In this document: one piece after another, positions 1 to 64,000 of the stretch | How positions within the stretch are numbered: position 1 is the stretch's first letter | Layout: the number at the start of each line of letters is the position of its first letter | Source of the DNA: Chitinophaga pinensis | Lineage (GTDB): Bacteria > Bacteroidota > Bacteroidia > NS11-12g > UBA955 | Direction of reading: 5' to 3' | Assembly: GCA_945888525.1 (NCBI GenBank) | Contig: CAMDAF010000002.1 | Coordinates: 1 to 64,000 of the forward strand | DNA length: 64,000 nt | Made by a program: the position numbers and the translations under genes | Notes under the pieces: model-generated | The model's input: the letters and a program-made list of their open reading frames with translations, nothing else | Databases searched by the model: none | Told to the model about the DNA's origin: nothing

Positions 1-2849
1 ATTGTTTTATAAACTCTGTTTTTACCTTCTCTGAAGAAAGTCCATCTTCCACTGAGCTCATTGTTGATTTTGTAGCCTTGTTTAAACACGAATCCACTTT
101 TGTAATAATAGGTATACAATCCTCGCTTCAGATAAGGCGATTCAAATAATTGATTTATAAAGTCATATCCATTAACAACGCTATTTGGATTTTCTTCTAC
201 CTTCCCCTTTCGATAATCCTTTTGTTCAAAGTCATCATAATAGTATTCACTGTAATGTGAAGAGTAGGAAGCATCATAAGCTAGGCGCTTTTTGCTTCTG
301 AATTCACTCAATTTATAAATTGGCCCGAAAGCAGTGAAATACATGCTGTCACTTTTATCAAAATCAACTGTATACCTTAAATTGTCGGTGTCTCTGTAAT
401 TTGAGTATCGACCGCTTAAATACCCATGATCAAACGTATATTTTTCTTTAAAATATTTCGCGGTATCAAGATATCTTTCATTGTTGTTAAAGTACTTTAC
501 CAGCTCACCATGCGGAATGCCTTTATTAAAATGGCCATGGTAGATTGGATAACCATTTTTAAGCAAGCGCCAAAAATCGCCATTTACCGTGTCATTCTCC
601 ATAGGGTATACATAACTCATGAACTGAAAAGAATTGCTTTCAGAATACTTGTACTGCATGCCATTTAATTTGTTGTGGTGAAAATTGTATTGGTTTTTAC
701 TCTTAGCGTAATTAATTGACTCAACACACCATTGCCCTTCTTTACTGCCATAACTATAGGTCATCATCGACGGGTTTATAGAATTGAAATGCTTTTCTTT
801 CATTTTTGCATTCCCCCGTTTGCTTAAAGTAAAAACCCTCATTTCCAAATCGTCGTTTAATTTATTGTCATAGTATGAACTCGATACCGACCAATAGTCA
901 AAAATATCAATAAATCTTACTGAACCATTAAATGCACCGTCAACCAATGAATAATTGATTTCAGAGGATGGTCGAATCGATTTGTGCTTATTGCGTTTTA
1001 TTACGCTCTTGTCTAGTTCTAGTTTTATAACAATTTCAAGTCTTTTTTGTAAGCCAAAAAACTCTTCTATTTCAAACAATTGTGCCCTTAGTTTTTTAGG
1101 ATTTCTTTTGTAATCTATTTCCACTTTAAGATCTCCTGTATATTGCTCTTTCCCTAATAAAATTGTTTTATGTTGCTGAGGCAGCACCTTTAAAAAAAGA
1201 AGAATAAAATCATTCAAATCGTTGTCGTCTACATTTTCATTTTCAGACAAATAAGCCTCAAAACCTGCCTTAAAATGCTCATCTTGCTTGTACAGATATT
1301 TTCCCTTTTTCATAATGGTATCAACTAAGCTTAGTGTATCGTACTTCATTGGAATTTTAATCAACTTAATGATGCTTCCATTCTCTTTATTGCCAGAGAC
1401 TTTATAATAAATTGAGCTGTTCAAACCACGTCCCTTTATCCATTTAACATCATTATAACCATAGTCCAAAGGTTCATAATATTGCTTTGTAATTAAGGCT
1501 TTATGACTCTCAAAGGTTTTACTGTATACATACGTATTTTTTTCACTAGGATTCAATTCAAAATATCTAGGTGTTTTATACTCATCTGTAATTTCTCCTT
1601 TTCGGTTGAAGGTTTTTTGAACCAAGAGTGTGGCGCAATAGCCATTCGAATTTTGATAGGCACTGGATAAACCGTTACAGGTATCTAGAAGGTATTGTGC
1701 TTCAACTATTCTATCGTATCCCTCATTTTTGGTTCTAAAAAACTTGCCATTTATAATGGTATCCCTAATTGATCCATCTCTTTTGTAAAAACCAGGTTTA
1801 ACCCAAGCATCTATCCTAATTGTTTTATCGATTAAAACACCATTTTTAAAGTCGTAACGAATGAGGGCAATTGGCGCTGATGAACTGTAATTATACCTTT
1901 CAATGTCCACATCAGGGAATATAGCAATTGTCTTATAGTCTGGGAAATGCTTGATAACACTATCTCTTCCGTAAATAAATTTATTTACAATAACCCCATT
2001 AATGTATACCTCCTTTGCGCATTCTAAATCTTTGGTGTAAAAAGAAACCCCAAAATAATTCTCTCTATTGTATTTCGTGGTCCATTTACCTTCCTTTTCA
2101 TCATTCACATAATTCCCTTCAAACAAACTAAATTGTTTGATTTTTTTCTTTTCCTTCCAGTAAACAAAGTGCTTGTATGGTCCATTTTTTAAGCCTTGAT
2201 AGACAAAAAACTCATCAACCAATAAGGTGTCCTTTTTTACAAATTGATACGCTTTGACGGTTCCGTTTAATATCCCGTTTTCATAATTCAACTCAAATTT
2301 AGAACCATCAGACACTACCCGATTTTTTTTAAAGATGTAATGGTCATAATCGTATGAATAGTCACCGTCACTGCTATAATCATCATCATCCCAATTGTGT
2401 TTATAACTGGATTTAATATTTTGGTAGAGGGTAAAATGGCCGTCAATCAAGTCGTTTTTATAGGGTATGACACACTTAACATTTTGAGTATACATGGTAT
2501 AAATTGTGGCCTTACCCTCCTTCTTGTTGTCTTTAATGGTAAAAGTCGCATACACTTGATAAACCGTATCGTAAACAATTTCTTTTGCTATTTTTCTTTT
2601 GTTTTTCAAAACAAAATTGGTATTGTATATCAAATATTCTCCATCCTCTACACGCCCAATTACAGGTGGTAAATTAAGGTTGTTAAATCTTAACTGAGAC
2701 AAATTAAAATAGACATTAGAACCACGGTGGTCAATCGTTTGAGGGTAAACTCGGTAGAGCTTGCCTTTGAACATCGCCGATTTTTGAGAATAGGCTGAAA
2801 AGCCAATAAAAACGCAGAATAATAGAAGGATGGTTTTATTTAATTTCAT
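1..2849 (-). CDS. Secreted MORN/YwqK-like repeat protein, partial (runs off the left edge)
   Basis: Absent from the ORF track because no stop lies in the window. Reverse-strand reading from ATG at 2849 gives MKLNKTILLLFCVFIGFSAYSQKSAMFKGKLYRVYPQ..., a signal peptide followed by a long open frame with repeated NG/G/Y-type motifs. Confidence 0.8.
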   Translation of the reverse strand, partial: MKLNKTILLLFCVFIGFSAYSQKSAMFKGKLYRVYPQTIDHRGSNVYFNLSQLRFNNLNLPPVIGRVEDGEYLIYNTNFVLKNKRKIAKEIVYDTVYQVYATFTIKDNKKEGKATIYTMYTQNVKCVIPYKNDLIDGHFTLYQNIKSSYKHNWDDDDYSSDGDYSYDYDHYIFKKNRVVSDGSKFELNYENGILNGTVKAYQFVKKDTLLVDEFFVYQGLKNGPYKHFVYWKEKKKIKQFSLFEGNYVNDEKEGKWTTKYNRENYFGVSFYTKDLECAKEVYINGVIVNKFIYGRDSVIKHFPDYKTIAIFPDVDIERYNYSSSAPIALIRYDFKNGVLIDKTIRIDAWVKPGFYKRDGSIRDTIINGKFFRTKNEGYDRIVEAQYLLDTCNGLSSAYQNSNGYCATLLVQKTFNRKGEITDEYKTPRYFELNPSEKNTYVYSKTFESHKALITKQYYEPLDYGYNDVKWIKGRGLNSSIYYKVSGNKENGSIIKLIKIPMKYDTLSLVDTIMKKGKYLYKQDEHFKAGFEAYLSENENVDDNDLNDFILLFLKVLPQQHKTILLGKEQYTGDLKVEIDYKRNPKKLRAQLFEIEEFFGLQKRLEIVIKLELDKSVIKRNKHKSIRPSSEINYSLVDGAFNGSVRFIDIFDYWSVSSSYYDNKLNDDLEMRVFTLSKRGNAKMKEKHFNSINPSMMTYSYGSKEGQWCVESINYAKSKNQYNFHHNKLNGMQYKYSESNSFQFMSYVYPMENDTVNGDFWRLLKNGYPIYHGHFNKGIPHGELVKYFNNNERYLDTAKYFKEKYTFDHGYLSGRYSNYRDTDNLRYTVDFDKSDSMYFTAFGPIYKLSEFRSKKRLAYDASYSSHYSEYYYDDFEQKDYRKGKVEENPNSVVNGYDFINQLFESPYLKRGLYTYYYKSGFVFKQGYKINNELSGRWTFFREGKNRVYKT

Positions 2850-2948
2850 ATAATTGGTAACAATAAAAATAAGTAACGCAAGATACTTTAAAATAGTATG
2901 TTTTGGGCATTTGATTAATTCAGCCGAGGACATACTAACAAAAAACGT

Positions 2949-2956
2949 TACCTTTG
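2949..2956 (+). promoter_or_regulatory. -7 box TACCTTTG upstream of der
   Basis: Exact match to the Bacteroidetes TAnnTTTG consensus, 7 nt before the ATG at 2964. Confidence 0.6.
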
Positions 2957-2963
2957 TGACCAA

Positions 2964-4283
2964 ATGTCAAGAATAGTCGCCATAGTAGGCAGACCCAATG
3001 TCGGTAAATCAACCTTGTTCAATCGTCTAACCGGCGAAAGAAAAGCAATTGTTGATGATTTTAGTGGAGTAACGCGTGATAGACACTACGGTGACAGCGA
3101 GTGGAATGGTCAATCTTTTACCGTAATCGATACAGGAGGATACGTTAAAGACAGCAAGGATATATTTGAATCTGCTATCCGCGAACAAGTTCAAATTGCA
3201 GTAGAGGAAGCTGCAGTCGTAATATTTATGGCTGATGTGCAAACAGATGTAACAGAATTAGATTCACAATTTGCAAATATTTTAAGAAAATCAAATAAGC
3301 CTGTTATAATGGTTGTCAATAAAGTTGATAACCACGATCAAATTCCAGAAACAGCCGTTTTTTACCGCTTAGGATTTCAAGAAATTTTTGCCATATCCTC
3401 TGCTACAGGTAGTGGAACAGGTGAATTATTAGACAAATTGGTTGAACTGCTTCCTGCTGATGATGGCAAAGAATTTGATGATGAAAACCTTGGTGAACTC
3501 CCTAAAATAGCCATAGTGGGAAGGCCTAACGTAGGAAAATCATCTTTTGTAAATGCTTTGGTGGGTTACAATAGAAACATTGTTACAGATATTGCAGGCA
3601 CCACTAGAGATTCTATTCATACACGTTACAATGCATTTGGCAAAGACCTGGTTTTAATTGACACTGCTGGTATTAGAAAAAAATCAAAAGTTGAAGAAAA
3701 TATAGAGTTCTACTCGGTTATGCGCAGCTTGCGTGCAATTGAAAATTGCAATGTTTGTATTGTCATGCTGGATGCACTGCAAGGTATTGAGTCGCAAGAC
3801 ATGAACTTGTTGTTTTTAGCCCATAGACACGGTAAAGGAATTATGATTTTAGTGAACAAATGGGATTTGTACGACAAAGGAAACAATACAGCCAAGGAGT
3901 ATGAAGAACACATTAAAAAAAGAACCGCACCTTTTGTAGATTATCCTGTTGTGTTTATAAGTGCGCTTAACAAGCAGCGTATTTTCCAAGCTATGGAAAC
4001 GGCTGTTAAAGTGCACGAAAACATGTCTAACCGTGTCAAAACAAGTAAGCTAAACGAATTAATGTTGCCGATTGTTAAGAATACGCCTCCTCCAGGGGTT
4101 AAAGGGAAAACCATTTCCATTAAATACATTCAACAATTGCCTTCCACATCGGTGTGCTTTGCTTTCTTTTGCAATCTGCCACAATACATTAGCGAATCTT
4201 ACAAGAGATTCTTGGAAAATCAGTTGCGTCAGAACTTTGACTTCAACGGGGTTCCAATTAAGATTTTCTTCAGAAAAAAATAA
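2964..4283 (+). CDS. der: Ribosome biogenesis GTPase Der (EngA)
   Basis: Two tandem GTPase domains, each with GRPNVGKS, plus DTGG/DTAG and NKVD/NKWD motifs and a C-terminal KH-like domain. Confidence 0.98.
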   Translation: MSRIVAIVGRPNVGKSTLFNRLTGERKAIVDDFSGVTRDRHYGDSEWNGQSFTVIDTGGYVKDSKDIFESAIREQVQIAVEEAAVVIFMADVQTDVTELDSQFANILRKSNKPVIMVVNKVDNHDQIPETAVFYRLGFQEIFAISSATGSGTGELLDKLVELLPADDGKEFDDENLGELPKIAIVGRPNVGKSSFVNALVGYNRNIVTDIAGTTRDSIHTRYNAFGKDLVLIDTAGIRKKSKVEENIEFYSVMRSLRAIENCNVCIVMLDALQGIESQDMNLLFLAHRHGKGIMILVNKWDLYDKGNNTAKEYEEHIKKRTAPFVDYPVVFISALNKQRIFQAMETAVKVHENMSNRVKTSKLNELMLPIVKNTPPPGVKGKTISIKYIQQLPSTSVCFAFFCNLPQYISESYKRFLENQLRQNFDFNGVPIKIFFRKK

Positions 4284-4284
4284 T

Positions 4285-4683
4285 TCAACTTTCCTTTTTC
4301 TTAAAACCTAAAGATACGCTGTTGATGCAATAGCGCAATCCTGTAGGGGTTCCGTGTCCATCGGTAAAAACGTGCCCTAAATGTCCTTGGCAATTTGAAC
4401 ACAGCACTTCAACACGGTGCATGCCATGGCTGTAGTCGGGCTTTTCGAGGACCTTTGATTTGTCAATTGACTCATAAAAACTAGGCCATCCGCAACCAGC
4501 ATCAAATTTTGTCTTTGATTCAAATAATACTTGATTACATCCTTTGCAAACGTATTCGCCCTCTTCCCAAAACTTATTATAAGTTCCAGTGTGCGGCCTT
4601 TCCGTGCCTTTTTGCCTTAAAACCCTGTATGACTCTTCGCCCAACTCATTCAGCCATTCTTCTTCTGTCTTTTGATTACTCAT
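4285..4683 (-). CDS. msrB: Peptide-methionine (R)-S-oxide reductase MsrB
   Basis: CxxC zinc motifs, GCGWPSF, RYCINS active site. Start placed at MSNQKTEEEW rather than the ORF-track start at 4731. Confidence 0.95.
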   Translation of the reverse strand: MSNQKTEEEWLNELGEESYRVLRQKGTERPHTGTYNKFWEEGEYVCKGCNQVLFESKTKFDAGCGWPSFYESIDKSKVLEKPDYSHGMHRVEVLCSNCQGHLGHVFTDGHGTPTGLRYCINSVSLGFKKKES

Positions 4684-4858
4684 CTGCACAAATTTAAAGG
4701 TATTATTTCTATTGTTGTACTTGTCCAACAATTCAAAATCATATTAGTTTAGTGTACAATATTTTTTTGTTAGACAATTGGTAAACTTTATTTTTGAACA
4801 AATTACAAAACCCAGTGCTAAGTATTGAAAAAACGAATACTTGGTATTGAAAATCAAT

Positions 4859-6325
4859 ATGAGTGCAAGTATATTTTTTGCTGTGATCTTATCCTATTTC
4901 ACCGCTCTAATCATTATCAGTAGAATTACAGCTAAGAAAGCAGATTCTGCTTCCTATTTTATAGGCAACAAACAATCGCCATGGTACCTTGTTGCATTTG
5001 GAATGCTTAGTGATTCGCTAAGCGGCGTTACCTATATATCAGTTCCCGGTGCAGTATTAAACAATTCATTAACCTACCTTCAAGTGGTTATTGGTTACTT
5101 TTTAGGTTATTTTATAATAATGTATATATTGTTGCCGCTTTATTACCGTCTTGAATTGGTCTCAATTTACACCTATTTACAGCAACGCTTTGGAAAAAAT
5201 GCACAAAAAACTGGCTCATTTTTCTTCTTAATTTCACGTCTATTGGGCGCAGGTGGAAGACTTACCTTAGCCATTGGAGTGATGCAGATATTCGTATTTA
5301 ATGGCTATGGCATTCCGTTTCCATTAACGGCAGCAGTATTTATTGCCCTCATGTTACTTTATACCTACAAGGGAGGAATCAAAACATTGGTTTATACCGA
5401 TGCCTTTCAATCTCTCTTCTTAATTCTTGGTGTTGTGTTATCAATCGCGGCAATTGCCAGTCAATTAAATTATAATTTCTCAGACTTATTTGAAACAGTA
5501 AGGCACAGCAGTTTAAATAAAGTTATAGAAACCGATTATCTAAAAGGAAATTTTTGGGCAAAACACATACTAGGTGGTGCTTTGTTCACCGTTGCAATGA
5601 CAGGACTTGATCAAAACATGATGCAAAAGAACTTAAGCTTAAAATCGCTAGGAGAAGCCAGAAAAAATATGTTTTGGTTTAGCATTGTAATGGTGATTGT
5701 AAATGTACTTTTCCTCTCTTTAGGGGTTCTGCTTTATCACTTTGCAAATGTAAAAGGAATACACATTCCAGAAGTTAGCGACAATGTTTTTCCAACACTT
5801 GCGCTAGGCTACTTCGGAACTTTTACTGCTTTGGCGTTTATTATCGGCTTAACAGCAGCCACATTCAGCAGTGCTGATTCTGTATTAGCAACCCTAACAA
5901 CTTCATTTTGCATAGACTTTCTAGGATTCGGCATGAACGCAAAATACGGAGAAAAACAAGAAACCAGAATTAGACATTGGGTGCACATTGGCTTTGCTTT
6001 TGTTTTACTGCTGGTTATTGTTTTCATCAAATACGCCTTTAGTTCAAAGGCAAGTATTGATGTCATATTAAGTATGGCATCCTTAACCTATGGTCCTTTA
6101 ATTGGCTTATTTGCTGCGGGACTTTTTACCAAATACACCTACAACGATAAGCTAATTCCCTTGGTATGCCTAATATCCCCTGTGATTAGCTATTTGCTTC
6201 AACAAAATGGAAAAGCTTGGTTTGGCGGCTACCAATTTGGAAACGAAATTATTTTTGTGAATGGTTTTTTAACCTTTATATTTTTACTATTATTGAAAAG
6301 AAAAAACCTCTCTACACCGCTATGA
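4859..6325 (+). CDS. Sodium:solute symporter (SSS) family transporter
   Basis: Multi-TM protein with an SSS-type core (GGIKTLVYTDAFQ, TGLDQNMMQKNL). ATG at 4859 preferred over the TTG at 4841. Confidence 0.9.
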   Translation: MSASIFFAVILSYFTALIIISRITAKKADSASYFIGNKQSPWYLVAFGMLSDSLSGVTYISVPGAVLNNSLTYLQVVIGYFLGYFIIMYILLPLYYRLELVSIYTYLQQRFGKNAQKTGSFFFLISRLLGAGGRLTLAIGVMQIFVFNGYGIPFPLTAAVFIALMLLYTYKGGIKTLVYTDAFQSLFLILGVVLSIAAIASQLNYNFSDLFETVRHSSLNKVIETDYLKGNFWAKHILGGALFTVAMTGLDQNMMQKNLSLKSLGEARKNMFWFSIVMVIVNVLFLSLGVLLYHFANVKGIHIPEVSDNVFPTLALGYFGTFTALAFIIGLTAATFSSADSVLATLTTSFCIDFLGFGMNAKYGEKQETRIRHWVHIGFAFVLLLVIVFIKYAFSSKASIDVILSMASLTYGPLIGLFAAGLFTKYTYNDKLIPLVCLISPVISYLLQQNGKAWFGGYQFGNEIIFVNGFLTFIFLLLLKRKNLSTPL

Positions 6326-8442
6326 AAGTCCAAAACATGAAACATGCGATTTATTTCTTATTGCTATTTTTACTAGCATGCTCAAGTCCGCGTATACATA
6401 TTCCCAATCCTTATGAAACCAAAGCAGTTTTTCAAGGGGAAGAAGAGGTTAATGTTGATCCAAACAACATCTCAGAAGCGGGTGATTTGGCTGAAGAATT
6501 TCCGGAAGAAAGCATTGTGAACGACCGCATTAAAATAACCGTTGATTTTGCTTTTAACGACAAATATGACTCTTCGTTGTACTACAAGGAATACATTTCT
6601 GAAAATAAAAAAGCAGACAGTTTAGCCAAGATTGAAAAAGCCAAAAAATCGAAAAGCAAAACAAAGCCAGAATTAACCGAACACCCTATTCCCGATGGGC
6701 AAGTATTTATGACTTCAACCTATGAATATGAATACAAAACCATTCGCGATTTTGTTGAAGAGCCTATTGTTTTGCATTACAACTCTATGGTTTCTGTGAG
6801 TAAATTCTATGCAAAAATCGACAACAATACTGCCAATCTTAAAAAACGCGATGAAAGCAATGATGGCTATATGTACTTTAAGACCGATAGCCGTTATAAA
6901 ATCTATGATTTGAATTTGCCAATTAGAGGAACTGAAGTAAGTTATGAATACACAGAAGAATGCAGAGACGCAAAGTTCAACAGTGTGATGTATATAGCTG
7001 ACGATCATTTTACACAAAAGAAAATTATAAAAATTGCCCTACATGATTATTTAAAATTCGAAATCATTGAAAAGAATTTTGAAGGTTTAATCTACACAAA
7101 AGATACCGTTTTAGAATACCCTAAAACAGGCGCCAATAAAGAAAAAATCAAATATTTGGTGTATACGTTTAAGCGTTTGAAAGGTTTCCAAAATTACGAA
7201 TCAGACCGTGGTCCTTCGTATAATTACCCTATGCTGTACTTCCAGTTTAAGTCTGCAGCTAAAAACGGAAGAACCCATCAAATACTCAACAATACAGACG
7301 ATCTATACAGATGGTACAGGTTGGTGTCTTCTAATTTAACCAATGACACCTCTGTATTTGCACAATTCACCAAGAATTTGGTTAAAAACAAAAAAACAGA
7401 CGAAGACAAAATAAAAACAGTCTTTTATTGGATACAAGATAACATCCGCTACATCGCTTTCGAAGATGGTATTGCAGGATTTAGACCCGACGAATGCGCA
7501 GATGTCTTTAGAAAAAGATACGGCGATTGCAAAGGCATGGCCAATTTGACCAAAAACATGTTGAAGGTTTTAGGTTATGATGCAAGAATGGTATGGATAG
7601 GCACAAAGCACCAAAATTTTAGCTACGATCAGCCAGGTATGCCGGTAGACAACCATGCAATTTGCGCAGTTAAACTCAACGGTAAATTTGTTTTCTTAGA
7701 TGGCACTGAAAACTATATTGCCATGTACGACTATGCCAATAGAATTCAGGGCAGAAAATGCATAGTAGAAAATGGAGAAAATTACTCGATTGAAACCATC
7801 CCTGAATGGGGCTATGAGCACAATGAGGCTTTCAGCAATGAAACCATAAATATAGATGGATTGACGCTGAACAACCACGTTAAAAAGACGTTTAATGGCG
7901 AAAGCAAACTAGACCTCATTCGCGGTTTTAACCTTTTAGAAACAGAAAGCAAAACTGAAGTTTTATACAATTATTTAAAAGACAATAACATCAATTTCAA
8001 AATAAGCAATATCGTTTCCAGTGATTTGGGGAACAGAGACATTGTTCCTGAAATTTCTTATGACTTAAACATACAGAATCAAATCATCAAAGGCAATGAC
8101 CGCTTGTATGTGAACATTGAATGGGAAAGAGATTTTGATGGTGTATGGTTTGATTCCACCAGACGAGTAGACCTAGATCTTGGCCATAAAAATTATGTTA
8201 AACGAATTGTTTCGCTAAATTTAAACAAAGACCAAAAAGTACTTTCATTGCCATCAGCTTTAAATATTGAAAATGAATATTATGCATTCAAATTGGAAAT
8301 GAAGGTCGTTGGAAACACAATCGTATACAACAAAACCATCATCAACAAAAAAGATTATCTACCCAGTTCAATGCTAAAAACATTTATGAATGATTGCAAA
8401 AAACTGTCTTCTTTTTATAATTCCTATATTGAAATTCAATAA
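6322..8442 (+). CDS. DUF3857/transglutaminase-like lipoprotein with intact catalytic triad
   Basis: Lipobox-like LLLFLLACSS; GDCKG (Cys), DNHAIC (His), LDGTE (Asp). ATG at 6322 preferred over 6217, which overlaps the upstream gene. Confidence 0.85.
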   Translation: MKVQNMKHAIYFLLLFLLACSSPRIHIPNPYETKAVFQGEEEVNVDPNNISEAGDLAEEFPEESIVNDRIKITVDFAFNDKYDSSLYYKEYISENKKADSLAKIEKAKKSKSKTKPELTEHPIPDGQVFMTSTYEYEYKTIRDFVEEPIVLHYNSMVSVSKFYAKIDNNTANLKKRDESNDGYMYFKTDSRYKIYDLNLPIRGTEVSYEYTEECRDAKFNSVMYIADDHFTQKKIIKIALHDYLKFEIIEKNFEGLIYTKDTVLEYPKTGANKEKIKYLVYTFKRLKGFQNYESDRGPSYNYPMLYFQFKSAAKNGRTHQILNNTDDLYRWYRLVSSNLTNDTSVFAQFTKNLVKNKKTDEDKIKTVFYWIQDNIRYIAFEDGIAGFRPDECADVFRKRYGDCKGMANLTKNMLKVLGYDARMVWIGTKHQNFSYDQPGMPVDNHAICAVKLNGKFVFLDGTENYIAMYDYANRIQGRKCIVENGENYSIETIPEWGYEHNEAFSNETINIDGLTLNNHVKKTFNGESKLDLIRGFNLLETESKTEVLYNYLKDNNINFKISNIVSSDLGNRDIVPEISYDLNIQNQIIKGNDRLYVNIEWERDFDGVWFDSTRRVDLDLGHKNYVKRIVSLNLNKDQKVLSLPSALNIENEYYAFKLEMKVVGNTIVYNKTIINKKDYLPSSMLKTFMNDCKKLSSFYNSYIEIQ

Positions 8443-8460
8443 CTAAAACTCGAAATCAAA

Positions 8461-10680
8461 ATGAAAAAAATACTTTTATTCCCATTTTTATTTATCAGTA
8501 TATTCTTACTTGGTCAGTCGCACTATGAAAAAACATATTTTAGCCAAGCCTATAACGATACGTTCAAACAAGAATCGGTTGTCATTGTTAGAATGATGGA
8601 CGAGAGCACCTACACAAATTACAACCTAGATGATTACAAAGTCAATGTTGTTTTCAGAGCGCAGTACTTGTTAAAAGACATTTCCGCTATCAATAATTTT
8701 AGCACTTTGGTAAAAAACAATGACCTAAAACGCTACGAATTAAAGCAAATAAAGCCAAGCGGGAAAGTCAATATCATATACGAATACTTCGACAAAAACT
8801 ACCCAGACGATGGATACGACAAAGCTGAAAACCAAGAGGAAGAGGACGAAAAGAAAAAGGAGGAGATTCCACTTGAAGGCTTAGAAATTGGGGATATTAT
8901 TGATTATAAATATGAATTTACTTTTACCACCAAATCAAAAGACTTCAGAAAAATATCAATCAACAATGGAAAATACGACCGTTCTATTATTGAAATTATA
9001 AACCACAACCGCAACAAATATCTGCTCTTTAAAAATAAATTTGTAGAAGAAAGCTACCCAATTGCAAACAGTGTAACCGTTATAAGCGTTCCAAATGAAT
9101 TGAAATTAATTCAAAAATCATTTAACTGCAATTATAAATTCACAGAAAAAGCCAATTCAGGAAAAACGACTTATGAATGCAATTATAATTTAGTTAATAC
9201 CTTCAAAGATGAAGACTTTAGTTTTAATTATTTGCACCATCCCGTTGTAAAATATGCCCTCATTCAATCAGACAATTCTAAAAAGGAAAACTTCAGTTAT
9301 CAATTTGAAGACCCGAATGTTTCTCAAGATGATATCGCAGCTTTGGGCCGGAAATTTTATCAAAACAAAAACTATATTCCTACATTTCTTTATTATTTAA
9401 ACACCAAAAAATCAAGTGAACCGACCACTGAAGTTGGCTTAAATAAATTTTTCTCTGCTTTCTTAAAAACATTCACAAAAAACGATAAAGATAAATTTAG
9501 CAAACTAAATAAGCTTCATGAATATTTGGTAAATGAAGACGAACTCAACCAGATGCCCTATGGCGATATGGCTTACACAGTGGTGATGGCAAGATTTTGC
9601 GATAAATTAGGCATCACATATAAAATGATGGCTTCTTTAAACCGATACGATGGCGCTTGGTCTGAGATTATATCTCCATATGAAATTACTTGGGGACTAT
9701 ACATTCCAAGAAAGGACCAAGATTTGTACGTAAATTCATATAAAAAAGAAAGCAATATTTACCAAAGATTTGGCTCCTTCTCTGGAACAGATTTAATTGT
9801 ATTTGACGCAAAAGACCTTACCAAGCCCGCGGAAAAAATAAAGTATCCTATAGTAGGCTCAGCTGAAAACATGTATGTTCAAAATTCGGAAATCATTATT
9901 TCTGAAGACAAAGATTATGATTATGACTTTGTAAATACTTACTCTATGAAAGGCGCTCAAAAAGATGCCATTAGCGACTACATCAAAAATCAATTTGATT
10001 ACGAACGCTTAAGAACGCCGTACAGTTTTTTCGGCTTGGTTAATTACAATGACCTATACAACTTCAAAGAATTTAGTTCGAATGAAAAATGGTTCGAAGA
10101 GGCCTCTAGAATCGACTCTTCATACAAACTTTATTTTAAAGACTATTACAAAGAAAGAATGCTGGCCTTCCTTTACAATGAATACCATTTCTCAGATATA
10201 AGCATTGATAGCTTGCGCATATTTGAAGACGGCACTTACCCAGATGATGAATCAAAAGATTATGGGTTTAAAGTTGTCTTTAAAAGCAAAGGCCTAATTG
10301 AAAAGGGAAACAACGAATCAATTATTGCTCTGAATTTGGGTAAATTAATGACCGAACAATACCAATTGTCAGATTACAAAGTTCAAGAGCGTATATCTGA
10401 TGTATACAGCAGTAATTTAAAAGAAATTCACTGGAACAACAGCATTGAAATACCTGATGGATATGAGTGTATAAATTTAAGTGATTTTAATATTAATTTT
10501 GAGAATGCCGCTGGGGTATTTACAACATCAGCGACCATTGAAGATGGTAAAATCGTTTTCAAAATTGAAAAAACATACAAAGCACAGTATCTTCCTAAAG
10601 AAAATTGGATGGACATGGTTAATTTTTTACATACAGCAGAAAAAGTTTTTATGAAAAAGCTGCTTCTAAAGAAAAAATAA
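8461..10680 (+). CDS. DUF3857-type secreted protein, transglutaminase-like paralog lacking the catalytic Cys
   Basis: Signal peptide and domain layout like the upstream gene, but YGDMAYTVV stands where GDCKG is expected. Confidence 0.75.
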   Translation: MKKILLFPFLFISIFLLGQSHYEKTYFSQAYNDTFKQESVVIVRMMDESTYTNYNLDDYKVNVVFRAQYLLKDISAINNFSTLVKNNDLKRYELKQIKPSGKVNIIYEYFDKNYPDDGYDKAENQEEEDEKKKEEIPLEGLEIGDIIDYKYEFTFTTKSKDFRKISINNGKYDRSIIEIINHNRNKYLLFKNKFVEESYPIANSVTVISVPNELKLIQKSFNCNYKFTEKANSGKTTYECNYNLVNTFKDEDFSFNYLHHPVVKYALIQSDNSKKENFSYQFEDPNVSQDDIAALGRKFYQNKNYIPTFLYYLNTKKSSEPTTEVGLNKFFSAFLKTFTKNDKDKFSKLNKLHEYLVNEDELNQMPYGDMAYTVVMARFCDKLGITYKMMASLNRYDGAWSEIISPYEITWGLYIPRKDQDLYVNSYKKESNIYQRFGSFSGTDLIVFDAKDLTKPAEKIKYPIVGSAENMYVQNSEIIISEDKDYDYDFVNTYSMKGAQKDAISDYIKNQFDYERLRTPYSFFGLVNYNDLYNFKEFSSNEKWFEEASRIDSSYKLYFKDYYKERMLAFLYNEYHFSDISIDSLRIFEDGTYPDDESKDYGFKVVFKSKGLIEKGNNESIIALNLGKLMTEQYQLSDYKVQERISDVYSSNLKEIHWNNSIEIPDGYECINLSDFNINFENAAGVFTTSATIEDGKIVFKIEKTYKAQYLPKENWMDMVNFLHTAEKVFMKKLLLKKK

Positions 10681-10720
10681 TTCCTTGCAATATTATTGCT
10701 GTAACCTGCGTTTAAAAAAT

Positions 10721-11368
10721 ATGAACATCTTTAAAATCATATTGAGTCTTGCCCTTTTTGGGTTGCTCACTTATTCTTTTACAAGTTCAAATGGTCCTAA
10801 ACCCAAAGTGTATAGAGATACTGTTTACCGTTTCCCTCCTAAAGTCAAAATTAACACCCCAAGTGTAAGCAGCGCAAAGCCCAAAACGCCCGAGGCAATT
10901 AAAAAGAAAATTGAAACCGCTGAAGAAGACAGAATCATTTCAATAACTTCAACTATTACCCGATTTAAAGTTAAGAAATCTGCGCAAAAATTGTACGCAT
11001 ATTTTGCCGACACTTTTAAAGTATTTAGAATCTCTTTGGGCGCAAACCCAGTGGGGCACAAAACAACTCAAGGGGACAATAAAACACCTGAGGGTACCTA
11101 TTACATTTCATACAAAAACCCCAAGAGCAGAGGCTATAAATCTTTAAAAATTTCGTACCCAAACGAATCGGATAAGCAAAAAGCAAAACAACTCAAGGTA
11201 AATCCTGGAGGGGATATTTTTATACACGGTTTGTGGTGGGCAGAGCAAGACCCAAAAAACCACTGGAAAGACAATTGGACTCGAGGTTGTGTTGCGTTAA
11301 ACAATCAAGAAATCGAAGAAATTTTTACGCACACAGAGTGCAATACCCAAATAACAATCTTACCTTAG
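10721..11368 (+). CDS. L,D-transpeptidase (YkuD family)
   Basis: IFIHGLWW...NWTRGCVALNN catalytic motif (HG...RGC). Confidence 0.9.
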   Translation: MNIFKIILSLALFGLLTYSFTSSNGPKPKVYRDTVYRFPPKVKINTPSVSSAKPKTPEAIKKKIETAEEDRIISITSTITRFKVKKSAQKLYAYFADTFKVFRISLGANPVGHKTTQGDNKTPEGTYYISYKNPKSRGYKSLKISYPNESDKQKAKQLKVNPGGDIFIHGLWWAEQDPKNHWKDNWTRGCVALNNQEIEEIFTHTECNTQITILP

Positions 11369-11369
11369 A

Positions 11370-11789
11370 TTACATCATTTGGCATTGCGTTTCAATGTAA
11401 GCCTTTAAGTCAGATATTTCAGCTTCGTTTTCTAAGTAGGCGGTTTGCATACTAATAATTTCGCCCGTCTCTTTTAATTTAAAGTTGATCTCATACAATT
11501 GATAATTAACTTTATCGACTTGCTCCCATTTTAGAATTCTGGGTCTTTGAATGACTGTAAAAGAATACCTAAGCCCCTCATCATCTAATATTAAAAAGCA
11601 CTCTTGTTTGAAAAACCCCAATCTAAATTTTCGGAAAACCATATAGATAATTGCCATAATTGGAAAAACCAAAAAGCTATACCATATTATGGTAGGGAAA
11701 GTAACCAAACTTACAACAATACTAAAGATCGAAAAGGCTGCAACCATTGGAGCTTCAGATTTGTTCCTATTTAACTTGAATAAACGCAT
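11370..11789 (-). CDS. Hypothetical membrane protein (two TM segments, PH-like C-terminal region)
   Basis: Complete ORF with two hydrophobic segments. Confidence 0.65.
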   Translation of the reverse strand: MRLFKLNRNKSEAPMVAAFSIFSIVVSLVTFPTIIWYSFLVFPIMAIIYMVFRKFRLGFFKQECFLILDDEGLRYSFTVIQRPRILKWEQVDKVNYQLYEINFKLKETGEIISMQTAYLENEAEISDLKAYIETQCQMM

Positions 11790-11809
11790 GAGGGCGCAAA
11801 ATTAAACTT

Positions 11810-12646
11810 TTATTTACTAATACCTGCAAAACGTTTTTTGCCGCTTAGATCGGCTCTAAATTGACAATTAAGCCCTTTTTCAGCGCACCAAAGACCCAAG
11901 TCGTCGGCAGTCAATGGATTTAACTCAAAATATATATTTGGCATCTGTCTGTCAAGAAACAATTCTATAACAATTTTATAAAACAATAAAGGGTCTGAAT
12001 CGTACACAAACAAGGCTAAATGTGGCTCAAAATCTAAAACGTTGACATGCATAATATCCTTCTCTTCAACTTTTATATAGGGCGGGTTACACACTATAAC
12101 ATCAGGACGGTCCAATAAATAATCTTGGGTCAACAAATCATGAATGTTCCATTCAATATGACTTGAACCAAAATTCATAAGCTCACTTTTTTTAGCCAAT
12201 TCTATGGCCTTTTCAGAAATATCTGTTGCTATTACCCTTGCATTTGGAAAGTGCTTTCTCAAAGCCAAAGCCAAACAACCACTTCCGGTACAAAAATCAG
12301 CAATGATTTTAATGGAATCTTTTTCCGCTTCAATGACCCATTGCAAAAGCTCTTCAGTTTCAGGTCTGGGAATTAAAACATCCGAACTGACTGCTATTTT
12401 CAAACCCGAGAAAAACTCAAACCCCAATATATGCTGAATTGGTTCATGCAGCAGCAAACGGTTCAATATGATTTCCAACGCTTGCTCCTGCTCAAAGGGT
12501 TCTTCGCCTTTTATGAGAAAATCCTTATTTGTTACAGAAAATTGATACTCAAATAAGAATTTTAATGCCGCGCTTGCTTCAGAATGATCGTAAACACGAG
12601 AGAGTGTTTCTTTTGAATTTTGATAGGCTTCCCTCAATGTTATCAT
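11810..12646 (-). CDS. prmC: Peptide chain release factor N5-glutamine methyltransferase PrmC
   Basis: NPPYI motif, ADFCTGSGCLALAL SAM-binding motif, PRPETEELL. Confidence 0.97.
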   Translation of the reverse strand: MITLREAYQNSKETLSRVYDHSEASAALKFLFEYQFSVTNKDFLIKGEEPFEQEQALEIILNRLLLHEPIQHILGFEFFSGLKIAVSSDVLIPRPETEELLQWVIEAEKDSIKIIADFCTGSGCLALALRKHFPNARVIATDISEKAIELAKKSELMNFGSSHIEWNIHDLLTQDYLLDRPDVIVCNPPYIKVEEKDIMHVNVLDFEPHLALFVYDSDPLLFYKIVIELFLDRQMPNIYFELNPLTADDLGLWCAEKGLNCQFRADLSGKKRFAGISK

Positions 12647-12675
12647 GTATGCAAAGTTTTAAGTAATTTCGCAGA

Positions 12676-13695
12676 ATAACAAATCAAGACGAAAAATATA
12701 TTTCTCAATGCCTTGCCTTGGCTGAAAAAGGATTTGGACATGTGTCGCCAAATCCAATGGTGGGTTGCATCATCGTGCACAATGGTGAAATTATTGGCTC
12801 TGGTTACCACAGCGTTTACGGAGGTCCTCATGCAGAAGTAAATGCAATAAACAGTGTTAAAGAGCCAGGTTTGCTAAAAAATTCTATTGCCTATGTTTCC
12901 CTTGAACCTTGTTCTCATTTTGGCAAAACACCTCCTTGTGCCGACTTATTAATTCAATATGGAATCAAAAAAGTTGTGATTGGAAGTTTAGACCCCAATC
13001 CACTTGTTGCTGGACAAGGCATAGAAAAATTAAAAAAAGCAGGGATAGAGGTTAAATTTGGTATTCTCGAAAATGAGTGCAAAAAATTAAACAAACGATT
13101 TTTTACGTATATCAACAATAAAAGACCCTATATAATTTTAAAATGGGCAGAATCCTCTGATGGATTTATGGGCTCTGAGGAAATTAAACAAATTAGTGGA
13201 ATAGCCGCTCAAACACGTTTGCATAAATGGCGCAGTGAAGAAGATGCCTTTTTAGTTGGAACCAATACCCTGATTCAAGACAATCCTAAATTAAACACCA
13301 GACTTTGGCCAGGTAAAAATCCAACAAGAATTGCTGTTGACTTTGAACTCAAGTCTGAAAATAAACATTTAAAAATTTACGACCAAAGCCAAAAAACCAT
13401 TATTTTAAATGGCATTAAAGATGAAATTAGCCATGGAATTGAATACATCAAAATACCGGATTGCAAGGTTGAAACACTAATTGAGGCTTTGTACCTATGT
13501 AAAATATCCAGTGTGGTAATTGAAGGTGGCTCTAAGTTGTTAAACAGTTTTATCGATGCGCACCTATACGATGAAATCAGAGTTTTAAAATCCAAAAAAC
13601 GTATATTAAACAACGGAATAGCAGCTCCAAAGATCAATTTTGTAGCCTCTGGTTCTGAAGATTTAATAGATGATTATTTAACAATCTACGAATGA
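12676..13695 (+). CDS. ribD: Bifunctional diaminohydroxyphosphoribosylaminopyrimidine deaminase / 5-amino-6-(5-phosphoribosylamino)uracil reductase RibD
   Basis: HAEVNAI and EPCSHFGKTPPC deaminase motifs. Homologous sequence (QDEKYISQCLALAEKG) extends upstream of the ORF-track start at 12718 and has no ATG; ATA at 12676 is the proposed start. Confidence 0.93.
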   Translation: MTNQDEKYISQCLALAEKGFGHVSPNPMVGCIIVHNGEIIGSGYHSVYGGPHAEVNAINSVKEPGLLKNSIAYVSLEPCSHFGKTPPCADLLIQYGIKKVVIGSLDPNPLVAGQGIEKLKKAGIEVKFGILENECKKLNKRFFTYINNKRPYIILKWAESSDGFMGSEEIKQISGIAAQTRLHKWRSEEDAFLVGTNTLIQDNPKLNTRLWPGKNPTRIAVDFELKSENKHLKIYDQSQKTIILNGIKDEISHGIEYIKIPDCKVETLIEALYLCKISSVVIEGGSKLLNSFIDAHLYDEIRVLKSKKRILNNGIAAPKINFVASGSEDLIDDYLTIYE

Positions 13696-14537
13696 TTTAT
13701 TTACTGCTATCGGTTGTCTTATCTTCAAGTCTATTCTTGTTTTTTAAATGGTTTGACCTTAAGAAAATCCTTACCCTTCCTGCCATTGCTGGGAACTACA
13801 TAGCCTGCATTGTTACAGGGATAATAATGAACCAAGGTCTGAATTTTGAGCATTTAAACAGCAAGATCATTTTATCTTGCTTAGGGCTAGGCATTTTATT
13901 TTTTGCCATATTTTATGCAATGGCCTATTCCTCCTCAAAAATAGGGATTGGTATTAGCAGTGCCGCTTCCAAATTGTCATTAATGATTCCGGTTACTTTT
14001 GGCGCAATTGTTCTTCACGAAGCATTTGGAGTCTTAAGAATAATTGCATTGTTGCTATCTATACCTGCAGTTGTTTTGATGACCTATAAAAAAGGCGAAA
14101 AATGGTCCTTAAAAACTTTATTTATACCTTTAATTATTTTTATTGGATCTGGCATTATTGACACCTCATTAAATATCTTACAAAAGAATCTTAATGGGTC
14201 GTCTCCATCAAGTGTTATCATCCTGGTTTTCTCAATGGCCTTAGCAACCTCAATTGTATTCTCTATCGCTACAAAAGTCAATCTCACCAAAGAATATAAA
14301 AGTCTATCACATGGCATAATACTTGGGATTCCAAATTATTTTTCTGTGCATTTTATGCTCTTGGCTTTAGGCTCAGGCTTCTTAAGTTCTGGTCAATTTT
14401 ATTTGGTCAATAATTCATTGGTGATGCTATTGTCTTTCATTTTAGCTTGGCTATTTTTTTCCGAAAAAATCAATTTATACAAATTCTTGGGAATCGGAAT
14501 TTCTATCGTATCCATTTATTTAATTCTCTTTGCTTAA
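13692..14537 (+). CDS. EamA-like (DMT superfamily) transporter
   Basis: About 10 TM helices in two repeats; overlaps the ribD stop. Confidence 0.8.
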   Translation: MIYLLLSVVLSSSLFLFFKWFDLKKILTLPAIAGNYIACIVTGIIMNQGLNFEHLNSKIILSCLGLGILFFAIFYAMAYSSSKIGIGISSAASKLSLMIPVTFGAIVLHEAFGVLRIIALLLSIPAVVLMTYKKGEKWSLKTLFIPLIIFIGSGIIDTSLNILQKNLNGSSPSSVIILVFSMALATSIVFSIATKVNLTKEYKSLSHGIILGIPNYFSVHFMLLALGSGFLSSGQFYLVNNSLVMLLSFILAWLFFSEKINLYKFLGIGISIVSIYLILFA

Positions 14538-15151
14538 TGTTGTTTTCAAGCACCTATAAAATGATTGATTCTTCGTGTGAATGTTTGCACAAAGCAAAAG
14601 GAAGTAAGTTTTTTGCCTATGCATGGCCCGTAAAATCGGAGACTGAAATTAAAAATAATTTAAATGCACTAAAAGAAAAATACCCAGATGCAAGCCACCA
14701 TTGTTATGCTTGGGTGTTGGGCCACGACAAACAAAATTTTAGAGCAAATGATGATGGGGAGCCATCTAACACTGCAGGAAAACCGATATTAAGGCAAATT
14801 CATAAACTTGACTTATGCAATATCTTAGTTGTTGTCGTTCGTTACTTTGGTGGCACTATGTTGGGTGTTCCAGGTCTAATTGAAGCATACGGAAATACTG
14901 CTGCAGAATGTCTTGCGCAGTCGTCAATTACTGAATATCCAATATTAGAAAAATACACAGTAAGCTGCCCATTTGGATTGGAAAATGAAGTGTTTAAATC
15001 ATGCAAACAATTCCAAGCTTCATTATCTGTAATGGCTGAACAATCATGTTTTTCTGCTGAAATTAAAATACCTTTGCATAAAGCGGATGAATTTAAAACC
15101 CATTTATCCCTCAATTACCAAATAAACATTGAATATAAAGGCATAGAATGA
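14537..15151 (+). CDS. YigZ/IMPACT family protein
   Basis: GEPSNTAGKPIL and VVVRYFGGTMLGVPGL motifs; TAATG overlap with the upstream gene. Confidence 0.93.
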   Translation: MLFSSTYKMIDSSCECLHKAKGSKFFAYAWPVKSETEIKNNLNALKEKYPDASHHCYAWVLGHDKQNFRANDDGEPSNTAGKPILRQIHKLDLCNILVVVVRYFGGTMLGVPGLIEAYGNTAAECLAQSSITEYPILEKYTVSCPFGLENEVFKSCKQFQASLSVMAEQSCFSAEIKIPLHKADEFKTHLSLNYQINIEYKGIE

Positions 15152-17556
15152 TTAAAAAACTAAGTGTTGTATTACTTTTAATTTGCAAAAGCATCTTATC
15201 CTTTGCGCAAAGCAATGACTACTTTAATTTAAAAGATGTTAAAACTTACCGCTTCGACCATCTTGAACTAAGCACGCCAAAGGCAATAGATCAATTTATT
15301 CAAAGCCCTAATGATTATAATTTCATTGAGGCTTTAAAAATTAACCAAACCAATAAATTAAGCGAGATCTTTACCCAAACAGGTGTAGGAGAAATTATAA
15401 AAGAGCTCAATTTAATCGATTACCACGGAGAGTTTAATGCCAACACCTTTGATTCGTGCTCAGGAATTGAAATCTTACACATCAGTATTAATGAAGAAAA
15501 ACTTGATGCCCTAAAATACATAAGCAAGATTAAAAATCTTGAAACATTGTATATCTATATTCTTGGAAAACCTGAGAACCTAAGCGCATTAAAGAGTCTT
15601 CCAAATTTAAAAGAACTGCACATCATCGGTGATTTCTTGCCAAAAGATTTGGTGCAAATTCCAGGTTTCATTCAAAACCAAACCTCTATGCAAACGCTGG
15701 GTTTAAGTATTGATAGAATCACCGATTTGCCTGCCAATATCATTCGATTTAAAACCCTAAGTCGCCTCAATTTATACGACAACCTTTCGGTATTTACAAA
15801 CAAAGGGATAGAGGATTTATCTGAAGAGAAACTTAGCATACTTTTTAATATCAATTCAGACAACATCAATGCAATTTCAATATCCTATTTTTCTAACAAT
15901 GGAAAGCTCATTGATTTCGAAATTGAATACCTTCAAAATTTATACAAAGGAGAAATTGTTCCTCAGCAATTTGGCGAAAACGAAAATGACAAACAGGAAA
16001 CCGGCAATATACCTTTTGCTAAAGAGTTTGTTCCTGATTTTGGCAGTAGTCCAGAATTTAACAAACCCTATCCTAAAATTTCACCAAACACAGAATACTT
16101 TACCATTAATCCTTCCACCAACAGCCTAATCTATTCCAACTCTGGCCTTAAACTAAGTGTGGCCGCTAATAGTTTTGTCAATGAAAAAGGAGAGGATATT
16201 ACGGTCCCTATTTATTTAAAATTAATTCAAATTAACAGTCCAAGTGACATCCTATTTGCCGGCTTAAATTTTAAAAATGGAGACCGTCAATTTTGCAACC
16301 AATTTTTATTCAATATTCAGGCTACTTGCGATAAAAGCGCTGCTAAACTAAAAGAAGGTTTCCAAATTAAAGCGAATCTTCCAGTAAACAGCGATAGTGC
16401 GCTCACTTATTTTTTCGACTACGAATCAAATACTTGGCAAGATCTTAATTTCTACAACCAAGTATTTGCCTCAAACTTCACCCCTATCGATTTCTACAAA
16501 ATCGAAAATGGAAACCAATGCAATTCGTATTACCAGTTTGATACCAGTTCGTTTAAACAACGTTTTTTCGGCAAACACAATATTTTTTTAAGTGATAAAG
16601 AAAACAACAGCCAGCTGGTATTTAAAAGCCAAACATTCTATACCGATTTGGACAGGACATGGAGCAAAGACTTTAACAGCAATGGCAATCTGAAAGGCCT
16701 TAAAATTAAAAAAGGCAAGTCCTATATTAAAATTCAAAAAGTTATTCCAAAAGTTCGAAACAAAGAACGCCAATACTTTAAAGTCTTAGACAAAACCGAA
16801 CAAGAAATCTTTGCAGAATTAAAAGCGTTCAAAGCCATTAATTTTAATACCATTATTAACGTTGAAAACAAGAAGGAGTTTAACGAAACTTATATTAAAA
16901 ACACCAAATATTTTGATGTTCAGATCCATTACACCAAGGGCAAAGAATACTGCGAAATAAACATTAAAACAAATGATGGTTTTAAACGTCTTCAAGCATT
17001 TATTACTGATACCGACAACAAAAAATTACTTAAAAAGCAAATCAGCAAATTTGCAAAAGCCTATAAAACCTATTTGCATATTCGCGCCAAAAGAGAAATG
17101 GAATTTAATGCTTTAAATAAAGTAAGATTTTCAGAATTCAAAGCATACAGCAACGAGAGAATTAAAGGCCTTCAAAAGGACAATAAAATATCAGAAATTA
17201 AAATCCACCAGCTCGGTACCTTTGGATTTCTATTTGATAAATCACCTGTATTCTCTACCAACATTATTGCCCAGTACACCGATGAAACTGGTTTACCTAT
17301 CGATGTTAAAAATCTATTTTTAATTGACAGCCGTTACAATTCAGTGTTTAAATTACAAGTTGGCAACATTTCCTTTGATCCTAGCAACGTTTCTTGCATT
17401 GTTGCTACAGATTATTCAGGAAATTTATATTACGCCAATAAAAGCGATATTTCAGCCTCAAACTTGAGCAACAATTCTCTAATTTATATTAAATTGAAAA
17501 AGGTAAGTCCTAATTTAAGCAACATCAATTTATTCAACTTATTGCTTAAAAATTAG
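15148..17556 (+). CDS. Hypothetical secreted protein with leucine-rich-like N-terminal region
   Basis: Signal peptide (LLLICKSILSFAQ), LRR-like segments (LPNLKELHIIGD, FKTLSRLNLYDNL). Confidence 0.65.
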   Translation: MIKKLSVVLLLICKSILSFAQSNDYFNLKDVKTYRFDHLELSTPKAIDQFIQSPNDYNFIEALKINQTNKLSEIFTQTGVGEIIKELNLIDYHGEFNANTFDSCSGIEILHISINEEKLDALKYISKIKNLETLYIYILGKPENLSALKSLPNLKELHIIGDFLPKDLVQIPGFIQNQTSMQTLGLSIDRITDLPANIIRFKTLSRLNLYDNLSVFTNKGIEDLSEEKLSILFNINSDNINAISISYFSNNGKLIDFEIEYLQNLYKGEIVPQQFGENENDKQETGNIPFAKEFVPDFGSSPEFNKPYPKISPNTEYFTINPSTNSLIYSNSGLKLSVAANSFVNEKGEDITVPIYLKLIQINSPSDILFAGLNFKNGDRQFCNQFLFNIQATCDKSAAKLKEGFQIKANLPVNSDSALTYFFDYESNTWQDLNFYNQVFASNFTPIDFYKIENGNQCNSYYQFDTSSFKQRFFGKHNIFLSDKENNSQLVFKSQTFYTDLDRTWSKDFNSNGNLKGLKIKKGKSYIKIQKVIPKVRNKERQYFKVLDKTEQEIFAELKAFKAINFNTIINVENKKEFNETYIKNTKYFDVQIHYTKGKEYCEINIKTNDGFKRLQAFITDTDNKKLLKKQISKFAKAYKTYLHIRAKREMEFNALNKVRFSEFKAYSNERIKGLQKDNKISEIKIHQLGTFGFLFDKSPVFSTNIIAQYTDETGLPIDVKNLFLIDSRYNSVFKLQVGNISFDPSNVSCIVATDYSGNLYYANKSDISASNLSNNSLIYIKLKKVSPNLSNINLFNLLLKN

Positions 17557-17678
17557 TCTAGCTAAAACTTCATTTAATCTTGAGGCCATTGGAAAAAACA
17601 CTATAGTATTCGTTTTTCTATAATAAGAGCCCGGATTTAAATGTTACGGAGCAACCAAAACTTGCCCAATGTTTGTGT

Positions 17679-18956
17679 CTAATTTTTTTCTTCGTAAAGA
17701 ATTTCTTTGTCAACCACTTTAACGGCTATACCATCCTTAATCTTTAGATTTATGGCTTCGTATGGCGCTGTAATTACCATCACACCGGGCTTAATTCCTT
17801 CGGTTATTTTGATGTACTTGGTGTCTTGAATGCCCGTTTTAATTGCCTTCTGAACGGCTTTTCCATTTTCTACAATAAAAACCACTTCTTCTTTTTCTTC
17901 TGGTTTGTCTTTCTTTTCCTTCATTGTTATTGAAGAAACTGGAACTGCCAAAACATTAAGTTCTTGTTTGGTGTATACATGCACTGTTGAACTCATGCCT
18001 GGTCTAAATGGCATTTTACCGTTATTCTCCAGCATTATAGCTTCATATGATGAACGCAGAATTAATATCTTTACTTCATACTTTGTGACTTGATCGGTAC
18101 TCATTGCAGTAGAACTTTTAGCGCTATTGGCAACCTGGGTAACTATGCCTTTAAATGTTTTACCTAAATAAGCATCTACTTCGATTCCGGCTGAGTCTCC
18201 AACATCAATCCGCACAATGTCATTTTCGTTTACATCTACTCTTACCTCCATTCTGCTCAAATCAGAAATGCGCATCATTTCTGTACCCGCCATCTGAGCA
18301 GTTCCAACTACACGCTCTCCTTTTTTAGACACCAATCCAGTAATAACACCATCTGTTGGCGCTACAACACTGGTGCGGTTATACGTTTTCCCTGCTTGGC
18401 TAACACTGGCCTCTACCGATTCGGTATTGTATTGTGATGCTAGGGTTTGCTTTTCTGCAGCTTGAAGTTCTGCTCTAGACATTTCGTATTGTGCTTCGGC
18501 AGTATTATACTCTTGTTGACTGATTACTTTGTCGTTGAACAACTTCTTTTGCATTTCGAAGTTCTTCCTTTGCAATTCTACATTTGCTTTTGTTCGCGTT
18601 AACTGGGCTTGGATATTGGCAGACGATGCTTTTGCATTGTTTAATCCCGCCTTAGCTTGTTCCAATTGGGTTTGGTAAATATCAGGGTTGATGCGCACCA
18701 ACAATTGACCGCGTTTTACCGTATCCCCTTCTCTCACATACAAGTCAATAATTTCTCCCGATACATCTGGGCTTATCTTTACTTCATTTTCTGGATAAAT
18801 AGTACCGCTAGCCGTTACCTCTTCGGTTATACTTCTTAACTCAGCTTTTTCTGTAGCTACTTTAATTCCCTTATTGTCTTTTTTTGTGAAAACGGCCACA
18901 AGAATTAATAAAACTGCAACTGCAGACAGGATGATAATGATTTTTTTTGTTGACAT
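17679..18956 (-). CDS. Efflux RND transporter periplasmic adaptor (HlyD/MacA-like)
   Basis: N-terminal TM anchor, paired lipoyl/coiled-coil organisation, GTIYPENEVKISPDVSGEI. Confidence 0.93.
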   Translation of the reverse strand: MSTKKIIIILSAVAVLLILVAVFTKKDNKGIKVATEKAELRSITEEVTASGTIYPENEVKISPDVSGEIIDLYVREGDTVKRGQLLVRINPDIYQTQLEQAKAGLNNAKASSANIQAQLTRTKANVELQRKNFEMQKKLFNDKVISQQEYNTAEAQYEMSRAELQAAEKQTLASQYNTESVEASVSQAGKTYNRTSVVAPTDGVITGLVSKKGERVVGTAQMAGTEMMRISDLSRMEVRVDVNENDIVRIDVGDSAGIEVDAYLGKTFKGIVTQVANSAKSSTAMSTDQVTKYEVKILILRSSYEAIMLENNGKMPFRPGMSSTVHVYTKQELNVLAVPVSSITMKEKKDKPEEKEEVVFIVENGKAVQKAIKTGIQDTKYIKITEGIKPGVMVITAPYEAINLKIKDGIAVKVVDKEILYEEKN

Positions 18957-18964
18957 GTAAGCGC

Positions 18965-20380
18965 TTATAAATTGATTGGATTGCCTTTGTAAAATTCTAA
19001 AATTAGTCCGCGAAAAACAAGTTCATATCTGGCTTGTATTTCATTGGATTGTGATTGCAATAAATTGTTCTTTGATTGAATAAAATCATATGAATTTGTT
19101 ACACCAGCATCAAAGCGCTTTTGTATGTAATCAAAACTCATTTTCTGTGCTTCAACATTGTTCATTGCCGCATCATGTTTTGCTTTAGCAGCATTGTAAC
19201 TGTTCATGGCTGAATTAATTTCATTCAGCAAATTGTTCTTTACTTTAAGCAAATTTAGGTCGCTTAAAGCTTCATTAATTTTTGCTTTCTGGATTTGATT
19301 CTGAACTTGAAAAGCATTGAAAATATTCCAACTCAAACTAATGCCTGCACCTTGCCCTAAGTTATCACTAATCTGTTTGTTGAAAGCCTTGGTACTTATT
19401 TGATAAGAAAATGTTGGCTGAACCACCGCTTCGCTACCGTTTTGGGTGTAACCGATAATTTGACTTCCAACAATTGTTGGATTACTGTAAATCTGAGCGC
19501 TCTGTGAATACACGGTGCTTAAGGAGCCAAACAACGCTATGGTTGGAAACATGCTGCCTTGTGTTGTGCGGGTTTGGTATTTGGCCGCCTCATTCTGCAG
19601 CATTGCAGACTTTATTTGAGGCATATTTTCTAAGGCAATTTGGTACAACTCATTCACTGAAAACGCATTTGAAATAATGTCCATAGAGACCACTGGCATA
19701 CTTAAATTCAAATCTTTATCATTGCCCATTTGCAACAATGTTTTTAAATTCAACATCGATGCATTCTTAGCATTTATTGCCGTTACCACATTGTACTGCT
19801 CATTGGCCAATTGTGCCTTTAAGCTTAAAAGACTGCTTAGATCTGCAGTTCCAGCATCTACCATTTTCTGAGCTTTAATGACACGCTGTTTAGTGGTTTC
19901 AACTTGAAAGTTCAAATTTTTAATGTTTTCCTCAGATTGTATAGCCTGTAAAAAAGCATTGGCTACATTCAATGCAATTTGGTTCTTAATGTTATAAATA
20001 TTCTCTTGCGCTGCCTTTTGTGTGGCATTGGCAAGCTTGATATTGTTTTGCGTTTGAAACCCTCCAAACAAAAGTAAATTGGCATTCAAACTGAAGTTAT
20101 TAGAGCGTATGGTCTGGTTGCTAAATTGATTGGTGAATCTATCAATACTTCTTCCAAATTGATAATTCTGACCGGCGTTGGCCGATAAACTTGGTAAAAT
20201 ATTGGATTTACTTTGCTTAAGGTCTATGCTAGAAGATTCGCTGTTTAAAACAAATTGCCTAACATCTAAATTATTCATCCATGCATACTCTATGCATTGC
20301 TTTAGACTAAATGTGTTGACTTGCCCATTAAGTATAAAGCAAACAATCAAAAAGCTAGGTAATATTAATTTACGAATCAT
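18965..20380 (-). CDS. TolC-family outer membrane efflux protein
   Basis: Signal peptide and typical TolC repeats; directly adjacent to the adaptor gene. Confidence 0.92.
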   Translation of the reverse strand: MIRKLILPSFLIVCFILNGQVNTFSLKQCIEYAWMNNLDVRQFVLNSESSSIDLKQSKSNILPSLSANAGQNYQFGRSIDRFTNQFSNQTIRSNNFSLNANLLLFGGFQTQNNIKLANATQKAAQENIYNIKNQIALNVANAFLQAIQSEENIKNLNFQVETTKQRVIKAQKMVDAGTADLSSLLSLKAQLANEQYNVVTAINAKNASMLNLKTLLQMGNDKDLNLSMPVVSMDIISNAFSVNELYQIALENMPQIKSAMLQNEAAKYQTRTTQGSMFPTIALFGSLSTVYSQSAQIYSNPTIVGSQIIGYTQNGSEAVVQPTFSYQISTKAFNKQISDNLGQGAGISLSWNIFNAFQVQNQIQKAKINEALSDLNLLKVKNNLLNEINSAMNSYNAAKAKHDAAMNNVEAQKMSFDYIQKRFDAGVTNSYDFIQSKNNLLQSQSNEIQARYELVFRGLILEFYKGNPINL

Positions 20381-20509
20381 ACAGTTCAGGAATATGGGTC
20401 AAATTTAGACCAATAAGGTATAGGACTTGCATTACTTCGATAAAATTCGGTGTGAAACGATAAAAAACTTAGTTTAAATTACGAATTCAGAAAAAAAGTT
20501 CAAGTTTTC

Positions 20510-21973
20510 TTAAGGCTTAACAAGCCCCGATACAATTTTCGCACTGAGCAAGCACAAAGGTATGCCACCGCCAGGATGAACACTGCCCCCGCAAAAATAC
20601 AATCCCTCAATTGAACCACTGAAATTGGCATGTCTAAAAAAGGCTGACATCATATGGTTGCTGCTGCTGCCGTATAAGGCCCCTCTGTATGAAGAGGTTT
20701 TACTTTCTATACTGCGTGGATCTAATATGGATTCATTGCTTATAAATGCATTAAAGTTTACGCCTAATAAACGAGATAGTTTTGCAAGGATGTTTTTGCG
20801 GGTTTCTGCAACAATTGTATCCCAATCTTGGCCTTCGTTTGCCGGTACATTCACCATAACAAACCAATTTTCACATCCCTCAGGGGCATCGTCTTTCTTG
20901 TATTTCGAGCTAATATTGACATAAATTGTCGGATCATCTCCAACGGTTTTATCTTGGAATATTTTAGAAAATTCCAATTCATAGTTTTCGCTAAAGAAAA
21001 TATTATGCAAGTCCAATTCAGGAAATTCTCTAGAGATACCCCAGTAAAAAATCAAAGCGCTGCTGCTCGATTCAAGATGCTTAACCTTATTTGGCGTCTT
21101 CACATTCGGCAATAGATATTTGTAAGTTGGACTTATATCCATATTGCTAATCACTAAATCTGAATGCGTCGCCGTTCCATTTATTTTAACACCGTAAACT
21201 TTATTTTCCTTTAACAATATCTCTTCAACTTTCTGATTGTATACAAACTTCACCCCTTGACGCTCTGCCAAAGAAACTAGGCTATTGGTAATGTCTACCA
21301 TTCCCTTGATCGGAAAATAGGTTCCATATCCAAATTCTAAATGCGGAATAATATTTAAAGTGGCAGGCGCTTTGTATGGATTGCTGCCATTATAGGTTGC
21401 AAAGCGGTTGAAAAATTGTATGGTTTTTGGATTTTTAAACGTTTTAGAATTCACTTGATTCATGGTGTTAAACATTTTCAAACGCCATAAATTCACTATT
21501 CCCCTGAGTCCTTTTTTATTTAAATACGTACTCAATTTATGCAAAGAATTTTCTAAAAAAACCGGCTTCGTGATGTCATACATTTTAGCACTGTTTTTTA
21601 AAAACCGCATAAGCACCTTCTTATCTTCCCCTAATTGGGTATTCAATAATTCTGCAAAATCATTGGTGTTTGTGGGACAAGTAAAACGGGTGCCATCTTC
21701 AAAAAAGTAACGACAACCATCATCAAGCTTACTGTAATTAAAATGATCGCGGGGATTTTCGCCACACAACTCAAACAATTCATCTACAAACATTGGCATG
21801 GTGAACAAGGATGGGCCGGCATCAAAACGGTAATCCCCTTGTTGAAAACTACTCAATTTGCCACCAGGATAGTTATTGGCTTCATACACCGTAACACCAT
21901 AGCCCAATTTACTCAACCTAATAGAGCTAGCTATTCCAGCTATTCCAGACCCAATAACAATACAAGTACGCAT
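20510..21973 (-). CDS. Phytoene desaturase family protein (CrtI/CrtD-like)
   Basis: N-terminal GSGIAGIASSIRLSKLGYGVTVYEANNYPGGKL dinucleotide-binding motif; C-terminal FCGGSVHPGGGIPLCLLSAKI. Confidence 0.93.
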   Translation of the reverse strand: MRTCIVIGSGIAGIASSIRLSKLGYGVTVYEANNYPGGKLSSFQQGDYRFDAGPSLFTMPMFVDELFELCGENPRDHFNYSKLDDGCRYFFEDGTRFTCPTNTNDFAELLNTQLGEDKKVLMRFLKNSAKMYDITKPVFLENSLHKLSTYLNKKGLRGIVNLWRLKMFNTMNQVNSKTFKNPKTIQFFNRFATYNGSNPYKAPATLNIIPHLEFGYGTYFPIKGMVDITNSLVSLAERQGVKFVYNQKVEEILLKENKVYGVKINGTATHSDLVISNMDISPTYKYLLPNVKTPNKVKHLESSSSALIFYWGISREFPELDLHNIFFSENYELEFSKIFQDKTVGDDPTIYVNISSKYKKDDAPEGCENWFVMVNVPANEGQDWDTIVAETRKNILAKLSRLLGVNFNAFISNESILDPRSIESKTSSYRGALYGSSSNHMMSAFFRHANFSGSIEGLYFCGGSVHPGGGIPLCLLSAKIVSGLVKP

Positions 21974-22085
21974 AAAATTAAAGCAAATAAAACGATAATT
22001 TGTTTTACTCCATGCACAATTTAGGAAAAGAAAATATGGATTTAAAAATGACCCAATAGAGTTTCTTCATTTAAACATTATAAAT

Positions 22086-22093
22086 TACATTTG
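22086..22093 (+). promoter_or_regulatory. -7 box TACATTTG
   Basis: Exact TAnnTTTG match, 6 nt before the ATG at 22100. Confidence 0.6.
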
Positions 22094-22099
22094 CAAAAC

Positions 22100-24169
22100 A
22101 TGCAATTACTTCTATCCTACCCTTGGTGGTTTGTCGCCATCTGTCTTCTGGCAGGGTTTGGATACGCATATTTACTTTACAAACCTCAATTCAAACAGCG
22201 GCCATTTAAAACAATGGCGGTTCTTCGTTTTTTGAGTGTTAGCCTCTTATGCTTTTTCTTATTGGGCCCTGTGCTGATACAATTGCTGAATGAAATTCAA
22301 AAACCAAAGATTTTAATGGTGCTTGACGAATCTGAGTCGATTGTAGCCAATAAATATGCAAATTATTACAAGAATGCGTTTTTGCAAAATTGGTTAAAAA
22401 CCAATGAAACATTAGGAGATGACTATGAAATAGAATTCTTAAGTATGGCAAAGGGCCTAAAATTTTCCGATTCTATTCACTTTAATCAAAAAAGAACCAA
22501 CATCAGTCAAGTATTCGATTTTGTAAACAACACCTATGCGAGAGAGAATATTGGAGCAGTAATATTGGCCACCGATGGGATTTACAACCAAGGGAACAAT
22601 CCCATTTATAAATCTCTCAATAAAAACACGATTCTTTACACCATCGGCCTGGGTGATACCATCTTGAAAAAGGATTTATTAATTAAAGAAGTCAACAACA
22701 ATGCCATCGCTTATTTAAACAATCAATTTCCAATAGAAGTATCTATATCGGCAAACGACTGCATCAATGGTTCATCCAATTTAAGTTTAACCTGTGAAGG
22801 CAAAACACTTTACAATTCCATCATTAATATTAACCAGAAAAACTTTTTCAAAACAATAAACATAACGCTTTTAGCAGATAAGCCAGGCACTATGCACATT
22901 GTTGCCAATTTGAGTCCCATTGCTGGTGAATTTTCAAATGCCAACAACCGTAAAGACATTTTTATTGACGTAATTGATGGACGTGAAAAAATACTTTTGG
23001 CCTATCAAACCACCCATCCAGATATTGGTGCCATTAAAGAATCCATTCAATCAAATCAGAACTATGAAGTAAATGCCCTCTCATTACCAGAAATTAAATT
23101 GTCCGATTTAAATCTATACAGTGCAGTAATATTGTATCAAATTCCTGGCAAAAACAGCAATTCTAAAGACTTAATTAGCGCCATTAAAAAACTACAAATT
23201 CCAATTTGGTGCATCGTGGGGAATCAAACAGCAATTGAACAATTGAGTTTAATTAACAATACCGCCAAAATTGACAAGAACCAAGGCAGAATAAACGAAA
23301 GCCAAGCACTATTTAATACTGATTTTACAGCATTTACGCTTGAGCCAAGCACCGTTTCAAGCATTTCTGACTTGCCCCCTTTAAATGTGCCCTATGGTTT
23401 TTACAATGCAAGCATCGGAACCGAATCATTGCTTTATCAAAAAATTGGTCAAGTAAACACACAAACGCCTTTATGGACTTTCAGCAATCAGAATGGAGAA
23501 AAGACGGCCTATTTATTTGGTGAAGGATTTTGGCGTTGGAAATTGTTTGATTTTGTAAAAAACGAATCCCATCTCGCAAGCAACGAATTGGTAAGCAAAA
23601 CAATTCAATACCTAACTGTTAAAGAAGACAAACGAAAATTTAGAGTATACCCATTAAAAAACGTGTACGAGGAAGATGAATCCGTAAAATTCCTTGCCGA
23701 ATTATACAATGCAAGCTACGAACCAATTAATACGGCAAATATCCAATTGAATCTTACCGATGCCAACAAAAAAATATACAATTACAACTTCAGTCCTATT
23801 GGAAAAACATACCAACTGGATTTAGGATTTTTAAATCCTGGAATTTATACATACAAAGCCAAAGCAAGCGGGGTAAATGAGGTAATTACGGGCAAACTAA
23901 TCATAAAACCCTTGCAAATCGAATTGGTAAATACCAAAGCCGATTTTGGATTGCTCAGGGAAATGGCAAAAAACAATGCCGGACAATTTTACACAGCCGA
24001 AAAATTTGAAACTTGCATAGAAGATTTAAAGAAAAACAACAGCATTACCTCGGTTTCATACAATGAGAAAAGACCAGACGAATTAATTAATTTAAAATGG
24101 ATATTCTTTTTACTGTTGTTTATCATTTCTGCAGAATGGTTTATTAGAAAGTACGAAGGAGCCAACTAA
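22100..24169 (+). CDS. VWA-like membrane protein
   Basis: N- and C-terminal TM segments, MIDAS-like DESES and ATDG. ATG at 22100; the ORF-track TTG at 22091 lies inside the -7 box. Confidence 0.75.
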   Translation: MQLLLSYPWWFVAICLLAGFGYAYLLYKPQFKQRPFKTMAVLRFLSVSLLCFFLLGPVLIQLLNEIQKPKILMVLDESESIVANKYANYYKNAFLQNWLKTNETLGDDYEIEFLSMAKGLKFSDSIHFNQKRTNISQVFDFVNNTYARENIGAVILATDGIYNQGNNPIYKSLNKNTILYTIGLGDTILKKDLLIKEVNNNAIAYLNNQFPIEVSISANDCINGSSNLSLTCEGKTLYNSIININQKNFFKTINITLLADKPGTMHIVANLSPIAGEFSNANNRKDIFIDVIDGREKILLAYQTTHPDIGAIKESIQSNQNYEVNALSLPEIKLSDLNLYSAVILYQIPGKNSNSKDLISAIKKLQIPIWCIVGNQTAIEQLSLINNTAKIDKNQGRINESQALFNTDFTAFTLEPSTVSSISDLPPLNVPYGFYNASIGTESLLYQKIGQVNTQTPLWTFSNQNGEKTAYLFGEGFWRWKLFDFVKNESHLASNELVSKTIQYLTVKEDKRKFRVYPLKNVYEEDESVKFLAELYNASYEPINTANIQLNLTDANKKIYNYNFSPIGKTYQLDLGFLNPGIYTYKAKASGVNEVITGKLIIKPLQIELVNTKADFGLLREMAKNNAGQFYTAEKFETCIEDLKKNNSITSVSYNEKRPDELINLKWIFFLLLFIISAEWFIRKYEGAN

Positions 24170-25146
24170 TGCGATTAATACTTAAAAACAAACCGGTATT
24201 GTGTAACTATTATGTTACATACCGCTGCAATGCAAAATGCAGCTTTTGCGATATTTGGGAAAAGCCTTCTCCCTATGTTAATTTTGATAATGTAAAACAA
24301 AACCTCAAAGATTTAAAAAGACTCGGTGTTCAGGTTATTGATTTTACAGGGGGCGAACCATTGCTGCATAGAGAGTTGCCACAGTTTTTAGACTATGCCA
24401 AAGAATTGGGATTTATAACCACTGTAACGACCAACGCGCTCTTGTATCCTAAAATGGCTGAGAAGCTTAAAGGAAAGATTGATATGCTTCATTTTTCTTT
24501 AGATTCTCCAGTTGAATCAGAGCATAACGAAAGCAGAGGGGTTGCATTGTTTAAGCAATTTTTAGAGTCCATTGAGATTGCCAAAAAGATTGGGGAAAGA
24601 CCAGATATTTTATTTACGGTCTTTAGCCACAACATCCATCAAATTGAGGAGGTATATCAGACCTATTGCCTTCCAAACAATTTCATGCTCATTTTAAATC
24701 CAGTTTTTGAATACAACGATGTCGGTTCTAAATTGGATGCTGAAAGTTTAGAAATTTTAGAACAATGGGGCAAAAAGAAATTGGTTTACCTCAACCAAGG
24801 ATTTATTGAGCTAAGAAAAGATGGAGGAAATCATATTGAAAAATCAATTTGTCGCGCAGGAAGTAGCAGCATTGTCATTTCTCCGGAAAATGAATTGGTT
24901 TTGCCTTGTTACCACCTCGGGCTTGAAAACATTCCAATAAACAACCAATTATATTCTATTTGGAACAAAGAAACCGTTCAGGAATCAATCAAACTTGAAG
25001 GCAAACATGCGGCATGCGAAGGATGCACAATTAATTGTTATATGCAAACCTCCTTTGCAACTGAAATAAGCAAATATTGGCTATCAGCCTTGCCCTCGAC
25101 CTTAAAGTATAACCTTGCAAAGGGTACTTGGAAAAACTTAATCTAA
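24169..25146 (+). CDS. Radical SAM protein with SPASM-like C-terminus
   Basis: CNAKCSFC motif, FTGGEPLLH, Cys cluster CRAGSSS...CYH...CEGCTINCYM; TAATG overlap with the upstream gene. Confidence 0.9.
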   Translation: MRLILKNKPVLCNYYVTYRCNAKCSFCDIWEKPSPYVNFDNVKQNLKDLKRLGVQVIDFTGGEPLLHRELPQFLDYAKELGFITTVTTNALLYPKMAEKLKGKIDMLHFSLDSPVESEHNESRGVALFKQFLESIEIAKKIGERPDILFTVFSHNIHQIEEVYQTYCLPNNFMLILNPVFEYNDVGSKLDAESLEILEQWGKKKLVYLNQGFIELRKDGGNHIEKSICRAGSSSIVISPENELVLPCYHLGLENIPINNQLYSIWNKETVQESIKLEGKHAACEGCTINCYMQTSFATEISKYWLSALPSTLKYNLAKGTWKNLI

Positions 25147-25680
25147 TTACAAAAATTTCGGGTCAGTTTCCATTACATGGCCACAGGCCTTGCAGGTACG
25201 CAAATCTTCATTGCTGTAATAATCTCTAAATCTAGGTTGAAAATCGTTCTCAATATCTTTCAATTCAAAGTAAGTTGAGTGCAATGGGTTGTTGCATTTT
25301 TCACAAAACCACAACAATCCATCGGTAAAGCCTTTTCCGGCGCGAACGCGCTCAACAACTAAACCCAATGATCCTTCTGATCTGGTTGGAGAGTGTGGAA
25401 TCTTGCCCGGCAACATAAACATATCGCCAGCTTTTAATGGAACATCCACAGGCTTGCCATCTACCTGCATTCTAACATTAATTTCGCCCTCTAATTGATA
25501 AAAGAATTCTTCCGTTTCGTTGTAATGGTAATCCTTTCTTGCGTTAGGGCCAGCAACAACCATTACGATAAAATCGCCAGCACCAACTGTAAGATTCTTA
25601 TTGGCCACAGGTGGTTTTAACAAATGACGGTTCTCTTCTATCCACTGATTAAAATTAAAAGGGGGGTTAATATTTGCCAT
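25147..25680 (-). CDS. haaO: 3-hydroxyanthranilate 3,4-dioxygenase
   Basis: GPNARKDYHYNETEEFFYQLEG cupin motif and C-terminal rubredoxin-like CxxC pairs (CEKC, CKAC). Confidence 0.93.
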   Translation of the reverse strand: MANINPPFNFNQWIEENRHLLKPPVANKNLTVGAGDFIVMVVAGPNARKDYHYNETEEFFYQLEGEINVRMQVDGKPVDVPLKAGDMFMLPGKIPHSPTRSEGSLGLVVERVRAGKGFTDGLLWFCEKCNNPLHSTYFELKDIENDFQPRFRDYYSNEDLRTCKACGHVMETDPKFL

Positions 25681-25882
25681 GTTTCAAAAGTATGAAAAAA
25701 AATATTAATGCGCTTACTATTCAGAAAATGATGTTAATCAAGTAAGATTCATTTCATTTTCAATCGTTTAATTTGATTTGGAGAGAACAAAAGTCAAAAA
25801 AATTTCCAAAGATTTCATTTTTTTATCCCCGTTTCATTGTTTTGATTACATGAAGTTGATATAAAAGTCTCATATTCGCAGA

Positions 25883-26761
25883 ATGAATGAAGAAAACATG
25901 GATGTACCTTTAATTAATGTTAGACAAGTATTTTACGATAAAAACCCGAAACTTGCTAAATTTATTCCAGGATTTCTATACAAATTTATTGAAAAAGTAA
26001 TCCACCAAGACGACTTAAACCGCATGCTCACAGCTGCAAAAGGAAAACAAGGTGTCGATTTTGCTCGATCTTGCTTTGATGAAATTGGGGTGACCATCAC
26101 GTCCAAAAACATCCACAATGTGCCAACTACCGGCCGATTAATACTGGCCGCAAACCATCCATTGGGTGGCTTGGATGGAATGGGTTATATTAGTGAAGCT
26201 CACAGAATCAGACCTGATGTTCGCTTTTTGGTAAACGACATTTTGATGAATGTGAAACCTCTTCAAGGCATATTTCTTGGGGTAAACAAACATGGCGGCA
26301 ATGCTAAGCCATCATTGCTGGCGGTTGAACGCCAATTTGCATCCGATGGAGCAACTTTGATTTTCCCGGCAGGCATGGTTTCTAGAAAACAAGCAAGCGG
26401 GCAGATTATGGATTTAACATGGCATAAAAGTTACATCACTAAATCGGTTAAATACAGAACGGATATTGTTCCTACTTTTGTTGAAGCAGAAAACAGCAAA
26501 CGCTTTTACAGAGTGGCACAATGGAGAAAGAGACTTGGCATTAAACTCAACATAGAAATGATGCTTTTGCCTTCTGAAATGTTTAAACAAAAGGGCAAAA
26601 CAATTACGATTCACTTTGGCAAGCCAATTCCAGCTTATTTGATTAGACACATTGGTGAGCATCATAAAATCGCAAATGCAATGAAACATTTTGTATACAC
26701 ACTAAAAGACAATCCGGAAGGTGACTTCGAAGAATTTTACCACAAATTCAAACAAAGATAA
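25883..26761 (+). CDS. Lysophospholipid-type acyltransferase (GlsA-like, glycine/ornithine lipid O-acyltransferase)
   Basis: NHPLGGLDGMG acyltransferase motif and IFPAGMVSR; adjacent to a GNAT-type N-acyltransferase. Confidence 0.85.
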   Translation: MNEENMDVPLINVRQVFYDKNPKLAKFIPGFLYKFIEKVIHQDDLNRMLTAAKGKQGVDFARSCFDEIGVTITSKNIHNVPTTGRLILAANHPLGGLDGMGYISEAHRIRPDVRFLVNDILMNVKPLQGIFLGVNKHGGNAKPSLLAVERQFASDGATLIFPAGMVSRKQASGQIMDLTWHKSYITKSVKYRTDIVPTFVEAENSKRFYRVAQWRKRLGIKLNIEMMLLPSEMFKQKGKTITIHFGKPIPAYLIRHIGEHHKIANAMKHFVYTLKDNPEGDFEEFYHKFKQR

Positions 26762-26794
26762 TTTTTATAAATACTTACCGAATACAATCGACAA

Positions 26795-27748
26795 ATGCAG
26801 GAGATCATCGAACCAATTGACAGACACTTACTAGAAGCCGAGTTAAACGAAGATGTCTTTGTAAGACCCACCAACAACAGTGGAAATAAACTTTATATAG
26901 TAGACTGTCACAACGCACCAAATGTATTAAAAGAAATAGGCCGACTTAGAGAATTGTCTTTCAGATTGGCGGGTGGCGGAACGGGCAAAGATTGTGACTT
27001 AGACGAATTCGACTATGGGCCAACAGCCTACAAACAATTGATTGTTTGGCAACCTGAAGATCAAGAAATCATAGGAGGGTATAGATTTATTTTAACCAAT
27101 GATGCCCGCAAAGCAGATGGTTCCTACCATCTTGCCACAACGGAAATTTATGAATTCAGTGAGCGCATGAAAAATTTCTACTTCCTAAAAACAATAGAAT
27201 TAGGACGCTCATTTGTTCAACCTAAATACCAACCAAGCGCAGAAAACAGAAAAGGCCTCTTTAGTTTGGACAACCTATGGGATGGTTTGGGTGCTTTAAT
27301 CATCAATTACCCTGAGGTTCATTACTTCTTTGGCAAAGTTACCATGTACACGCATTTTAACAGTAAAGCAAGAGACTTTATATTAACGTTCTTGCACCAC
27401 TACTTCCCTGACAACGAAAAGTTGATTAGCGTTGAAAATCCGGTAAGCATCACGCATGATACTTCTGAGTTTCTAAATGCGCTTCAAACATTGGAATACA
27501 AAGAGGGGCATCATTTATTAAATGCCCGAGTGCGAGAACTTGGAGAAAACATACCACCTTTGTTTAATTCTTATATGAACACAAGTCCAAGTATGAAAAC
27601 TTTTCCAACTTGCATAAACAGCCATTTTGGCGATGTCGAAGAAACTGGAATCATGGTAACGATTAAAGAGATCTATGAATCTAAGAAAGACCGACATGTG
27701 AGTTCATTTCTGAAATATTTAGAAGGCAAAGACCGCACAAACAACTAG
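26795..27748 (+). CDS. GNAT-type N-acyltransferase (GlsB/OlsB-like, hemolysin-like)
   Basis: IGGYRFI...ELGRSFVQPKYQ motif typical of OlsB/GlsB-type acyl transferases. Confidence 0.85.
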   Translation: MQEIIEPIDRHLLEAELNEDVFVRPTNNSGNKLYIVDCHNAPNVLKEIGRLRELSFRLAGGGTGKDCDLDEFDYGPTAYKQLIVWQPEDQEIIGGYRFILTNDARKADGSYHLATTEIYEFSERMKNFYFLKTIELGRSFVQPKYQPSAENRKGLFSLDNLWDGLGALIINYPEVHYFFGKVTMYTHFNSKARDFILTFLHHYFPDNEKLISVENPVSITHDTSEFLNALQTLEYKEGHHLLNARVRELGENIPPLFNSYMNTSPSMKTFPTCINSHFGDVEETGIMVTIKEIYESKKDRHVSSFLKYLEGKDRTNN

Positions 27749-27791
27749 TAAACAGACTTTTAAAATAGATTTCAAATTTTCAAACATTTTT

Positions 27792-27822
27792 TTTGCATAG
27801 AAAATTTAAAAATCTATATTTG
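27792..27822 (+). promoter_or_regulatory. Bacteroidetes promoter of tRNA-Asn (TTTG-N19-TATATTTG)
   Basis: TTTG at 27792-27795, 19-nt spacer, TATATTTG at 27815-27822. Confidence 0.85.
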
Positions 27823-27841
27823 CACTCCTTTTAGGAAGATT

Positions 27842-27914
27842 CCTTGATAGCTCAGCTGGTTAGAGCGAGTGACTGTTAATCACTAGGTCCCTGGTTCGAG
27901 CCCAGGTCAGGGAG
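27842..27914 (+). tRNA. tRNA-Asn (anticodon GTT)
   Basis: 73 nt cloverleaf: TCCTTGA/TCAGGGA acceptor, GACTGTTAATC anticodon loop, GGTTCGAGCCC T-arm. Confidence 0.96.
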
Positions 27915-27917
27915 CAT

Positions 27918-27966
27918 AAAAAGAGAGTGAGAGTGAAAGCGAATGCGCCACTTGAACTCTCTTTTT
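27918..27966 (+). terminator. Terminator-like inverted repeat after tRNA-Asn
   Basis: AAAAAGAGAGT ... ACTCTCTTTTT with a 27-nt loop and a T-run. Confidence 0.6.
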
Positions 27967-28041
27967 TTATTCACTCTCATTTTCACCCTCACTTTCACTC
28001 TAAATCATGTCATACAATTTTTATTCAAAATCATATGACAT

Positions 28042-28102
28042 AAAAAAAGCTTGCACTTTTTAGGTGCAAGCTTTCAATTATCTGAATAGGTTAAGGGCTA
28101 CT
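28042..28102. repeat. Hairpin repeat copy A
   Basis: AAAGCTTGCAC-TTTTTAG-GTGCAAGCTTT (11-bp perfect stem) followed by CTGAATAGGTTAAGGGCTACT; second copy at 29757-29820. Confidence 0.85.
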
Positions 28103-28130
28103 GTAAAAGGATTTTCTTAATACCAACTTC

Positions 28131-28165
28131 TTTGTTATTAGCTTTGTTATTAGCTTTGTTATTAT
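28131..28165. repeat. Short tandem repeat, 12-bp unit TTTGTTATTAGC, about 3 copies
   Basis: cTTTGTTATTAGCTTTGTTATTAGCTTTGTTATTA read directly. Confidence 0.85.
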
Positions 28166-28204
28166 GTTTCTTTAAATTATAATTGCAAGTGAAAATTAAA
28201 AATA

Positions 28205-29035
28205 ATGTCTAATTTAAAATTAATCTACTTAATTCTTCCATTGATTGCCTTATTTTCAGGATGTAATAATCATCATAATAATTCATCCGATGAAATGATA
28301 TTAAACAATGCAATTGATGCTGGATGTTTAACTAATGGGAAATTAATCAAAGACCCAGCAACTGGAGAAGTTTATTATCAAAAACCAAGCGTTAAACAAC
28401 CCGGTAAAACTATTGATTATTTTGCCGATATGACATATAAATTTACTGATGGAAGTGAAAGTGGTAGATGGAAATGTGATGCCCTTTCCAATAACATCGG
28501 TTCTGACATGCAATTAGAAAATATTTGCCAAATTCACAACAAAGATTGTAAAAAAATAGGTGCAGAAATGGATATGAGTCTTGAAGAATATCATCAATGG
28601 CAGGACAAACAAATTGAGGCTATAAATTGGGAAGATGCAAACACGAACGCAGAGGGCGATATTGTTGACCCAAATTCAAACACAAGTACATATGAATCTA
28701 TAGAGAATCAACGTCAAGAATGCTACAATTGTAAAGGCACTGGCAAATGCAGGAAGTGCTGTCAATCATCTAAAAAACCATATTACATAGGCGATGGAAG
28801 ATATAATGAAAGACCTGAAATTAATCTTGGTTACGTCTTATGCTCTTCTTGTTATGGTCGAGGCCATACTCAAAGAAGTGCCCAATCTGGCGGATGGGAA
28901 CCGGATAATGACTGTTATACAAGTAATTGTCAAGATGGTTGGGTTCAATGTGATGAATGTAACCGCGGATATAATAGTGATGGAAAGGACATTGGTATAT
29001 GTAAATCATGCAAGGGAACTGGATACATGCAATAA
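28205..29035 (+). CDS. Lipoprotein with DnaJ-like cysteine-rich zinc-finger motifs
   Basis: Lipobox LIALFSGC; CYNCKGTGKCRKC, CSSCYGRGH, CDECNRGY, CKSCKGTGYM. Confidence 0.8.
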   Translation: MSNLKLIYLILPLIALFSGCNNHHNNSSDEMILNNAIDAGCLTNGKLIKDPATGEVYYQKPSVKQPGKTIDYFADMTYKFTDGSESGRWKCDALSNNIGSDMQLENICQIHNKDCKKIGAEMDMSLEEYHQWQDKQIEAINWEDANTNAEGDIVDPNSNTSTYESIENQRQECYNCKGTGKCRKCCQSSKKPYYIGDGRYNERPEINLGYVLCSSCYGRGHTQRSAQSGGWEPDNDCYTSNCQDGWVQCDECNRGYNSDGKDIGICKSCKGTGYMQ

Positions 29036-29112
29036 GGAGTTTAAACTAACTCAATGGAATATTTTATCATTTAATCCATAAACGGTTGTGGGTTGTATTT
29101 TGGGTCAATTAG

Positions 29113-29125
29113 GGGAGCATAAAAA
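29113..29125 (+). repeat. tRNA-Asn 3'-end-like direct repeat (GGGAGCATAAAAA)
   Basis: 13-nt identity to 27910-27922 (tRNA-Asn acceptor end plus downstream), preceded by a similar GGTCA. Confidence 0.6.
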
Positions 29126-29151
29126 AGCCATCCATATCGGATGGCTTTTTT
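29121..29151 (+). terminator. Rho-independent-type terminator
   Basis: AAAAAA-GCCATCC-ATATC-GGATGGC-TTTTTT. Confidence 0.85.
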
Positions 29152-29253
29152 TCTTCACCTTCACCCTCTCACTCACCCTAAACCAAGTGTGTCGGATTCT
29201 TCAATTCAAATAAATTAATAAGGTTAGATTTTTGACAAACAAGGTACTTTAAA

Positions 29254-29679
29254 CTATTCGACAGAATATTGTATTGATGCTGTTGCTCTTGCATTACCAT
29301 TATTGTCATCCAATTTCTTTTGGGCAAATGGGGAACCGTTTTTACTAACAGAGATGCTTAAAGCTATTTTTAGATGATTCTCAGTCCCGCCATTCCATCC
29401 CTTTTTGACGACACTTAAATCAGCAAGAAATCCACTTTTTACAGGCCCTATTGTTGTTTCCCAGTCTCCTGTATTGATAACAGATTGTATGATTTGATTA
29501 GATTCGTTGGTTATACTTGTATTTAGTTTTACCCCATAATAAGGCAATGAATTACTTTTTACTGCATATTTAATGTAATATTCATCACTATTTGAAGCAT
29601 CCTTAGCATCTTTCTTGCATCCAATTGCAAAGCTAAATAGAAGAGCAATTATTACTATTTTTACGTTTACAATTTTCAT
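29254..29679 (-). CDS. Hypothetical lipoprotein
   Basis: Lipobox-like LLFSFAIGCKKD; complete ORF. Confidence 0.7.
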   Translation of the reverse strand: MKIVNVKIVIIALLFSFAIGCKKDAKDASNSDEYYIKYAVKSNSLPYYGVKLNTSITNESNQIIQSVINTGDWETTIGPVKSGFLADLSVVKKGWNGGTENHLKIALSISVSKNGSPFAQKKLDDNNGNARATASIQYSVE

Positions 29680-29756
29680 TCCACAAATTTATATATTTTT
29701 AAATAATATACAACCAATTACCCTGTTCTTAAAATTACTAGAAATAAAAATACCAC

Positions 29757-29820
29757 AAAAAAAGCTTGCACTTTTTAGGTGCAAGCTTTGAATTTCCTGA
29801 ATAAGTTAAGGGCTATTTTA
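29757..29820. repeat. Hairpin repeat copy B
   Basis: Identical 29-nt hairpin core to copy A, with similar flank CTGAATAAGTTAAGGGCTATT. Confidence 0.85.
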
Positions 29821-30218
29821 AAACCTTTAAAGGCTGTTAAAGGTAGTTTAAGGAGTTTTATGAATAGATATTTCAATTTCTAGGTTTGCAAATTCTCTTA
29901 TCGACACAAGCAGCTGCTTACTAAAATAAATAGAAATAAGCATATAAAATTGAAATAAGGCATTTGTTTGTTTTTCATTTATCTGAATTACTTTTCTAAT
30001 TAAATTGAACGCTTGAGTCAATACAATAGTATGCATTTAATATGGAATATTTAATTCAAAAAGGGGCGGGGTGTTGATTATGTATTGAGCACTCCATCCG
30101 TTTTTTACACCATTTAGTCTTTTAAGCTCTCCTGATGCTTTCTTTAAATGCAGATTTTTTATATTTTTGAGCTAAATTAAATAGACCCATATTAAACACT
30201 ATTAGTTGAGAATCTTAT

Positions 30219-30722
30219 ATGATTAAATTGCTACTCGAAATATCAATGATTGGCTGCGGAATTATAGTCATAATTGCAGGGGTAATGGGCGCCAGAGAAT
30301 GGCTTACAATGCAAAAAATATCACATTTGTCTTTATCGCAATTACCCGTCAGTAAGACAACATTTTGCAACTTGGCCATTGAATGGTGTCACAGTAACAT
30401 TTCACACCCTAAATGCATAAAACCTAATTTAAGGTTAAGCTATTATCCCCATAAGAGTCGAGGTGGCGTGTATTATTCGAGTTCTCATGAATGCGTTATT
30501 TATGTCAATAGCCATAACAACATCAAACAAGTTACAAATACTGTTATTCATGAATATGTTCATGCACGTCAAAAAGACAAGAAATTCGACAAACTTTATA
30601 CGCATTACCAAAAAGAACATGGCTATGAGCAAAACCCTTTTGAGCTTGAGGCAAGAGAAGTTTCTAAAAAGCATGAAAATGAATGCTTAATTTGGGTTTA
30701 CAATAAAATTTATTCCAAGTAA
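30219..30722 (+). CDS. Small membrane-anchored protein with HExxH metallopeptidase-like motif
   Basis: N-terminal TM; VIHEYVHARQ followed by ELEAREVSKK. Confidence 0.6.
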   Translation: MIKLLLEISMIGCGIIVIIAGVMGAREWLTMQKISHLSLSQLPVSKTTFCNLAIEWCHSNISHPKCIKPNLRLSYYPHKSRGGVYYSSSHECVIYVNSHNNIKQVTNTVIHEYVHARQKDKKFDKLYTHYQKEHGYEQNPFELEAREVSKKHENECLIWVYNKIYSK

Positions 30723-30916
30723 AACTTTAATAAGTTTTGTTTTAATCAAATTTCAAAAAGAATCTAAATATGCTTAGATTCGTTTCCTTGTAGGTTTAAA
30801 ATCAATTCAATTATTTTTGAACGTTTGTGTTGAATTGCAAATTTCACGTAATCAAAAATCAGAATTTTTTTCATCTGCTCTAAAGAAAGAAAACATTTAT
30901 ACTATAAACAATAGAG

Positions 30917-32008
30917 ATGAGCAACAGAGTGACCGCCGACGCATTTAAAATCAAAAAAGTTAAAGGCCATGACCTATTCTTTTTAAAGGCTTATTTATAC
31001 CAAGCGCTAGACTCTGGTTTTGGATTATCTGAAGATTATAAAATTGGATTTGATGCCCTTGGAAAAGAAATAGAGGAATTAGACTTAAACGACATAAAAC
31101 TCATTTTTCAAAATGTTTACATTGACATTGAGCAGACTGATTTTTATTATTTTGAAGATAAAATGCTTGCATATTTGGACTACTTACAAGGTTATAACAC
31201 GATTAAAACCAATGCATACCGTAAATTCCCAAATCTATTTACAAAAATTGAACAAGTTAGTTTTGACCAAGGAGGTTTAATCATTTTTGAATGTTATGGC
31301 ATGCAGATTTTCGAATTGTACACTGCAGCTGGAAAACATATAGAAGGTCCCTGCCACGATCTTGATTTATTAGATAAAAACAGATTTTTATACAGATCCT
31401 CAGAGAGTAGTCTTGGTTTTGTTTTGGACGAATACCAATTAAATGCCTACCCAAAGACCATTAATACCTATGAAGATTGCGATATGCCATTTTGCCCTAA
31501 CATACGTGGTAGAGACCGTTTAGCAATCCCTTATTACCATTTGCCAGCAGAACGTATTGAAAACTTTAAAGTGCCACAAAACAAAATGGATGTTTCCAAT
31601 ATTTTAGATGATATCAATACCAATTGGTACACATCGCCCGAATTGCATAAATTTTATTGGAATGACAAAGACTTAGCATTGAAGGCAGTTAAAAAAGACA
31701 TGCTGGCATACACATTATTAGACAGCCAACTAAAAGAGGATAAAGAAATCGTTGTGGCATTGGTAAAAGAAAATGGCATTGCCTTGGAATTCACCTCGGA
31801 AGCATTCAAAGCAGATAAATCTATAGTGCTGACAGCTGTAACACAAAACGGTTATGCACTAGAATTTGCATCTACAGAGCTAAAAGCAGATAAAGAAATC
31901 GTGATGGCAGCAGTTACACAAGAAGATTTTGTTATACGATTTGCATCTGAAGAACTAAAAACAGATAGCGATATCATCAATTCAGCAAAAAGAGATTACA
32001 AATTTTAA
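30917..32008 (+). CDS. DUF4116-like repeat protein
   Basis: C-terminal repeats: DKEIVVALVKENGIALEFTSEAFKADKSIVLTAVTQNGYALEFASTELKADKEIVMAAV. Confidence 0.8.
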   Translation: MSNRVTADAFKIKKVKGHDLFFLKAYLYQALDSGFGLSEDYKIGFDALGKEIEELDLNDIKLIFQNVYIDIEQTDFYYFEDKMLAYLDYLQGYNTIKTNAYRKFPNLFTKIEQVSFDQGGLIIFECYGMQIFELYTAAGKHIEGPCHDLDLLDKNRFLYRSSESSLGFVLDEYQLNAYPKTINTYEDCDMPFCPNIRGRDRLAIPYYHLPAERIENFKVPQNKMDVSNILDDINTNWYTSPELHKFYWNDKDLALKAVKKDMLAYTLLDSQLKEDKEIVVALVKENGIALEFTSEAFKADKSIVLTAVTQNGYALEFASTELKADKEIVMAAVTQEDFVIRFASEELKTDSDIINSAKRDYKF

Positions 32009-32032
32009 ACAATAAAAAATAAACATTAGATT

Positions 32033-32491
32033 ATGTATAGTAAACAAAATGAAGCCTTAGACAAAGTAATTGATCAATTCACTGAGGAAGAAAATGAATT
32101 AATGTTTACAAATCGATTTGTCTACATTTTCACTAAAGCCTGGCTTTACGTTGAAAAAGGTCCAGAAAAATACAGAAAAGACGATGCGTTTAATGAGCCA
32201 CCGGCTGATTATGATGCGGAGGAATTAGAGATCTTGCTCAAAGCGTGCAAGCAAGTGCTTGAAGGCATTGGCATGAGCAGTGAAAAACCATTTACAGGTA
32301 TAGATGTTTTTGGATTTAATGCCTTGTTTAGATTGTTTCATTTTGACAATGTTAAGAGGACAACCAAACATCAATTTATGTTAGGCAATAAAAGAGGCAT
32401 TCTTGATTGTATAACATTTGAACACGCAATGGATAAACAGCAAGTTGTTTATTATAACTTTTGTGAGAGCCCAAGTTTCAATAAAAAATAA
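32033..32491 (+). CDS. Hypothetical protein
   Basis: Complete ORF 25 bp downstream of the DUF4116-like gene. Confidence 0.55.
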   Translation: MYSKQNEALDKVIDQFTEEENELMFTNRFVYIFTKAWLYVEKGPEKYRKDDAFNEPPADYDAEELEILLKACKQVLEGIGMSSEKPFTGIDVFGFNALFRLFHFDNVKRTTKHQFMLGNKRGILDCITFEHAMDKQQVVYYNFCESPSFNKK

Positions 32492-32521
32492 ACTATACGT
32501 ATTAATCGGAATTTGTAGAAC

Positions 32522-33208
32522 TCAGCTTATCCAGTTATCTTTGGAACTGAAAACCCTCCATTTTATTCTCGCTTTCTTCCATATCAATTCTTCGCCACTT
32601 CCCATTCTTGGCGCAATTTTAACACCACTGTATACCTTTCTAAATTCTCCTTTGGAAGTTGAGAGGTAAAGATAATTACCCGCTCTAAAGCGGCCGATTG
32701 TATGCCTTTCAGTTGAAAGCAACACAGCCTTGCCACCAATGACTTTGTAATGGCTTACCACTGTTGGTTCCACACTAACAGAACGGTAATTCTTTATAAT
32801 GGCTAAGAATTCATTTAATCGATTCGCATCTGTACTTCTTTTGTAACCCATGCTTTCAAAAAAAGCCATAACCCTTTCCTTTTTAGAACCTGCATGGTTT
32901 ACATTATTTTGTTTACTAGATAATTTTTCTTGCTGCAAACTTATCTTTCTTCGTTTTGCCGAATTCTCCAATAATACGCAATGGAATTGATCAAAACTTC
33001 TAATAATGGGTATTGGCTCATTGGGATTTATCGCATTCTCGTTTATAGCTTCTAACTCAAATTTTTTCTCTTCAAAAAAACAAAGATCAAAACCCTCATG
33101 CATTTTTAATAGAATGCTAAAATACTCGATTACCTCCAAATAAAAATTGTCGGTGCTATTCTGTATTTCTATAACACTTGAAAAGTCACAATTTTTAAAG
33201 GTAAGCAT
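32522..33208 (-). CDS. Hypothetical protein
   Basis: Complete ORF, no family recognised. Confidence 0.55.
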   Translation of the reverse strand: MLTFKNCDFSSVIEIQNSTDNFYLEVIEYFSILLKMHEGFDLCFFEEKKFELEAINENAINPNEPIPIIRSFDQFHCVLLENSAKRRKISLQQEKLSSKQNNVNHAGSKKERVMAFFESMGYKRSTDANRLNEFLAIIKNYRSVSVEPTVVSHYKVIGGKAVLLSTERHTIGRFRAGNYLYLSTSKGEFRKVYSGVKIAPRMGSGEELIWKKARIKWRVFSSKDNWIS

Positions 33209-33392
33209 AGGTTTATTAATGTGATTTTATAATGGGCACTACAAATGAAAACGATTAAATTCAATAAATGAAACTAATTCGTATTTAAGCAGACATCTCT
33301 ATTTCATTTTCTTGCCTTAGGGTTTTATTAAATAATATTACTTTAAGTAACAAAAGTATTATAATTGTAAGAAAATCAAACAACAACCATCT

Positions 33393-33773
33393 ATGACCAA
33401 ACTATTTTTAATTGCAGTATTTGCTTTTCTGGGTCAAACTGCAAACATACAGTCAAACAAGGGCTTGTGTAAAGTCGAAGTTAATGATGTATCCAAAACC
33501 ACCAGTTTTGGTTATTTGGTGGGTTACAGTGTTACGTTTAAAAACAACTCCAAAAAAACCGTTGATGGCGTGTATTGGAATGTCTATTTTTACAACAACA
33601 ATGGAGATCTTATTAAGGAGGATAAATCAACTTTTAATTCAACTAGTCTTATCGACCCAATTGCTTCAGGGTTTACAAAAATACTTGTTCGTTCTCCAAG
33701 GGTTAAAGGTGCCTCTAAAGTTATTGTAAAAATAACAAAGGTTCATTTTTCAGATGGCACTACTTGCAACTAA
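33393..33773 (+). CDS. Small secreted protein, FxLYD-like fold
   Basis: Signal peptide, then GYSVTFKNNSKKTVDGVYWNVYFYNNNGDLI. Confidence 0.6.
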   Translation: MTKLFLIAVFAFLGQTANIQSNKGLCKVEVNDVSKTTSFGYLVGYSVTFKNNSKKTVDGVYWNVYFYNNNGDLIKEDKSTFNSTSLIDPIASGFTKILVRSPRVKGASKVIVKITKVHFSDGTTCN

Positions 33774-33777
33774 AAAC

Positions 33778-34551
33778 TTAAATCTTGTTGCTGCCAGACC
33801 ACGCATTTTTTATATAAAGAAAGATCTTTTTCAAGACAGTCCAAAGGATATACAATACGATAGCCATTATTATAAGCCCTATAATAGTTTCCGCAGTTCC
33901 ACCCTCTTCTTTGTTTTCGCAAACTTGACCCTTAAGTTCGATGTTTTTGTTTTGCGCAATAGAATTAATCTCTGTATTGGCGGTATTGTCACATTTATAT
34001 AAAACTTGTAATTTTTCTAATTCTTCCTTTGCAAAAGTTTGGCTAAAATCAAAATACACATTGTATAGTTTGCTGCTGTCAATGCCAATACCATTTATTT
34101 TATTGCCAAGCAATATATATTCAACTTCATGTTTCTTTAAGGTATCTCTTTTATATTTTTTACAGATACCATTATAAAGCTTGGGATAGTTTCTATTAGA
34201 AAAAATTTCATTTAAATAAATGATGATTCTTTTTTGATTGTTTTTATCCTTTTCTATCTCTGCAACAAAGTCAGCCCCAAAATCTATAACATCACTGCAA
34301 TGGTATTTTTCCCAAAATTTTGCTACATTGTTTTCGCAGCCCTTAGATAGATTTTTACTAAGCCTTAATTTACTTAACGCAGCAGCCTCCTCACGAACAA
34401 GATTTATAGCTACTTGACGCTCTCCCGATTGAAATAATTTCCTAAAAATTGGCCCTATCTGAGCATTTGCATGCTTAGAAGCTGATAGCTGAAATACAAT
34501 AAAAGATAGTAAACACGCGGTTTTAAAATTGTATTTAATTGTAAAGCGCAT
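33778..34551 (-). CDS. Hypothetical secreted protein with C-terminal TM
   Basis: Signal peptide and a single C-terminal TM (IIGLIIMAIVLYILWTVL). Confidence 0.6.
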   Translation of the reverse strand: MRFTIKYNFKTACLLSFIVFQLSASKHANAQIGPIFRKLFQSGERQVAINLVREEAAALSKLRLSKNLSKGCENNVAKFWEKYHCSDVIDFGADFVAEIEKDKNNQKRIIIYLNEIFSNRNYPKLYNGICKKYKRDTLKKHEVEYILLGNKINGIGIDSSKLYNVYFDFSQTFAKEELEKLQVLYKCDNTANTEINSIAQNKNIELKGQVCENKEEGGTAETIIGLIIMAIVLYILWTVLKKIFLYIKNAWSGSNKI

Positions 34552-34577
34552 ACTAACTTTTATTCTTTTTTACAATT

Positions 34578-34775
34578 TTAATTTGATGGCGTAAACATCC
34601 AAAACAACACATAAATGAGCGTCATGGCTCCTGATGTAATTCCGAAAGTGATGCCACCAATTGCAAAAAAACCAACCAAAAACAAAACCCTTAACAAGGG
34701 CAATGAAACACCCGTATCATTTGAAATCCCCGAAAGAACACCACCCAATACTTTTCGACTTAAATCTCTTTTCAT
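34578..34775 (-). CDS. PspC domain protein
   Basis: MKRDLSRKVLGGVLSGISNDTGVSLPLLRVLFLVG. Confidence 0.85.
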   Translation of the reverse strand: MKRDLSRKVLGGVLSGISNDTGVSLPLLRVLFLVGFFAIGGITFGITSGAMTLIYVLFWMFTPSN

Positions 34776-34783
34776 TTTTAATG

Positions 34784-36025
34784 TTAATTTTTAATAAAAT
34801 TCGTTCTCAAAATTGTTGATCCATCTGTTAGAAGCAGCGAATAAATGCCTGCATTCAGACCCGTAATATTTATTTCTTGGCTGATGAAACTTGTGTTTAA
34901 AACCAAACGGCCTTGCAAATCAAAAATACGAACTTGTACCCTTTCTGAAATCGGATAATTGATGTTCAATTCGCTGTTTACAGGGTTTGGATATACAGTT
35001 AAACTTCCAATACTTTGCGTTGTTTCAATGCCAGTTTTTAAGCCATAAACATCTTTACAATCTTTATAATTTTCCATTGGCAAAACGCCACAGGCCCTGA
35101 AGCTAAAGGTCTTTGACAAATTTATCAAATGTGAGATGGCCTCCTTCTCTTGGCTTGTAATACTGTCTCTTTGGCTCCATTGGTCTGAAGGCAATAGCGT
35201 TACCGATGGATACATAGATTGACCCAATTCATTAACATGACCAAGACCTAATGAATGGCCTAACTCATGATAAAGCACGTATCGAAACTTGGTTTTCCCG
35301 GCTGGCGCTTTCCCAGTTCCAAAATACCAATCTTGTTTGTCAGACATTCTTAAACCTTGAGCGCTGATGCTGTAAAATGTTTCAGCTCCTAATATGCAAG
35401 AGGTCCACATACGCTCATTATATCCAACAGCCCCTAAGCTCGGATCAGGTCCAATTAAATGTATTGTATCACTCAAAGAGATATTAGCACTTGAAGGAAA
35501 AGGTGCTAAAATATAATTTGCCCCGGTCTTACATCTAAATTCTGCAAACACATCTTCTATCGCTTTTTTAGCCAATGGATTGTTCCAATATGTGGTATGT
35601 ATGTACCAGGTATATCCACCCCTCTTGTTGTTGTTCGTTAGATAATCGTACACCAAAGGATTGGCAGATCTATAACCTAAGTTTGCCATCACATGCAAGG
35701 TGTCTACCGAATAATAATCTGTTCCATTGACATTTACTTTTAGCTTTCCTGAAAATGCTATCGGCATTTCAAGTTCAATTTTTGTGTCTGACCACGACAG
35801 GTACTTAAAAGATTTGGAGGTATTGGCATCTGAATATTGGCCAGACTCTTGAAAAAAAGACACATAACTGTTCGATTGACTGGTTCCAAAACCCTTGCCC
35901 ACTATGCTTAATTTTTTACCCATTCCGCCAATAATATTGCTTGGTGTAAAGGAATTAACCTGGGCGGTTAAGCCCATTACAATACTTGAAGCTAAAAGAA
36001 AAACCATCTTTTTAAAATACATCAT
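34784..36025 (-). CDS. Secreted zinc metalloprotease with T9SS C-terminal sorting domain
   Basis: YHELGHSLGLGHVNELGQSMYPS metzincin-type HExxHxxGxxH; C-terminal SLTVYPNPVNSELNI...LNAGIYSLLL. Confidence 0.85.
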   Translation of the reverse strand: MMYFKKMVFLLASSIVMGLTAQVNSFTPSNIIGGMGKKLSIVGKGFGTSQSNSYVSFFQESGQYSDANTSKSFKYLSWSDTKIELEMPIAFSGKLKVNVNGTDYYSVDTLHVMANLGYRSANPLVYDYLTNNNKRGGYTWYIHTTYWNNPLAKKAIEDVFAEFRCKTGANYILAPFPSSANISLSDTIHLIGPDPSLGAVGYNERMWTSCILGAETFYSISAQGLRMSDKQDWYFGTGKAPAGKTKFRYVLYHELGHSLGLGHVNELGQSMYPSVTLLPSDQWSQRDSITSQEKEAISHLINLSKTFSFRACGVLPMENYKDCKDVYGLKTGIETTQSIGSLTVYPNPVNSELNINYPISERVQVRIFDLQGRLVLNTSFISQEINITGLNAGIYSLLLTDGSTILRTNFIKN

Positions 36026-36101
36026 ACTAATTAAAAACTTTACGAATATAGGGTGTATTATTATTTAATAACACAAAAGAAAGCAAATAATTACTGCCAG
36101 T

Positions 36102-37082
36102 CTATTTTACCAATCCAATTTTAAGCACCTCAAAATCGCTCGATTTAATGTTCAAGAGTTTTCTTAGATCATCATTGTCCCAACGCTCATCTGGAGCGCC
36201 TGAAATAAACATATCAGAACCAATATCAGCCAATACCAATCCATATTGTTTCATGGCTTTTAAAATGGCTTGATTAACCGGTGAATAGGAACTTATATCA
36301 AAGGATGCTTTTAAACGCATACGGGCGCCCATAGGCAGCGACTTGCCCAACAAACCTGTACCACTTACCTTGTGGCTTGCAGGCGCTGTGTAACCACTGT
36401 ATACATGTGCTCTGCTAAGTGTAAACCGGATGGCATGGTCTATGGTTCCACTAAAGGCTTCATCATAACGCACCAAATAAGGCAATATAGCCATACCCGA
36501 AGCATCGGCAGAAGTCCAGCCTTCGGTTCTGTATGTATTCTTTGTCAAGTCAAATACAGCGCCGCAAGAAGCCGACCAACCCAAACCTGAATTTTTACTT
36601 GCATTGTACAACTCGTACAACTTCTTGTTTTCTATATCACAAATCAACACATGGCTATCGCCATTGCCATTGCCTTCAATTTGTGCATTATCAGGAACTG
36701 GAAATGGACCCGCATCGCTCTCATTGCCATAATTGCCATCATAACTGTTTGCTCTATAGGTAATAGACACTTTTGCTTGACTGCCGCACACCAATGAAAA
36801 TGGAATACCTATTGGCGCATTGTTGTACAAACCGCTTCCAAAATCTGAATGAATTCCAAATACCCCAATTGCCGAAATTATCCTTGCAGAATTCGAGTCA
36901 ATTGGATAAGATGAAATATCGGTATTCAAGGGGTGACTGGGCAAAAACATTTTAAAAGCTTCTAATTTGCTTCTATCCTGAGCGCCTTCACAAACACTGG
37001 AATTATTGCCACTTGAATCTTTCTTTTTGCAAGCTGTAAAAACAGTGGCAAGTAAAATAAAATACAGTAAGGTCTTTTTCAT
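36102..37082 (-). CDS. Hypothetical lipoprotein
   Basis: Lipobox LATVFTACKKKD; complete ORF. Confidence 0.7.
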   Translation of the reverse strand: MKKTLLYFILLATVFTACKKKDSSGNNSSVCEGAQDRSKLEAFKMFLPSHPLNTDISSYPIDSNSARIISAIGVFGIHSDFGSGLYNNAPIGIPFSLVCGSQAKVSITYRANSYDGNYGNESDAGPFPVPDNAQIEGNGNGDSHVLICDIENKKLYELYNASKNSGLGWSASCGAVFDLTKNTYRTEGWTSADASGMAILPYLVRYDEAFSGTIDHAIRFTLSRAHVYSGYTAPASHKVSGTGLLGKSLPMGARMRLKASFDISSYSPVNQAILKAMKQYGLVLADIGSDMFISGAPDERWDNDDLRKLLNIKSSDFEVLKIGLVK

Positions 37083-37162
37083 AAGTAGATCAAAGATAGA
37101 AAATAATTTCAGTAAACAAAGATTGGAAGGATGATGGTCAAATTAATGCTTTGCTAAAAACA

Positions 37163-37188
37163 AAAAGCTCGACTTAATTCGAGCTTTT
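37163..37188 (-). terminator. Hairpin terminator
   Basis: AAAAGCTCGA-CTTAAT-TCGAGCTTTT, downstream of the 37213-37647 gene. Confidence 0.75.
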
Positions 37189-37212
37189 GAAAATTCTAAT
37201 TACTGATTTCTT

Positions 37213-37647
37213 TTACAATTTCCCAATTTCTTTCATTGCAGCATAAGTTTTGAAAAATGGCTTTACCAGTCCTTCATTTGCAGGGGCATACAATGATGTA
37301 AAAAATTGATCCATTAAAGTTTGATTTCCCATTGGAACACCATACCAATAGGTTGCTGGTCCAAACAAAAACTTAGCAAATATTTTAACTATATAGCCAA
37401 CTTCTGTGGTGTCTTGCCCACTTACTTTTAATAAGGTCTTGTATTCAAATGAATAAATTCCGACGATTTGACTATAAGTTTTTCCAATAGCGTATCCAGT
37501 CTTTAAATCCAAACCAGATTCAACAGCAACTTTATAACCTTTACTCATGTATAAATATTCCTCTTCTGTTGTCATACCTTTGTTGTACTTGCCATAAGAC
37601 AAGTTAATAAAACAAAAGAAGGAAAAGAAGACAGCAAATTGTTTCAT
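37213..37647 (-). CDS. Hypothetical secreted protein
   Basis: Signal peptide (FFSFFCFINLSYG). Confidence 0.55.
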   Translation of the reverse strand: MKQFAVFFSFFCFINLSYGKYNKGMTTEEEYLYMSKGYKVAVESGLDLKTGYAIGKTYSQIVGIYSFEYKTLLKVSGQDTTEVGYIVKIFAKFLFGPATYWYGVPMGNQTLMDQFFTSLYAPANEGLVKPFFKTYAAMKEIGKL

Positions 37648-37668
37648 GGTTTTAATAAAGTTTATTAA

Positions 37669-38379
37669 TTATTTATGTTTTAAAATGTAACGAGCGCCTA
37701 TACTATAAGAGTAAAACCCCATTGATTGATTGTATGTATTTTGGGTTTTATCAAATAACTGGCCATTAAGTTTTGTTGTTAATGTATGTTCTGCCTCGTA
37801 GGAGCCAGTTTGCCAGAACATTTTTATAAAGTAACTTAATTGAGATTCTGTAGATTTCCTAAAAGTTAAATCCAAACCAAAGTTTAAATTAAATGCTGAA
37901 GAGGCTTTAACAGTCTCATTTAGTGTAATTGAATTACCTGGAAATAGATATTTAGCATCTAAACTTGTCGCCCTGCTAAAACTTGTCCCAGCTCCAACTT
38001 TAGGAATAAAACTAACTTTACTGTTTTTGTTTATGATGTACAAAAAACCGTAATTGATAGATTTTATGTTATACCTAAATCCTGAATAGCTGCTCCTGGT
38101 TAAATCTGGCTCATCCGTAGAAGTGTAATTATCTGCATCAAAATCAAAACTTTGGTTCGAGAAGGTAAAAAATCCACCAAAGTTGTTCTTATGAGATACA
38201 TAATCATAATTGACTGTATAAGCTAAACCACCCAATGCATAACCCGTTGAACTATCACCTTGCTTGGCAAACTTGCCCAATGGCTTATTAACTCCCACGG
38301 TGAAACCTAACATGTGCGTTACCTGAGCTTTTATATTTGAGCTAAGGAGTAAAATTAGGATTACAATTGTTTTTTTCAT
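37669..38379 (-). CDS. Outer-membrane beta-barrel-like protein
   Basis: Signal peptide, alternating aromatic beta-strand pattern. Confidence 0.65.
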   Translation of the reverse strand: MKKTIVILILLLSSNIKAQVTHMLGFTVGVNKPLGKFAKQGDSSTGYALGGLAYTVNYDYVSHKNNFGGFFTFSNQSFDFDADNYTSTDEPDLTRSSYSGFRYNIKSINYGFLYIINKNSKVSFIPKVGAGTSFSRATSLDAKYLFPGNSITLNETVKASSAFNLNFGLDLTFRKSTESQLSYFIKMFWQTGSYEAEHTLTTKLNGQLFDKTQNTYNQSMGFYSYSIGARYILKHK

Positions 38380-38495
38380 GTTTAATTGAATTATATCTAC
38401 AAATTTACTTTTTATTCCTTTATTATCAAAATAATAATTAATTTGTTAATTAATTTGACAAAATGTCAATATTTAATTGTTTCTTTTTGTGGTTG

Positions 38496-38846
38496 ATGCA
38501 TTTAGGAAACCATATAAAGTTTTTAAGGACCCTTAAAGGTATTACCCAGCAAGAACTTGCCGAGGCAATTAATAAAACAAGGCCTCTAATTTCCTCAATT
38601 GAACAAACTGGAAATGTCAATGAATTGACCTTGCGTAAAATTTGTGATGTACTTGAAGTTGATATGCAAGACCTCCTTCAAAAAACCAGCGACCCTTCTG
38701 CCCAATATACACCGCTGAAAAAAGCGAATGACGAAGTTCTTTCCGAAAATAAAACCCTAAAAGAGGAAAACAAAAGACTTAAAGAACTTGTAGATTCCCA
38801 GCGTGAAATTATTGAGTTGCTCAAAGAGAAATACAAAAGCAAGTAA
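38496..38846 (+). CDS. XRE-family HTH regulator with C-terminal coiled coil
   Basis: IKFLRTLKGITQQELAEAINKTRPLISSIEQTG HTH, then a heptad-like tail; internal ATG at 38496 preferred. Confidence 0.85.
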   Translation: MHLGNHIKFLRTLKGITQQELAEAINKTRPLISSIEQTGNVNELTLRKICDVLEVDMQDLLQKTSDPSAQYTPLKKANDEVLSENKTLKEENKRLKELVDSQREIIELLKEKYKSK

Positions 38847-38871
38847 TTTAATTTTAAAAAATATTGACCCA

Positions 38872-38905
38872 CAAAAAAAGGCTTGATTTTCATCAAGCCT
38901 TTTTT
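38872..38905. terminator. Bidirectional hairpin terminator
   Basis: AAAAAAAGGCTTGAT-TTTC-ATCAAGCCTTTTTT. Confidence 0.8.
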
Positions 38906-38920
38906 AATTAATATTTACTC

Positions 38921-39025
<105 letters not shown>

Positions 39026-39215
39026 TTATAGACCAATCATCAATTCTTTCAATTCAGTATTGATAAAATTTATATTACTATGGTTTATTATAGAATTAAG
39101 GTATATAAGACTTTTTTCAAAAGCAAAGTTCTAAAGCAAAGGTTGTCTCGTCATGAAAAGAGTTAACATATCTTAGATCTCAAAAACAAGTATTTTTTGA
39201 CAAAAAAAGGACAAA

Positions 39216-39247
39216 AAAAAGGCGACTGGGAAACCAGTCGCCTTTTT
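39216..39247 (-). terminator. Hairpin terminator for the 39260-43468 gene
   Basis: AAAAA-GGCGACTGG-GAAA-CCAGTCGCC-TTTTT. Confidence 0.85.
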
Positions 39248-39259
39248 AAATAAATTTTA

Positions 39260-42200
39260 TTACAGATGGCTAATTTGATAAGAAACAACAGCCTTACCGT
39301 TACTTACTTTCAATGTATAAATTCCAGCCGATAGATTACTCAAATCAATTGAAATCACTTTATTCTCCTCTTTCATACCCACAATAAGCGACTTTCCATT
39401 TATATCAATTAATTCGTATTGCAAGCCTTCGATGGCATCAATTACAAGGTAATTTTCAGTTGGATTTGGATACACACTCAAACCTGGTATTAGCGTTAAT
39501 TTATCAATCGAAGTAGTTCCTAAGGAAACGGTAATTTGTTCATTGCTGCTTACGCACTGTGAACTTGCAGATTCGATAACATTAACAGCTCCTGATGAGA
39601 AAGAACCCCACTTTACACCTATTGTACTGGTAACACCTCCTGAAACTTGAGTTCCATTTGTAACTGACCAATTATATAAACTACCTGGGTTATTCTGCAC
39701 TGAATACGTTTGAACAGATTGTTGATTAGCGGCGATTGGACCTAAAATTACCGGTTTTGTAATGGTAGTTGGATTAAAGTTTTCTTTACGGGCTATTACA
39801 ATTAAATGACTTTTATTGAATAGAACAGATGTTCCTTTAACATCCTTTTGTGTAGTTGTGGATGCTGCAGGTTCTTGAATCGATAAGAACATGTATTTAA
39901 AATCTGGTGTAAAAGTCATACCTGTTGGTTCAGAACCAGTAGGCGTAGTCATAAACAACTCTACCTTCGGAGCTGCTTGGGTGTGATCTGGTCTTACCAA
40001 CCAAATAAAGTTTTTGCCACCATCTTGCAATACCCATAAATTTCCTTTGTCATCAAAAGTCAAATTATCATTACCACCGCCCCATTCTTCGGCAATAACT
40101 CCTGAACCAAAATTTATCGGATAAGTTTCTCCACCTACAAATGTTTTAAAGTTAGAAACTGTAGCTCCATCATCTTTAAAACTATAAGTACGTCCAACGC
40201 CTTTTGCTGCAAAGTAAATTTGACCATTAATTGGGCTTATTTCTACATCCTCTACACCATTAAATGCGGTTGCACCTGCATTTTTAGCTAACGTCTTGGT
40301 GTTATTTCTATCAGATTTAGTTGAATTTGCTAGAACTACCCAAGTTCCGGTAGTTCCGGTAGGATCGCCATTGGCATCCAACGTGTTGTTCAACTTTAGA
40401 ACATATAAAGTACCTGAAGATAAATCAGTCTTTTTAGATGCAATAAATTTATAGACGTTACCATCTGGCTCATCTTCGCCATAATATGAAGTAATACTAT
40501 CTTGTTTAAAAACAATGTTTTCATGACTCATGCGACCCATCGCCCACAATTTTTCTTGTTTTCCGTTGCCATATTCCTTCACTTTTCTTGTCTTAGGATC
40601 AATTTCTATATTCCATCCAATGTCTTGATAGCCATCTGCATTCACATCGCCAACAGGCGCATCCTCCTCGCAGGTAACTGTTGTACCCCAAGGTGTAATT
40701 CCACCTGAACAATTACTTGCTGTTTTAACTAAGTCGCCACCAAAACTAACTGGCAATACTGAATCAAGCACCCAAGTTCCGCTTGAGCAATTGTAATGCA
40801 CATCTAAAATGGATACACCTCCTGGATTCTTTTCGTGGTTGAGCGCCACAAAACCATTTTTGCTGCTACCACCAATTGGGCTATAACCTGTAAAATCAAA
40901 ATTGCTTGGAACTATTCCTCCCTTACTGTATGCATCACCTGTTTTTAAAATGGCTTGAAAACGGTGTGTTGCAGGAATACCAATGGTGTCATATTGCTCA
41001 ATTGGCATTACAGATGTAAAACAAGAAATATGACTATTTCCACCTATGCAAGCTAGGGCAGGTGCATTGGCCTTATATTTTCGGTTATTCAATGCAAGAT
41101 CGAACAACAAATCGGAACTTAAACTGTCATATTGGTGAACTTCTACGGCAATAACATTGGTATCCGCTTTCAATACAGTTTTTGGCAAATAATACAACCA
41201 ATAAACTCTCTCTTGAGGTGCATCAACATTCTTATTTGCTTTTGTTCTAGAAAGTACTGTTCCTGTATTTAAATTTTTTCTTACTACTTCTGTTCCATTT
41301 ATATAGACAACTGCGCCATCATCACACATTAATTGTAATTCAATGGTGTCAGTCACGCTAGACAAATTAGAAACGATTATAGGTTTGCGGAAATAATTTG
41401 TTATAAATCTATTATTGGCAATACCTTGGTTAATATCGGTACCAGTGAATCCTAGTTCACCAAATCCCAATGGACCTTTTCCAAAACTCCATGTTGTGTC
41501 TTTTTTATAAATACTGTTTTTCCAAGTAGATCCTAAATTAAAACCACTATCAGAATATAACCAATTAGATTTTTTAGTTATTGGATAAGTAGTCAAAGGG
41601 ATTCTTGGTTTTTGCACTGGTCCGTTATCACCCATTAAATAATCAATAACTAAAAGTGGTGCCTTTGGTGCATCACCATCATATGATTCTACTTCGCGTG
41701 TACCTGTTCCATTTAAGAAAAAGGCCATAGAATTTCCACTTTTCCAACCTGACCTGTTAACCAAGTTTTCTATAATTGGTTTTAAATTACTTGTTCTTTG
41801 ATCTGCTGTGGCCGCACCTACAGTTGACCAAGAAGTTCCAGAAACACTCCAAATAACTGAATCTTGTGTCTTGGCTCTGCTTGTAATGTTGTAGGCAGAA
41901 GCAGGTTTAAAAATTGAAGGCGTATCATTCGCCTCACCTTTGATAGTTATTATACAAGGATTTGCGTTTTTATTGATTGCATCTACTGTAAATTGAATGT
42001 ATGCATTCTTTATGATTGCCCCTTGAGGTAAATTAATATTATTGAAACGAATCCCTACAGTTTGAGGATCATTGCCAGTAGATTCGGTTCCTAGTTCTAA
42101 ATCTGAACTTCCTGGATCTAAACTTCCTACAGTTTTTGCTTGGGTTTGACCAGCCTTAGCAGGTGTCCACTCTTCTTGATCATCATCTGCAGCATTCACT

Positions 42201-43468
42201 CGAACAGACATGGTGCTTGATGGAATATATTCAATAACAAGCAATGGGGCTTTCGGAGCATCACCATCATATGATTCTACCTCTCTAGTTCCTGTACCAT
42301 ACATATTAAATGCCAATGGATTGCCAGACTTCCAACCATTTCTCGTGATTAGAGATTGTACAAGGGTTTTTAAATTTGATGTTCTTTGTTCAGCTGTTGC
42401 TGCACCAACTGTGCTCCAAGAATTTCCAGACACAGCCCAAGTTACTGAATCTGTTGTTTTTGACCTTGAAGTAATATTGTAAGCACTTGCAGGATTATAC
42501 ATAATAGCACTATCACTTGCCTCACCTTTGATAATAATATTACAAGGACTGTTATTCTTACCAATGGCATCAACCGTAAATTGAATATAAGCATTGGTGA
42601 TTAATGAACCTTTAGGAATGTTAATGTTGTTAAAACGCATTCCAACCATTTGAGGATCATTACCAGATGCCTCAGCGCCAAATTCTAAATCAGAACTACC
42701 TGGATCAAGACTTCCTACTGTTTTTGCTTGTGTTTGACCAGATTTAGCAGGCAACCATTCCTCTTGATCATCATCAGCTGCATTAATTCTACTTGCTAAA
42801 GTTTTTGGTTCAATGTAATTGATTACCAACATAGCAGCCTTAGGCGCATCCCCATCATAAGATTCTACCTCACGGGTACCTGTTCCATACATTAAAAAAG
42901 TTAATGGATTTCCAGATTTCCAACCACCCCTGTTCATTATTTGTTCTATTAATAATTTGATATTAGGTGTTCTTTGCTCTGTAGATGCAGCTCCAACGGT
43001 AGCCCAACTTGCACCTGAAACATTCCAAACAATTGAGTCGCTCGTTTTTGAACGAGTTGAAATATTGTAAGGAACAGCAGTGTTAAACATCAAAGAACTA
43101 TCAATCGCCTCTCCTTTGATAAATACTCTACAAGGATCGTTATTTTTTCCAACTGCATCCACTGTAAATTGTATGTAGGCACTTAGAATAATTGAACCTT
43201 TAGGAATATTGATATTGGTAAATCTTAATCCAACGATCTGAGGATCATTTCCAGAGGCTTCGGTTCCGAATTCTAAATCAGAGCTTCCTGGATCAAGACT
43301 TCCAATAGTTTTTGATTGAGTTTGACCTGACTTAGCTGGCAACCATTCCTCTTGGTCGTCATCAGCTGCGCTGATTCTAACATTGAGCGTCTTTTGACCA
43401 AATAAATTTGGTGTTATCACAAATGCCATAATAAATATGACAGTGATGAATAAATTTTTTAATTTCAT
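39260..43468 (-). CDS. Large secreted protein: three tandem N-terminal beta domains, second jelly-roll-like domain, DUF839/PhoX-like domain, T9SS C-terminal domain
   Basis: Signal peptide; three ~190-aa repeats starting at (V)R(I/V)xAADDDQEEW; PhoX-like central region (NGFVALNHE, GTTVTCEED, FNGVEDVEISP); C-terminal GLSVYPNPTENYLVI...LSAGIYTLKV. Confidence 0.88.
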   Translation of the reverse strand: MKLKNLFITVIFIMAFVITPNLFGQKTLNVRISAADDDQEEWLPAKSGQTQSKTIGSLDPGSSDLEFGTEASGNDPQIVGLRFTNINIPKGSIILSAYIQFTVDAVGKNNDPCRVFIKGEAIDSSLMFNTAVPYNISTRSKTSDSIVWNVSGASWATVGAASTEQRTPNIKLLIEQIMNRGGWKSGNPLTFLMYGTGTREVESYDGDAPKAAMLVINYIEPKTLASRINAADDDQEEWLPAKSGQTQAKTVGSLDPGSSDLEFGAEASGNDPQMVGMRFNNINIPKGSLITNAYIQFTVDAIGKNNSPCNIIIKGEASDSAIMYNPASAYNITSRSKTTDSVTWAVSGNSWSTVGAATAEQRTSNLKTLVQSLITRNGWKSGNPLAFNMYGTGTREVESYDGDAPKAPLLVIEYIPSSTMSVRVNAADDDQEEWTPAKAGQTQAKTVGSLDPGSSDLELGTESTGNDPQTVGIRFNNINLPQGAIIKNAYIQFTVDAINKNANPCIITIKGEANDTPSIFKPASAYNITSRAKTQDSVIWSVSGTSWSTVGAATADQRTSNLKPIIENLVNRSGWKSGNSMAFFLNGTGTREVESYDGDAPKAPLLVIDYLMGDNGPVQKPRIPLTTYPITKKSNWLYSDSGFNLGSTWKNSIYKKDTTWSFGKGPLGFGELGFTGTDINQGIANNRFITNYFRKPIIVSNLSSVTDTIELQLMCDDGAVVYINGTEVVRKNLNTGTVLSRTKANKNVDAPQERVYWLYYLPKTVLKADTNVIAVEVHQYDSLSSDLLFDLALNNRKYKANAPALACIGGNSHISCFTSVMPIEQYDTIGIPATHRFQAILKTGDAYSKGGIVPSNFDFTGYSPIGGSSKNGFVALNHEKNPGGVSILDVHYNCSSGTWVLDSVLPVSFGGDLVKTASNCSGGITPWGTTVTCEEDAPVGDVNADGYQDIGWNIEIDPKTRKVKEYGNGKQEKLWAMGRMSHENIVFKQDSITSYYGEDEPDGNVYKFIASKKTDLSSGTLYVLKLNNTLDANGDPTGTTGTWVVLANSTKSDRNNTKTLAKNAGATAFNGVEDVEISPINGQIYFAAKGVGRTYSFKDDGATVSNFKTFVGGETYPINFGSGVIAEEWGGGNDNLTFDDKGNLWVLQDGGKNFIWLVRPDHTQAAPKVELFMTTPTGSEPTGMTFTPDFKYMFLSIQEPAASTTTQKDVKGTSVLFNKSHLIVIARKENFNPTTITKPVILGPIAANQQSVQTYSVQNNPGSLYNWSVTNGTQVSGGVTSTIGVKWGSFSSGAVNVIESASSQCVSSNEQITVSLGTTSIDKLTLIPGLSVYPNPTENYLVIDAIEGLQYELIDINGKSLIVGMKEENKVISIDLSNLSAGIYTLKVSNGKAVVSYQISHL
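41640..43385 (-). repeat. Three tandem ~580-bp coding repeats
   Basis: Units about 42800-43385, 42215-42800 and 41640-42210, each coding ADDDQEEW...GTGTREVESYDGDAPKA. Confidence 0.88.
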
Positions 43469-43729
43469 TGCAATAATGTTTAATGCAGCAAAAAAAGGCT
43501 TGTATTGTGAAAACTATATGAATTTGAGATTAAATTTAATACATAATACAATTATAAAAAAACAATAAAATGTTATGGCAATGTTTTTAAAAACACAAAC
43601 TATTAACTTTAAAAATTAAAATTGATTGAAATAGAATAAATGTGACGACCTATGCTAAAAGAATATTGGGTCACTTTTTAGGTCCTAGAAAAAGCCAGAA
43701 TTTTGAGAAATTTAAATTCGGAGGGACAC

Positions 43730-43760
43730 AAAAAAACCCAACATTTTATTGTTGGGCTTT
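43730..43760 (-). terminator. Terminator of tRNA-Asp
   Basis: CCCAACA...TGTTGGG stem followed by a T-run on the minus strand. Confidence 0.8.
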
Positions 43761-43762
43761 TG

Positions 43763-43836
43763 CGGTGTGGACGGGACTCGAACCCGCGACCCCTGCCGTG
43801 ACAGGGCAGTATTCTAACCAGCTGAACTACCACACC
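43763..43836 (-). tRNA. tRNA-Asp (anticodon GTC)
   Basis: Reverse complement GGTGTGGTAGTTCAGCTGGTTAGAATACTGCCCTGTCACGGCAGGGGTCGCGGGTTCGAGTCCCGTCCACACCG. Confidence 0.96.
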
Positions 43837-43855
43837 GTTCTGGTTTTGAGGAGTG

Positions 43856-43885
43856 CAAAGATAAATGAATTTATATTAAAACAAA
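43856..43885 (-). promoter_or_regulatory. tRNA-Asp promoter (TTTG-N18-TATCTTTG)
   Basis: Reverse strand: TTTG at 43885-43882 and TATCTTTG at 43863-43856. Confidence 0.8.
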
Positions 43886-43888
43886 AAA

Positions 43889-44746
43889 TTATGCCAAAAT
43901 CTTTTCAGATTCCAAATCAAGGTTTTTGTCTAAGACTTTTGCAGTCCTTTTTAACTTGGTAACCAAGTCGTTGAATTGATCGAAGTACAAAGATTGATCG
44001 CCATCGGACAAGGCTTCTTCTGGTTGGTTGTGCACTTCAACCATCACGCCATCAGCACCAGCCAATACAGCTGCCATCGACATTGGAACCACTATTTCTC
44101 TTAAGCCAGTTCCTTGACTTGGGTCCACAATTACTGGCAAATGGCTCACTGATTTTAAAAGTGGAACTATGCCTAAATCCAAGGTATTTCTAGTTGCATT
44201 TTCAAAGGTTCTAATGCCTCTTTCGCAAAGCATTACTTTGTCGTTGCCACCAGAGAGTATATATTCTGCAGCAAGCAACCATTCTTCCATGGTACTGCTC
44301 ATGCCTCTTTTTAACATAACCGGCTTATCTATCTTGCTTAAAGCACGCAACAATTGGTAATTTTGCATGTTTCTGGTGCCAACTTGTAAGATGTCTGCGT
44401 ATTGGTATACCTCTTCAACCAAATTGGTATCCATAACCTCAGTAATCACAGACATGCCATATTTATCAGCCGCATTGCGCATCAAAATTAAACCGTCTTT
44501 CTTAAGCCCTTGAAATGAATAGGGAGAAGTTCTCGGCTTGTAGGCCCCGCCTCTTAATATTTTAACATTTTGCTTGCTTAAAAATTCACAAATTGTAAAT
44601 ATTTGATCTTCATTTTCAACGGCACATGGACCTGCAATTAATGAAATATTTCCGCCACCAATAGACGTGTTTTTAAGCTTGATTATGGTATTTTCCTTTT
44701 TCCATTCTCTAGAAACCAACTGATAAGGTTTTCTCTTGTTTTCCAT
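43889..44746 (-). CDS. aroF: 3-deoxy-7-phosphoheptulonate synthase (DAHP synthase, AroF/AroA-beta type)
   Basis: LIAGPCAVE, RGGAYKPRTSPYSFQGL, LCERGIRTFE, VDPSQGTG. Confidence 0.95.
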   Translation of the reverse strand: MENKRKPYQLVSREWKKENTIIKLKNTSIGGGNISLIAGPCAVENEDQIFTICEFLSKQNVKILRGGAYKPRTSPYSFQGLKKDGLILMRNAADKYGMSVITEVMDTNLVEEVYQYADILQVGTRNMQNYQLLRALSKIDKPVMLKRGMSSTMEEWLLAAEYILSGGNDKVMLCERGIRTFENATRNTLDLGIVPLLKSVSHLPVIVDPSQGTGLREIVVPMSMAAVLAGADGVMVEVHNQPEEALSDGDQSLYFDQFNDLVTKLKRTAKVLDKNLDLESEKILA

Positions 44747-44772
44747 GATTATAATTTAACAATTATAGGTCT

Positions 44773-46092
44773 TTATAGTTCAGTGTATACCAATTTGAAT
44801 TCGATACCAGCGTTTGCAGTGCGCTTTCTTGTATCCAAAACAATTCTCGAAGGCGCAATAGGATTATCACTTGGAGCGACAATAAACAAGCCATTGTTGC
44901 TGTTTTTGCCGTGCAATTGATAGTCGGTAAAAATACTTTGGATATGTCTGGTAATATTAAATCGGTATTCGTTGGTAATTGAATTGTATTTTCCTCCATA
45001 AAATGGCTCGATTAAATCAATGATTCCTGCGTTCAAATTGGTGGTCGGATCAGGATGCAAAAGCAACAAACGGGTAGGCAAAGTGAAAAAATTATTAAAC
45101 GAACCCGCCACAGGTCTTATAATAATTTCTGCTTTTCCGATCGAAATTTTCTTGCTGCTGCTGGTAATGATACTAAATAAATTTGGAAACTGAATCTTGG
45201 TTTTTGCTCCTGCCATCGCTTGAACATATGTCGTACTAAAATTAGCTGTGTCAGGAGCTGCCTTTTGATTTTTTATCGAATTGCTTTGACCGCTTACTTT
45301 GTATTGCGTAAAACGTTTAGCATTGTCTATAACGCCAAAATCGCTTTGTAAACTGTCGTTGTAATAGATTCTAAGTCTGGTAAAAGCACCTTTTAAGTTA
45401 ACCGCAGCAATCACGCCACTTCCTATACTTGGTGTTTGGTCGGGCACAATGGCAAGACCTTTAAAATACTGTAGAAAATTATCAGATGACTTCAAATCTG
45501 TTGCACTGGCATTGAATAACTTCTGAGCCATTGCTGTAGATAGTTTGATTGAAATACCTGGCGCCACTTTTACGCGTTTACCAAGTTGCGTAAGTTGCAT
45601 ACTATCGGTCAACTTTACTTTCCCGGCAAAAGAACCCACTGGGGTAGGATTGTAAGTATAGGTTTGATTTGAATGCGTAACAGTCGAATTCATAGATTCT
45701 GACAATTCATAAACCTTGAAAGACAAATTACCATTCAAATCTCCGTAATAAGCTATACTTGAAGTATATTGAATAAATAAAACGACGGAGTCCAAAGTCT
45801 GACTTGAAACCACTTTATCTACCTGAGGCAATTTAAACTGAAAAAAAGAAGATGCTTCGTAGCGTCCAAATTCAGCATCGTTAATCACACCAATCAAATT
45901 ATGGCTTAAGCTATCGGTTTTTAATGAATCCTCTCTAACAGTTGAAGTCAACATTTTAAGAGAATCAATAAAAGAATAACCTTCAAAGCCTAATGTACCT
46001 TCATTGGCAAGAAACAAGTTGTCACTTTGTTTTTTACAAGATGTAAAAACAAAAAGTGAACAGATAAAAATAAAAACAAGTCTAAAATTCAC
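44773..46092 (-). CDS. DUF4270-like lipoprotein
   Basis: Lipobox LFVFTSCKKQ; overall pattern of Bacteroidetes DUF4270 proteins. Confidence 0.7.
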   Translation of the reverse strand: MNFRLVFIFICSLFVFTSCKKQSDNLFLANEGTLGFEGYSFIDSLKMLTSTVREDSLKTDSLSHNLIGVINDAEFGRYEASSFFQFKLPQVDKVVSSQTLDSVVLFIQYTSSIAYYGDLNGNLSFKVYELSESMNSTVTHSNQTYTYNPTPVGSFAGKVKLTDSMQLTQLGKRVKVAPGISIKLSTAMAQKLFNASATDLKSSDNFLQYFKGLAIVPDQTPSIGSGVIAAVNLKGAFTRLRIYYNDSLQSDFGVIDNAKRFTQYKVSGQSNSIKNQKAAPDTANFSTTYVQAMAGAKTKIQFPNLFSIITSSSKKISIGKAEIIIRPVAGSFNNFFTLPTRLLLLHPDPTTNLNAGIIDLIEPFYGGKYNSITNEYRFNITRHIQSIFTDYQLHGKNSNNGLFIVAPSDNPIAPSRIVLDTRKRTANAGIEFKLVYTEL

Positions 46093-46109
46093 GAACGCAA
46101 AATAACTGA

Positions 46110-46922
46110 TTATTTTGCAGATGCCATTAACTGTTCGTAAAAAGCGCCATATTTTTCGCCCAAATTATCGCTATCATGGGTCATACTTGGTTTTGCTTTA
46201 AACATCTTAGCATATTCAGGATCTAAATTGGTGGTGCAATCAACTACCGCATCCGCATTTTTAATTCCACCCATATGTAAACTCTTATTGTCGCCCTTAG
46301 CATAAGTTTCTAGATGTTTGTCTTCAATTTCATTCAAAGAGGCTTTTCTAGCAAAATCCTTACCTAGGTCTTCTTTGAATTCGTTTTCAAATATTGAATA
46401 AACCACTTTTGCATTTTTGAAAACCGGCTCATCTTTGTAAATAGTCTTTAAATAAACAGGGATCAAGCTTGTCATCCAACCTTGGCAATGGATAATGTCT
46501 GGGGCCCAACCTAATTTCTTAACCGTTTCTAATACGCCTTTACAAAAGAATATCACACGCTCGTCGTTGTCGTCAAAGAATTTATTCTTTTCATCTGTGT
46601 AAATAAATTTACGGTGGAAATAATCTTCATTGTCTAAAAAGTAAACCTGCATTCTAGCTTCAGGAATAGAAGCTACCTTAATCATTAGAGGATTGTCTTT
46701 ATCATCTATAGAAATATTGATACCCGACAATCTAACAACTTCATGCAATCTGTTGCGACGTTCGTTAATTACACCAAATCTAGGAACTAAGACCCTAATT
46801 TCATGGTCTTTTTCTTGAATGGCTTGGGGAAGAAACCGTGACACTGTTGCTACTGGTGACTCGTTAAGGAATGGTGTCATTTCCGATGACACGAATAATA
46901 CTCTTTTTTTGAAATTGCTCAT
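46110..46922 (-). CDS. Glycogen/starch synthase N-terminal-domain-only protein (GT5 N-terminal fold)
   Basis: VLFVSSEMTPFLNESPVATVSRFLPQAI...DIIHCQGWMTSLIPVYLK; no C-terminal GT domain. Confidence 0.8.
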   Translation of the reverse strand: MSNFKKRVLFVSSEMTPFLNESPVATVSRFLPQAIQEKDHEIRVLVPRFGVINERRNRLHEVVRLSGINISIDDKDNPLMIKVASIPEARMQVYFLDNEDYFHRKFIYTDEKNKFFDDNDERVIFFCKGVLETVKKLGWAPDIIHCQGWMTSLIPVYLKTIYKDEPVFKNAKVVYSIFENEFKEDLGKDFARKASLNEIEDKHLETYAKGDNKSLHMGGIKNADAVVDCTTNLDPEYAKMFKAKPSMTHDSDNLGEKYGAFYEQLMASAK

Positions 46923-47266
46923 ATTCGTTGTTGGTTGGGAATTTTCTATTACAAAGATAATACAATTTTTTCTTATATTATGAAATATAACTTAATATAT
47001 TTATAAAAATAGTTCCGAAACCTTTGTCATTACTTATTCAATTGTATATATATATTAAAATGAGTTATACCCCTACACATCACATTTAGTGTTAAAAATA
47101 AAACTTGTTTTAATCGATAATTTTTATTATGAGAGGTTCGGTAAATAATTACTAGAGCTTTGCAATACCATAGTCTCATTTACTGATTTCAGCCGAAAAA
47201 TATTGAATGAAATTTTCAATCATCCTTTTAGGCAATTCATTCAGGAAATATACATTAATTTGCAGC

Positions 47267-47920
47267 ATGGATTTTATTGATTCAAACATTGTAAAATATG
47301 CAGAGGACCATACCTCTGAGGAGCCTTCTTATTTATACCAACTAAACCGTTACACCCATAGCAATCTCTTAAAACCAAGAATGCTCAGCGGCCATTTACA
47401 AGGCAGGTTTCTTGCACTAATGGGTCAGTTAATAAAGCCCGATTATATTTTAGACATTGGAACATACACGGGTTACTCTGCCCTATGCCTAGCCGAAGGT
47501 TTAACTGCCAATGGACATCTTTATACAATTGACCGCAACGATGAAGCCATAGCAGTTGCTCAAGATTTCTTCGCCAAAGCTAACTTATCAAACAAGATAA
47601 CCGCTCTGCACGGCAATGCAATTGAGCTAATCGAGCAATTAAACACAAAGGTGCCATATTGGAATATTGTTTGGATGGATGCAGAAAAAGCCGACTATAT
47701 CAATTACTATAATTTATGCATCGACAAAATGGCCAGCGGTGGATTAATCATGGCAGACAATGTATTATGGAGTGGTAAAATAATTGACCAAAATGAATTA
47801 GATACGGATAAAGACACGATTTTATTAAATGAATTTAACAGCATGGTTCAAAATGACCCAAGAGTTGAAAACATTCTCCTGCCAATTAGAGATGGAATTA
47901 TGATGATCCGAAAACTTTAG
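47267..47920 (+). CDS. Class I SAM-dependent O-methyltransferase
   Basis: LDIGTYTGYSALCLAEGL, MDAEKADYINYY; ATG at 47267 preferred. Confidence 0.92.
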   Translation: MDFIDSNIVKYAEDHTSEEPSYLYQLNRYTHSNLLKPRMLSGHLQGRFLALMGQLIKPDYILDIGTYTGYSALCLAEGLTANGHLYTIDRNDEAIAVAQDFFAKANLSNKITALHGNAIELIEQLNTKVPYWNIVWMDAEKADYINYYNLCIDKMASGGLIMADNVLWSGKIIDQNELDTDKDTILLNEFNSMVQNDPRVENILLPIRDGIMMIRKL

Positions 47921-48909
47921 TCTTCAATCAGTTCAAACTTCTTCTCTCTAATTACTTCTAGCAAATCGTATATTTCATTTAGATTGTTGCTGCATAACAA
48001 AGCCGTTCGATAGGCTTTAAAATTGGGTATGCCCTTGAAATAATTAGAATAGTGCCTTTTCATTTCATTGATGGCTAGTATTTCACTTTTCCATTCAACC
48101 GACTTTTGCAAATGGATTTTACATGCTTCGACGCGTTCTTCAAAAGTAGGCCCAGCCATGTGTTCGCCAGTGCTCAAAAAATGTTTAATTTCTCTAAACA
48201 CCCAAGGATGTCCTATGGCAGCGCGGCCAATCATTATCCCATCAACACCGAATCTATTTTTGTAATCTAAAGCCTTCTCGGGGGTGGTTACATCTCCGTT
48301 TCCAAATATCGGAATGGTAATTCTCGGATTGTTCTTTACTTTGGCTATAAGGGTCCAATCAGCTTCGCCCTTGTACAATTGGGTTCTGGTTCTGCCGTGA
48401 ATAGACAATGCTTTCACACCAACATCTTGCAAGCGCTCGGCTACCTCTTCAATGTTTTTGGTTTTCTCGTCCCAACCTAGCCTTGTTTTTACAGTTACCG
48501 GCAAATTTGTTGACCTAACAACGGCTTCGGTTAACCTTATCATTAATGGGATATCTTTTAAGACAGCAGCGCCTGCGCCTTTACAAACAACTTTCTTAAC
48601 TGGACATCCAAAATTTATATCCACCAAATCAGGCTGGGTCGCATCAACAATTTTGGTTGCTAAAGCCATAGCTTCTTCATCACCGCCAAAAATCTGTATC
48701 CCGATGGGCCTTTCATGGTCAAATATATCCAGTTTTTGACGCGATTTTACGGCATCCCTAATTAGACCTTCTGAACTAATAAACTCAGTGTACATCAAGT
48801 CTGCACCATGTTTTTTACATAAGTACCTGAACGGAGGATCACTAACATCCTCCATAGGCGCCAACAGTAAAGGAAAATTTCCTAATGATATATCACCAAT
48901 TTTTACCAA
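47917..48909 (-). CDS. dusB: tRNA-dihydrouridine synthase (DusB-like)
   Basis: LAPMEDVSDPPFR, INFGCPVKKVVCKGAGAA, IMIGRAAIGHPW. Start proposed at TTG 48909 (MVKIGDISLGNFPLLLAPMEDVS). Confidence 0.93.
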   Translation of the reverse strand: MVKIGDISLGNFPLLLAPMEDVSDPPFRYLCKKHGADLMYTEFISSEGLIRDAVKSRQKLDIFDHERPIGIQIFGGDEEAMALATKIVDATQPDLVDINFGCPVKKVVCKGAGAAVLKDIPLMIRLTEAVVRSTNLPVTVKTRLGWDEKTKNIEEVAERLQDVGVKALSIHGRTRTQLYKGEADWTLIAKVKNNPRITIPIFGNGDVTTPEKALDYKNRFGVDGIMIGRAAIGHPWVFREIKHFLSTGEHMAGPTFEERVEACKIHLQKSVEWKSEILAINEMKRHYSNYFKGIPNFKAYRTALLCSNNLNEIYDLLEVIREKKFELIED

Positions 48910-48936
48910 ATTTGCATTTTTTAAAATATAAACAAT

Positions 48937-49851
48937 TTGCAAAATTACAACGAACAGAATAGAATACAATACTTTGCCGATATTTTAATATTAATTGGCT
49001 TGTTATTGATTAGCGCTATTGTTTTTAGTTTATTAGGCGCCTTAATAAGCTCCGCGTTATTTCACATTCCATTATCGGACATATTAAATCTTTTAGGCAA
49101 TACTTCAGATGCGTCCAATATTGGATTTCTGAAGTTTTATAATGCATTTGCAACTTTTGGTGCTTGGGTGGTTTCTGCCTTTCTATTTACAAAAGTGCGT
49201 TCATATAAAGTTAATTCATTATGGAAATTCCAAATGCCCAAGGTTCGCTTTATTTGGGCACTCTTGCCCGTTTTATTTATTTCCGCGGTTGTAGTTTCAG
49301 CCTATTTATTGAATTTAAACGAGAGGCTCCCAATACCAGTATCTGTTAGGTCGTTTTTTAATTCAGCAAATTCAGCAAAAATGCTAGAGAATATGTTACA
49401 AATGAACACCAATTTAGATTTGTTCGTTAACATCATTTGTATAGCTCTGTTCCCTGCTTTATTTGAAGAAATATTTTTCAGGGGCACTTTACAACCTTTA
49501 TTTAGTGGTTTTTTCAAAAACCACCATGTTGGCATTTGGTTGTGCAGCATAACCTTTGCTCTGGTGCATTTAAATATTGACCAAATTATGCCCATGATGT
49601 TTCTTGCCCTGGTGCTTGGTTATCTATTTTATTACACCAAAAGCATCTACACCAATATACTCATACATTTTCTAAACAACTCGCTTGCAATTTTTGCTTA
49701 CTATTATCAAAACAATTCAGGGATAGCTAAACAAGTAGTCGAAAATAAATTTGCTCCAAACATGCTGTCCTTTTTTCTGTTTTTAGGCATTATTGTTTCT
49801 ATATTTATTTTCATTATTCAACAACATAAATTAAACCATAAACATGAATAA
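48937..49851 (+). CDS. CPBP family intramembrane metalloprotease
   Basis: Multi-TM protein with ALFEEIFFRGTLQ and FALVHLN motifs. No nearby in-frame ATG; TTG at 48937 possible. Confidence 0.85.
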   Translation: MQNYNEQNRIQYFADILILIGLLLISAIVFSLLGALISSALFHIPLSDILNLLGNTSDASNIGFLKFYNAFATFGAWVVSAFLFTKVRSYKVNSLWKFQMPKVRFIWALLPVLFISAVVVSAYLLNLNERLPIPVSVRSFFNSANSAKMLENMLQMNTNLDLFVNIICIALFPALFEEIFFRGTLQPLFSGFFKNHHVGIWLCSITFALVHLNIDQIMPMMFLALVLGYLFYYTKSIYTNILIHFLNNSLAIFAYYYQNNSGIAKQVVENKFAPNMLSFFLFLGIIVSIFIFIIQQHKLNHKHE

Positions 49852-50656
49852 TTTTTGGCAAAGGGCTATCACCGGTGTGTTCTTTGTAGGTGGCATTTGC
49901 GGTCTAACCCTATACAATGAATATAGTTTTCTGATTCTATTGTGTGCAATTTGCGCATTCGGTTTGTTTGAATATTACAAAATAGTTTTCAAAGGATTGT
50001 TTCACTACTCACAGGCAATCTTTGTATTTATAGGACTTGGCATCGTTTGCCTCAAATATTGGTTTAGTGATTGGGTGGTTTATTTATTGCCCATTATATT
50101 TCCTTTGGCTACCTTTAGTGTTCTGTTTTCAAAAAATAGAGAATGGAAATCTTTGGCCTATTTATTCTCTGGCCTATTTTATATTGCTTTTCCCTTGCTG
50201 TTTTTCTTTCTAAGTGCATTCCACCAAGAGGCAATCCCCGAATCGCCGCAAACTGTCTTTATGCCCTTATTGGCCCTAAATTTATTTGTCCTCATATGGT
50301 GCAGTGATACTTTTGCCTACGTTAGCGGCAAATTATTTGGCAAAAACAAAATGTTTGAAGCTGTTTCTCCTGGCAAAACATGGGAAGGCTTTATAGGAGG
50401 CTTGGTATTAACCTGCAGTTTTTCTACCGTGTTAGCGCATTTTTTCCATATCCCCATGCATGTTAACTTAACCGTTGCGCTATGCAGTGTGTTGTTCGGC
50501 ACTTTGGGCGATTTGGTAGAAAGTATGCTAAAAAGGGAATTTAAAATAAAAGATTCTGGCAATATTTTACCAGGCCATGGTGGCATATTAGATCGATTTG
50601 ATGCGCTTTTGATTTCGCTGCCTTTTACAGCCCTTTGCTATTATTTGCTGCTGTAA
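49844..50656 (+). CDS. cdsA: Phosphatidate cytidylyltransferase
   Basis: C-terminal signature GTLGDLVESMLKREFKIKDSGNILPGHGGILDRFD. Confidence 0.96.
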   Translation: MNNFWQRAITGVFFVGGICGLTLYNEYSFLILLCAICAFGLFEYYKIVFKGLFHYSQAIFVFIGLGIVCLKYWFSDWVVYLLPIIFPLATFSVLFSKNREWKSLAYLFSGLFYIAFPLLFFFLSAFHQEAIPESPQTVFMPLLALNLFVLIWCSDTFAYVSGKLFGKNKMFEAVSPGKTWEGFIGGLVLTCSFSTVLAHFFHIPMHVNLTVALCSVLFGTLGDLVESMLKREFKIKDSGNILPGHGGILDRFDALLISLPFTALCYYLLL

Positions 50657-51076
50657 TTAAATCGTTGCGATTACTTTCAATTCAATTCCTATAGGCGTTG
50701 GTAGGCAATTAATCTCCAAAGTTGTCCTACAAGGCTGGTTTTCAGAAAAATACTCTGCCCAAATTTTGTTGTAAATCGGAAAATCATCTTTCATATTGGT
50801 AAGAAATACCGTTACATCAACTATCTTATCCCAACTGCTTCCTGAATCCTCTAGGATGTATTTGATATTTTGAAAAACACTATGGCATTGTTTGGCTATG
50901 TCATAGCTAATGATATTTCTATTTTCATCCAGTTCAACGCCGGGAATTACTTTGGTTCCGCGTTCCCTTGGACCAACTCCACTTAAAAATAATAAATTCC
51001 CAACCCTTTTTGCATGAGGGTATAATCCAACTGGCTCTGGAGCCTTACTTGATTCTATACTGTTATTTTGATCCAT
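50657..51076 (-). CDS. RidA family protein
   Basis: RidA-like fold motifs: GPRERGTKV...QNIKYILEDSGSSWDKIVDVTVFLTNM. Confidence 0.85.
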   Translation of the reverse strand: MDQNNSIESSKAPEPVGLYPHAKRVGNLLFLSGVGPRERGTKVIPGVELDENRNIISYDIAKQCHSVFQNIKYILEDSGSSWDKIVDVTVFLTNMKDDFPIYNKIWAEYFSENQPCRTTLEINCLPTPIGIELKVIATI

Positions 51077-51281
51077 TTATTTTTTGCTGCAAGAACACAC
51101 AATATAAGTTTTGATAAAATATCTTGGTGATTTAGTTCGCTAATTACGCCCTTTTTTTTTATTTACTTTCCACAATCTTCTAAATCAAGCGTTAAAGTCG
51201 ACTAAGGCACTTACATTGAAGGCAAGTACTTATATTTAACAGTTGAATTTCTCGAAATTAGTTGTTACTTCGCGGGGCATT

Positions 51282-53546
51282 ATGACAATTTCAAAACTTC
51301 AAAAAGATGCCCTTGATTACCATAGCATGGGCAGACCTGGTAAAATTGAGGTAATATCAACCAAACCAACTCAAACAAAAAGAGATCTTAGTTTAGCCTA
51401 CTCACCCGGTGTTGCTGAACCTTGTTTAAAAATTGCCGAGAACCCTAGTGATGTTTATAAATATACAGCCAAAGGCAACTTGGTTGCAGTAATAAGCAAT
51501 GGCACTGCTGTGCTTGGTTTAGGAGACATCGGTGCTGAAGCATCAAAACCAGTAATGGAAGGCAAAGCTGTATTGTTTAAAATATTCGCCGACATCGACG
51601 TTTTTGATATTGAGTTAAACACCAAAGATGTTGAAAGTTTTATCCAATGCGTAAAAGCAATGGAACCAACTTTTGGAGGTATAAACCTAGAAGACATTAA
51701 AGCGCCAGAATGTTTCGAAATCGAAAGAAGGCTTAGGGATGAATTAAATATTCCAATCATGCACGACGACCAGCATGGGACTGCAATTATTAGTGGGGCA
51801 GCATTATTGAACGCACTTGAAGTCGTAAATAAATCTATATCAGAAATAAAGATGGTTGTAAACGGTGCAGGTGCAAGCGCAATGAGCTGCAGCAAGTTGT
51901 TTATTGCCCTTGGTGTTAAAAAGGAAAATTTAATCATGCTTGACAGCAAAGGAACTTTAAACAAAGAAAGAACCGACCTTGATGAATACAAGCAATTTTT
52001 CGTAAATGAAACCAAAACAAACACCTTAGGAGACGCCTTAAAAAATGCAGATGTTTTTGTGGGATTATCCAAAGCCAATATTCTATCCCAAGACATGATT
52101 AGAAGCATGGCTAAAGACCCTATCGTATTTGCCATGGCTAATCCTGATCCTGAAATTGCGTACGACTTAGCCATTGCCTCTAGAGAAGATATTATAATGG
52201 CAACTGGCAGAAGCGACCATCCTAATCAAGTGAACAATGTTCTTGGTTTCCCTTTTATTTTTAGAGGAGCCTTAGACGTGCGTGCGACTAAAATAAACGA
52301 AGAGATGAAATTGGCGGCTGTAAAAGCCATTGCACAATTAGCAAAAGAACCTGTTCCAGAATCGGTAATGATGGCTTATAATGAGACTGCTTTGGAATTT
52401 GGAAGAAACTATATTATCCCAAAGCCAATTGACCCAAGACTAATAGAAGCAGTAAGCCCAGCAGTTGCCAAAGCGGCAATGGATAGCGGCGTTGCAATGA
52501 ATCCAATACAAGATTGGGATGCTTACCGCTTAGAACTCAGAAATAGAATGGGCTTAGACAATAAGTTCATTCGTCGAATGATGACGCAAGCCCGTCAAAA
52601 CCCTAAACAAGTTGTATTTGCGGAAGCAGATAACATAAAAATTCTTAAGGCTGCAGTTATTGCAAAAGAAGAGGGTATTGCTATTCCTGTACTTTTAGGT
52701 AACAGTATAAAAATCAGAGCACTCATGGAAGAAAATGGCATTGATTTGGGTGATGTTAAAATTATCGATCCACTAACTGAAGATGCAAAACGCGAAGAAT
52801 ATGGCCTAAAGTTTTTTGAAAAAAGACAAAGAAAAGGTGTCAATATATATGAATCAGTTAAATTAATGCGCGATAGAAATTATTTTGGTTGCATGATGGT
52901 TAATGAGGGCGAATGTGATGCCTTCATTTCTGGATTGACCAAAAACTACCCTAAATCTTTAAAACCTGCCATGCAAATTATTGGCAAAGAACAAGGAATT
53001 ACAAAGATTTCTGGCATGTACATTATCATGACCAAAAAGGGTCCGTATTTCTTTTCGGATACAACAGTGAACATAAATCCTACTGCGGATGAATTGGTAG
53101 AAATAGCCAAAGTGACCCATGCTGAAGTTTTAAAACTCGGCGTTAAACCAGTAATGGCTATGCTGAGTTACAGCAACTTTGGAAGCGCTAAAGGAGAAGT
53201 GCCCGAAAAAGTTTCAAGCGCAGTGAGCTATTTACATAAAAACCATCCTGAAATTGTTATTGATGGCGACATTCAAGCAAATTTTGCTATGAACAATGAA
53301 ATGATGAAAGAAAATTTCCCTTTCAGTAAATTGATCGACAAACATGTAAATACTTTCATTTTCCCTAACCTTGCAGCGGGCAATATTGCATACAAGTTTG
53401 CCCAAAGTTTTGGAAATGCTGAGAGCATGGGTCCAGTTTTGCTTGGCTTCAATAAGTCTGTTCACTTCCTTCAATTGGGAAGTTCTGTTCGCGAAATCGT
53501 CAATATGGTTGCAGTTGCTGTTTTGGATGCACAGGCCAAAAAATAA
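51282..53546 (+). CDS. maeB: NADP-dependent malic enzyme with phosphotransacetylase-like domain
   Basis: LSLAYSPGVAEPC, HDDQHGTAII, VNGAGASAMSCSKL; C-terminal PTA-like domain (VFAEADNIKILKAA). Confidence 0.95.
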   Translation: MTISKLQKDALDYHSMGRPGKIEVISTKPTQTKRDLSLAYSPGVAEPCLKIAENPSDVYKYTAKGNLVAVISNGTAVLGLGDIGAEASKPVMEGKAVLFKIFADIDVFDIELNTKDVESFIQCVKAMEPTFGGINLEDIKAPECFEIERRLRDELNIPIMHDDQHGTAIISGAALLNALEVVNKSISEIKMVVNGAGASAMSCSKLFIALGVKKENLIMLDSKGTLNKERTDLDEYKQFFVNETKTNTLGDALKNADVFVGLSKANILSQDMIRSMAKDPIVFAMANPDPEIAYDLAIASREDIIMATGRSDHPNQVNNVLGFPFIFRGALDVRATKINEEMKLAAVKAIAQLAKEPVPESVMMAYNETALEFGRNYIIPKPIDPRLIEAVSPAVAKAAMDSGVAMNPIQDWDAYRLELRNRMGLDNKFIRRMMTQARQNPKQVVFAEADNIKILKAAVIAKEEGIAIPVLLGNSIKIRALMEENGIDLGDVKIIDPLTEDAKREEYGLKFFEKRQRKGVNIYESVKLMRDRNYFGCMMVNEGECDAFISGLTKNYPKSLKPAMQIIGKEQGITKISGMYIIMTKKGPYFFSDTTVNINPTADELVEIAKVTHAEVLKLGVKPVMAMLSYSNFGSAKGEVPEKVSSAVSYLHKNHPEIVIDGDIQANFAMNNEMMKENFPFSKLIDKHVNTFIFPNLAAGNIAYKFAQSFGNAESMGPVLLGFNKSVHFLQLGSSVREIVNMVAVAVLDAQAKK

Positions 53547-53563
53547 AAAGATATAAATCAATA

Positions 53564-53593
53564 AAAAACCCGTGAAATAATTCACGGGTTTTT
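53564..53593. terminator. Bidirectional terminator between maeB and fabD
   Basis: AAAAACCCGTGAA-ATAA-TTCACGGGTTTTT. Confidence 0.9.
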
Positions 53594-53613
53594 CTATTTT
53601 ATAATTTAAATAA

Positions 53614-54492
53614 TTAATTCAATTCTGAAGTAGGAGCAATCTTTTTAACCAAACCCTGTAGGACTTTTCCTGGGCCTAATTCTGTGAAACTATTGGCGCC
53701 ATCTCTCACCATTGATTGTACACATTGGGTCCATTTCACAGGAGCCGTAAGTTGTTTTAACAAATTTCTTTTTATTGCAGCTGGATCAGATTCAGGTTCA
53801 GCGCTTACATTTTGATAAACTGGGCATAAAGGCGTTTTGAAATTGGTGTTCTCAATAGCAGTAGCCAATTTGTCTTCTGCGGGCTTCATTAATGGCGAAT
53901 GGAAAGCTCCACCCACTTGCAATACCAATGCACGTTTGGCGCCTGCCGCCTTTAACATTTCGCAAGCTTCATTGATTGCATCAATGTCACCTGATATCAC
54001 CAATTGCCCTGGACAGTTATAATTTGCAGGCACAACAACCCCTGAAGTTATTGATGCACAAATCTCTTCAACTTTTTGATCGTCTAATCCTAAGACAGCA
54101 GCCATAGTGCTGGGTTTTAGTTCACAGGCTTCTTGCATAGCCATTGCTCTGCTATACACCAATTTTAGTCCATCTTCAAAGTCTAAAGTGCCGTTAGCAA
54201 CTAAGGCTGAAAACTCACCTAAACTATGCCCAGCAACCATCTTAGGTTGAAAATCTTCACCAAGGCACTTCGCTGCAATTACTGAATGAAGAAAAATAGC
54301 AGGTTGGGTTATTCGGGTTTGTCTTAAACCTTCATCTGTGCCATTGAACATTTCTTCTGTAATGTTAAAACCAAGTATAGTATTTGCTTGATTAAAAAGA
54401 GTTCTAGCGATTTCATATTGATCATATAGATCCTTACCCATTCCTACAAACTGGGCACCTTGTCCCGGAAAAATATATGCTTTCTTACTCAT
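53614..54492 (-). CDS. fabD: Malonyl-CoA:ACP S-malonyltransferase
   Basis: FPGQGAQFVGMGKDL, VAGHSLGEFSAL. Confidence 0.97.
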   Translation of the reverse strand: MSKKAYIFPGQGAQFVGMGKDLYDQYEIARTLFNQANTILGFNITEEMFNGTDEGLRQTRITQPAIFLHSVIAAKCLGEDFQPKMVAGHSLGEFSALVANGTLDFEDGLKLVYSRAMAMQEACELKPSTMAAVLGLDDQKVEEICASITSGVVVPANYNCPGQLVISGDIDAINEACEMLKAAGAKRALVLQVGGAFHSPLMKPAEDKLATAIENTNFKTPLCPVYQNVSAEPESDPAAIKRNLLKQLTAPVKWTQCVQSMVRDGANSFTELGPGKVLQGLVKKIAPTSELN

Positions 54493-54527
54493 GGTTTATT
54501 TCTTGTTCAATTTTATAACATTATTCA

Positions 54528-54881
54528 TTAATTACCAAGCTCGATTTCGGATTTTTCTTTCTTGGTCAAACCCAATTTCACCAAGTTATAACTGTGTAAA
54601 ACAAGTTCTTCTATAAAGGCATTTTGCAAGGTCAAAACATCTACACTGTTCCAATGTTTTTTATTCATATGGTAAGCGCCTCTAATTTGGCTGTATTCTT
54701 CCCTGAGTTCAATTGCTCTCTCAGGATTGCATTTTAAATTCACCTCTCCAAATTCAGAAATACTGCAGAGCGCAAATATTTTACTTTTTACTTTAAAGAC
54801 TAGGGTGTCAGGCCCAAAAGGACATTCCTCGATTACTGAAGGAAGATTTAAACAAAATTGGCGAAAGTGTTCGATGTCCAC
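54528..54881 (-). CDS. MmcQ/YjbR family protein
   Basis: LPSVIEECPFGPDTLVFKVKSKIFAL...HMNKKHWNSVDV. Confidence 0.9.
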   Translation of the reverse strand: MDIEHFRQFCLNLPSVIEECPFGPDTLVFKVKSKIFALCSISEFGEVNLKCNPERAIELREEYSQIRGAYHMNKKHWNSVDVLTLQNAFIEELVLHSYNLVKLGLTKKEKSEIELGN

Positions 54882-54897
54882 ACGTCAAAAATACCGC

Positions 54898-55371
54898 TTA
54901 GCCTTGGTATTTACCAAATATTGATTCCAATTTTTGTTCTCTGTAACTAAAAATACCTTCCAATTGTTTTCTGATAAAAAGAAAATTAGCCAATTGCCCC
55001 AAAAACCCAAATGGGATTTTGTAGTGTATGGTATCATTCATTAAAACACCGCCTTCAATAGCAACGAGTTCATGTCTATGGTGCCATAATTGGTAAGGCC
55101 CAAAACGCTGTTCATCGATAAAGTATTTCAAATTTTCAACGTGCGTAATTTCTGTAACCCATTCGGTTCTGTATCCAGGCAAGGGTGTAATGTCGTACAC
55201 TATAATTTGACCGGCAAACATCTTGTCACCTTCTTTCACATCATTCTTAATTTTAAACCCCATATGCTCAGGGGTGATGGTTTTTAAGTTGTAGGGAGAA
55301 GATAAAAAATTCCAAGCTTCTTCTAAAGAAATTGGTAGTTTTTGTGCGGTTTTTTTGCAGTAAATAGCCAT
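54898..55371 (-). CDS. SRPBCC family protein
   Basis: SLEEAWNFLSSPYNLKTITPEHMGFKI...FIRKQLEGIFSYRE. Confidence 0.85.
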   Translation of the reverse strand: MAIYCKKTAQKLPISLEEAWNFLSSPYNLKTITPEHMGFKIKNDVKEGDKMFAGQIIVYDITPLPGYRTEWVTEITHVENLKYFIDEQRFGPYQLWHHRHELVAIEGGVLMNDTIHYKIPFGFLGQLANFLFIRKQLEGIFSYREQKLESIFGKYQG

Positions 55372-55422
55372 TGTATATTCAAAGACAATTTAAACTAGAA
55401 TTAGTTTTGATGTATTGAAGGA

Positions 55423-55815
55423 CTAAAATTTATCGATGGTCTCAGTTAAATACTCCCAATAAAAATATCGACTCAATAAAAGCCCTTTTTGTTTCCATGA
55501 AATGTCCTCTGGTATTGAATTTAATATGCCTTCAATGTATCTTAATAAAGATTCTAAATCATATTTTTTCATCACAAAAATATTGTAACCTGACAGGCTG
55601 GTAATTTGTTTGTCTTTAAATTCAGAATCCTTCCATACAGTTCTTAGCAACCCTTTTTCATCGCAAATATTGAAAGAAAAAACCTCAGAACCATTCTTGC
55701 CTTGCTCGCCAATTTCCAATTCAATATTGACAAAGAAACCTCCTTCCGACAAATCCATATCCATTAGAGAAACGCCAAACTCTCCCTCTATGGATTTTAA
55801 AATTAATTTTGCCAT
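55423..55815 (-). CDS. Hypothetical protein
   Basis: Complete ORF closely upstream of ftcD-related genes; no family recognised. Confidence 0.55.
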   Translation of the reverse strand: MAKLILKSIEGEFGVSLMDMDLSEGGFFVNIELEIGEQGKNGSEVFSFNICDEKGLLRTVWKDSEFKDKQITSLSGYNIFVMKKYDLESLLRYIEGILNSIPEDISWKQKGLLLSRYFYWEYLTETIDKF

Positions 55816-55818
55816 AAA

Positions 55819-57510
55819 TTAAAAATTTATAGCCTCTTCAACTTTCAATAAAATTTCATCAATTTGTTTGTGGTTATTTGCCAATATGGATTTTGCCTCA
55901 GTAGCATACTTTTTAGCTGTCTCTTTGTCTTTTAATCCCTTGGCGTTAACCATGACATTAAAATACGCGCCCCTTACCGCAGTTTTAACACAAAGCAATC
56001 CAACGCCAGCATCTGTTATGCTATTTGGGTTTCCATGTTCAACCATATACTTCAAAATGTCAATACCGCTATATGCAACTTTCATGGTTTTTAATGGAAT
56101 TTCTGTGGCATAAATAGAAGCTGCTTCAATTGCGGAACTGCGAATTGATTTCTCGTCATCCGTGTTCTTAGGCAATTGAAACGAATCCATAATTTTATTA
56201 AATGCATTGGTGTCTTCATCAACCAAATACAGCAACTCTTTCTTAATTTCTTGAGCCTTTTCAGCCCATCCAGAAAATACATTTAATTGGTCTTCCCAAC
56301 CCCTCTTTTCAGCGCTCAGATTGGCAACCATAGAACCCAATGCCACGCCTAAAGCGGCACTTAATGCACTTACAGAACCTCCGCCAGGCGCCGGACTTTC
56401 ACTAGCCGTTTCATTGACAAAATCTAAGACGTTATAATCTACCAATAATTTCTTAGAGCGGTCCATTAACACATATTCTATAATCCGTTCGCTAGGCTTA
56501 AATTCTCCCAATTGGTTCAATCCAAGAGATTGGACTGCAATTTCTATCAATTCATTTTCACTTACACCCAAACTTCTGCCTTGCAAAGCTAAATAGTGTT
56601 TTCCTGCATCCAAAAGTGGTTGCAAAGGAACCAGGCCTACCAATTCACTGCCTGTTACACGTATACCCCTGTCATTTGCTTTTAAACAAACTTCATCAAA
56701 GGCCTTATGGACGGATGTAATCTTATAATTGGTTAGGTTCATACTAATTTGAGCCATGCCATATTCTTCGATATACCAACCAATCGCTTTTACCGACTTT
56801 AATGTACCGGGTATTCTCACTGGCTCTCCATTTTCATCCAAAACTGTTTTGCCACTTATAGGATTTCCTTCTCTTTTTACACGACCAGCTTCCCTAACAT
56901 CAAACGCAATTCTATTTGCAAGACGCGTTGACTTTGTATTTAAATTGATATTGTAGGCAATTAAAAAATCACGCGCACCAATCACAGTTGCGCCATGCTT
57001 TAATGGCAATTCTACAGGACCAAAATCTGGTTTCCATTCAGGTAGTTTGATCTTTTCAGAAAACCCTTCGTATTCACCTCCTCTTATAACAGACAAATTT
57101 GATCTTTGCTTATTGGCTTGTGCGTCTTCGTATAAATAAACCGGAATGCCTAAAGAACCTGCAACTTTTTCAGCCAAAACCATAGACCATTTCGCGCATT
57201 CTTCCATGGTTATTCCACTTACCGGAACCAATGGACAAACATCAGTTGCCCCCATTCTAGGATGCTCACCTTTATGGGTTCGCATGTCTATAAGTTCTGC
57301 CGCTTTTTGAATGCCTAAAAACGCAGCCTCTACAACTCTAGAAGGTTCGCCGGCAAAAGTCACAACCGTTCTGTTGGTAGCTTTACCCATATCTACATGA
57401 AGCAACATGACACCATCTACTGATTCTATCGCATCTGTAATCTGTTTTATAATATTGGCATCTCTGCCCTCACTAAAGTTTGGAACACATTCTATAATTT
57501 TTTGAAGCAT
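55819..57510 (-). CDS. ftcD: Glutamate formimidoyltransferase / formimidotetrahydrofolate cyclodeaminase
   Basis: IIECVPNFSEGRD, MRTHKGEHPRMGATDVCPLVPV; C-terminal SPAPGGGSVSALSAALG. Confidence 0.96.
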   Translation of the reverse strand: MLQKIIECVPNFSEGRDANIIKQITDAIESVDGVMLLHVDMGKATNRTVVTFAGEPSRVVEAAFLGIQKAAELIDMRTHKGEHPRMGATDVCPLVPVSGITMEECAKWSMVLAEKVAGSLGIPVYLYEDAQANKQRSNLSVIRGGEYEGFSEKIKLPEWKPDFGPVELPLKHGATVIGARDFLIAYNINLNTKSTRLANRIAFDVREAGRVKREGNPISGKTVLDENGEPVRIPGTLKSVKAIGWYIEEYGMAQISMNLTNYKITSVHKAFDEVCLKANDRGIRVTGSELVGLVPLQPLLDAGKHYLALQGRSLGVSENELIEIAVQSLGLNQLGEFKPSERIIEYVLMDRSKKLLVDYNVLDFVNETASESPAPGGGSVSALSAALGVALGSMVANLSAEKRGWEDQLNVFSGWAEKAQEIKKELLYLVDEDTNAFNKIMDSFQLPKNTDDEKSIRSSAIEAASIYATEIPLKTMKVAYSGIDILKYMVEHGNPNSITDAGVGLLCVKTAVRGAYFNVMVNAKGLKDKETAKKYATEAKSILANNHKQIDEILLKVEEAINF

Positions 57511-57574
57511 GCTGCAAAATAAGTTCAATTTATGGTTATTTTAAAAATTAAGTCACCTAAAAATATAAATTTCT

Positions 57575-57582
57575 TACCTTTG
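57575..57582 (+). promoter_or_regulatory. -7 box TACCTTTG
   Basis: Exact TAnnTTTG match, 4 nt before the ATG at 57587. Confidence 0.6.
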
Positions 57583-57586
57583 TAAT

Positions 57587-58279
57587 ATGAAGTTAAGAAG
57601 TAATTTATTGCCTTTATTGGCATTTCTAATTTTTACACCCATAGCCAAAGCTCAAATGTGCCCTTGTGAATTTGGAAAAGACAGCACAATTAAGCCGCTT
57701 CGTTACGAGATTGGAATAAATGGATATACATACAACGAACAGTTAATCAATTTCTCTTGGAATAGATCCTATTTTCAAAAAAATTATATTCCTGGTATTA
57801 AAATAAAAAGACACTTTGATCATTTTTCAGCTAGACTAGGATTTGACTACACGGAAGCAAAATACGAATTAGAGACCTCAGGCGTAATGTATTGGAACAA
57901 AAATATTGGTTCCAATTATTCAAAAACATTAAAATTAGGAATTGAGAAAACGGTATTGAATAACGCTTTTCAAATTTTTGTTGCGGCCGACTTGGTTCTA
58001 TTAAGTTCCAATTATTCAGGAATTACAGAAGGATGGGGCGATATAGCACCATACTATAAATTTCCTTATAATTTCAAATTGAATGCACTAGGAATATCTC
58101 CAAGCCTTGGTATAAAGTATCGACCAATAGAGAGAATATCTATTAGCTTGGAAACTTCCCTTTCAATTCTATATTGGCAAACAAAGGGAAATCAATCTCC
58201 TTATAGAAATGAGAGTTCGACTGCTTTAGTTGTCAATCCTATAGGACTATTGTCACTGAATTACCATCTTTTCCGTTAA
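57587..58279 (+). CDS. Hypothetical outer-membrane beta-barrel-like protein
   Basis: Signal peptide (LIFTPIAKAQ) and a C-terminal aromatic residue (NYHLFR). Confidence 0.6.
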   Translation: MKLRSNLLPLLAFLIFTPIAKAQMCPCEFGKDSTIKPLRYEIGINGYTYNEQLINFSWNRSYFQKNYIPGIKIKRHFDHFSARLGFDYTEAKYELETSGVMYWNKNIGSNYSKTLKLGIEKTVLNNAFQIFVAADLVLLSSNYSGITEGWGDIAPYYKFPYNFKLNALGISPSLGIKYRPIERISISLETSLSILYWQTKGNQSPYRNESSTALVVNPIGLLSLNYHLFR

Positions 58280-58770
58280 GAAATTTTTTCAAAAACACAT
58301 AAATCAAAAGCATATAGATGTGCTTCATCAATTCGATGTGATTCTCTATAAACTTCTTTCCAATCTTCTAATCTCCATTTAGGAAAATAAGTGTCAATGT
58401 TCTCAAAGGAGTGCCCTACAAAAGTGATATAGAGCTTATTGGCAACTTGGAGCATTTGTGAATACACCATTCCTCCACCGATAACCATTACTTCCTCAGT
58501 GTTTTCAGGTATGGCTTTTAGTGCCTCTTCGATAGATTGAACATGCACAAACCCTTCAATAATATCTTTACCACTCGATGAAATGACAATATTTAAACGC
58601 TTAGGTAAAGGTTTGCCTAAAGACAGCATCGTGTTTCTGCCCATAATTAATGGCTTTCCAATGGTATGTTGTTTAAACCATTTAAAATCATCTGGCAAAT
58701 GCCAAAGAAGTTTGTTTTCAGAACCTATTCCGTAATTAGAGTCTATCGCAGCAATTAATGAAATTAACAT
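58276..58770 (-). CDS. folA: Dihydrofolate reductase
   Basis: LIAAIDSNYGIGSENKLLWHLPDDFKWFKQHTIGKPLIMGRNT. Confidence 0.97.
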   Translation of the reverse strand: MLISLIAAIDSNYGIGSENKLLWHLPDDFKWFKQHTIGKPLIMGRNTMLSLGKPLPKRLNIVISSSGKDIIEGFVHVQSIEEALKAIPENTEEVMVIGGGMVYSQMLQVANKLYITFVGHSFENIDTYFPKWRLEDWKEVYRESHRIDEAHLYAFDLCVFEKIS

Positions 58771-58800
58771 ATATTACTGCAAAGAAACATTGAAATAAAT

Positions 58801-60198
58801 TTATTTCAGCAATAACTGCAGTAAATAATAAAATCCTCCGGCCATAAGCATCGTAACAGGCAAGGTCAGGATCCAAGCAATAGCTATACTTTTAATGGTA
58901 TCAGGCTGTAGGTTTTTTACCCCTTTTGAGGCAGTCATTGCTCCAGCTACACCAGATGACAACACATGGGTTGTTGAAACGGGAAGACCAAATCCAGAAC
59001 TTAATCCGATTGTTGCTGCTGCGGTTAACTCAGCAGTTGCACCCTCAGCGTAGGTCATATGTCTTTTTCCTATTTTCTCACCAATCGTAATTGCAATGCG
59101 TTTCCAGCCAATCATGGTGCCAAGACCTAAACACAGAGCGATCATAATGGTTACCCACTTTGGAGAATATTCAACATCGTTTTTTAAATAAGTCAGTTCT
59201 GAACTTACAATTTCAGCATTGGCTTTAGAATCCATAGATGTTGGGTTCTTCAATTCTACAGTTAACTTTTTATTTAATTTGGAAATTGAAGTACGTAATT
59301 CAACTATAATCTTCTTCTTATCCTGATTAGGAACTATTGAATCATTTTTAGTTAACTGAAACTTTTCGAGATTTGCTTTTGTTTCATTAACGTTGACAAG
59401 AAGATCAGCTTTGTTTTCCTTCTCCAAAACGATTTCTATTTTGTTTAATGATTCCAATGATTTTGAATAATCAAACTCCGAATTTAATGCAAACTGTATC
59501 GGCATAAAAGTTATTAATATAATCAACATTAAACCAATGCCTTTTTGGCCATCGTTGTTTCCGTGAAAGAAGCTAACCAAAGTGCAAGTTGTTATCAATA
59601 TTGCTCTAATCCACGCAGGTGGCCTTGTGCCTAATTCGGGCTCCTTAAATATTTGCTTTTTAGTTTTGATTAATCTTCTTAAGACATACATCAATAATAT
59701 CGTTACAGAAAAACCAATCAATGGAGAAACAAGCAATGACAAACCAATTTCAGAGGCTTTTTGCCAATTCGGACCATCCCCGCCATGAATCATTAAGAAG
59801 ACAACCCCGCCACCCAATATCGAACCAATTAAAGTGTGTGATGAACTACAAGGTATGCCAAAATACCAAGTGCCTAAATTCCAAACTATGCCTGAAAGAA
59901 GTATGCCTAAAACCAAACTAACGCTCTCGCCGGTGCTCAGTAAAACCAAATCATTTAATGGAAGCAAGCTAACAATTCCCATTGCAACTTTATACCCCCA
60001 AAAGCTGCTTAAAAACAAGCCAATGAAATTCCAAAGCCCAGACCAAACTATTGCATAGGTTGGCTTTAATGAACCTGTGTAAATTACGGTTGCTACAGCG
60101 TTTGCTGTATCATGAAAGCCATTGGCAAATTCAAAAATACAGACAGCCAAGACACATAAAACAAATAATGCTGCTATTCCAGTTTCTAATCCAAACAT
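58801..60198 (-). CDS. PiT family inorganic phosphate transporter
   Basis: ANGFHDTANAVAT and GLPVSTTHVLSSGV motifs; central soluble coiled-coil insert. Confidence 0.95.
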   Translation of the reverse strand: MFGLETGIAALFVLCVLAVCIFEFANGFHDTANAVATVIYTGSLKPTYAIVWSGLWNFIGLFLSSFWGYKVAMGIVSLLPLNDLVLLSTGESVSLVLGILLSGIVWNLGTWYFGIPCSSSHTLIGSILGGGVVFLMIHGGDGPNWQKASEIGLSLLVSPLIGFSVTILLMYVLRRLIKTKKQIFKEPELGTRPPAWIRAILITTCTLVSFFHGNNDGQKGIGLMLIILITFMPIQFALNSEFDYSKSLESLNKIEIVLEKENKADLLVNVNETKANLEKFQLTKNDSIVPNQDKKKIIVELRTSISKLNKKLTVELKNPTSMDSKANAEIVSSELTYLKNDVEYSPKWVTIMIALCLGLGTMIGWKRIAITIGEKIGKRHMTYAEGATAELTAAATIGLSSGFGLPVSTTHVLSSGVAGAMTASKGVKNLQPDTIKSIAIAWILTLPVTMLMAGGFYYLLQLLLK

Positions 60199-60397
60199 AA
60201 GGTTGCAAATATTGCTTTTGAATATTAAACTAACACTAATTTTAAAACATTTTAATGTTTATTGTTGTTTCAATTTTCAAAAACCAAACCTATACCCAAA
60301 ATTAATGTCTAATTTTTGGTACAATACTTGTTTAGGGTAAAGAAAGGCAAGTGTTAATTTGCCAAACCAAGTCATTAAAACACTAACAATTAAGCTT

Positions 60398-63300
60398 ATG
60401 TCTAAAATCCTTACCAAACTCATTTTACTTGTTTTGCTTTGTTTCAACACCAATATTGGACATGCACAACAATGGCTGGGCAGAACAACCGGTAATTACA
60501 CTGGCACCTATGGCATTTACAACAATGCATCCTCGATTGCTGATTCTAAGTACAAATATTATTTCAATCTTTGGGGAAGAGGCGTCAATTTCTACAACAA
60601 TTATTTAACCTACAATGCACCAATTAAATTAAACCATTGGGCAAATGGCAACTTGTACGCAGCAGCTTACAAAGACTTGAACGGCAAGACGCAAATTGGC
60701 AATGATTGGTTTAAAGAAAATTTGAATGGCAAAAACAAGCACTTTAGTTTTAACCAAGACATTTGGGGACCTGCATTTATGTTCCCGGTATCAAGAAACT
60801 GGAATATGTCCATAAATACCCGCCAGCGCTCCAGCCTTCAAATGATAGGCATAAGCGAAACTGCTGCAAGTATGGCTAAGAATGGAATTGATTCCAATAA
60901 GTTTGCTGGAATTAACAATAAATTTTCAGCCAATGTTCAAAGTTACCAAGAGCTTAGTTTTACACTTGGCGGAATTCTAGCTAAAAACGATAAGCATCAA
61001 CTTAATGGTGGAATAACTGTAAAATTAATTAGGGGTTTGGGTGCGGCCTATTTTAAAGGCGATCAATTAAATATTAATGGAACAAGCAACAACGGCGCTG
61101 ATTTAAATGGCAATTTTCAATATGCTTATACGGATGACCAATCTGTAATTTCTCCATTTAACCAGCCTTACGGGCTTTTCTCCTTAAATTCAAGAGGCGC
61201 TGGCGCAGGATTTGATTTAGGATTAAACTACACATACCGTTCTCAAAAATTAAAATACAGAAGCCAATTTGCTTGTGATAGAAATGACAGAAAAAGTGAT
61301 TATGACTTTAAATTGAGTATGGCATTAAACGATATTGGTGGCGTGCGGTACAACAGACATAGCACTTTGTACAATTATGGCTCAACGACTAACACTTCAA
61401 TAAATGCGTCGAAAGACATTTTAAATGGTTTCAGTTCCATCAATAAAAACGGATTCGATAGCATTGGCAATGCATTTGCAAGAATGGGTGCCGCAAAGTC
61501 ATCAGGATTTTCTACCACCTTGCCGAGTGCTTTTAATTTGCAAGCTGATATCAGGTTTACTAAATATTTCTACACTTCTTTGTATTGGAATCAAAGTTTA
61601 AAGGGCAACAACGCAACTGGAATGCGAAGCACCTCAATGCTCTCAATCATACCAAGAATTGAATCAAAAGGATTTGAATTTAGTATGCCAATAACCTTAA
61701 GTGAAAATTACAAGAATTTTTATGTTGGCGCCTACACCAGAATCGGACCAGTATTTTTTGGTAGTGATAACCTAGGTGGATTGTTAAATGTTTCCTCTAA
61801 TTCTGAATTTAGGGGCGCTGATATTTATGGTGGCATTTCAATTGGCATTGGCCATTGTCACTCTTGGTGGTACAACAACAATGTAGATCCAGTATATATG
61901 GATTCTATGCACAACGATTCCATTATAAATCAAATTAAAGACACCATACACGTTGTTGAGCATGATACCATCATTCTAAAAGATACAATCAAAATAATTA
62001 AAAGAGATACCATTTATTCTTCAAAAAAGCCCATCAAAACAAATGCGGAACTTGAAAAAGAAGCAGAGTTAAAAAAGAAAGAAGCGGATCTAAACAAAAG
62101 AAAGATTGAGCTTGATGCAAAAGAAAAGGAAATCTTAGCCAAACAGAAATCTCCAGTTACAGAAACTGTTGCAATCAAAGAGTGCAATCTTAAAAACAAT
62201 GCACTTACAAATGAAAATGCAACGTTAAAAAACAAAACAAACACCCAGGCCGAAGAAATTGCAGCATTGAAAAAACAACTTGATGATGTAAATAAAGCAA
62301 AGACCGATGCTGAAATAGAAAAACAAAAATGTGCAGAGGATAAAATCAAAAACAACGCTGAAATTTTAAAACTTCAAGACGATTTAATTAAAGCGAACAA
62401 GCGATTAGTTGAATTACAAACTGAGATTGACATACTTAAAAAAGCAGCAGCAAATAAAACAGATGCAAACGTCATAAAAGGTACCGACGCAGAAAAACTG
62501 GCTAAGGCAAACAAGCAGGTTGATAGTTTAAAGTTAATCGTACTTTACCTTGAATCTGATATAGAAAAATGTAAAAAGAATAGCTTATTAAACGATACAG
62601 AAGCGATTAAAAAAGCGGAAACGGATAAAGCGAAGGCTGAAAATGATGCAAGGTTAGCTAAAAAGCAAGCCGATAGCCTAAGTAATATTTTAATTATTAG
62701 AACAACCGAGTATGAAAATTGCAAGAAGAATTCAACTTTAAATTCAGCTGAAATTGTAAAAAAAGCAGAAGCGGATAAAGCAAAAGCTGAAAACAACGCT
62801 AAAGTGGCTCAAAAACGGGCGGATAGTTTGGAATTGGTTCTTGCTCAAAGAAGCATAGATTATGAAAATTGCAAGAAAAGCAGCAGTCAAAATGATGCAG
62901 AAGTTCAGAAAATGCAAAAATGTGCTGATGAAAATGCGACACTTAAATTAGAGATGGCCGATATGTCGAAAACAATTGGAAAATTGAATTCTAAAAATTA
63001 TGCTTTAAGTATGCGAATAGACAGTTTGTTAAATGCACTTAAAGACTGTAATAAAAACAGCAATTCAGGAAGTAATAATGACGCAGAGCTGCTTAAACAA
63101 TGTCAAAACAGCAAGGTCGAATTGGAAGCTGAGATATTAAAATTGAAAACCGTTATTTCAAACAAGAACAAAACACTTGACAGTTTAAGTTCAATTAATG
63201 CTGAACAAGCCAAAAAGCAAATAGAACTGAATGTTCAAATTGCCAAACTAAATTTAGAAATAAGTGTATTAAAGAGCAACAACACCAATTGCGATGACAT

Positions 63301-63889
63301 TCAAAAACAATTGGATGATAAGAGTGCTGAACTTAATAAACTAAAGAATGATTATAACACCATTCAAAACCAATTAAAAACCGTTAATGCTCAATTTAAT
63401 GAATACAAAAATGAATACAATTTCCTTTTAAAACAAAACAACACTTGCAAAATGCAATTGGATAGTTGCCAAAAAGGATTGCAAAGTTCTGAACCAAATG
63501 GAACTCCTGGTGGCTCAAATGGTGGACCATTTGAAGGAAGCATTGACAATCAGGACAGCAATTCAACTGCAGAGACGAGCAGCAATAATACTGAGGCAAT
63601 CAGAACAGGGAGAGGATTAGAAATTGGCATTAAAATTTTAGGGGCAATTTTGAACAGTGCCACACAAAACAGAGCAACGAATACAAATAATAATTCAGGT
63701 TCAAACTCAAATTCTACTGCCAAAAAGCAAGTCGAAACAACTACCAACTCAAATTCCAGCAGCAATACCAATGGCACAAGTTCGGCTGGTGATGGCGAAG
63801 GAACAGGAAAGAAACCCAGCACGAGCTCAAGCACAAACAACAGTGATAGAGACGGCAGTGGCGCAAATGGATCGACAAGAAGAAGGTGA
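60398..63889 (+). CDS. Large secreted DUF5723-like protein with long C-terminal coiled coil and low-complexity tail
   Basis: Signal peptide ending GHAQQ, beta-rich N-terminal half, EC/K-rich coiled coil with repeats from about residue 550, SN-rich C-terminus. ATG at 60398 preferred. Confidence 0.82.
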   Translation: MSKILTKLILLVLLCFNTNIGHAQQWLGRTTGNYTGTYGIYNNASSIADSKYKYYFNLWGRGVNFYNNYLTYNAPIKLNHWANGNLYAAAYKDLNGKTQIGNDWFKENLNGKNKHFSFNQDIWGPAFMFPVSRNWNMSINTRQRSSLQMIGISETAASMAKNGIDSNKFAGINNKFSANVQSYQELSFTLGGILAKNDKHQLNGGITVKLIRGLGAAYFKGDQLNINGTSNNGADLNGNFQYAYTDDQSVISPFNQPYGLFSLNSRGAGAGFDLGLNYTYRSQKLKYRSQFACDRNDRKSDYDFKLSMALNDIGGVRYNRHSTLYNYGSTTNTSINASKDILNGFSSINKNGFDSIGNAFARMGAAKSSGFSTTLPSAFNLQADIRFTKYFYTSLYWNQSLKGNNATGMRSTSMLSIIPRIESKGFEFSMPITLSENYKNFYVGAYTRIGPVFFGSDNLGGLLNVSSNSEFRGADIYGGISIGIGHCHSWWYNNNVDPVYMDSMHNDSIINQIKDTIHVVEHDTIILKDTIKIIKRDTIYSSKKPIKTNAELEKEAELKKKEADLNKRKIELDAKEKEILAKQKSPVTETVAIKECNLKNNALTNENATLKNKTNTQAEEIAALKKQLDDVNKAKTDAEIEKQKCAEDKIKNNAEILKLQDDLIKANKRLVELQTEIDILKKAAANKTDANVIKGTDAEKLAKANKQVDSLKLIVLYLESDIEKCKKNSLLNDTEAIKKAETDKAKAENDARLAKKQADSLSNILIIRTTEYENCKKNSTLNSAEIVKKAEADKAKAENNAKVAQKRADSLELVLAQRSIDYENCKKSSSQNDAEVQKMQKCADENATLKLEMADMSKTIGKLNSKNYALSMRIDSLLNALKDCNKNSNSGSNNDAELLKQCQNSKVELEAEILKLKTVISNKNKTLDSLSSINAEQAKKQIELNVQIAKLNLEISVLKSNNTNCDDIQKQLDDKSAELNKLKNDYNTIQNQLKTVNAQFNEYKNEYNFLLKQNNTCKMQLDSCQKGLQSSEPNGTPGGSNGGPFEGSIDNQDSNSTAETSSNNTEAIRTGRGLEIGIKILGAILNSATQNRATNTNNNSGSNSNSTAKKQVETTTNSNSSSNTNGTSSAGDGEGTGKKPSTSSSTNNSDRDGSGANGSTRRR

Positions 63890-63914
63890 ATTTTGTAAAT
63901 TAAAATATACTGCT

Positions 63915-63922
63915 TATATTTG
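63915..63922 (+). promoter_or_regulatory. -7 box TATATTTG upstream of a gene running off the right edge
   Basis: Exact TAnnTTTG match; ATG at 63981 begins a truncated ORF (MNVEKE...). Confidence 0.5.
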
Positions 63923-63947
63923 CAGACGATTAAATATTGAAATTTTG

Positions 63948-63971
63948 TTGAGGGGCCTTACAGCCCCTCAA
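63948..63971 (+). promoter_or_regulatory. 9-bp perfect hairpin TTGAGGGGC-CTTACA-GCCCCTCAA
   Basis: Inverted repeat read directly; sits between the -7 box and the ATG at 63981. Confidence 0.6.
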
Positions 63972-64000
63972 TTGTTATATATGAATGTAGAAAAAGAATT

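What the first reader, a model, noticed from the sequence alone, without database searches (positions are those of the whole stretch)
27842..29820. tRNA-Asn 3'-end segment and a 29-nt hairpin are both duplicated in the same order, bracketing two orphan lipoprotein genes
Seen directly: (i) GGGAGCATAAAAA at the tRNA-Asn 3' end (27910-27922) recurs at 29113-29125, preceded in both by GGTCA and followed in both by a terminator hairpin and a pyrimidine-rich TTCAC..CACCCTCAC..CTAAA tract; (ii) the hairpin AAAGCTTGCACTTTTTAGGTGCAAGCTTT plus CTGAATArGTTAAGGGCTAyT occurs at 28042-28102 and again at 29757-29820. The order is tRNA 3' end, terminator, tail, hairpin A, lipoprotein 1, tRNA-end scar, terminator, tail, lipoprotein 2, hairpin B. 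tRNA 3' ends are classic integration sites, so this could be successive insertion or a tandem duplication followed by divergence. No integrase is present in the window, so the mechanism is inference. This is my strongest candidate for an undescribed small cargo unit.
Basis: partly seen in the sequence, partly recalled or inferred. Interest (0 to 1): 0.7.

Follow-up and report, generated by a model that had tools for sequence, protein, structure and literature searches.

The report
Decayed tRNA-end array carrying cargo genes
The repeats are real: in this group of freshwater Bacteroidota the end of a tRNA gene has been copied downstream several times with cargo genes trapped between the copies, and related genomes suggest that small GIY-YIG DNA-cutting enzymes sitting beside tRNA genes help build such arrays, although this genome has lost its own.

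Summary
The described repeats are present. The 13-bp match alone is at chance level, but sister genomes show that it is a real tRNA-Asn 3'-end scar: GNAT–tRNA-Asn loci of the same genus carry up to seven or eight "GGGAGCA + terminator" scars, several with longer tRNA pieces, around changing cargo. The duplicated "hairpin" is not a recombination site. It is the minus-strand terminator (copy A also keeps the last codons, ...KKILLQ*) of T9SS/LamG cargo genes that are intact in sister arrays. Cargo moves laterally: lipoprotein 2 is 73% identical at fourfold sites to its copy in the G001 array, against about 30% for adjacent core genes. No integrase lies in the arrays. Instead, standalone GIY-YIG nuclease genes sit between tRNA and pseudo-tRNA copies in sister arrays and across Bacteroidota, often with their stop codon inside the tRNA 5' region; one other-family genome has about 8 tandem 364-bp units of pseudo-tRNA, terminator and GIY-YIG gene. 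That is the junction reported for phage SegB-driven amplification. Best reading: a decayed, GIY-YIG-less derivative of a nuclease-associated tRNA-end array. The nuclease's causal role is inferred.

The parts
27841..27915 (+). tRNA-Asn (GTT), intact; anchor of the array
   Evidence: ARAGORN and Rfam RF00005; conserved GNAT-tRNA-Asn order in sister genomes
27910..27922 (+). first copy of the GGGAGCATAAAAA motif (tRNA 3' end and start of the terminator)
27923..28003 (+). terminator-like arm plus pyrimidine tail, a repeat found behind several tRNAs and tRNA remnants of this genome
28046..28074 (-). hairpin A: intrinsic-terminator-like hairpin read on the minus strand, end of a lost T9SS/LamG gene
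28098..28169 (-). stub of a T9SS sorting-domain gene end (...EVGIKKILLQ*)
   Evidence: translation; intact LamG + Por_Secre_tail genes in sister arrays L039, L041 and in L042
28205..29035 (+). lipoprotein 1 (276 aa), with CxxCxGxG-like cysteine motifs; orphan cargo
   Evidence: no match in 110 other genomes of the order
29090..29119 (+). second tRNA-Asn 3'-end scar, GGGTTGTATTTTGGGTCAATTAGGGGAGCA
   Evidence: 87 bp at 87% identity to a G006 array scar
29121..29151 (+). terminator of the second scar (AAAAAGCCATCCATATCGGATGGCTTTTT), near-identical to scar terminators in G002 and G006
29155..29188 (+). pyrimidine tail of the second scar
   Evidence: D3
29254..29679 (-). lipoprotein 2 (141 aa), cargo shared with the G001 tRNA-Asn array
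   Evidence: 91% aa identity; fourfold sites 35/48 identical against 22/73 for the core GNAT
29761..29789 (-). hairpin B: second copy of the T9SS-gene terminator
29909..30063 (-). remnant of the 5' end and upstream region of another lipoprotein gene, intact near the tRNA-Asn array of G016
   Evidence: 92% identity over 155 bp (L052)
30219..30722 (+). metallopeptidase-like gene (weak DUF3920 match) at the far edge, shared with G009 beyond its scar and hairpin

Best explanation
The locus is a decayed array built at the 3' end of tRNA-Asn. Units were added between the tRNA and its native downstream DNA, and each unit ends in a copy of the tRNA 3' end with its own terminator, so the working tRNA keeps an end and a terminator and older ends are displaced as scars. 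Shown: the scars, their recurrence in sister genomes, the lateral movement of cargo, and GIY-YIG genes between tRNA and pseudo-tRNA copies in sister arrays and across Bacteroidota. Inferred: a standalone, SegB-like GIY-YIG endonuclease cuts at the tRNA locus; break repair, using the shared sequence of the tRNA 5' region and the nuclease gene's 3' end, copies the tRNA-nuclease segment in tandem; extra tRNA copies decay, often ending at short GC palindromes; nuclease genes are later lost; and recombination between scars brings in cargo such as lipoproteins and T9SS/LamG proteins. In this genome every standalone GIY-YIG gene is gone. Scar 2, the two T9SS terminators and the two lipoprotein genes are what remains.
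For: Scars: 'GGGAGCA + terminator' occurs up to seven or eight times downstream of tRNA-Asn in sisters, some with longer tRNA pieces (GAGCCCAG[palindrome]AGGGAGCA); terminators follow 20/27 GGGAGCA sites against 29/133 anagram sites, Fisher 3.6e-7, a figure that counts the functional tRNAs too. General tRNA-fragment pattern: among 102 tRNAs of three genomes there are 25 partial self-copies of at least 12 nt within 2 kb, against 0.85 (shuffled) and 1.5 (other isotype); upstream copies are 5' pieces 15:2, downstream copies 3' pieces 7:1; 15/25 abut a GC palindrome against 0.9% of random positions. GIY-YIG: of 37 standalone genes in 10 genomes, 22 lie downstream of an intact tRNA/tmRNA on the same strand and 7 more beside a pseudo-tRNA (my tally). 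In a set of 103 unique ORFs, 43 have tRNA-derived flanks against 21/600 control ORFs and 0 with reversed tRNAs; in 12 the stop codon lies in, or within 9 nt of, the tRNA match. A 7.9-copy, 364-bp tandem array of pseudo-tRNA, terminator and GIY-YIG gene exists in another family. In phage T6 the GIY-YIG enzyme SegB causes segmental amplification with its junction at the tRNA-Tyr 5' region / segB 3' region (PMC13096335). Mobility: lipoprotein 2 has the highest fourfold identity of 40 G000-G001 pairs (0.73, median 0.35); the array GIY-YIG gene is 17/19 identical at fourfold sites between G006 and G009 against 30/76 for GNAT.
Against: The own genome has no standalone GIY-YIG gene (only UvrC- and DnaQ-sized ones), so the enzyme's past presence here is inferred. 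No cleavage was shown, and coincident position is not causation. The window's second scar keeps only 6-7 nt of unmistakable tRNA sequence. Eight of 37 standalone GIY-YIG genes have no tRNA link; several near relatives sit in other repeats instead. How the non-nuclease cargo enters is not shown. Fragments at some tRNAs have no GIY-YIG gene nearby.
Confidence: 0.5

Rival explanations
1. Serial integration of small satellite-like elements at the tRNA-Asn 3' end by a tyrosine recombinase, with the integrase supplied in trans or lost.
For: 3'-end scars of 7-19 nt as direct repeats, displaced terminators, 131-bp tandem units each ending in a 19-nt tRNA 3' piece in G002, variable cargo and a near-empty site in G014.
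Against: No integrase gene was found among ORFs of the tRNA-Asn arrays read, and the genus's PF00589 hits mostly lie away from tRNAs; the one repeated association is with a conserved Thr-Tyr-Gly-Thr tRNA cluster in five genomes. Upstream 5' tRNA fragments are more numerous than downstream 3' ones, which integration at tRNA 3' ends does not predict. GIY-YIG genes occupy the junctions.
Confidence: 0.2
2. Unaided tandem duplication and slippage at tRNA loci, followed by decay and insertion of short palindromic repeats; GIY-YIG genes and cargo are passengers in a tolerant spot.
For: Partial copies occur at many tRNAs without a GIY-YIG gene, both 5' and 3'. The palindrome TCCCGATAGCTATCGGGA is dispersed in these genomes, also away from tRNAs. 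Tail units are repeated in tandem without tRNA pieces.
Against: The GIY-YIG to tRNA association is far above control ORFs, and its stop codon often falls in the tRNA 5' region in unrelated tRNAs (Arg, Pro, Val, Asp and others). Cargo and GIY-YIG genes are more alike between species than neighbouring core genes are.
Confidence: 0.2
3. The 13-bp match is chance and the hairpin repeat is just two similar terminators; there is no array.
For: The 13-bp repeat is no longer than other chance repeats in the same 3.5 kb. The hairpins are intrinsic terminators.
Against: The second scar region is 87% identical over 87 bp to a scar in G006, with the same terminator. Lipoprotein 2 with hairpin B recurs in the G001 tRNA-Asn array.
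Confidence: 0.05

Closest known systems
SegB, the free-standing GIY-YIG homing endonuclease of T-even phages (PMC13096335)
   Same: Small GIY-YIG nuclease gene beside tRNA genes; tandem tRNA-nuclease units whose junction joins the tRNA 5' region and the nuclease gene 3' end.
   Different: Chromosomal and spread over Bacteroidota rather than phage; extra tRNAs decay into pseudo-tRNAs with GC palindromes; cargo genes accumulate. In the window itself the nuclease is absent. Cleavage untested.
Genomic islands and satellites integrated at tRNA 3' ends by tyrosine recombinases (including tycheposons)
   Same: tRNA 3' end restored at each insertion, remnants left as direct repeats, variable cargo, near-empty site in a relative.
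   Different: No integrase found in the arrays, units down to 131 bp, and upstream 5'-half remnants as well.
Integron gene-cassette arrays
   Same: A fixed anchor followed by a variable row of small cargo units separated by repeated sites.
   Different: Separators are tRNA 3' ends plus transcription terminators. attC sites and an integron integrase were not specifically searched for.
Dispersed palindromic repeats (REP-like)
   Same: Short GC palindromes scattered in the genome and abutting many tRNA fragments.
   Different: They do not explain the copied tRNA ends, the terminators or the GIY-YIG association.

Membership tests
SegB-like GIY-YIG homing endonuclease amplification | GIY-YIG nuclease gene in the unit | tested here: not met
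   Absent in the window and in the whole genome apart from UvrC- and DnaQ-sized genes. Present in the tRNA-Asn arrays of G001, G004, G006, G009, G012.
SegB-like GIY-YIG homing endonuclease amplification | Gene lies beside tRNA genes more than expected | tested here: met
   In related genomes: 43/103 ORFs with tRNA-derived flanks against 21/600 controls.
SegB-like GIY-YIG homing endonuclease amplification | Tandem units with the junction at tRNA 5' region / nuclease 3' end | tested here: met
   In related genomes only: L336 7.9 copies, L200 and L203 tandem pairs, stop codons at the tRNA match in 12 ORFs.
SegB-like GIY-YIG homing endonuclease amplification | Site-specific DNA cleavage at the tRNA locus | not testable with these tools
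   Needs biochemistry.
tRNA-integrating island with tyrosine recombinase | Direct repeat of the tRNA 3' end at the unit boundary | tested here: met
   Second scar at 29113-29119, and longer scars in sisters.
tRNA-integrating island with tyrosine recombinase | Integrase gene in or next to the unit | tested here: not met
   No PF00589 hit in the window's stretch and none recognised among array ORFs. An integrase acting in trans is not excluded.
tRNA-integrating island with tyrosine recombinase | Empty-site allele in a relative | tested here: inconclusive
   G014 has tRNA-Asn 175 bp from the next gene while syntenic G004 has 5.6 kb, but loss cannot be told from never-inserted.
Integron cassette array | Integron integrase and attC sites | not tested
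   Separators here are tRNA ends with terminators; no dedicated attC or intI search was made.

The most novel reading that the evidence does not exclude
Across Bacteroidota, families of chromosomal GIY-YIG nucleases, each associated with one tRNA gene, copy and spread tRNA-end units and thereby build laterally exchanged cargo arrays at tRNA 3' ends: an integrase-free, integron-like island-building system of which this window is a relic.
Probability: 0.3. Interest if true: 0.8.

Novelty: new variant of a known kind. Interest (0 to 1): 0.6.

Why it matters
tRNA genes are the classic docking sites of genomic islands, and integrases are the usual explanation. If tRNA-bound GIY-YIG nucleases generate tRNA-end arrays and carry cargo between species, part of tRNA-linked variation in Bacteroidota would have another cause, and the arrays of tandem nuclease units and pseudo-tRNAs would be a chromosomal counterpart of the recently reported phage SegB amplification. 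My searches of the open-access library found no paper describing this in bacteria, though most subscription papers are not in it.

Tried and rejected
Chance match: rejected by the sister arrays. Hairpin as a recombination site: rejected, it is the terminator of T9SS/LamG genes. Rfam leader RNAs (Thr_leader, Phe_leader): far below gathering scores, so taken as chance. Integrases beside the arrays: none found. Lipoprotein 1: no match in 110 other genomes of the order, no Pfam or NCBIfam match at threshold, one meaningless PDB hit. The array GIY-YIG protein has no phmmer hit in the PDB. GNAT-anchored named loci outside the genus (L132-L198) have no tRNA-Asn next to GNAT, so they do not inform on this site. 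Literature on the palindrome TCCCGATAGCTATCGGGA: no paper.

Full report
OBSERVATION. The window (contig C2 of a 2.42-Mb Bacteroidota genome, G000) holds tRNA-Asn at 27841-27915. GGGAGCATAAAAA occurs at 27910 and 29113, the 70-nt hairpin block at 28039 and 29754 (90% identical), and a TTCAC-rich tract follows both scars. The hairpin occurs only twice in the genome with up to 3 mismatches. A 13-bp repeat is not unusual in 3.5 kb, so other genomes had to decide.

WHAT THE HAIRPIN IS. Both hairpins score as intrinsic terminators on the minus strand. In sister genomes the same block ends intact minus-strand genes with a Laminin_G_3 domain and a T9SS Por_Secre_tail: L039 3364-4710 and L041 1469-2518; a third such gene, with the hairpin block elsewhere in its locus, is L042 3793-5118. 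In the window, 28098-28169 on the minus strand reads ...EVGIKKILLQ*, the last codons of such a gene. Hairpins A and B are therefore read as relics of two T9SS cargo genes; for hairpin B no clear coding stub remains.

WHAT THE SCAR IS. In the genus the order acyltransferase-GNAT-tRNA-Asn is kept in most genomes and the DNA after the tRNA varies. The sister arrays hold repeated GGGAGCA + terminator units: G006 (L041) has seven or eight, G001 (L039) has several, and G002 has two tandem 131-bp copies beyond the tRNA, each with the 19-nt end GAGCCCAGGTCAGGGAGCA. Several scars carry the tRNA T arm interrupted by a GC palindrome. On the tRNA strand, 20 of 27 GGGAGCA sites are followed by a terminator, against 29 of 133 anagram sites (Fisher 3.6e-7; functional tRNAs are included in the 27). 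The window's second scar matches a G006 scar over 87 bp at 87%. Many contigs of related genomes end within a few hundred bases of this tRNA, as expected for repeats. The pyrimidine tail belongs to a repeat that follows tRNA-Phe, Arg, Met, Glu and Asn and three tRNA-like remnants in G000.

CARGO MOVES. Lipoprotein 2 has 73% identical fourfold sites with its copy in the G001 array, against 30% for GNAT and 30% for the acyltransferase; it ranks first of 40 ORF pairs (median 0.35; the 40 pairs are stop-to-stop ORFs and include some non-genes). The array GIY-YIG gene is 17/19 identical at fourfold sites between G006 and G009 (GNAT 30/76). SOUL in G001 and G015 shows the same trend (20/41 against 20/77), as does the peptidase-like gene shared with G009 (36/47 against 49/97 for GNAT).

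A GENERAL tRNA PATTERN. In 102 tRNAs of three genomes, whose tRNA loci were sampled regardless of GIY-YIG genes, I found 25 partial self-copies (at least 12 nt, within 2 kb) at 17 tRNAs; shuffled tRNAs give 0.85 and tRNAs of other isotypes 1.5. Upstream copies are 5' pieces (15:2) and downstream copies 3' pieces (7:1). Of the 25, 15 abut a GC palindrome, against 0.9% of random positions. The palindrome is also dispersed away from tRNAs, so it need not be specific to this process.

THE GIY-YIG LINK. In ten genomes of the genus I count 37 standalone GIY-YIG genes, leaving out UvrC- and DnaQ-sized ones: 22 lie 38-829 nt downstream of an intact tRNA or tmRNA on its strand, 7 more beside a pseudo-tRNA only, 8 neither (tally made by hand). 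Over a wider Bacteroidota set, 43 of 103 unique ORFs have tRNA-derived flanks against 21 of 600 control ORFs and none with reversed tRNAs; in 12 the stop codon lies in, or within 9 nt of, the tRNA match. The loci for this set were partly chosen by GIY-YIG score, and some because tandem hits were seen there, so the percentage is not a random-sample estimate. Intact tRNA may lie before or after the gene. L336, from another family, has 7.9 tandem 364-bp units of pseudo-tRNA, terminator and a GIY-YIG gene of about 82 aa. In phage T6, SegB-driven amplification uses the same junction, tRNA 5' region with segB 3' region (PMC13096335).

SYNTHESIS. Shown: tRNA-end arrays, their polarity, lateral cargo, and GIY-YIG genes at tRNA-to-pseudo-tRNA junctions. 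Inferred: cutting by the nuclease starts the duplications, and the window is a late derivative that has lost the gene. A trans-acting integrase and unaided duplication remain possible. Novelty is claimed only as far as the open-access library and my searches reach.

Noticed in passing
L336 (G163:C34:4500-12500), 2429-5324: About eight tandem 364-bp units of pseudo-tRNA with palindromes, terminator and an ~82-aa GIY-YIG gene, whose TAG stop lies in TAGCTC of the tRNA copy.
   Followed up: partly
L048 11128-11433, L345, L351, L354: Another GIY-YIG group not at pseudo-tRNAs; in L048 the gene sits among ACCCTGAGCGGAGCCGAAGGGT-type repeats, which may be its own partner repeat.
   Followed up: no
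G000 C7, C17, C18, C21, C44 (L009-L014): A GAGAGTGA...TCACTCTC tail follows many tRNAs of the genome and three tRNA-like remnants on C21, in places as tandem copies; it looks homogenised within the genome.
   Followed up: partly
G000, G001, G012 tRNA flanks: tRNA fragments abut palindromes of the form TCCCG...CGGGA or TCCGCCGCGGCGGA with differing centres; why arms are replaced this way is unexplained.
   Followed up: partly
L042 6640-6910 (G006 tRNA-Met): Two tandem tRNA-Met 3'-end copies with TCCGCCGCGGCGGA in the T arm, each with a terminator, followed by the same hairpin block and a LamG/T9SS gene as at tRNA-Asn.
   Followed up: partly
L064, L343, L349: Standalone GIY-YIG genes also lie just downstream of tmRNA genes.
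   Followed up: no
G000:C18:40222-40288: A second tRNA-Met copy lacking a proper 5' acceptor strand, probably a pseudogene, 3.6 kb from the intact copy.
   Followed up: no
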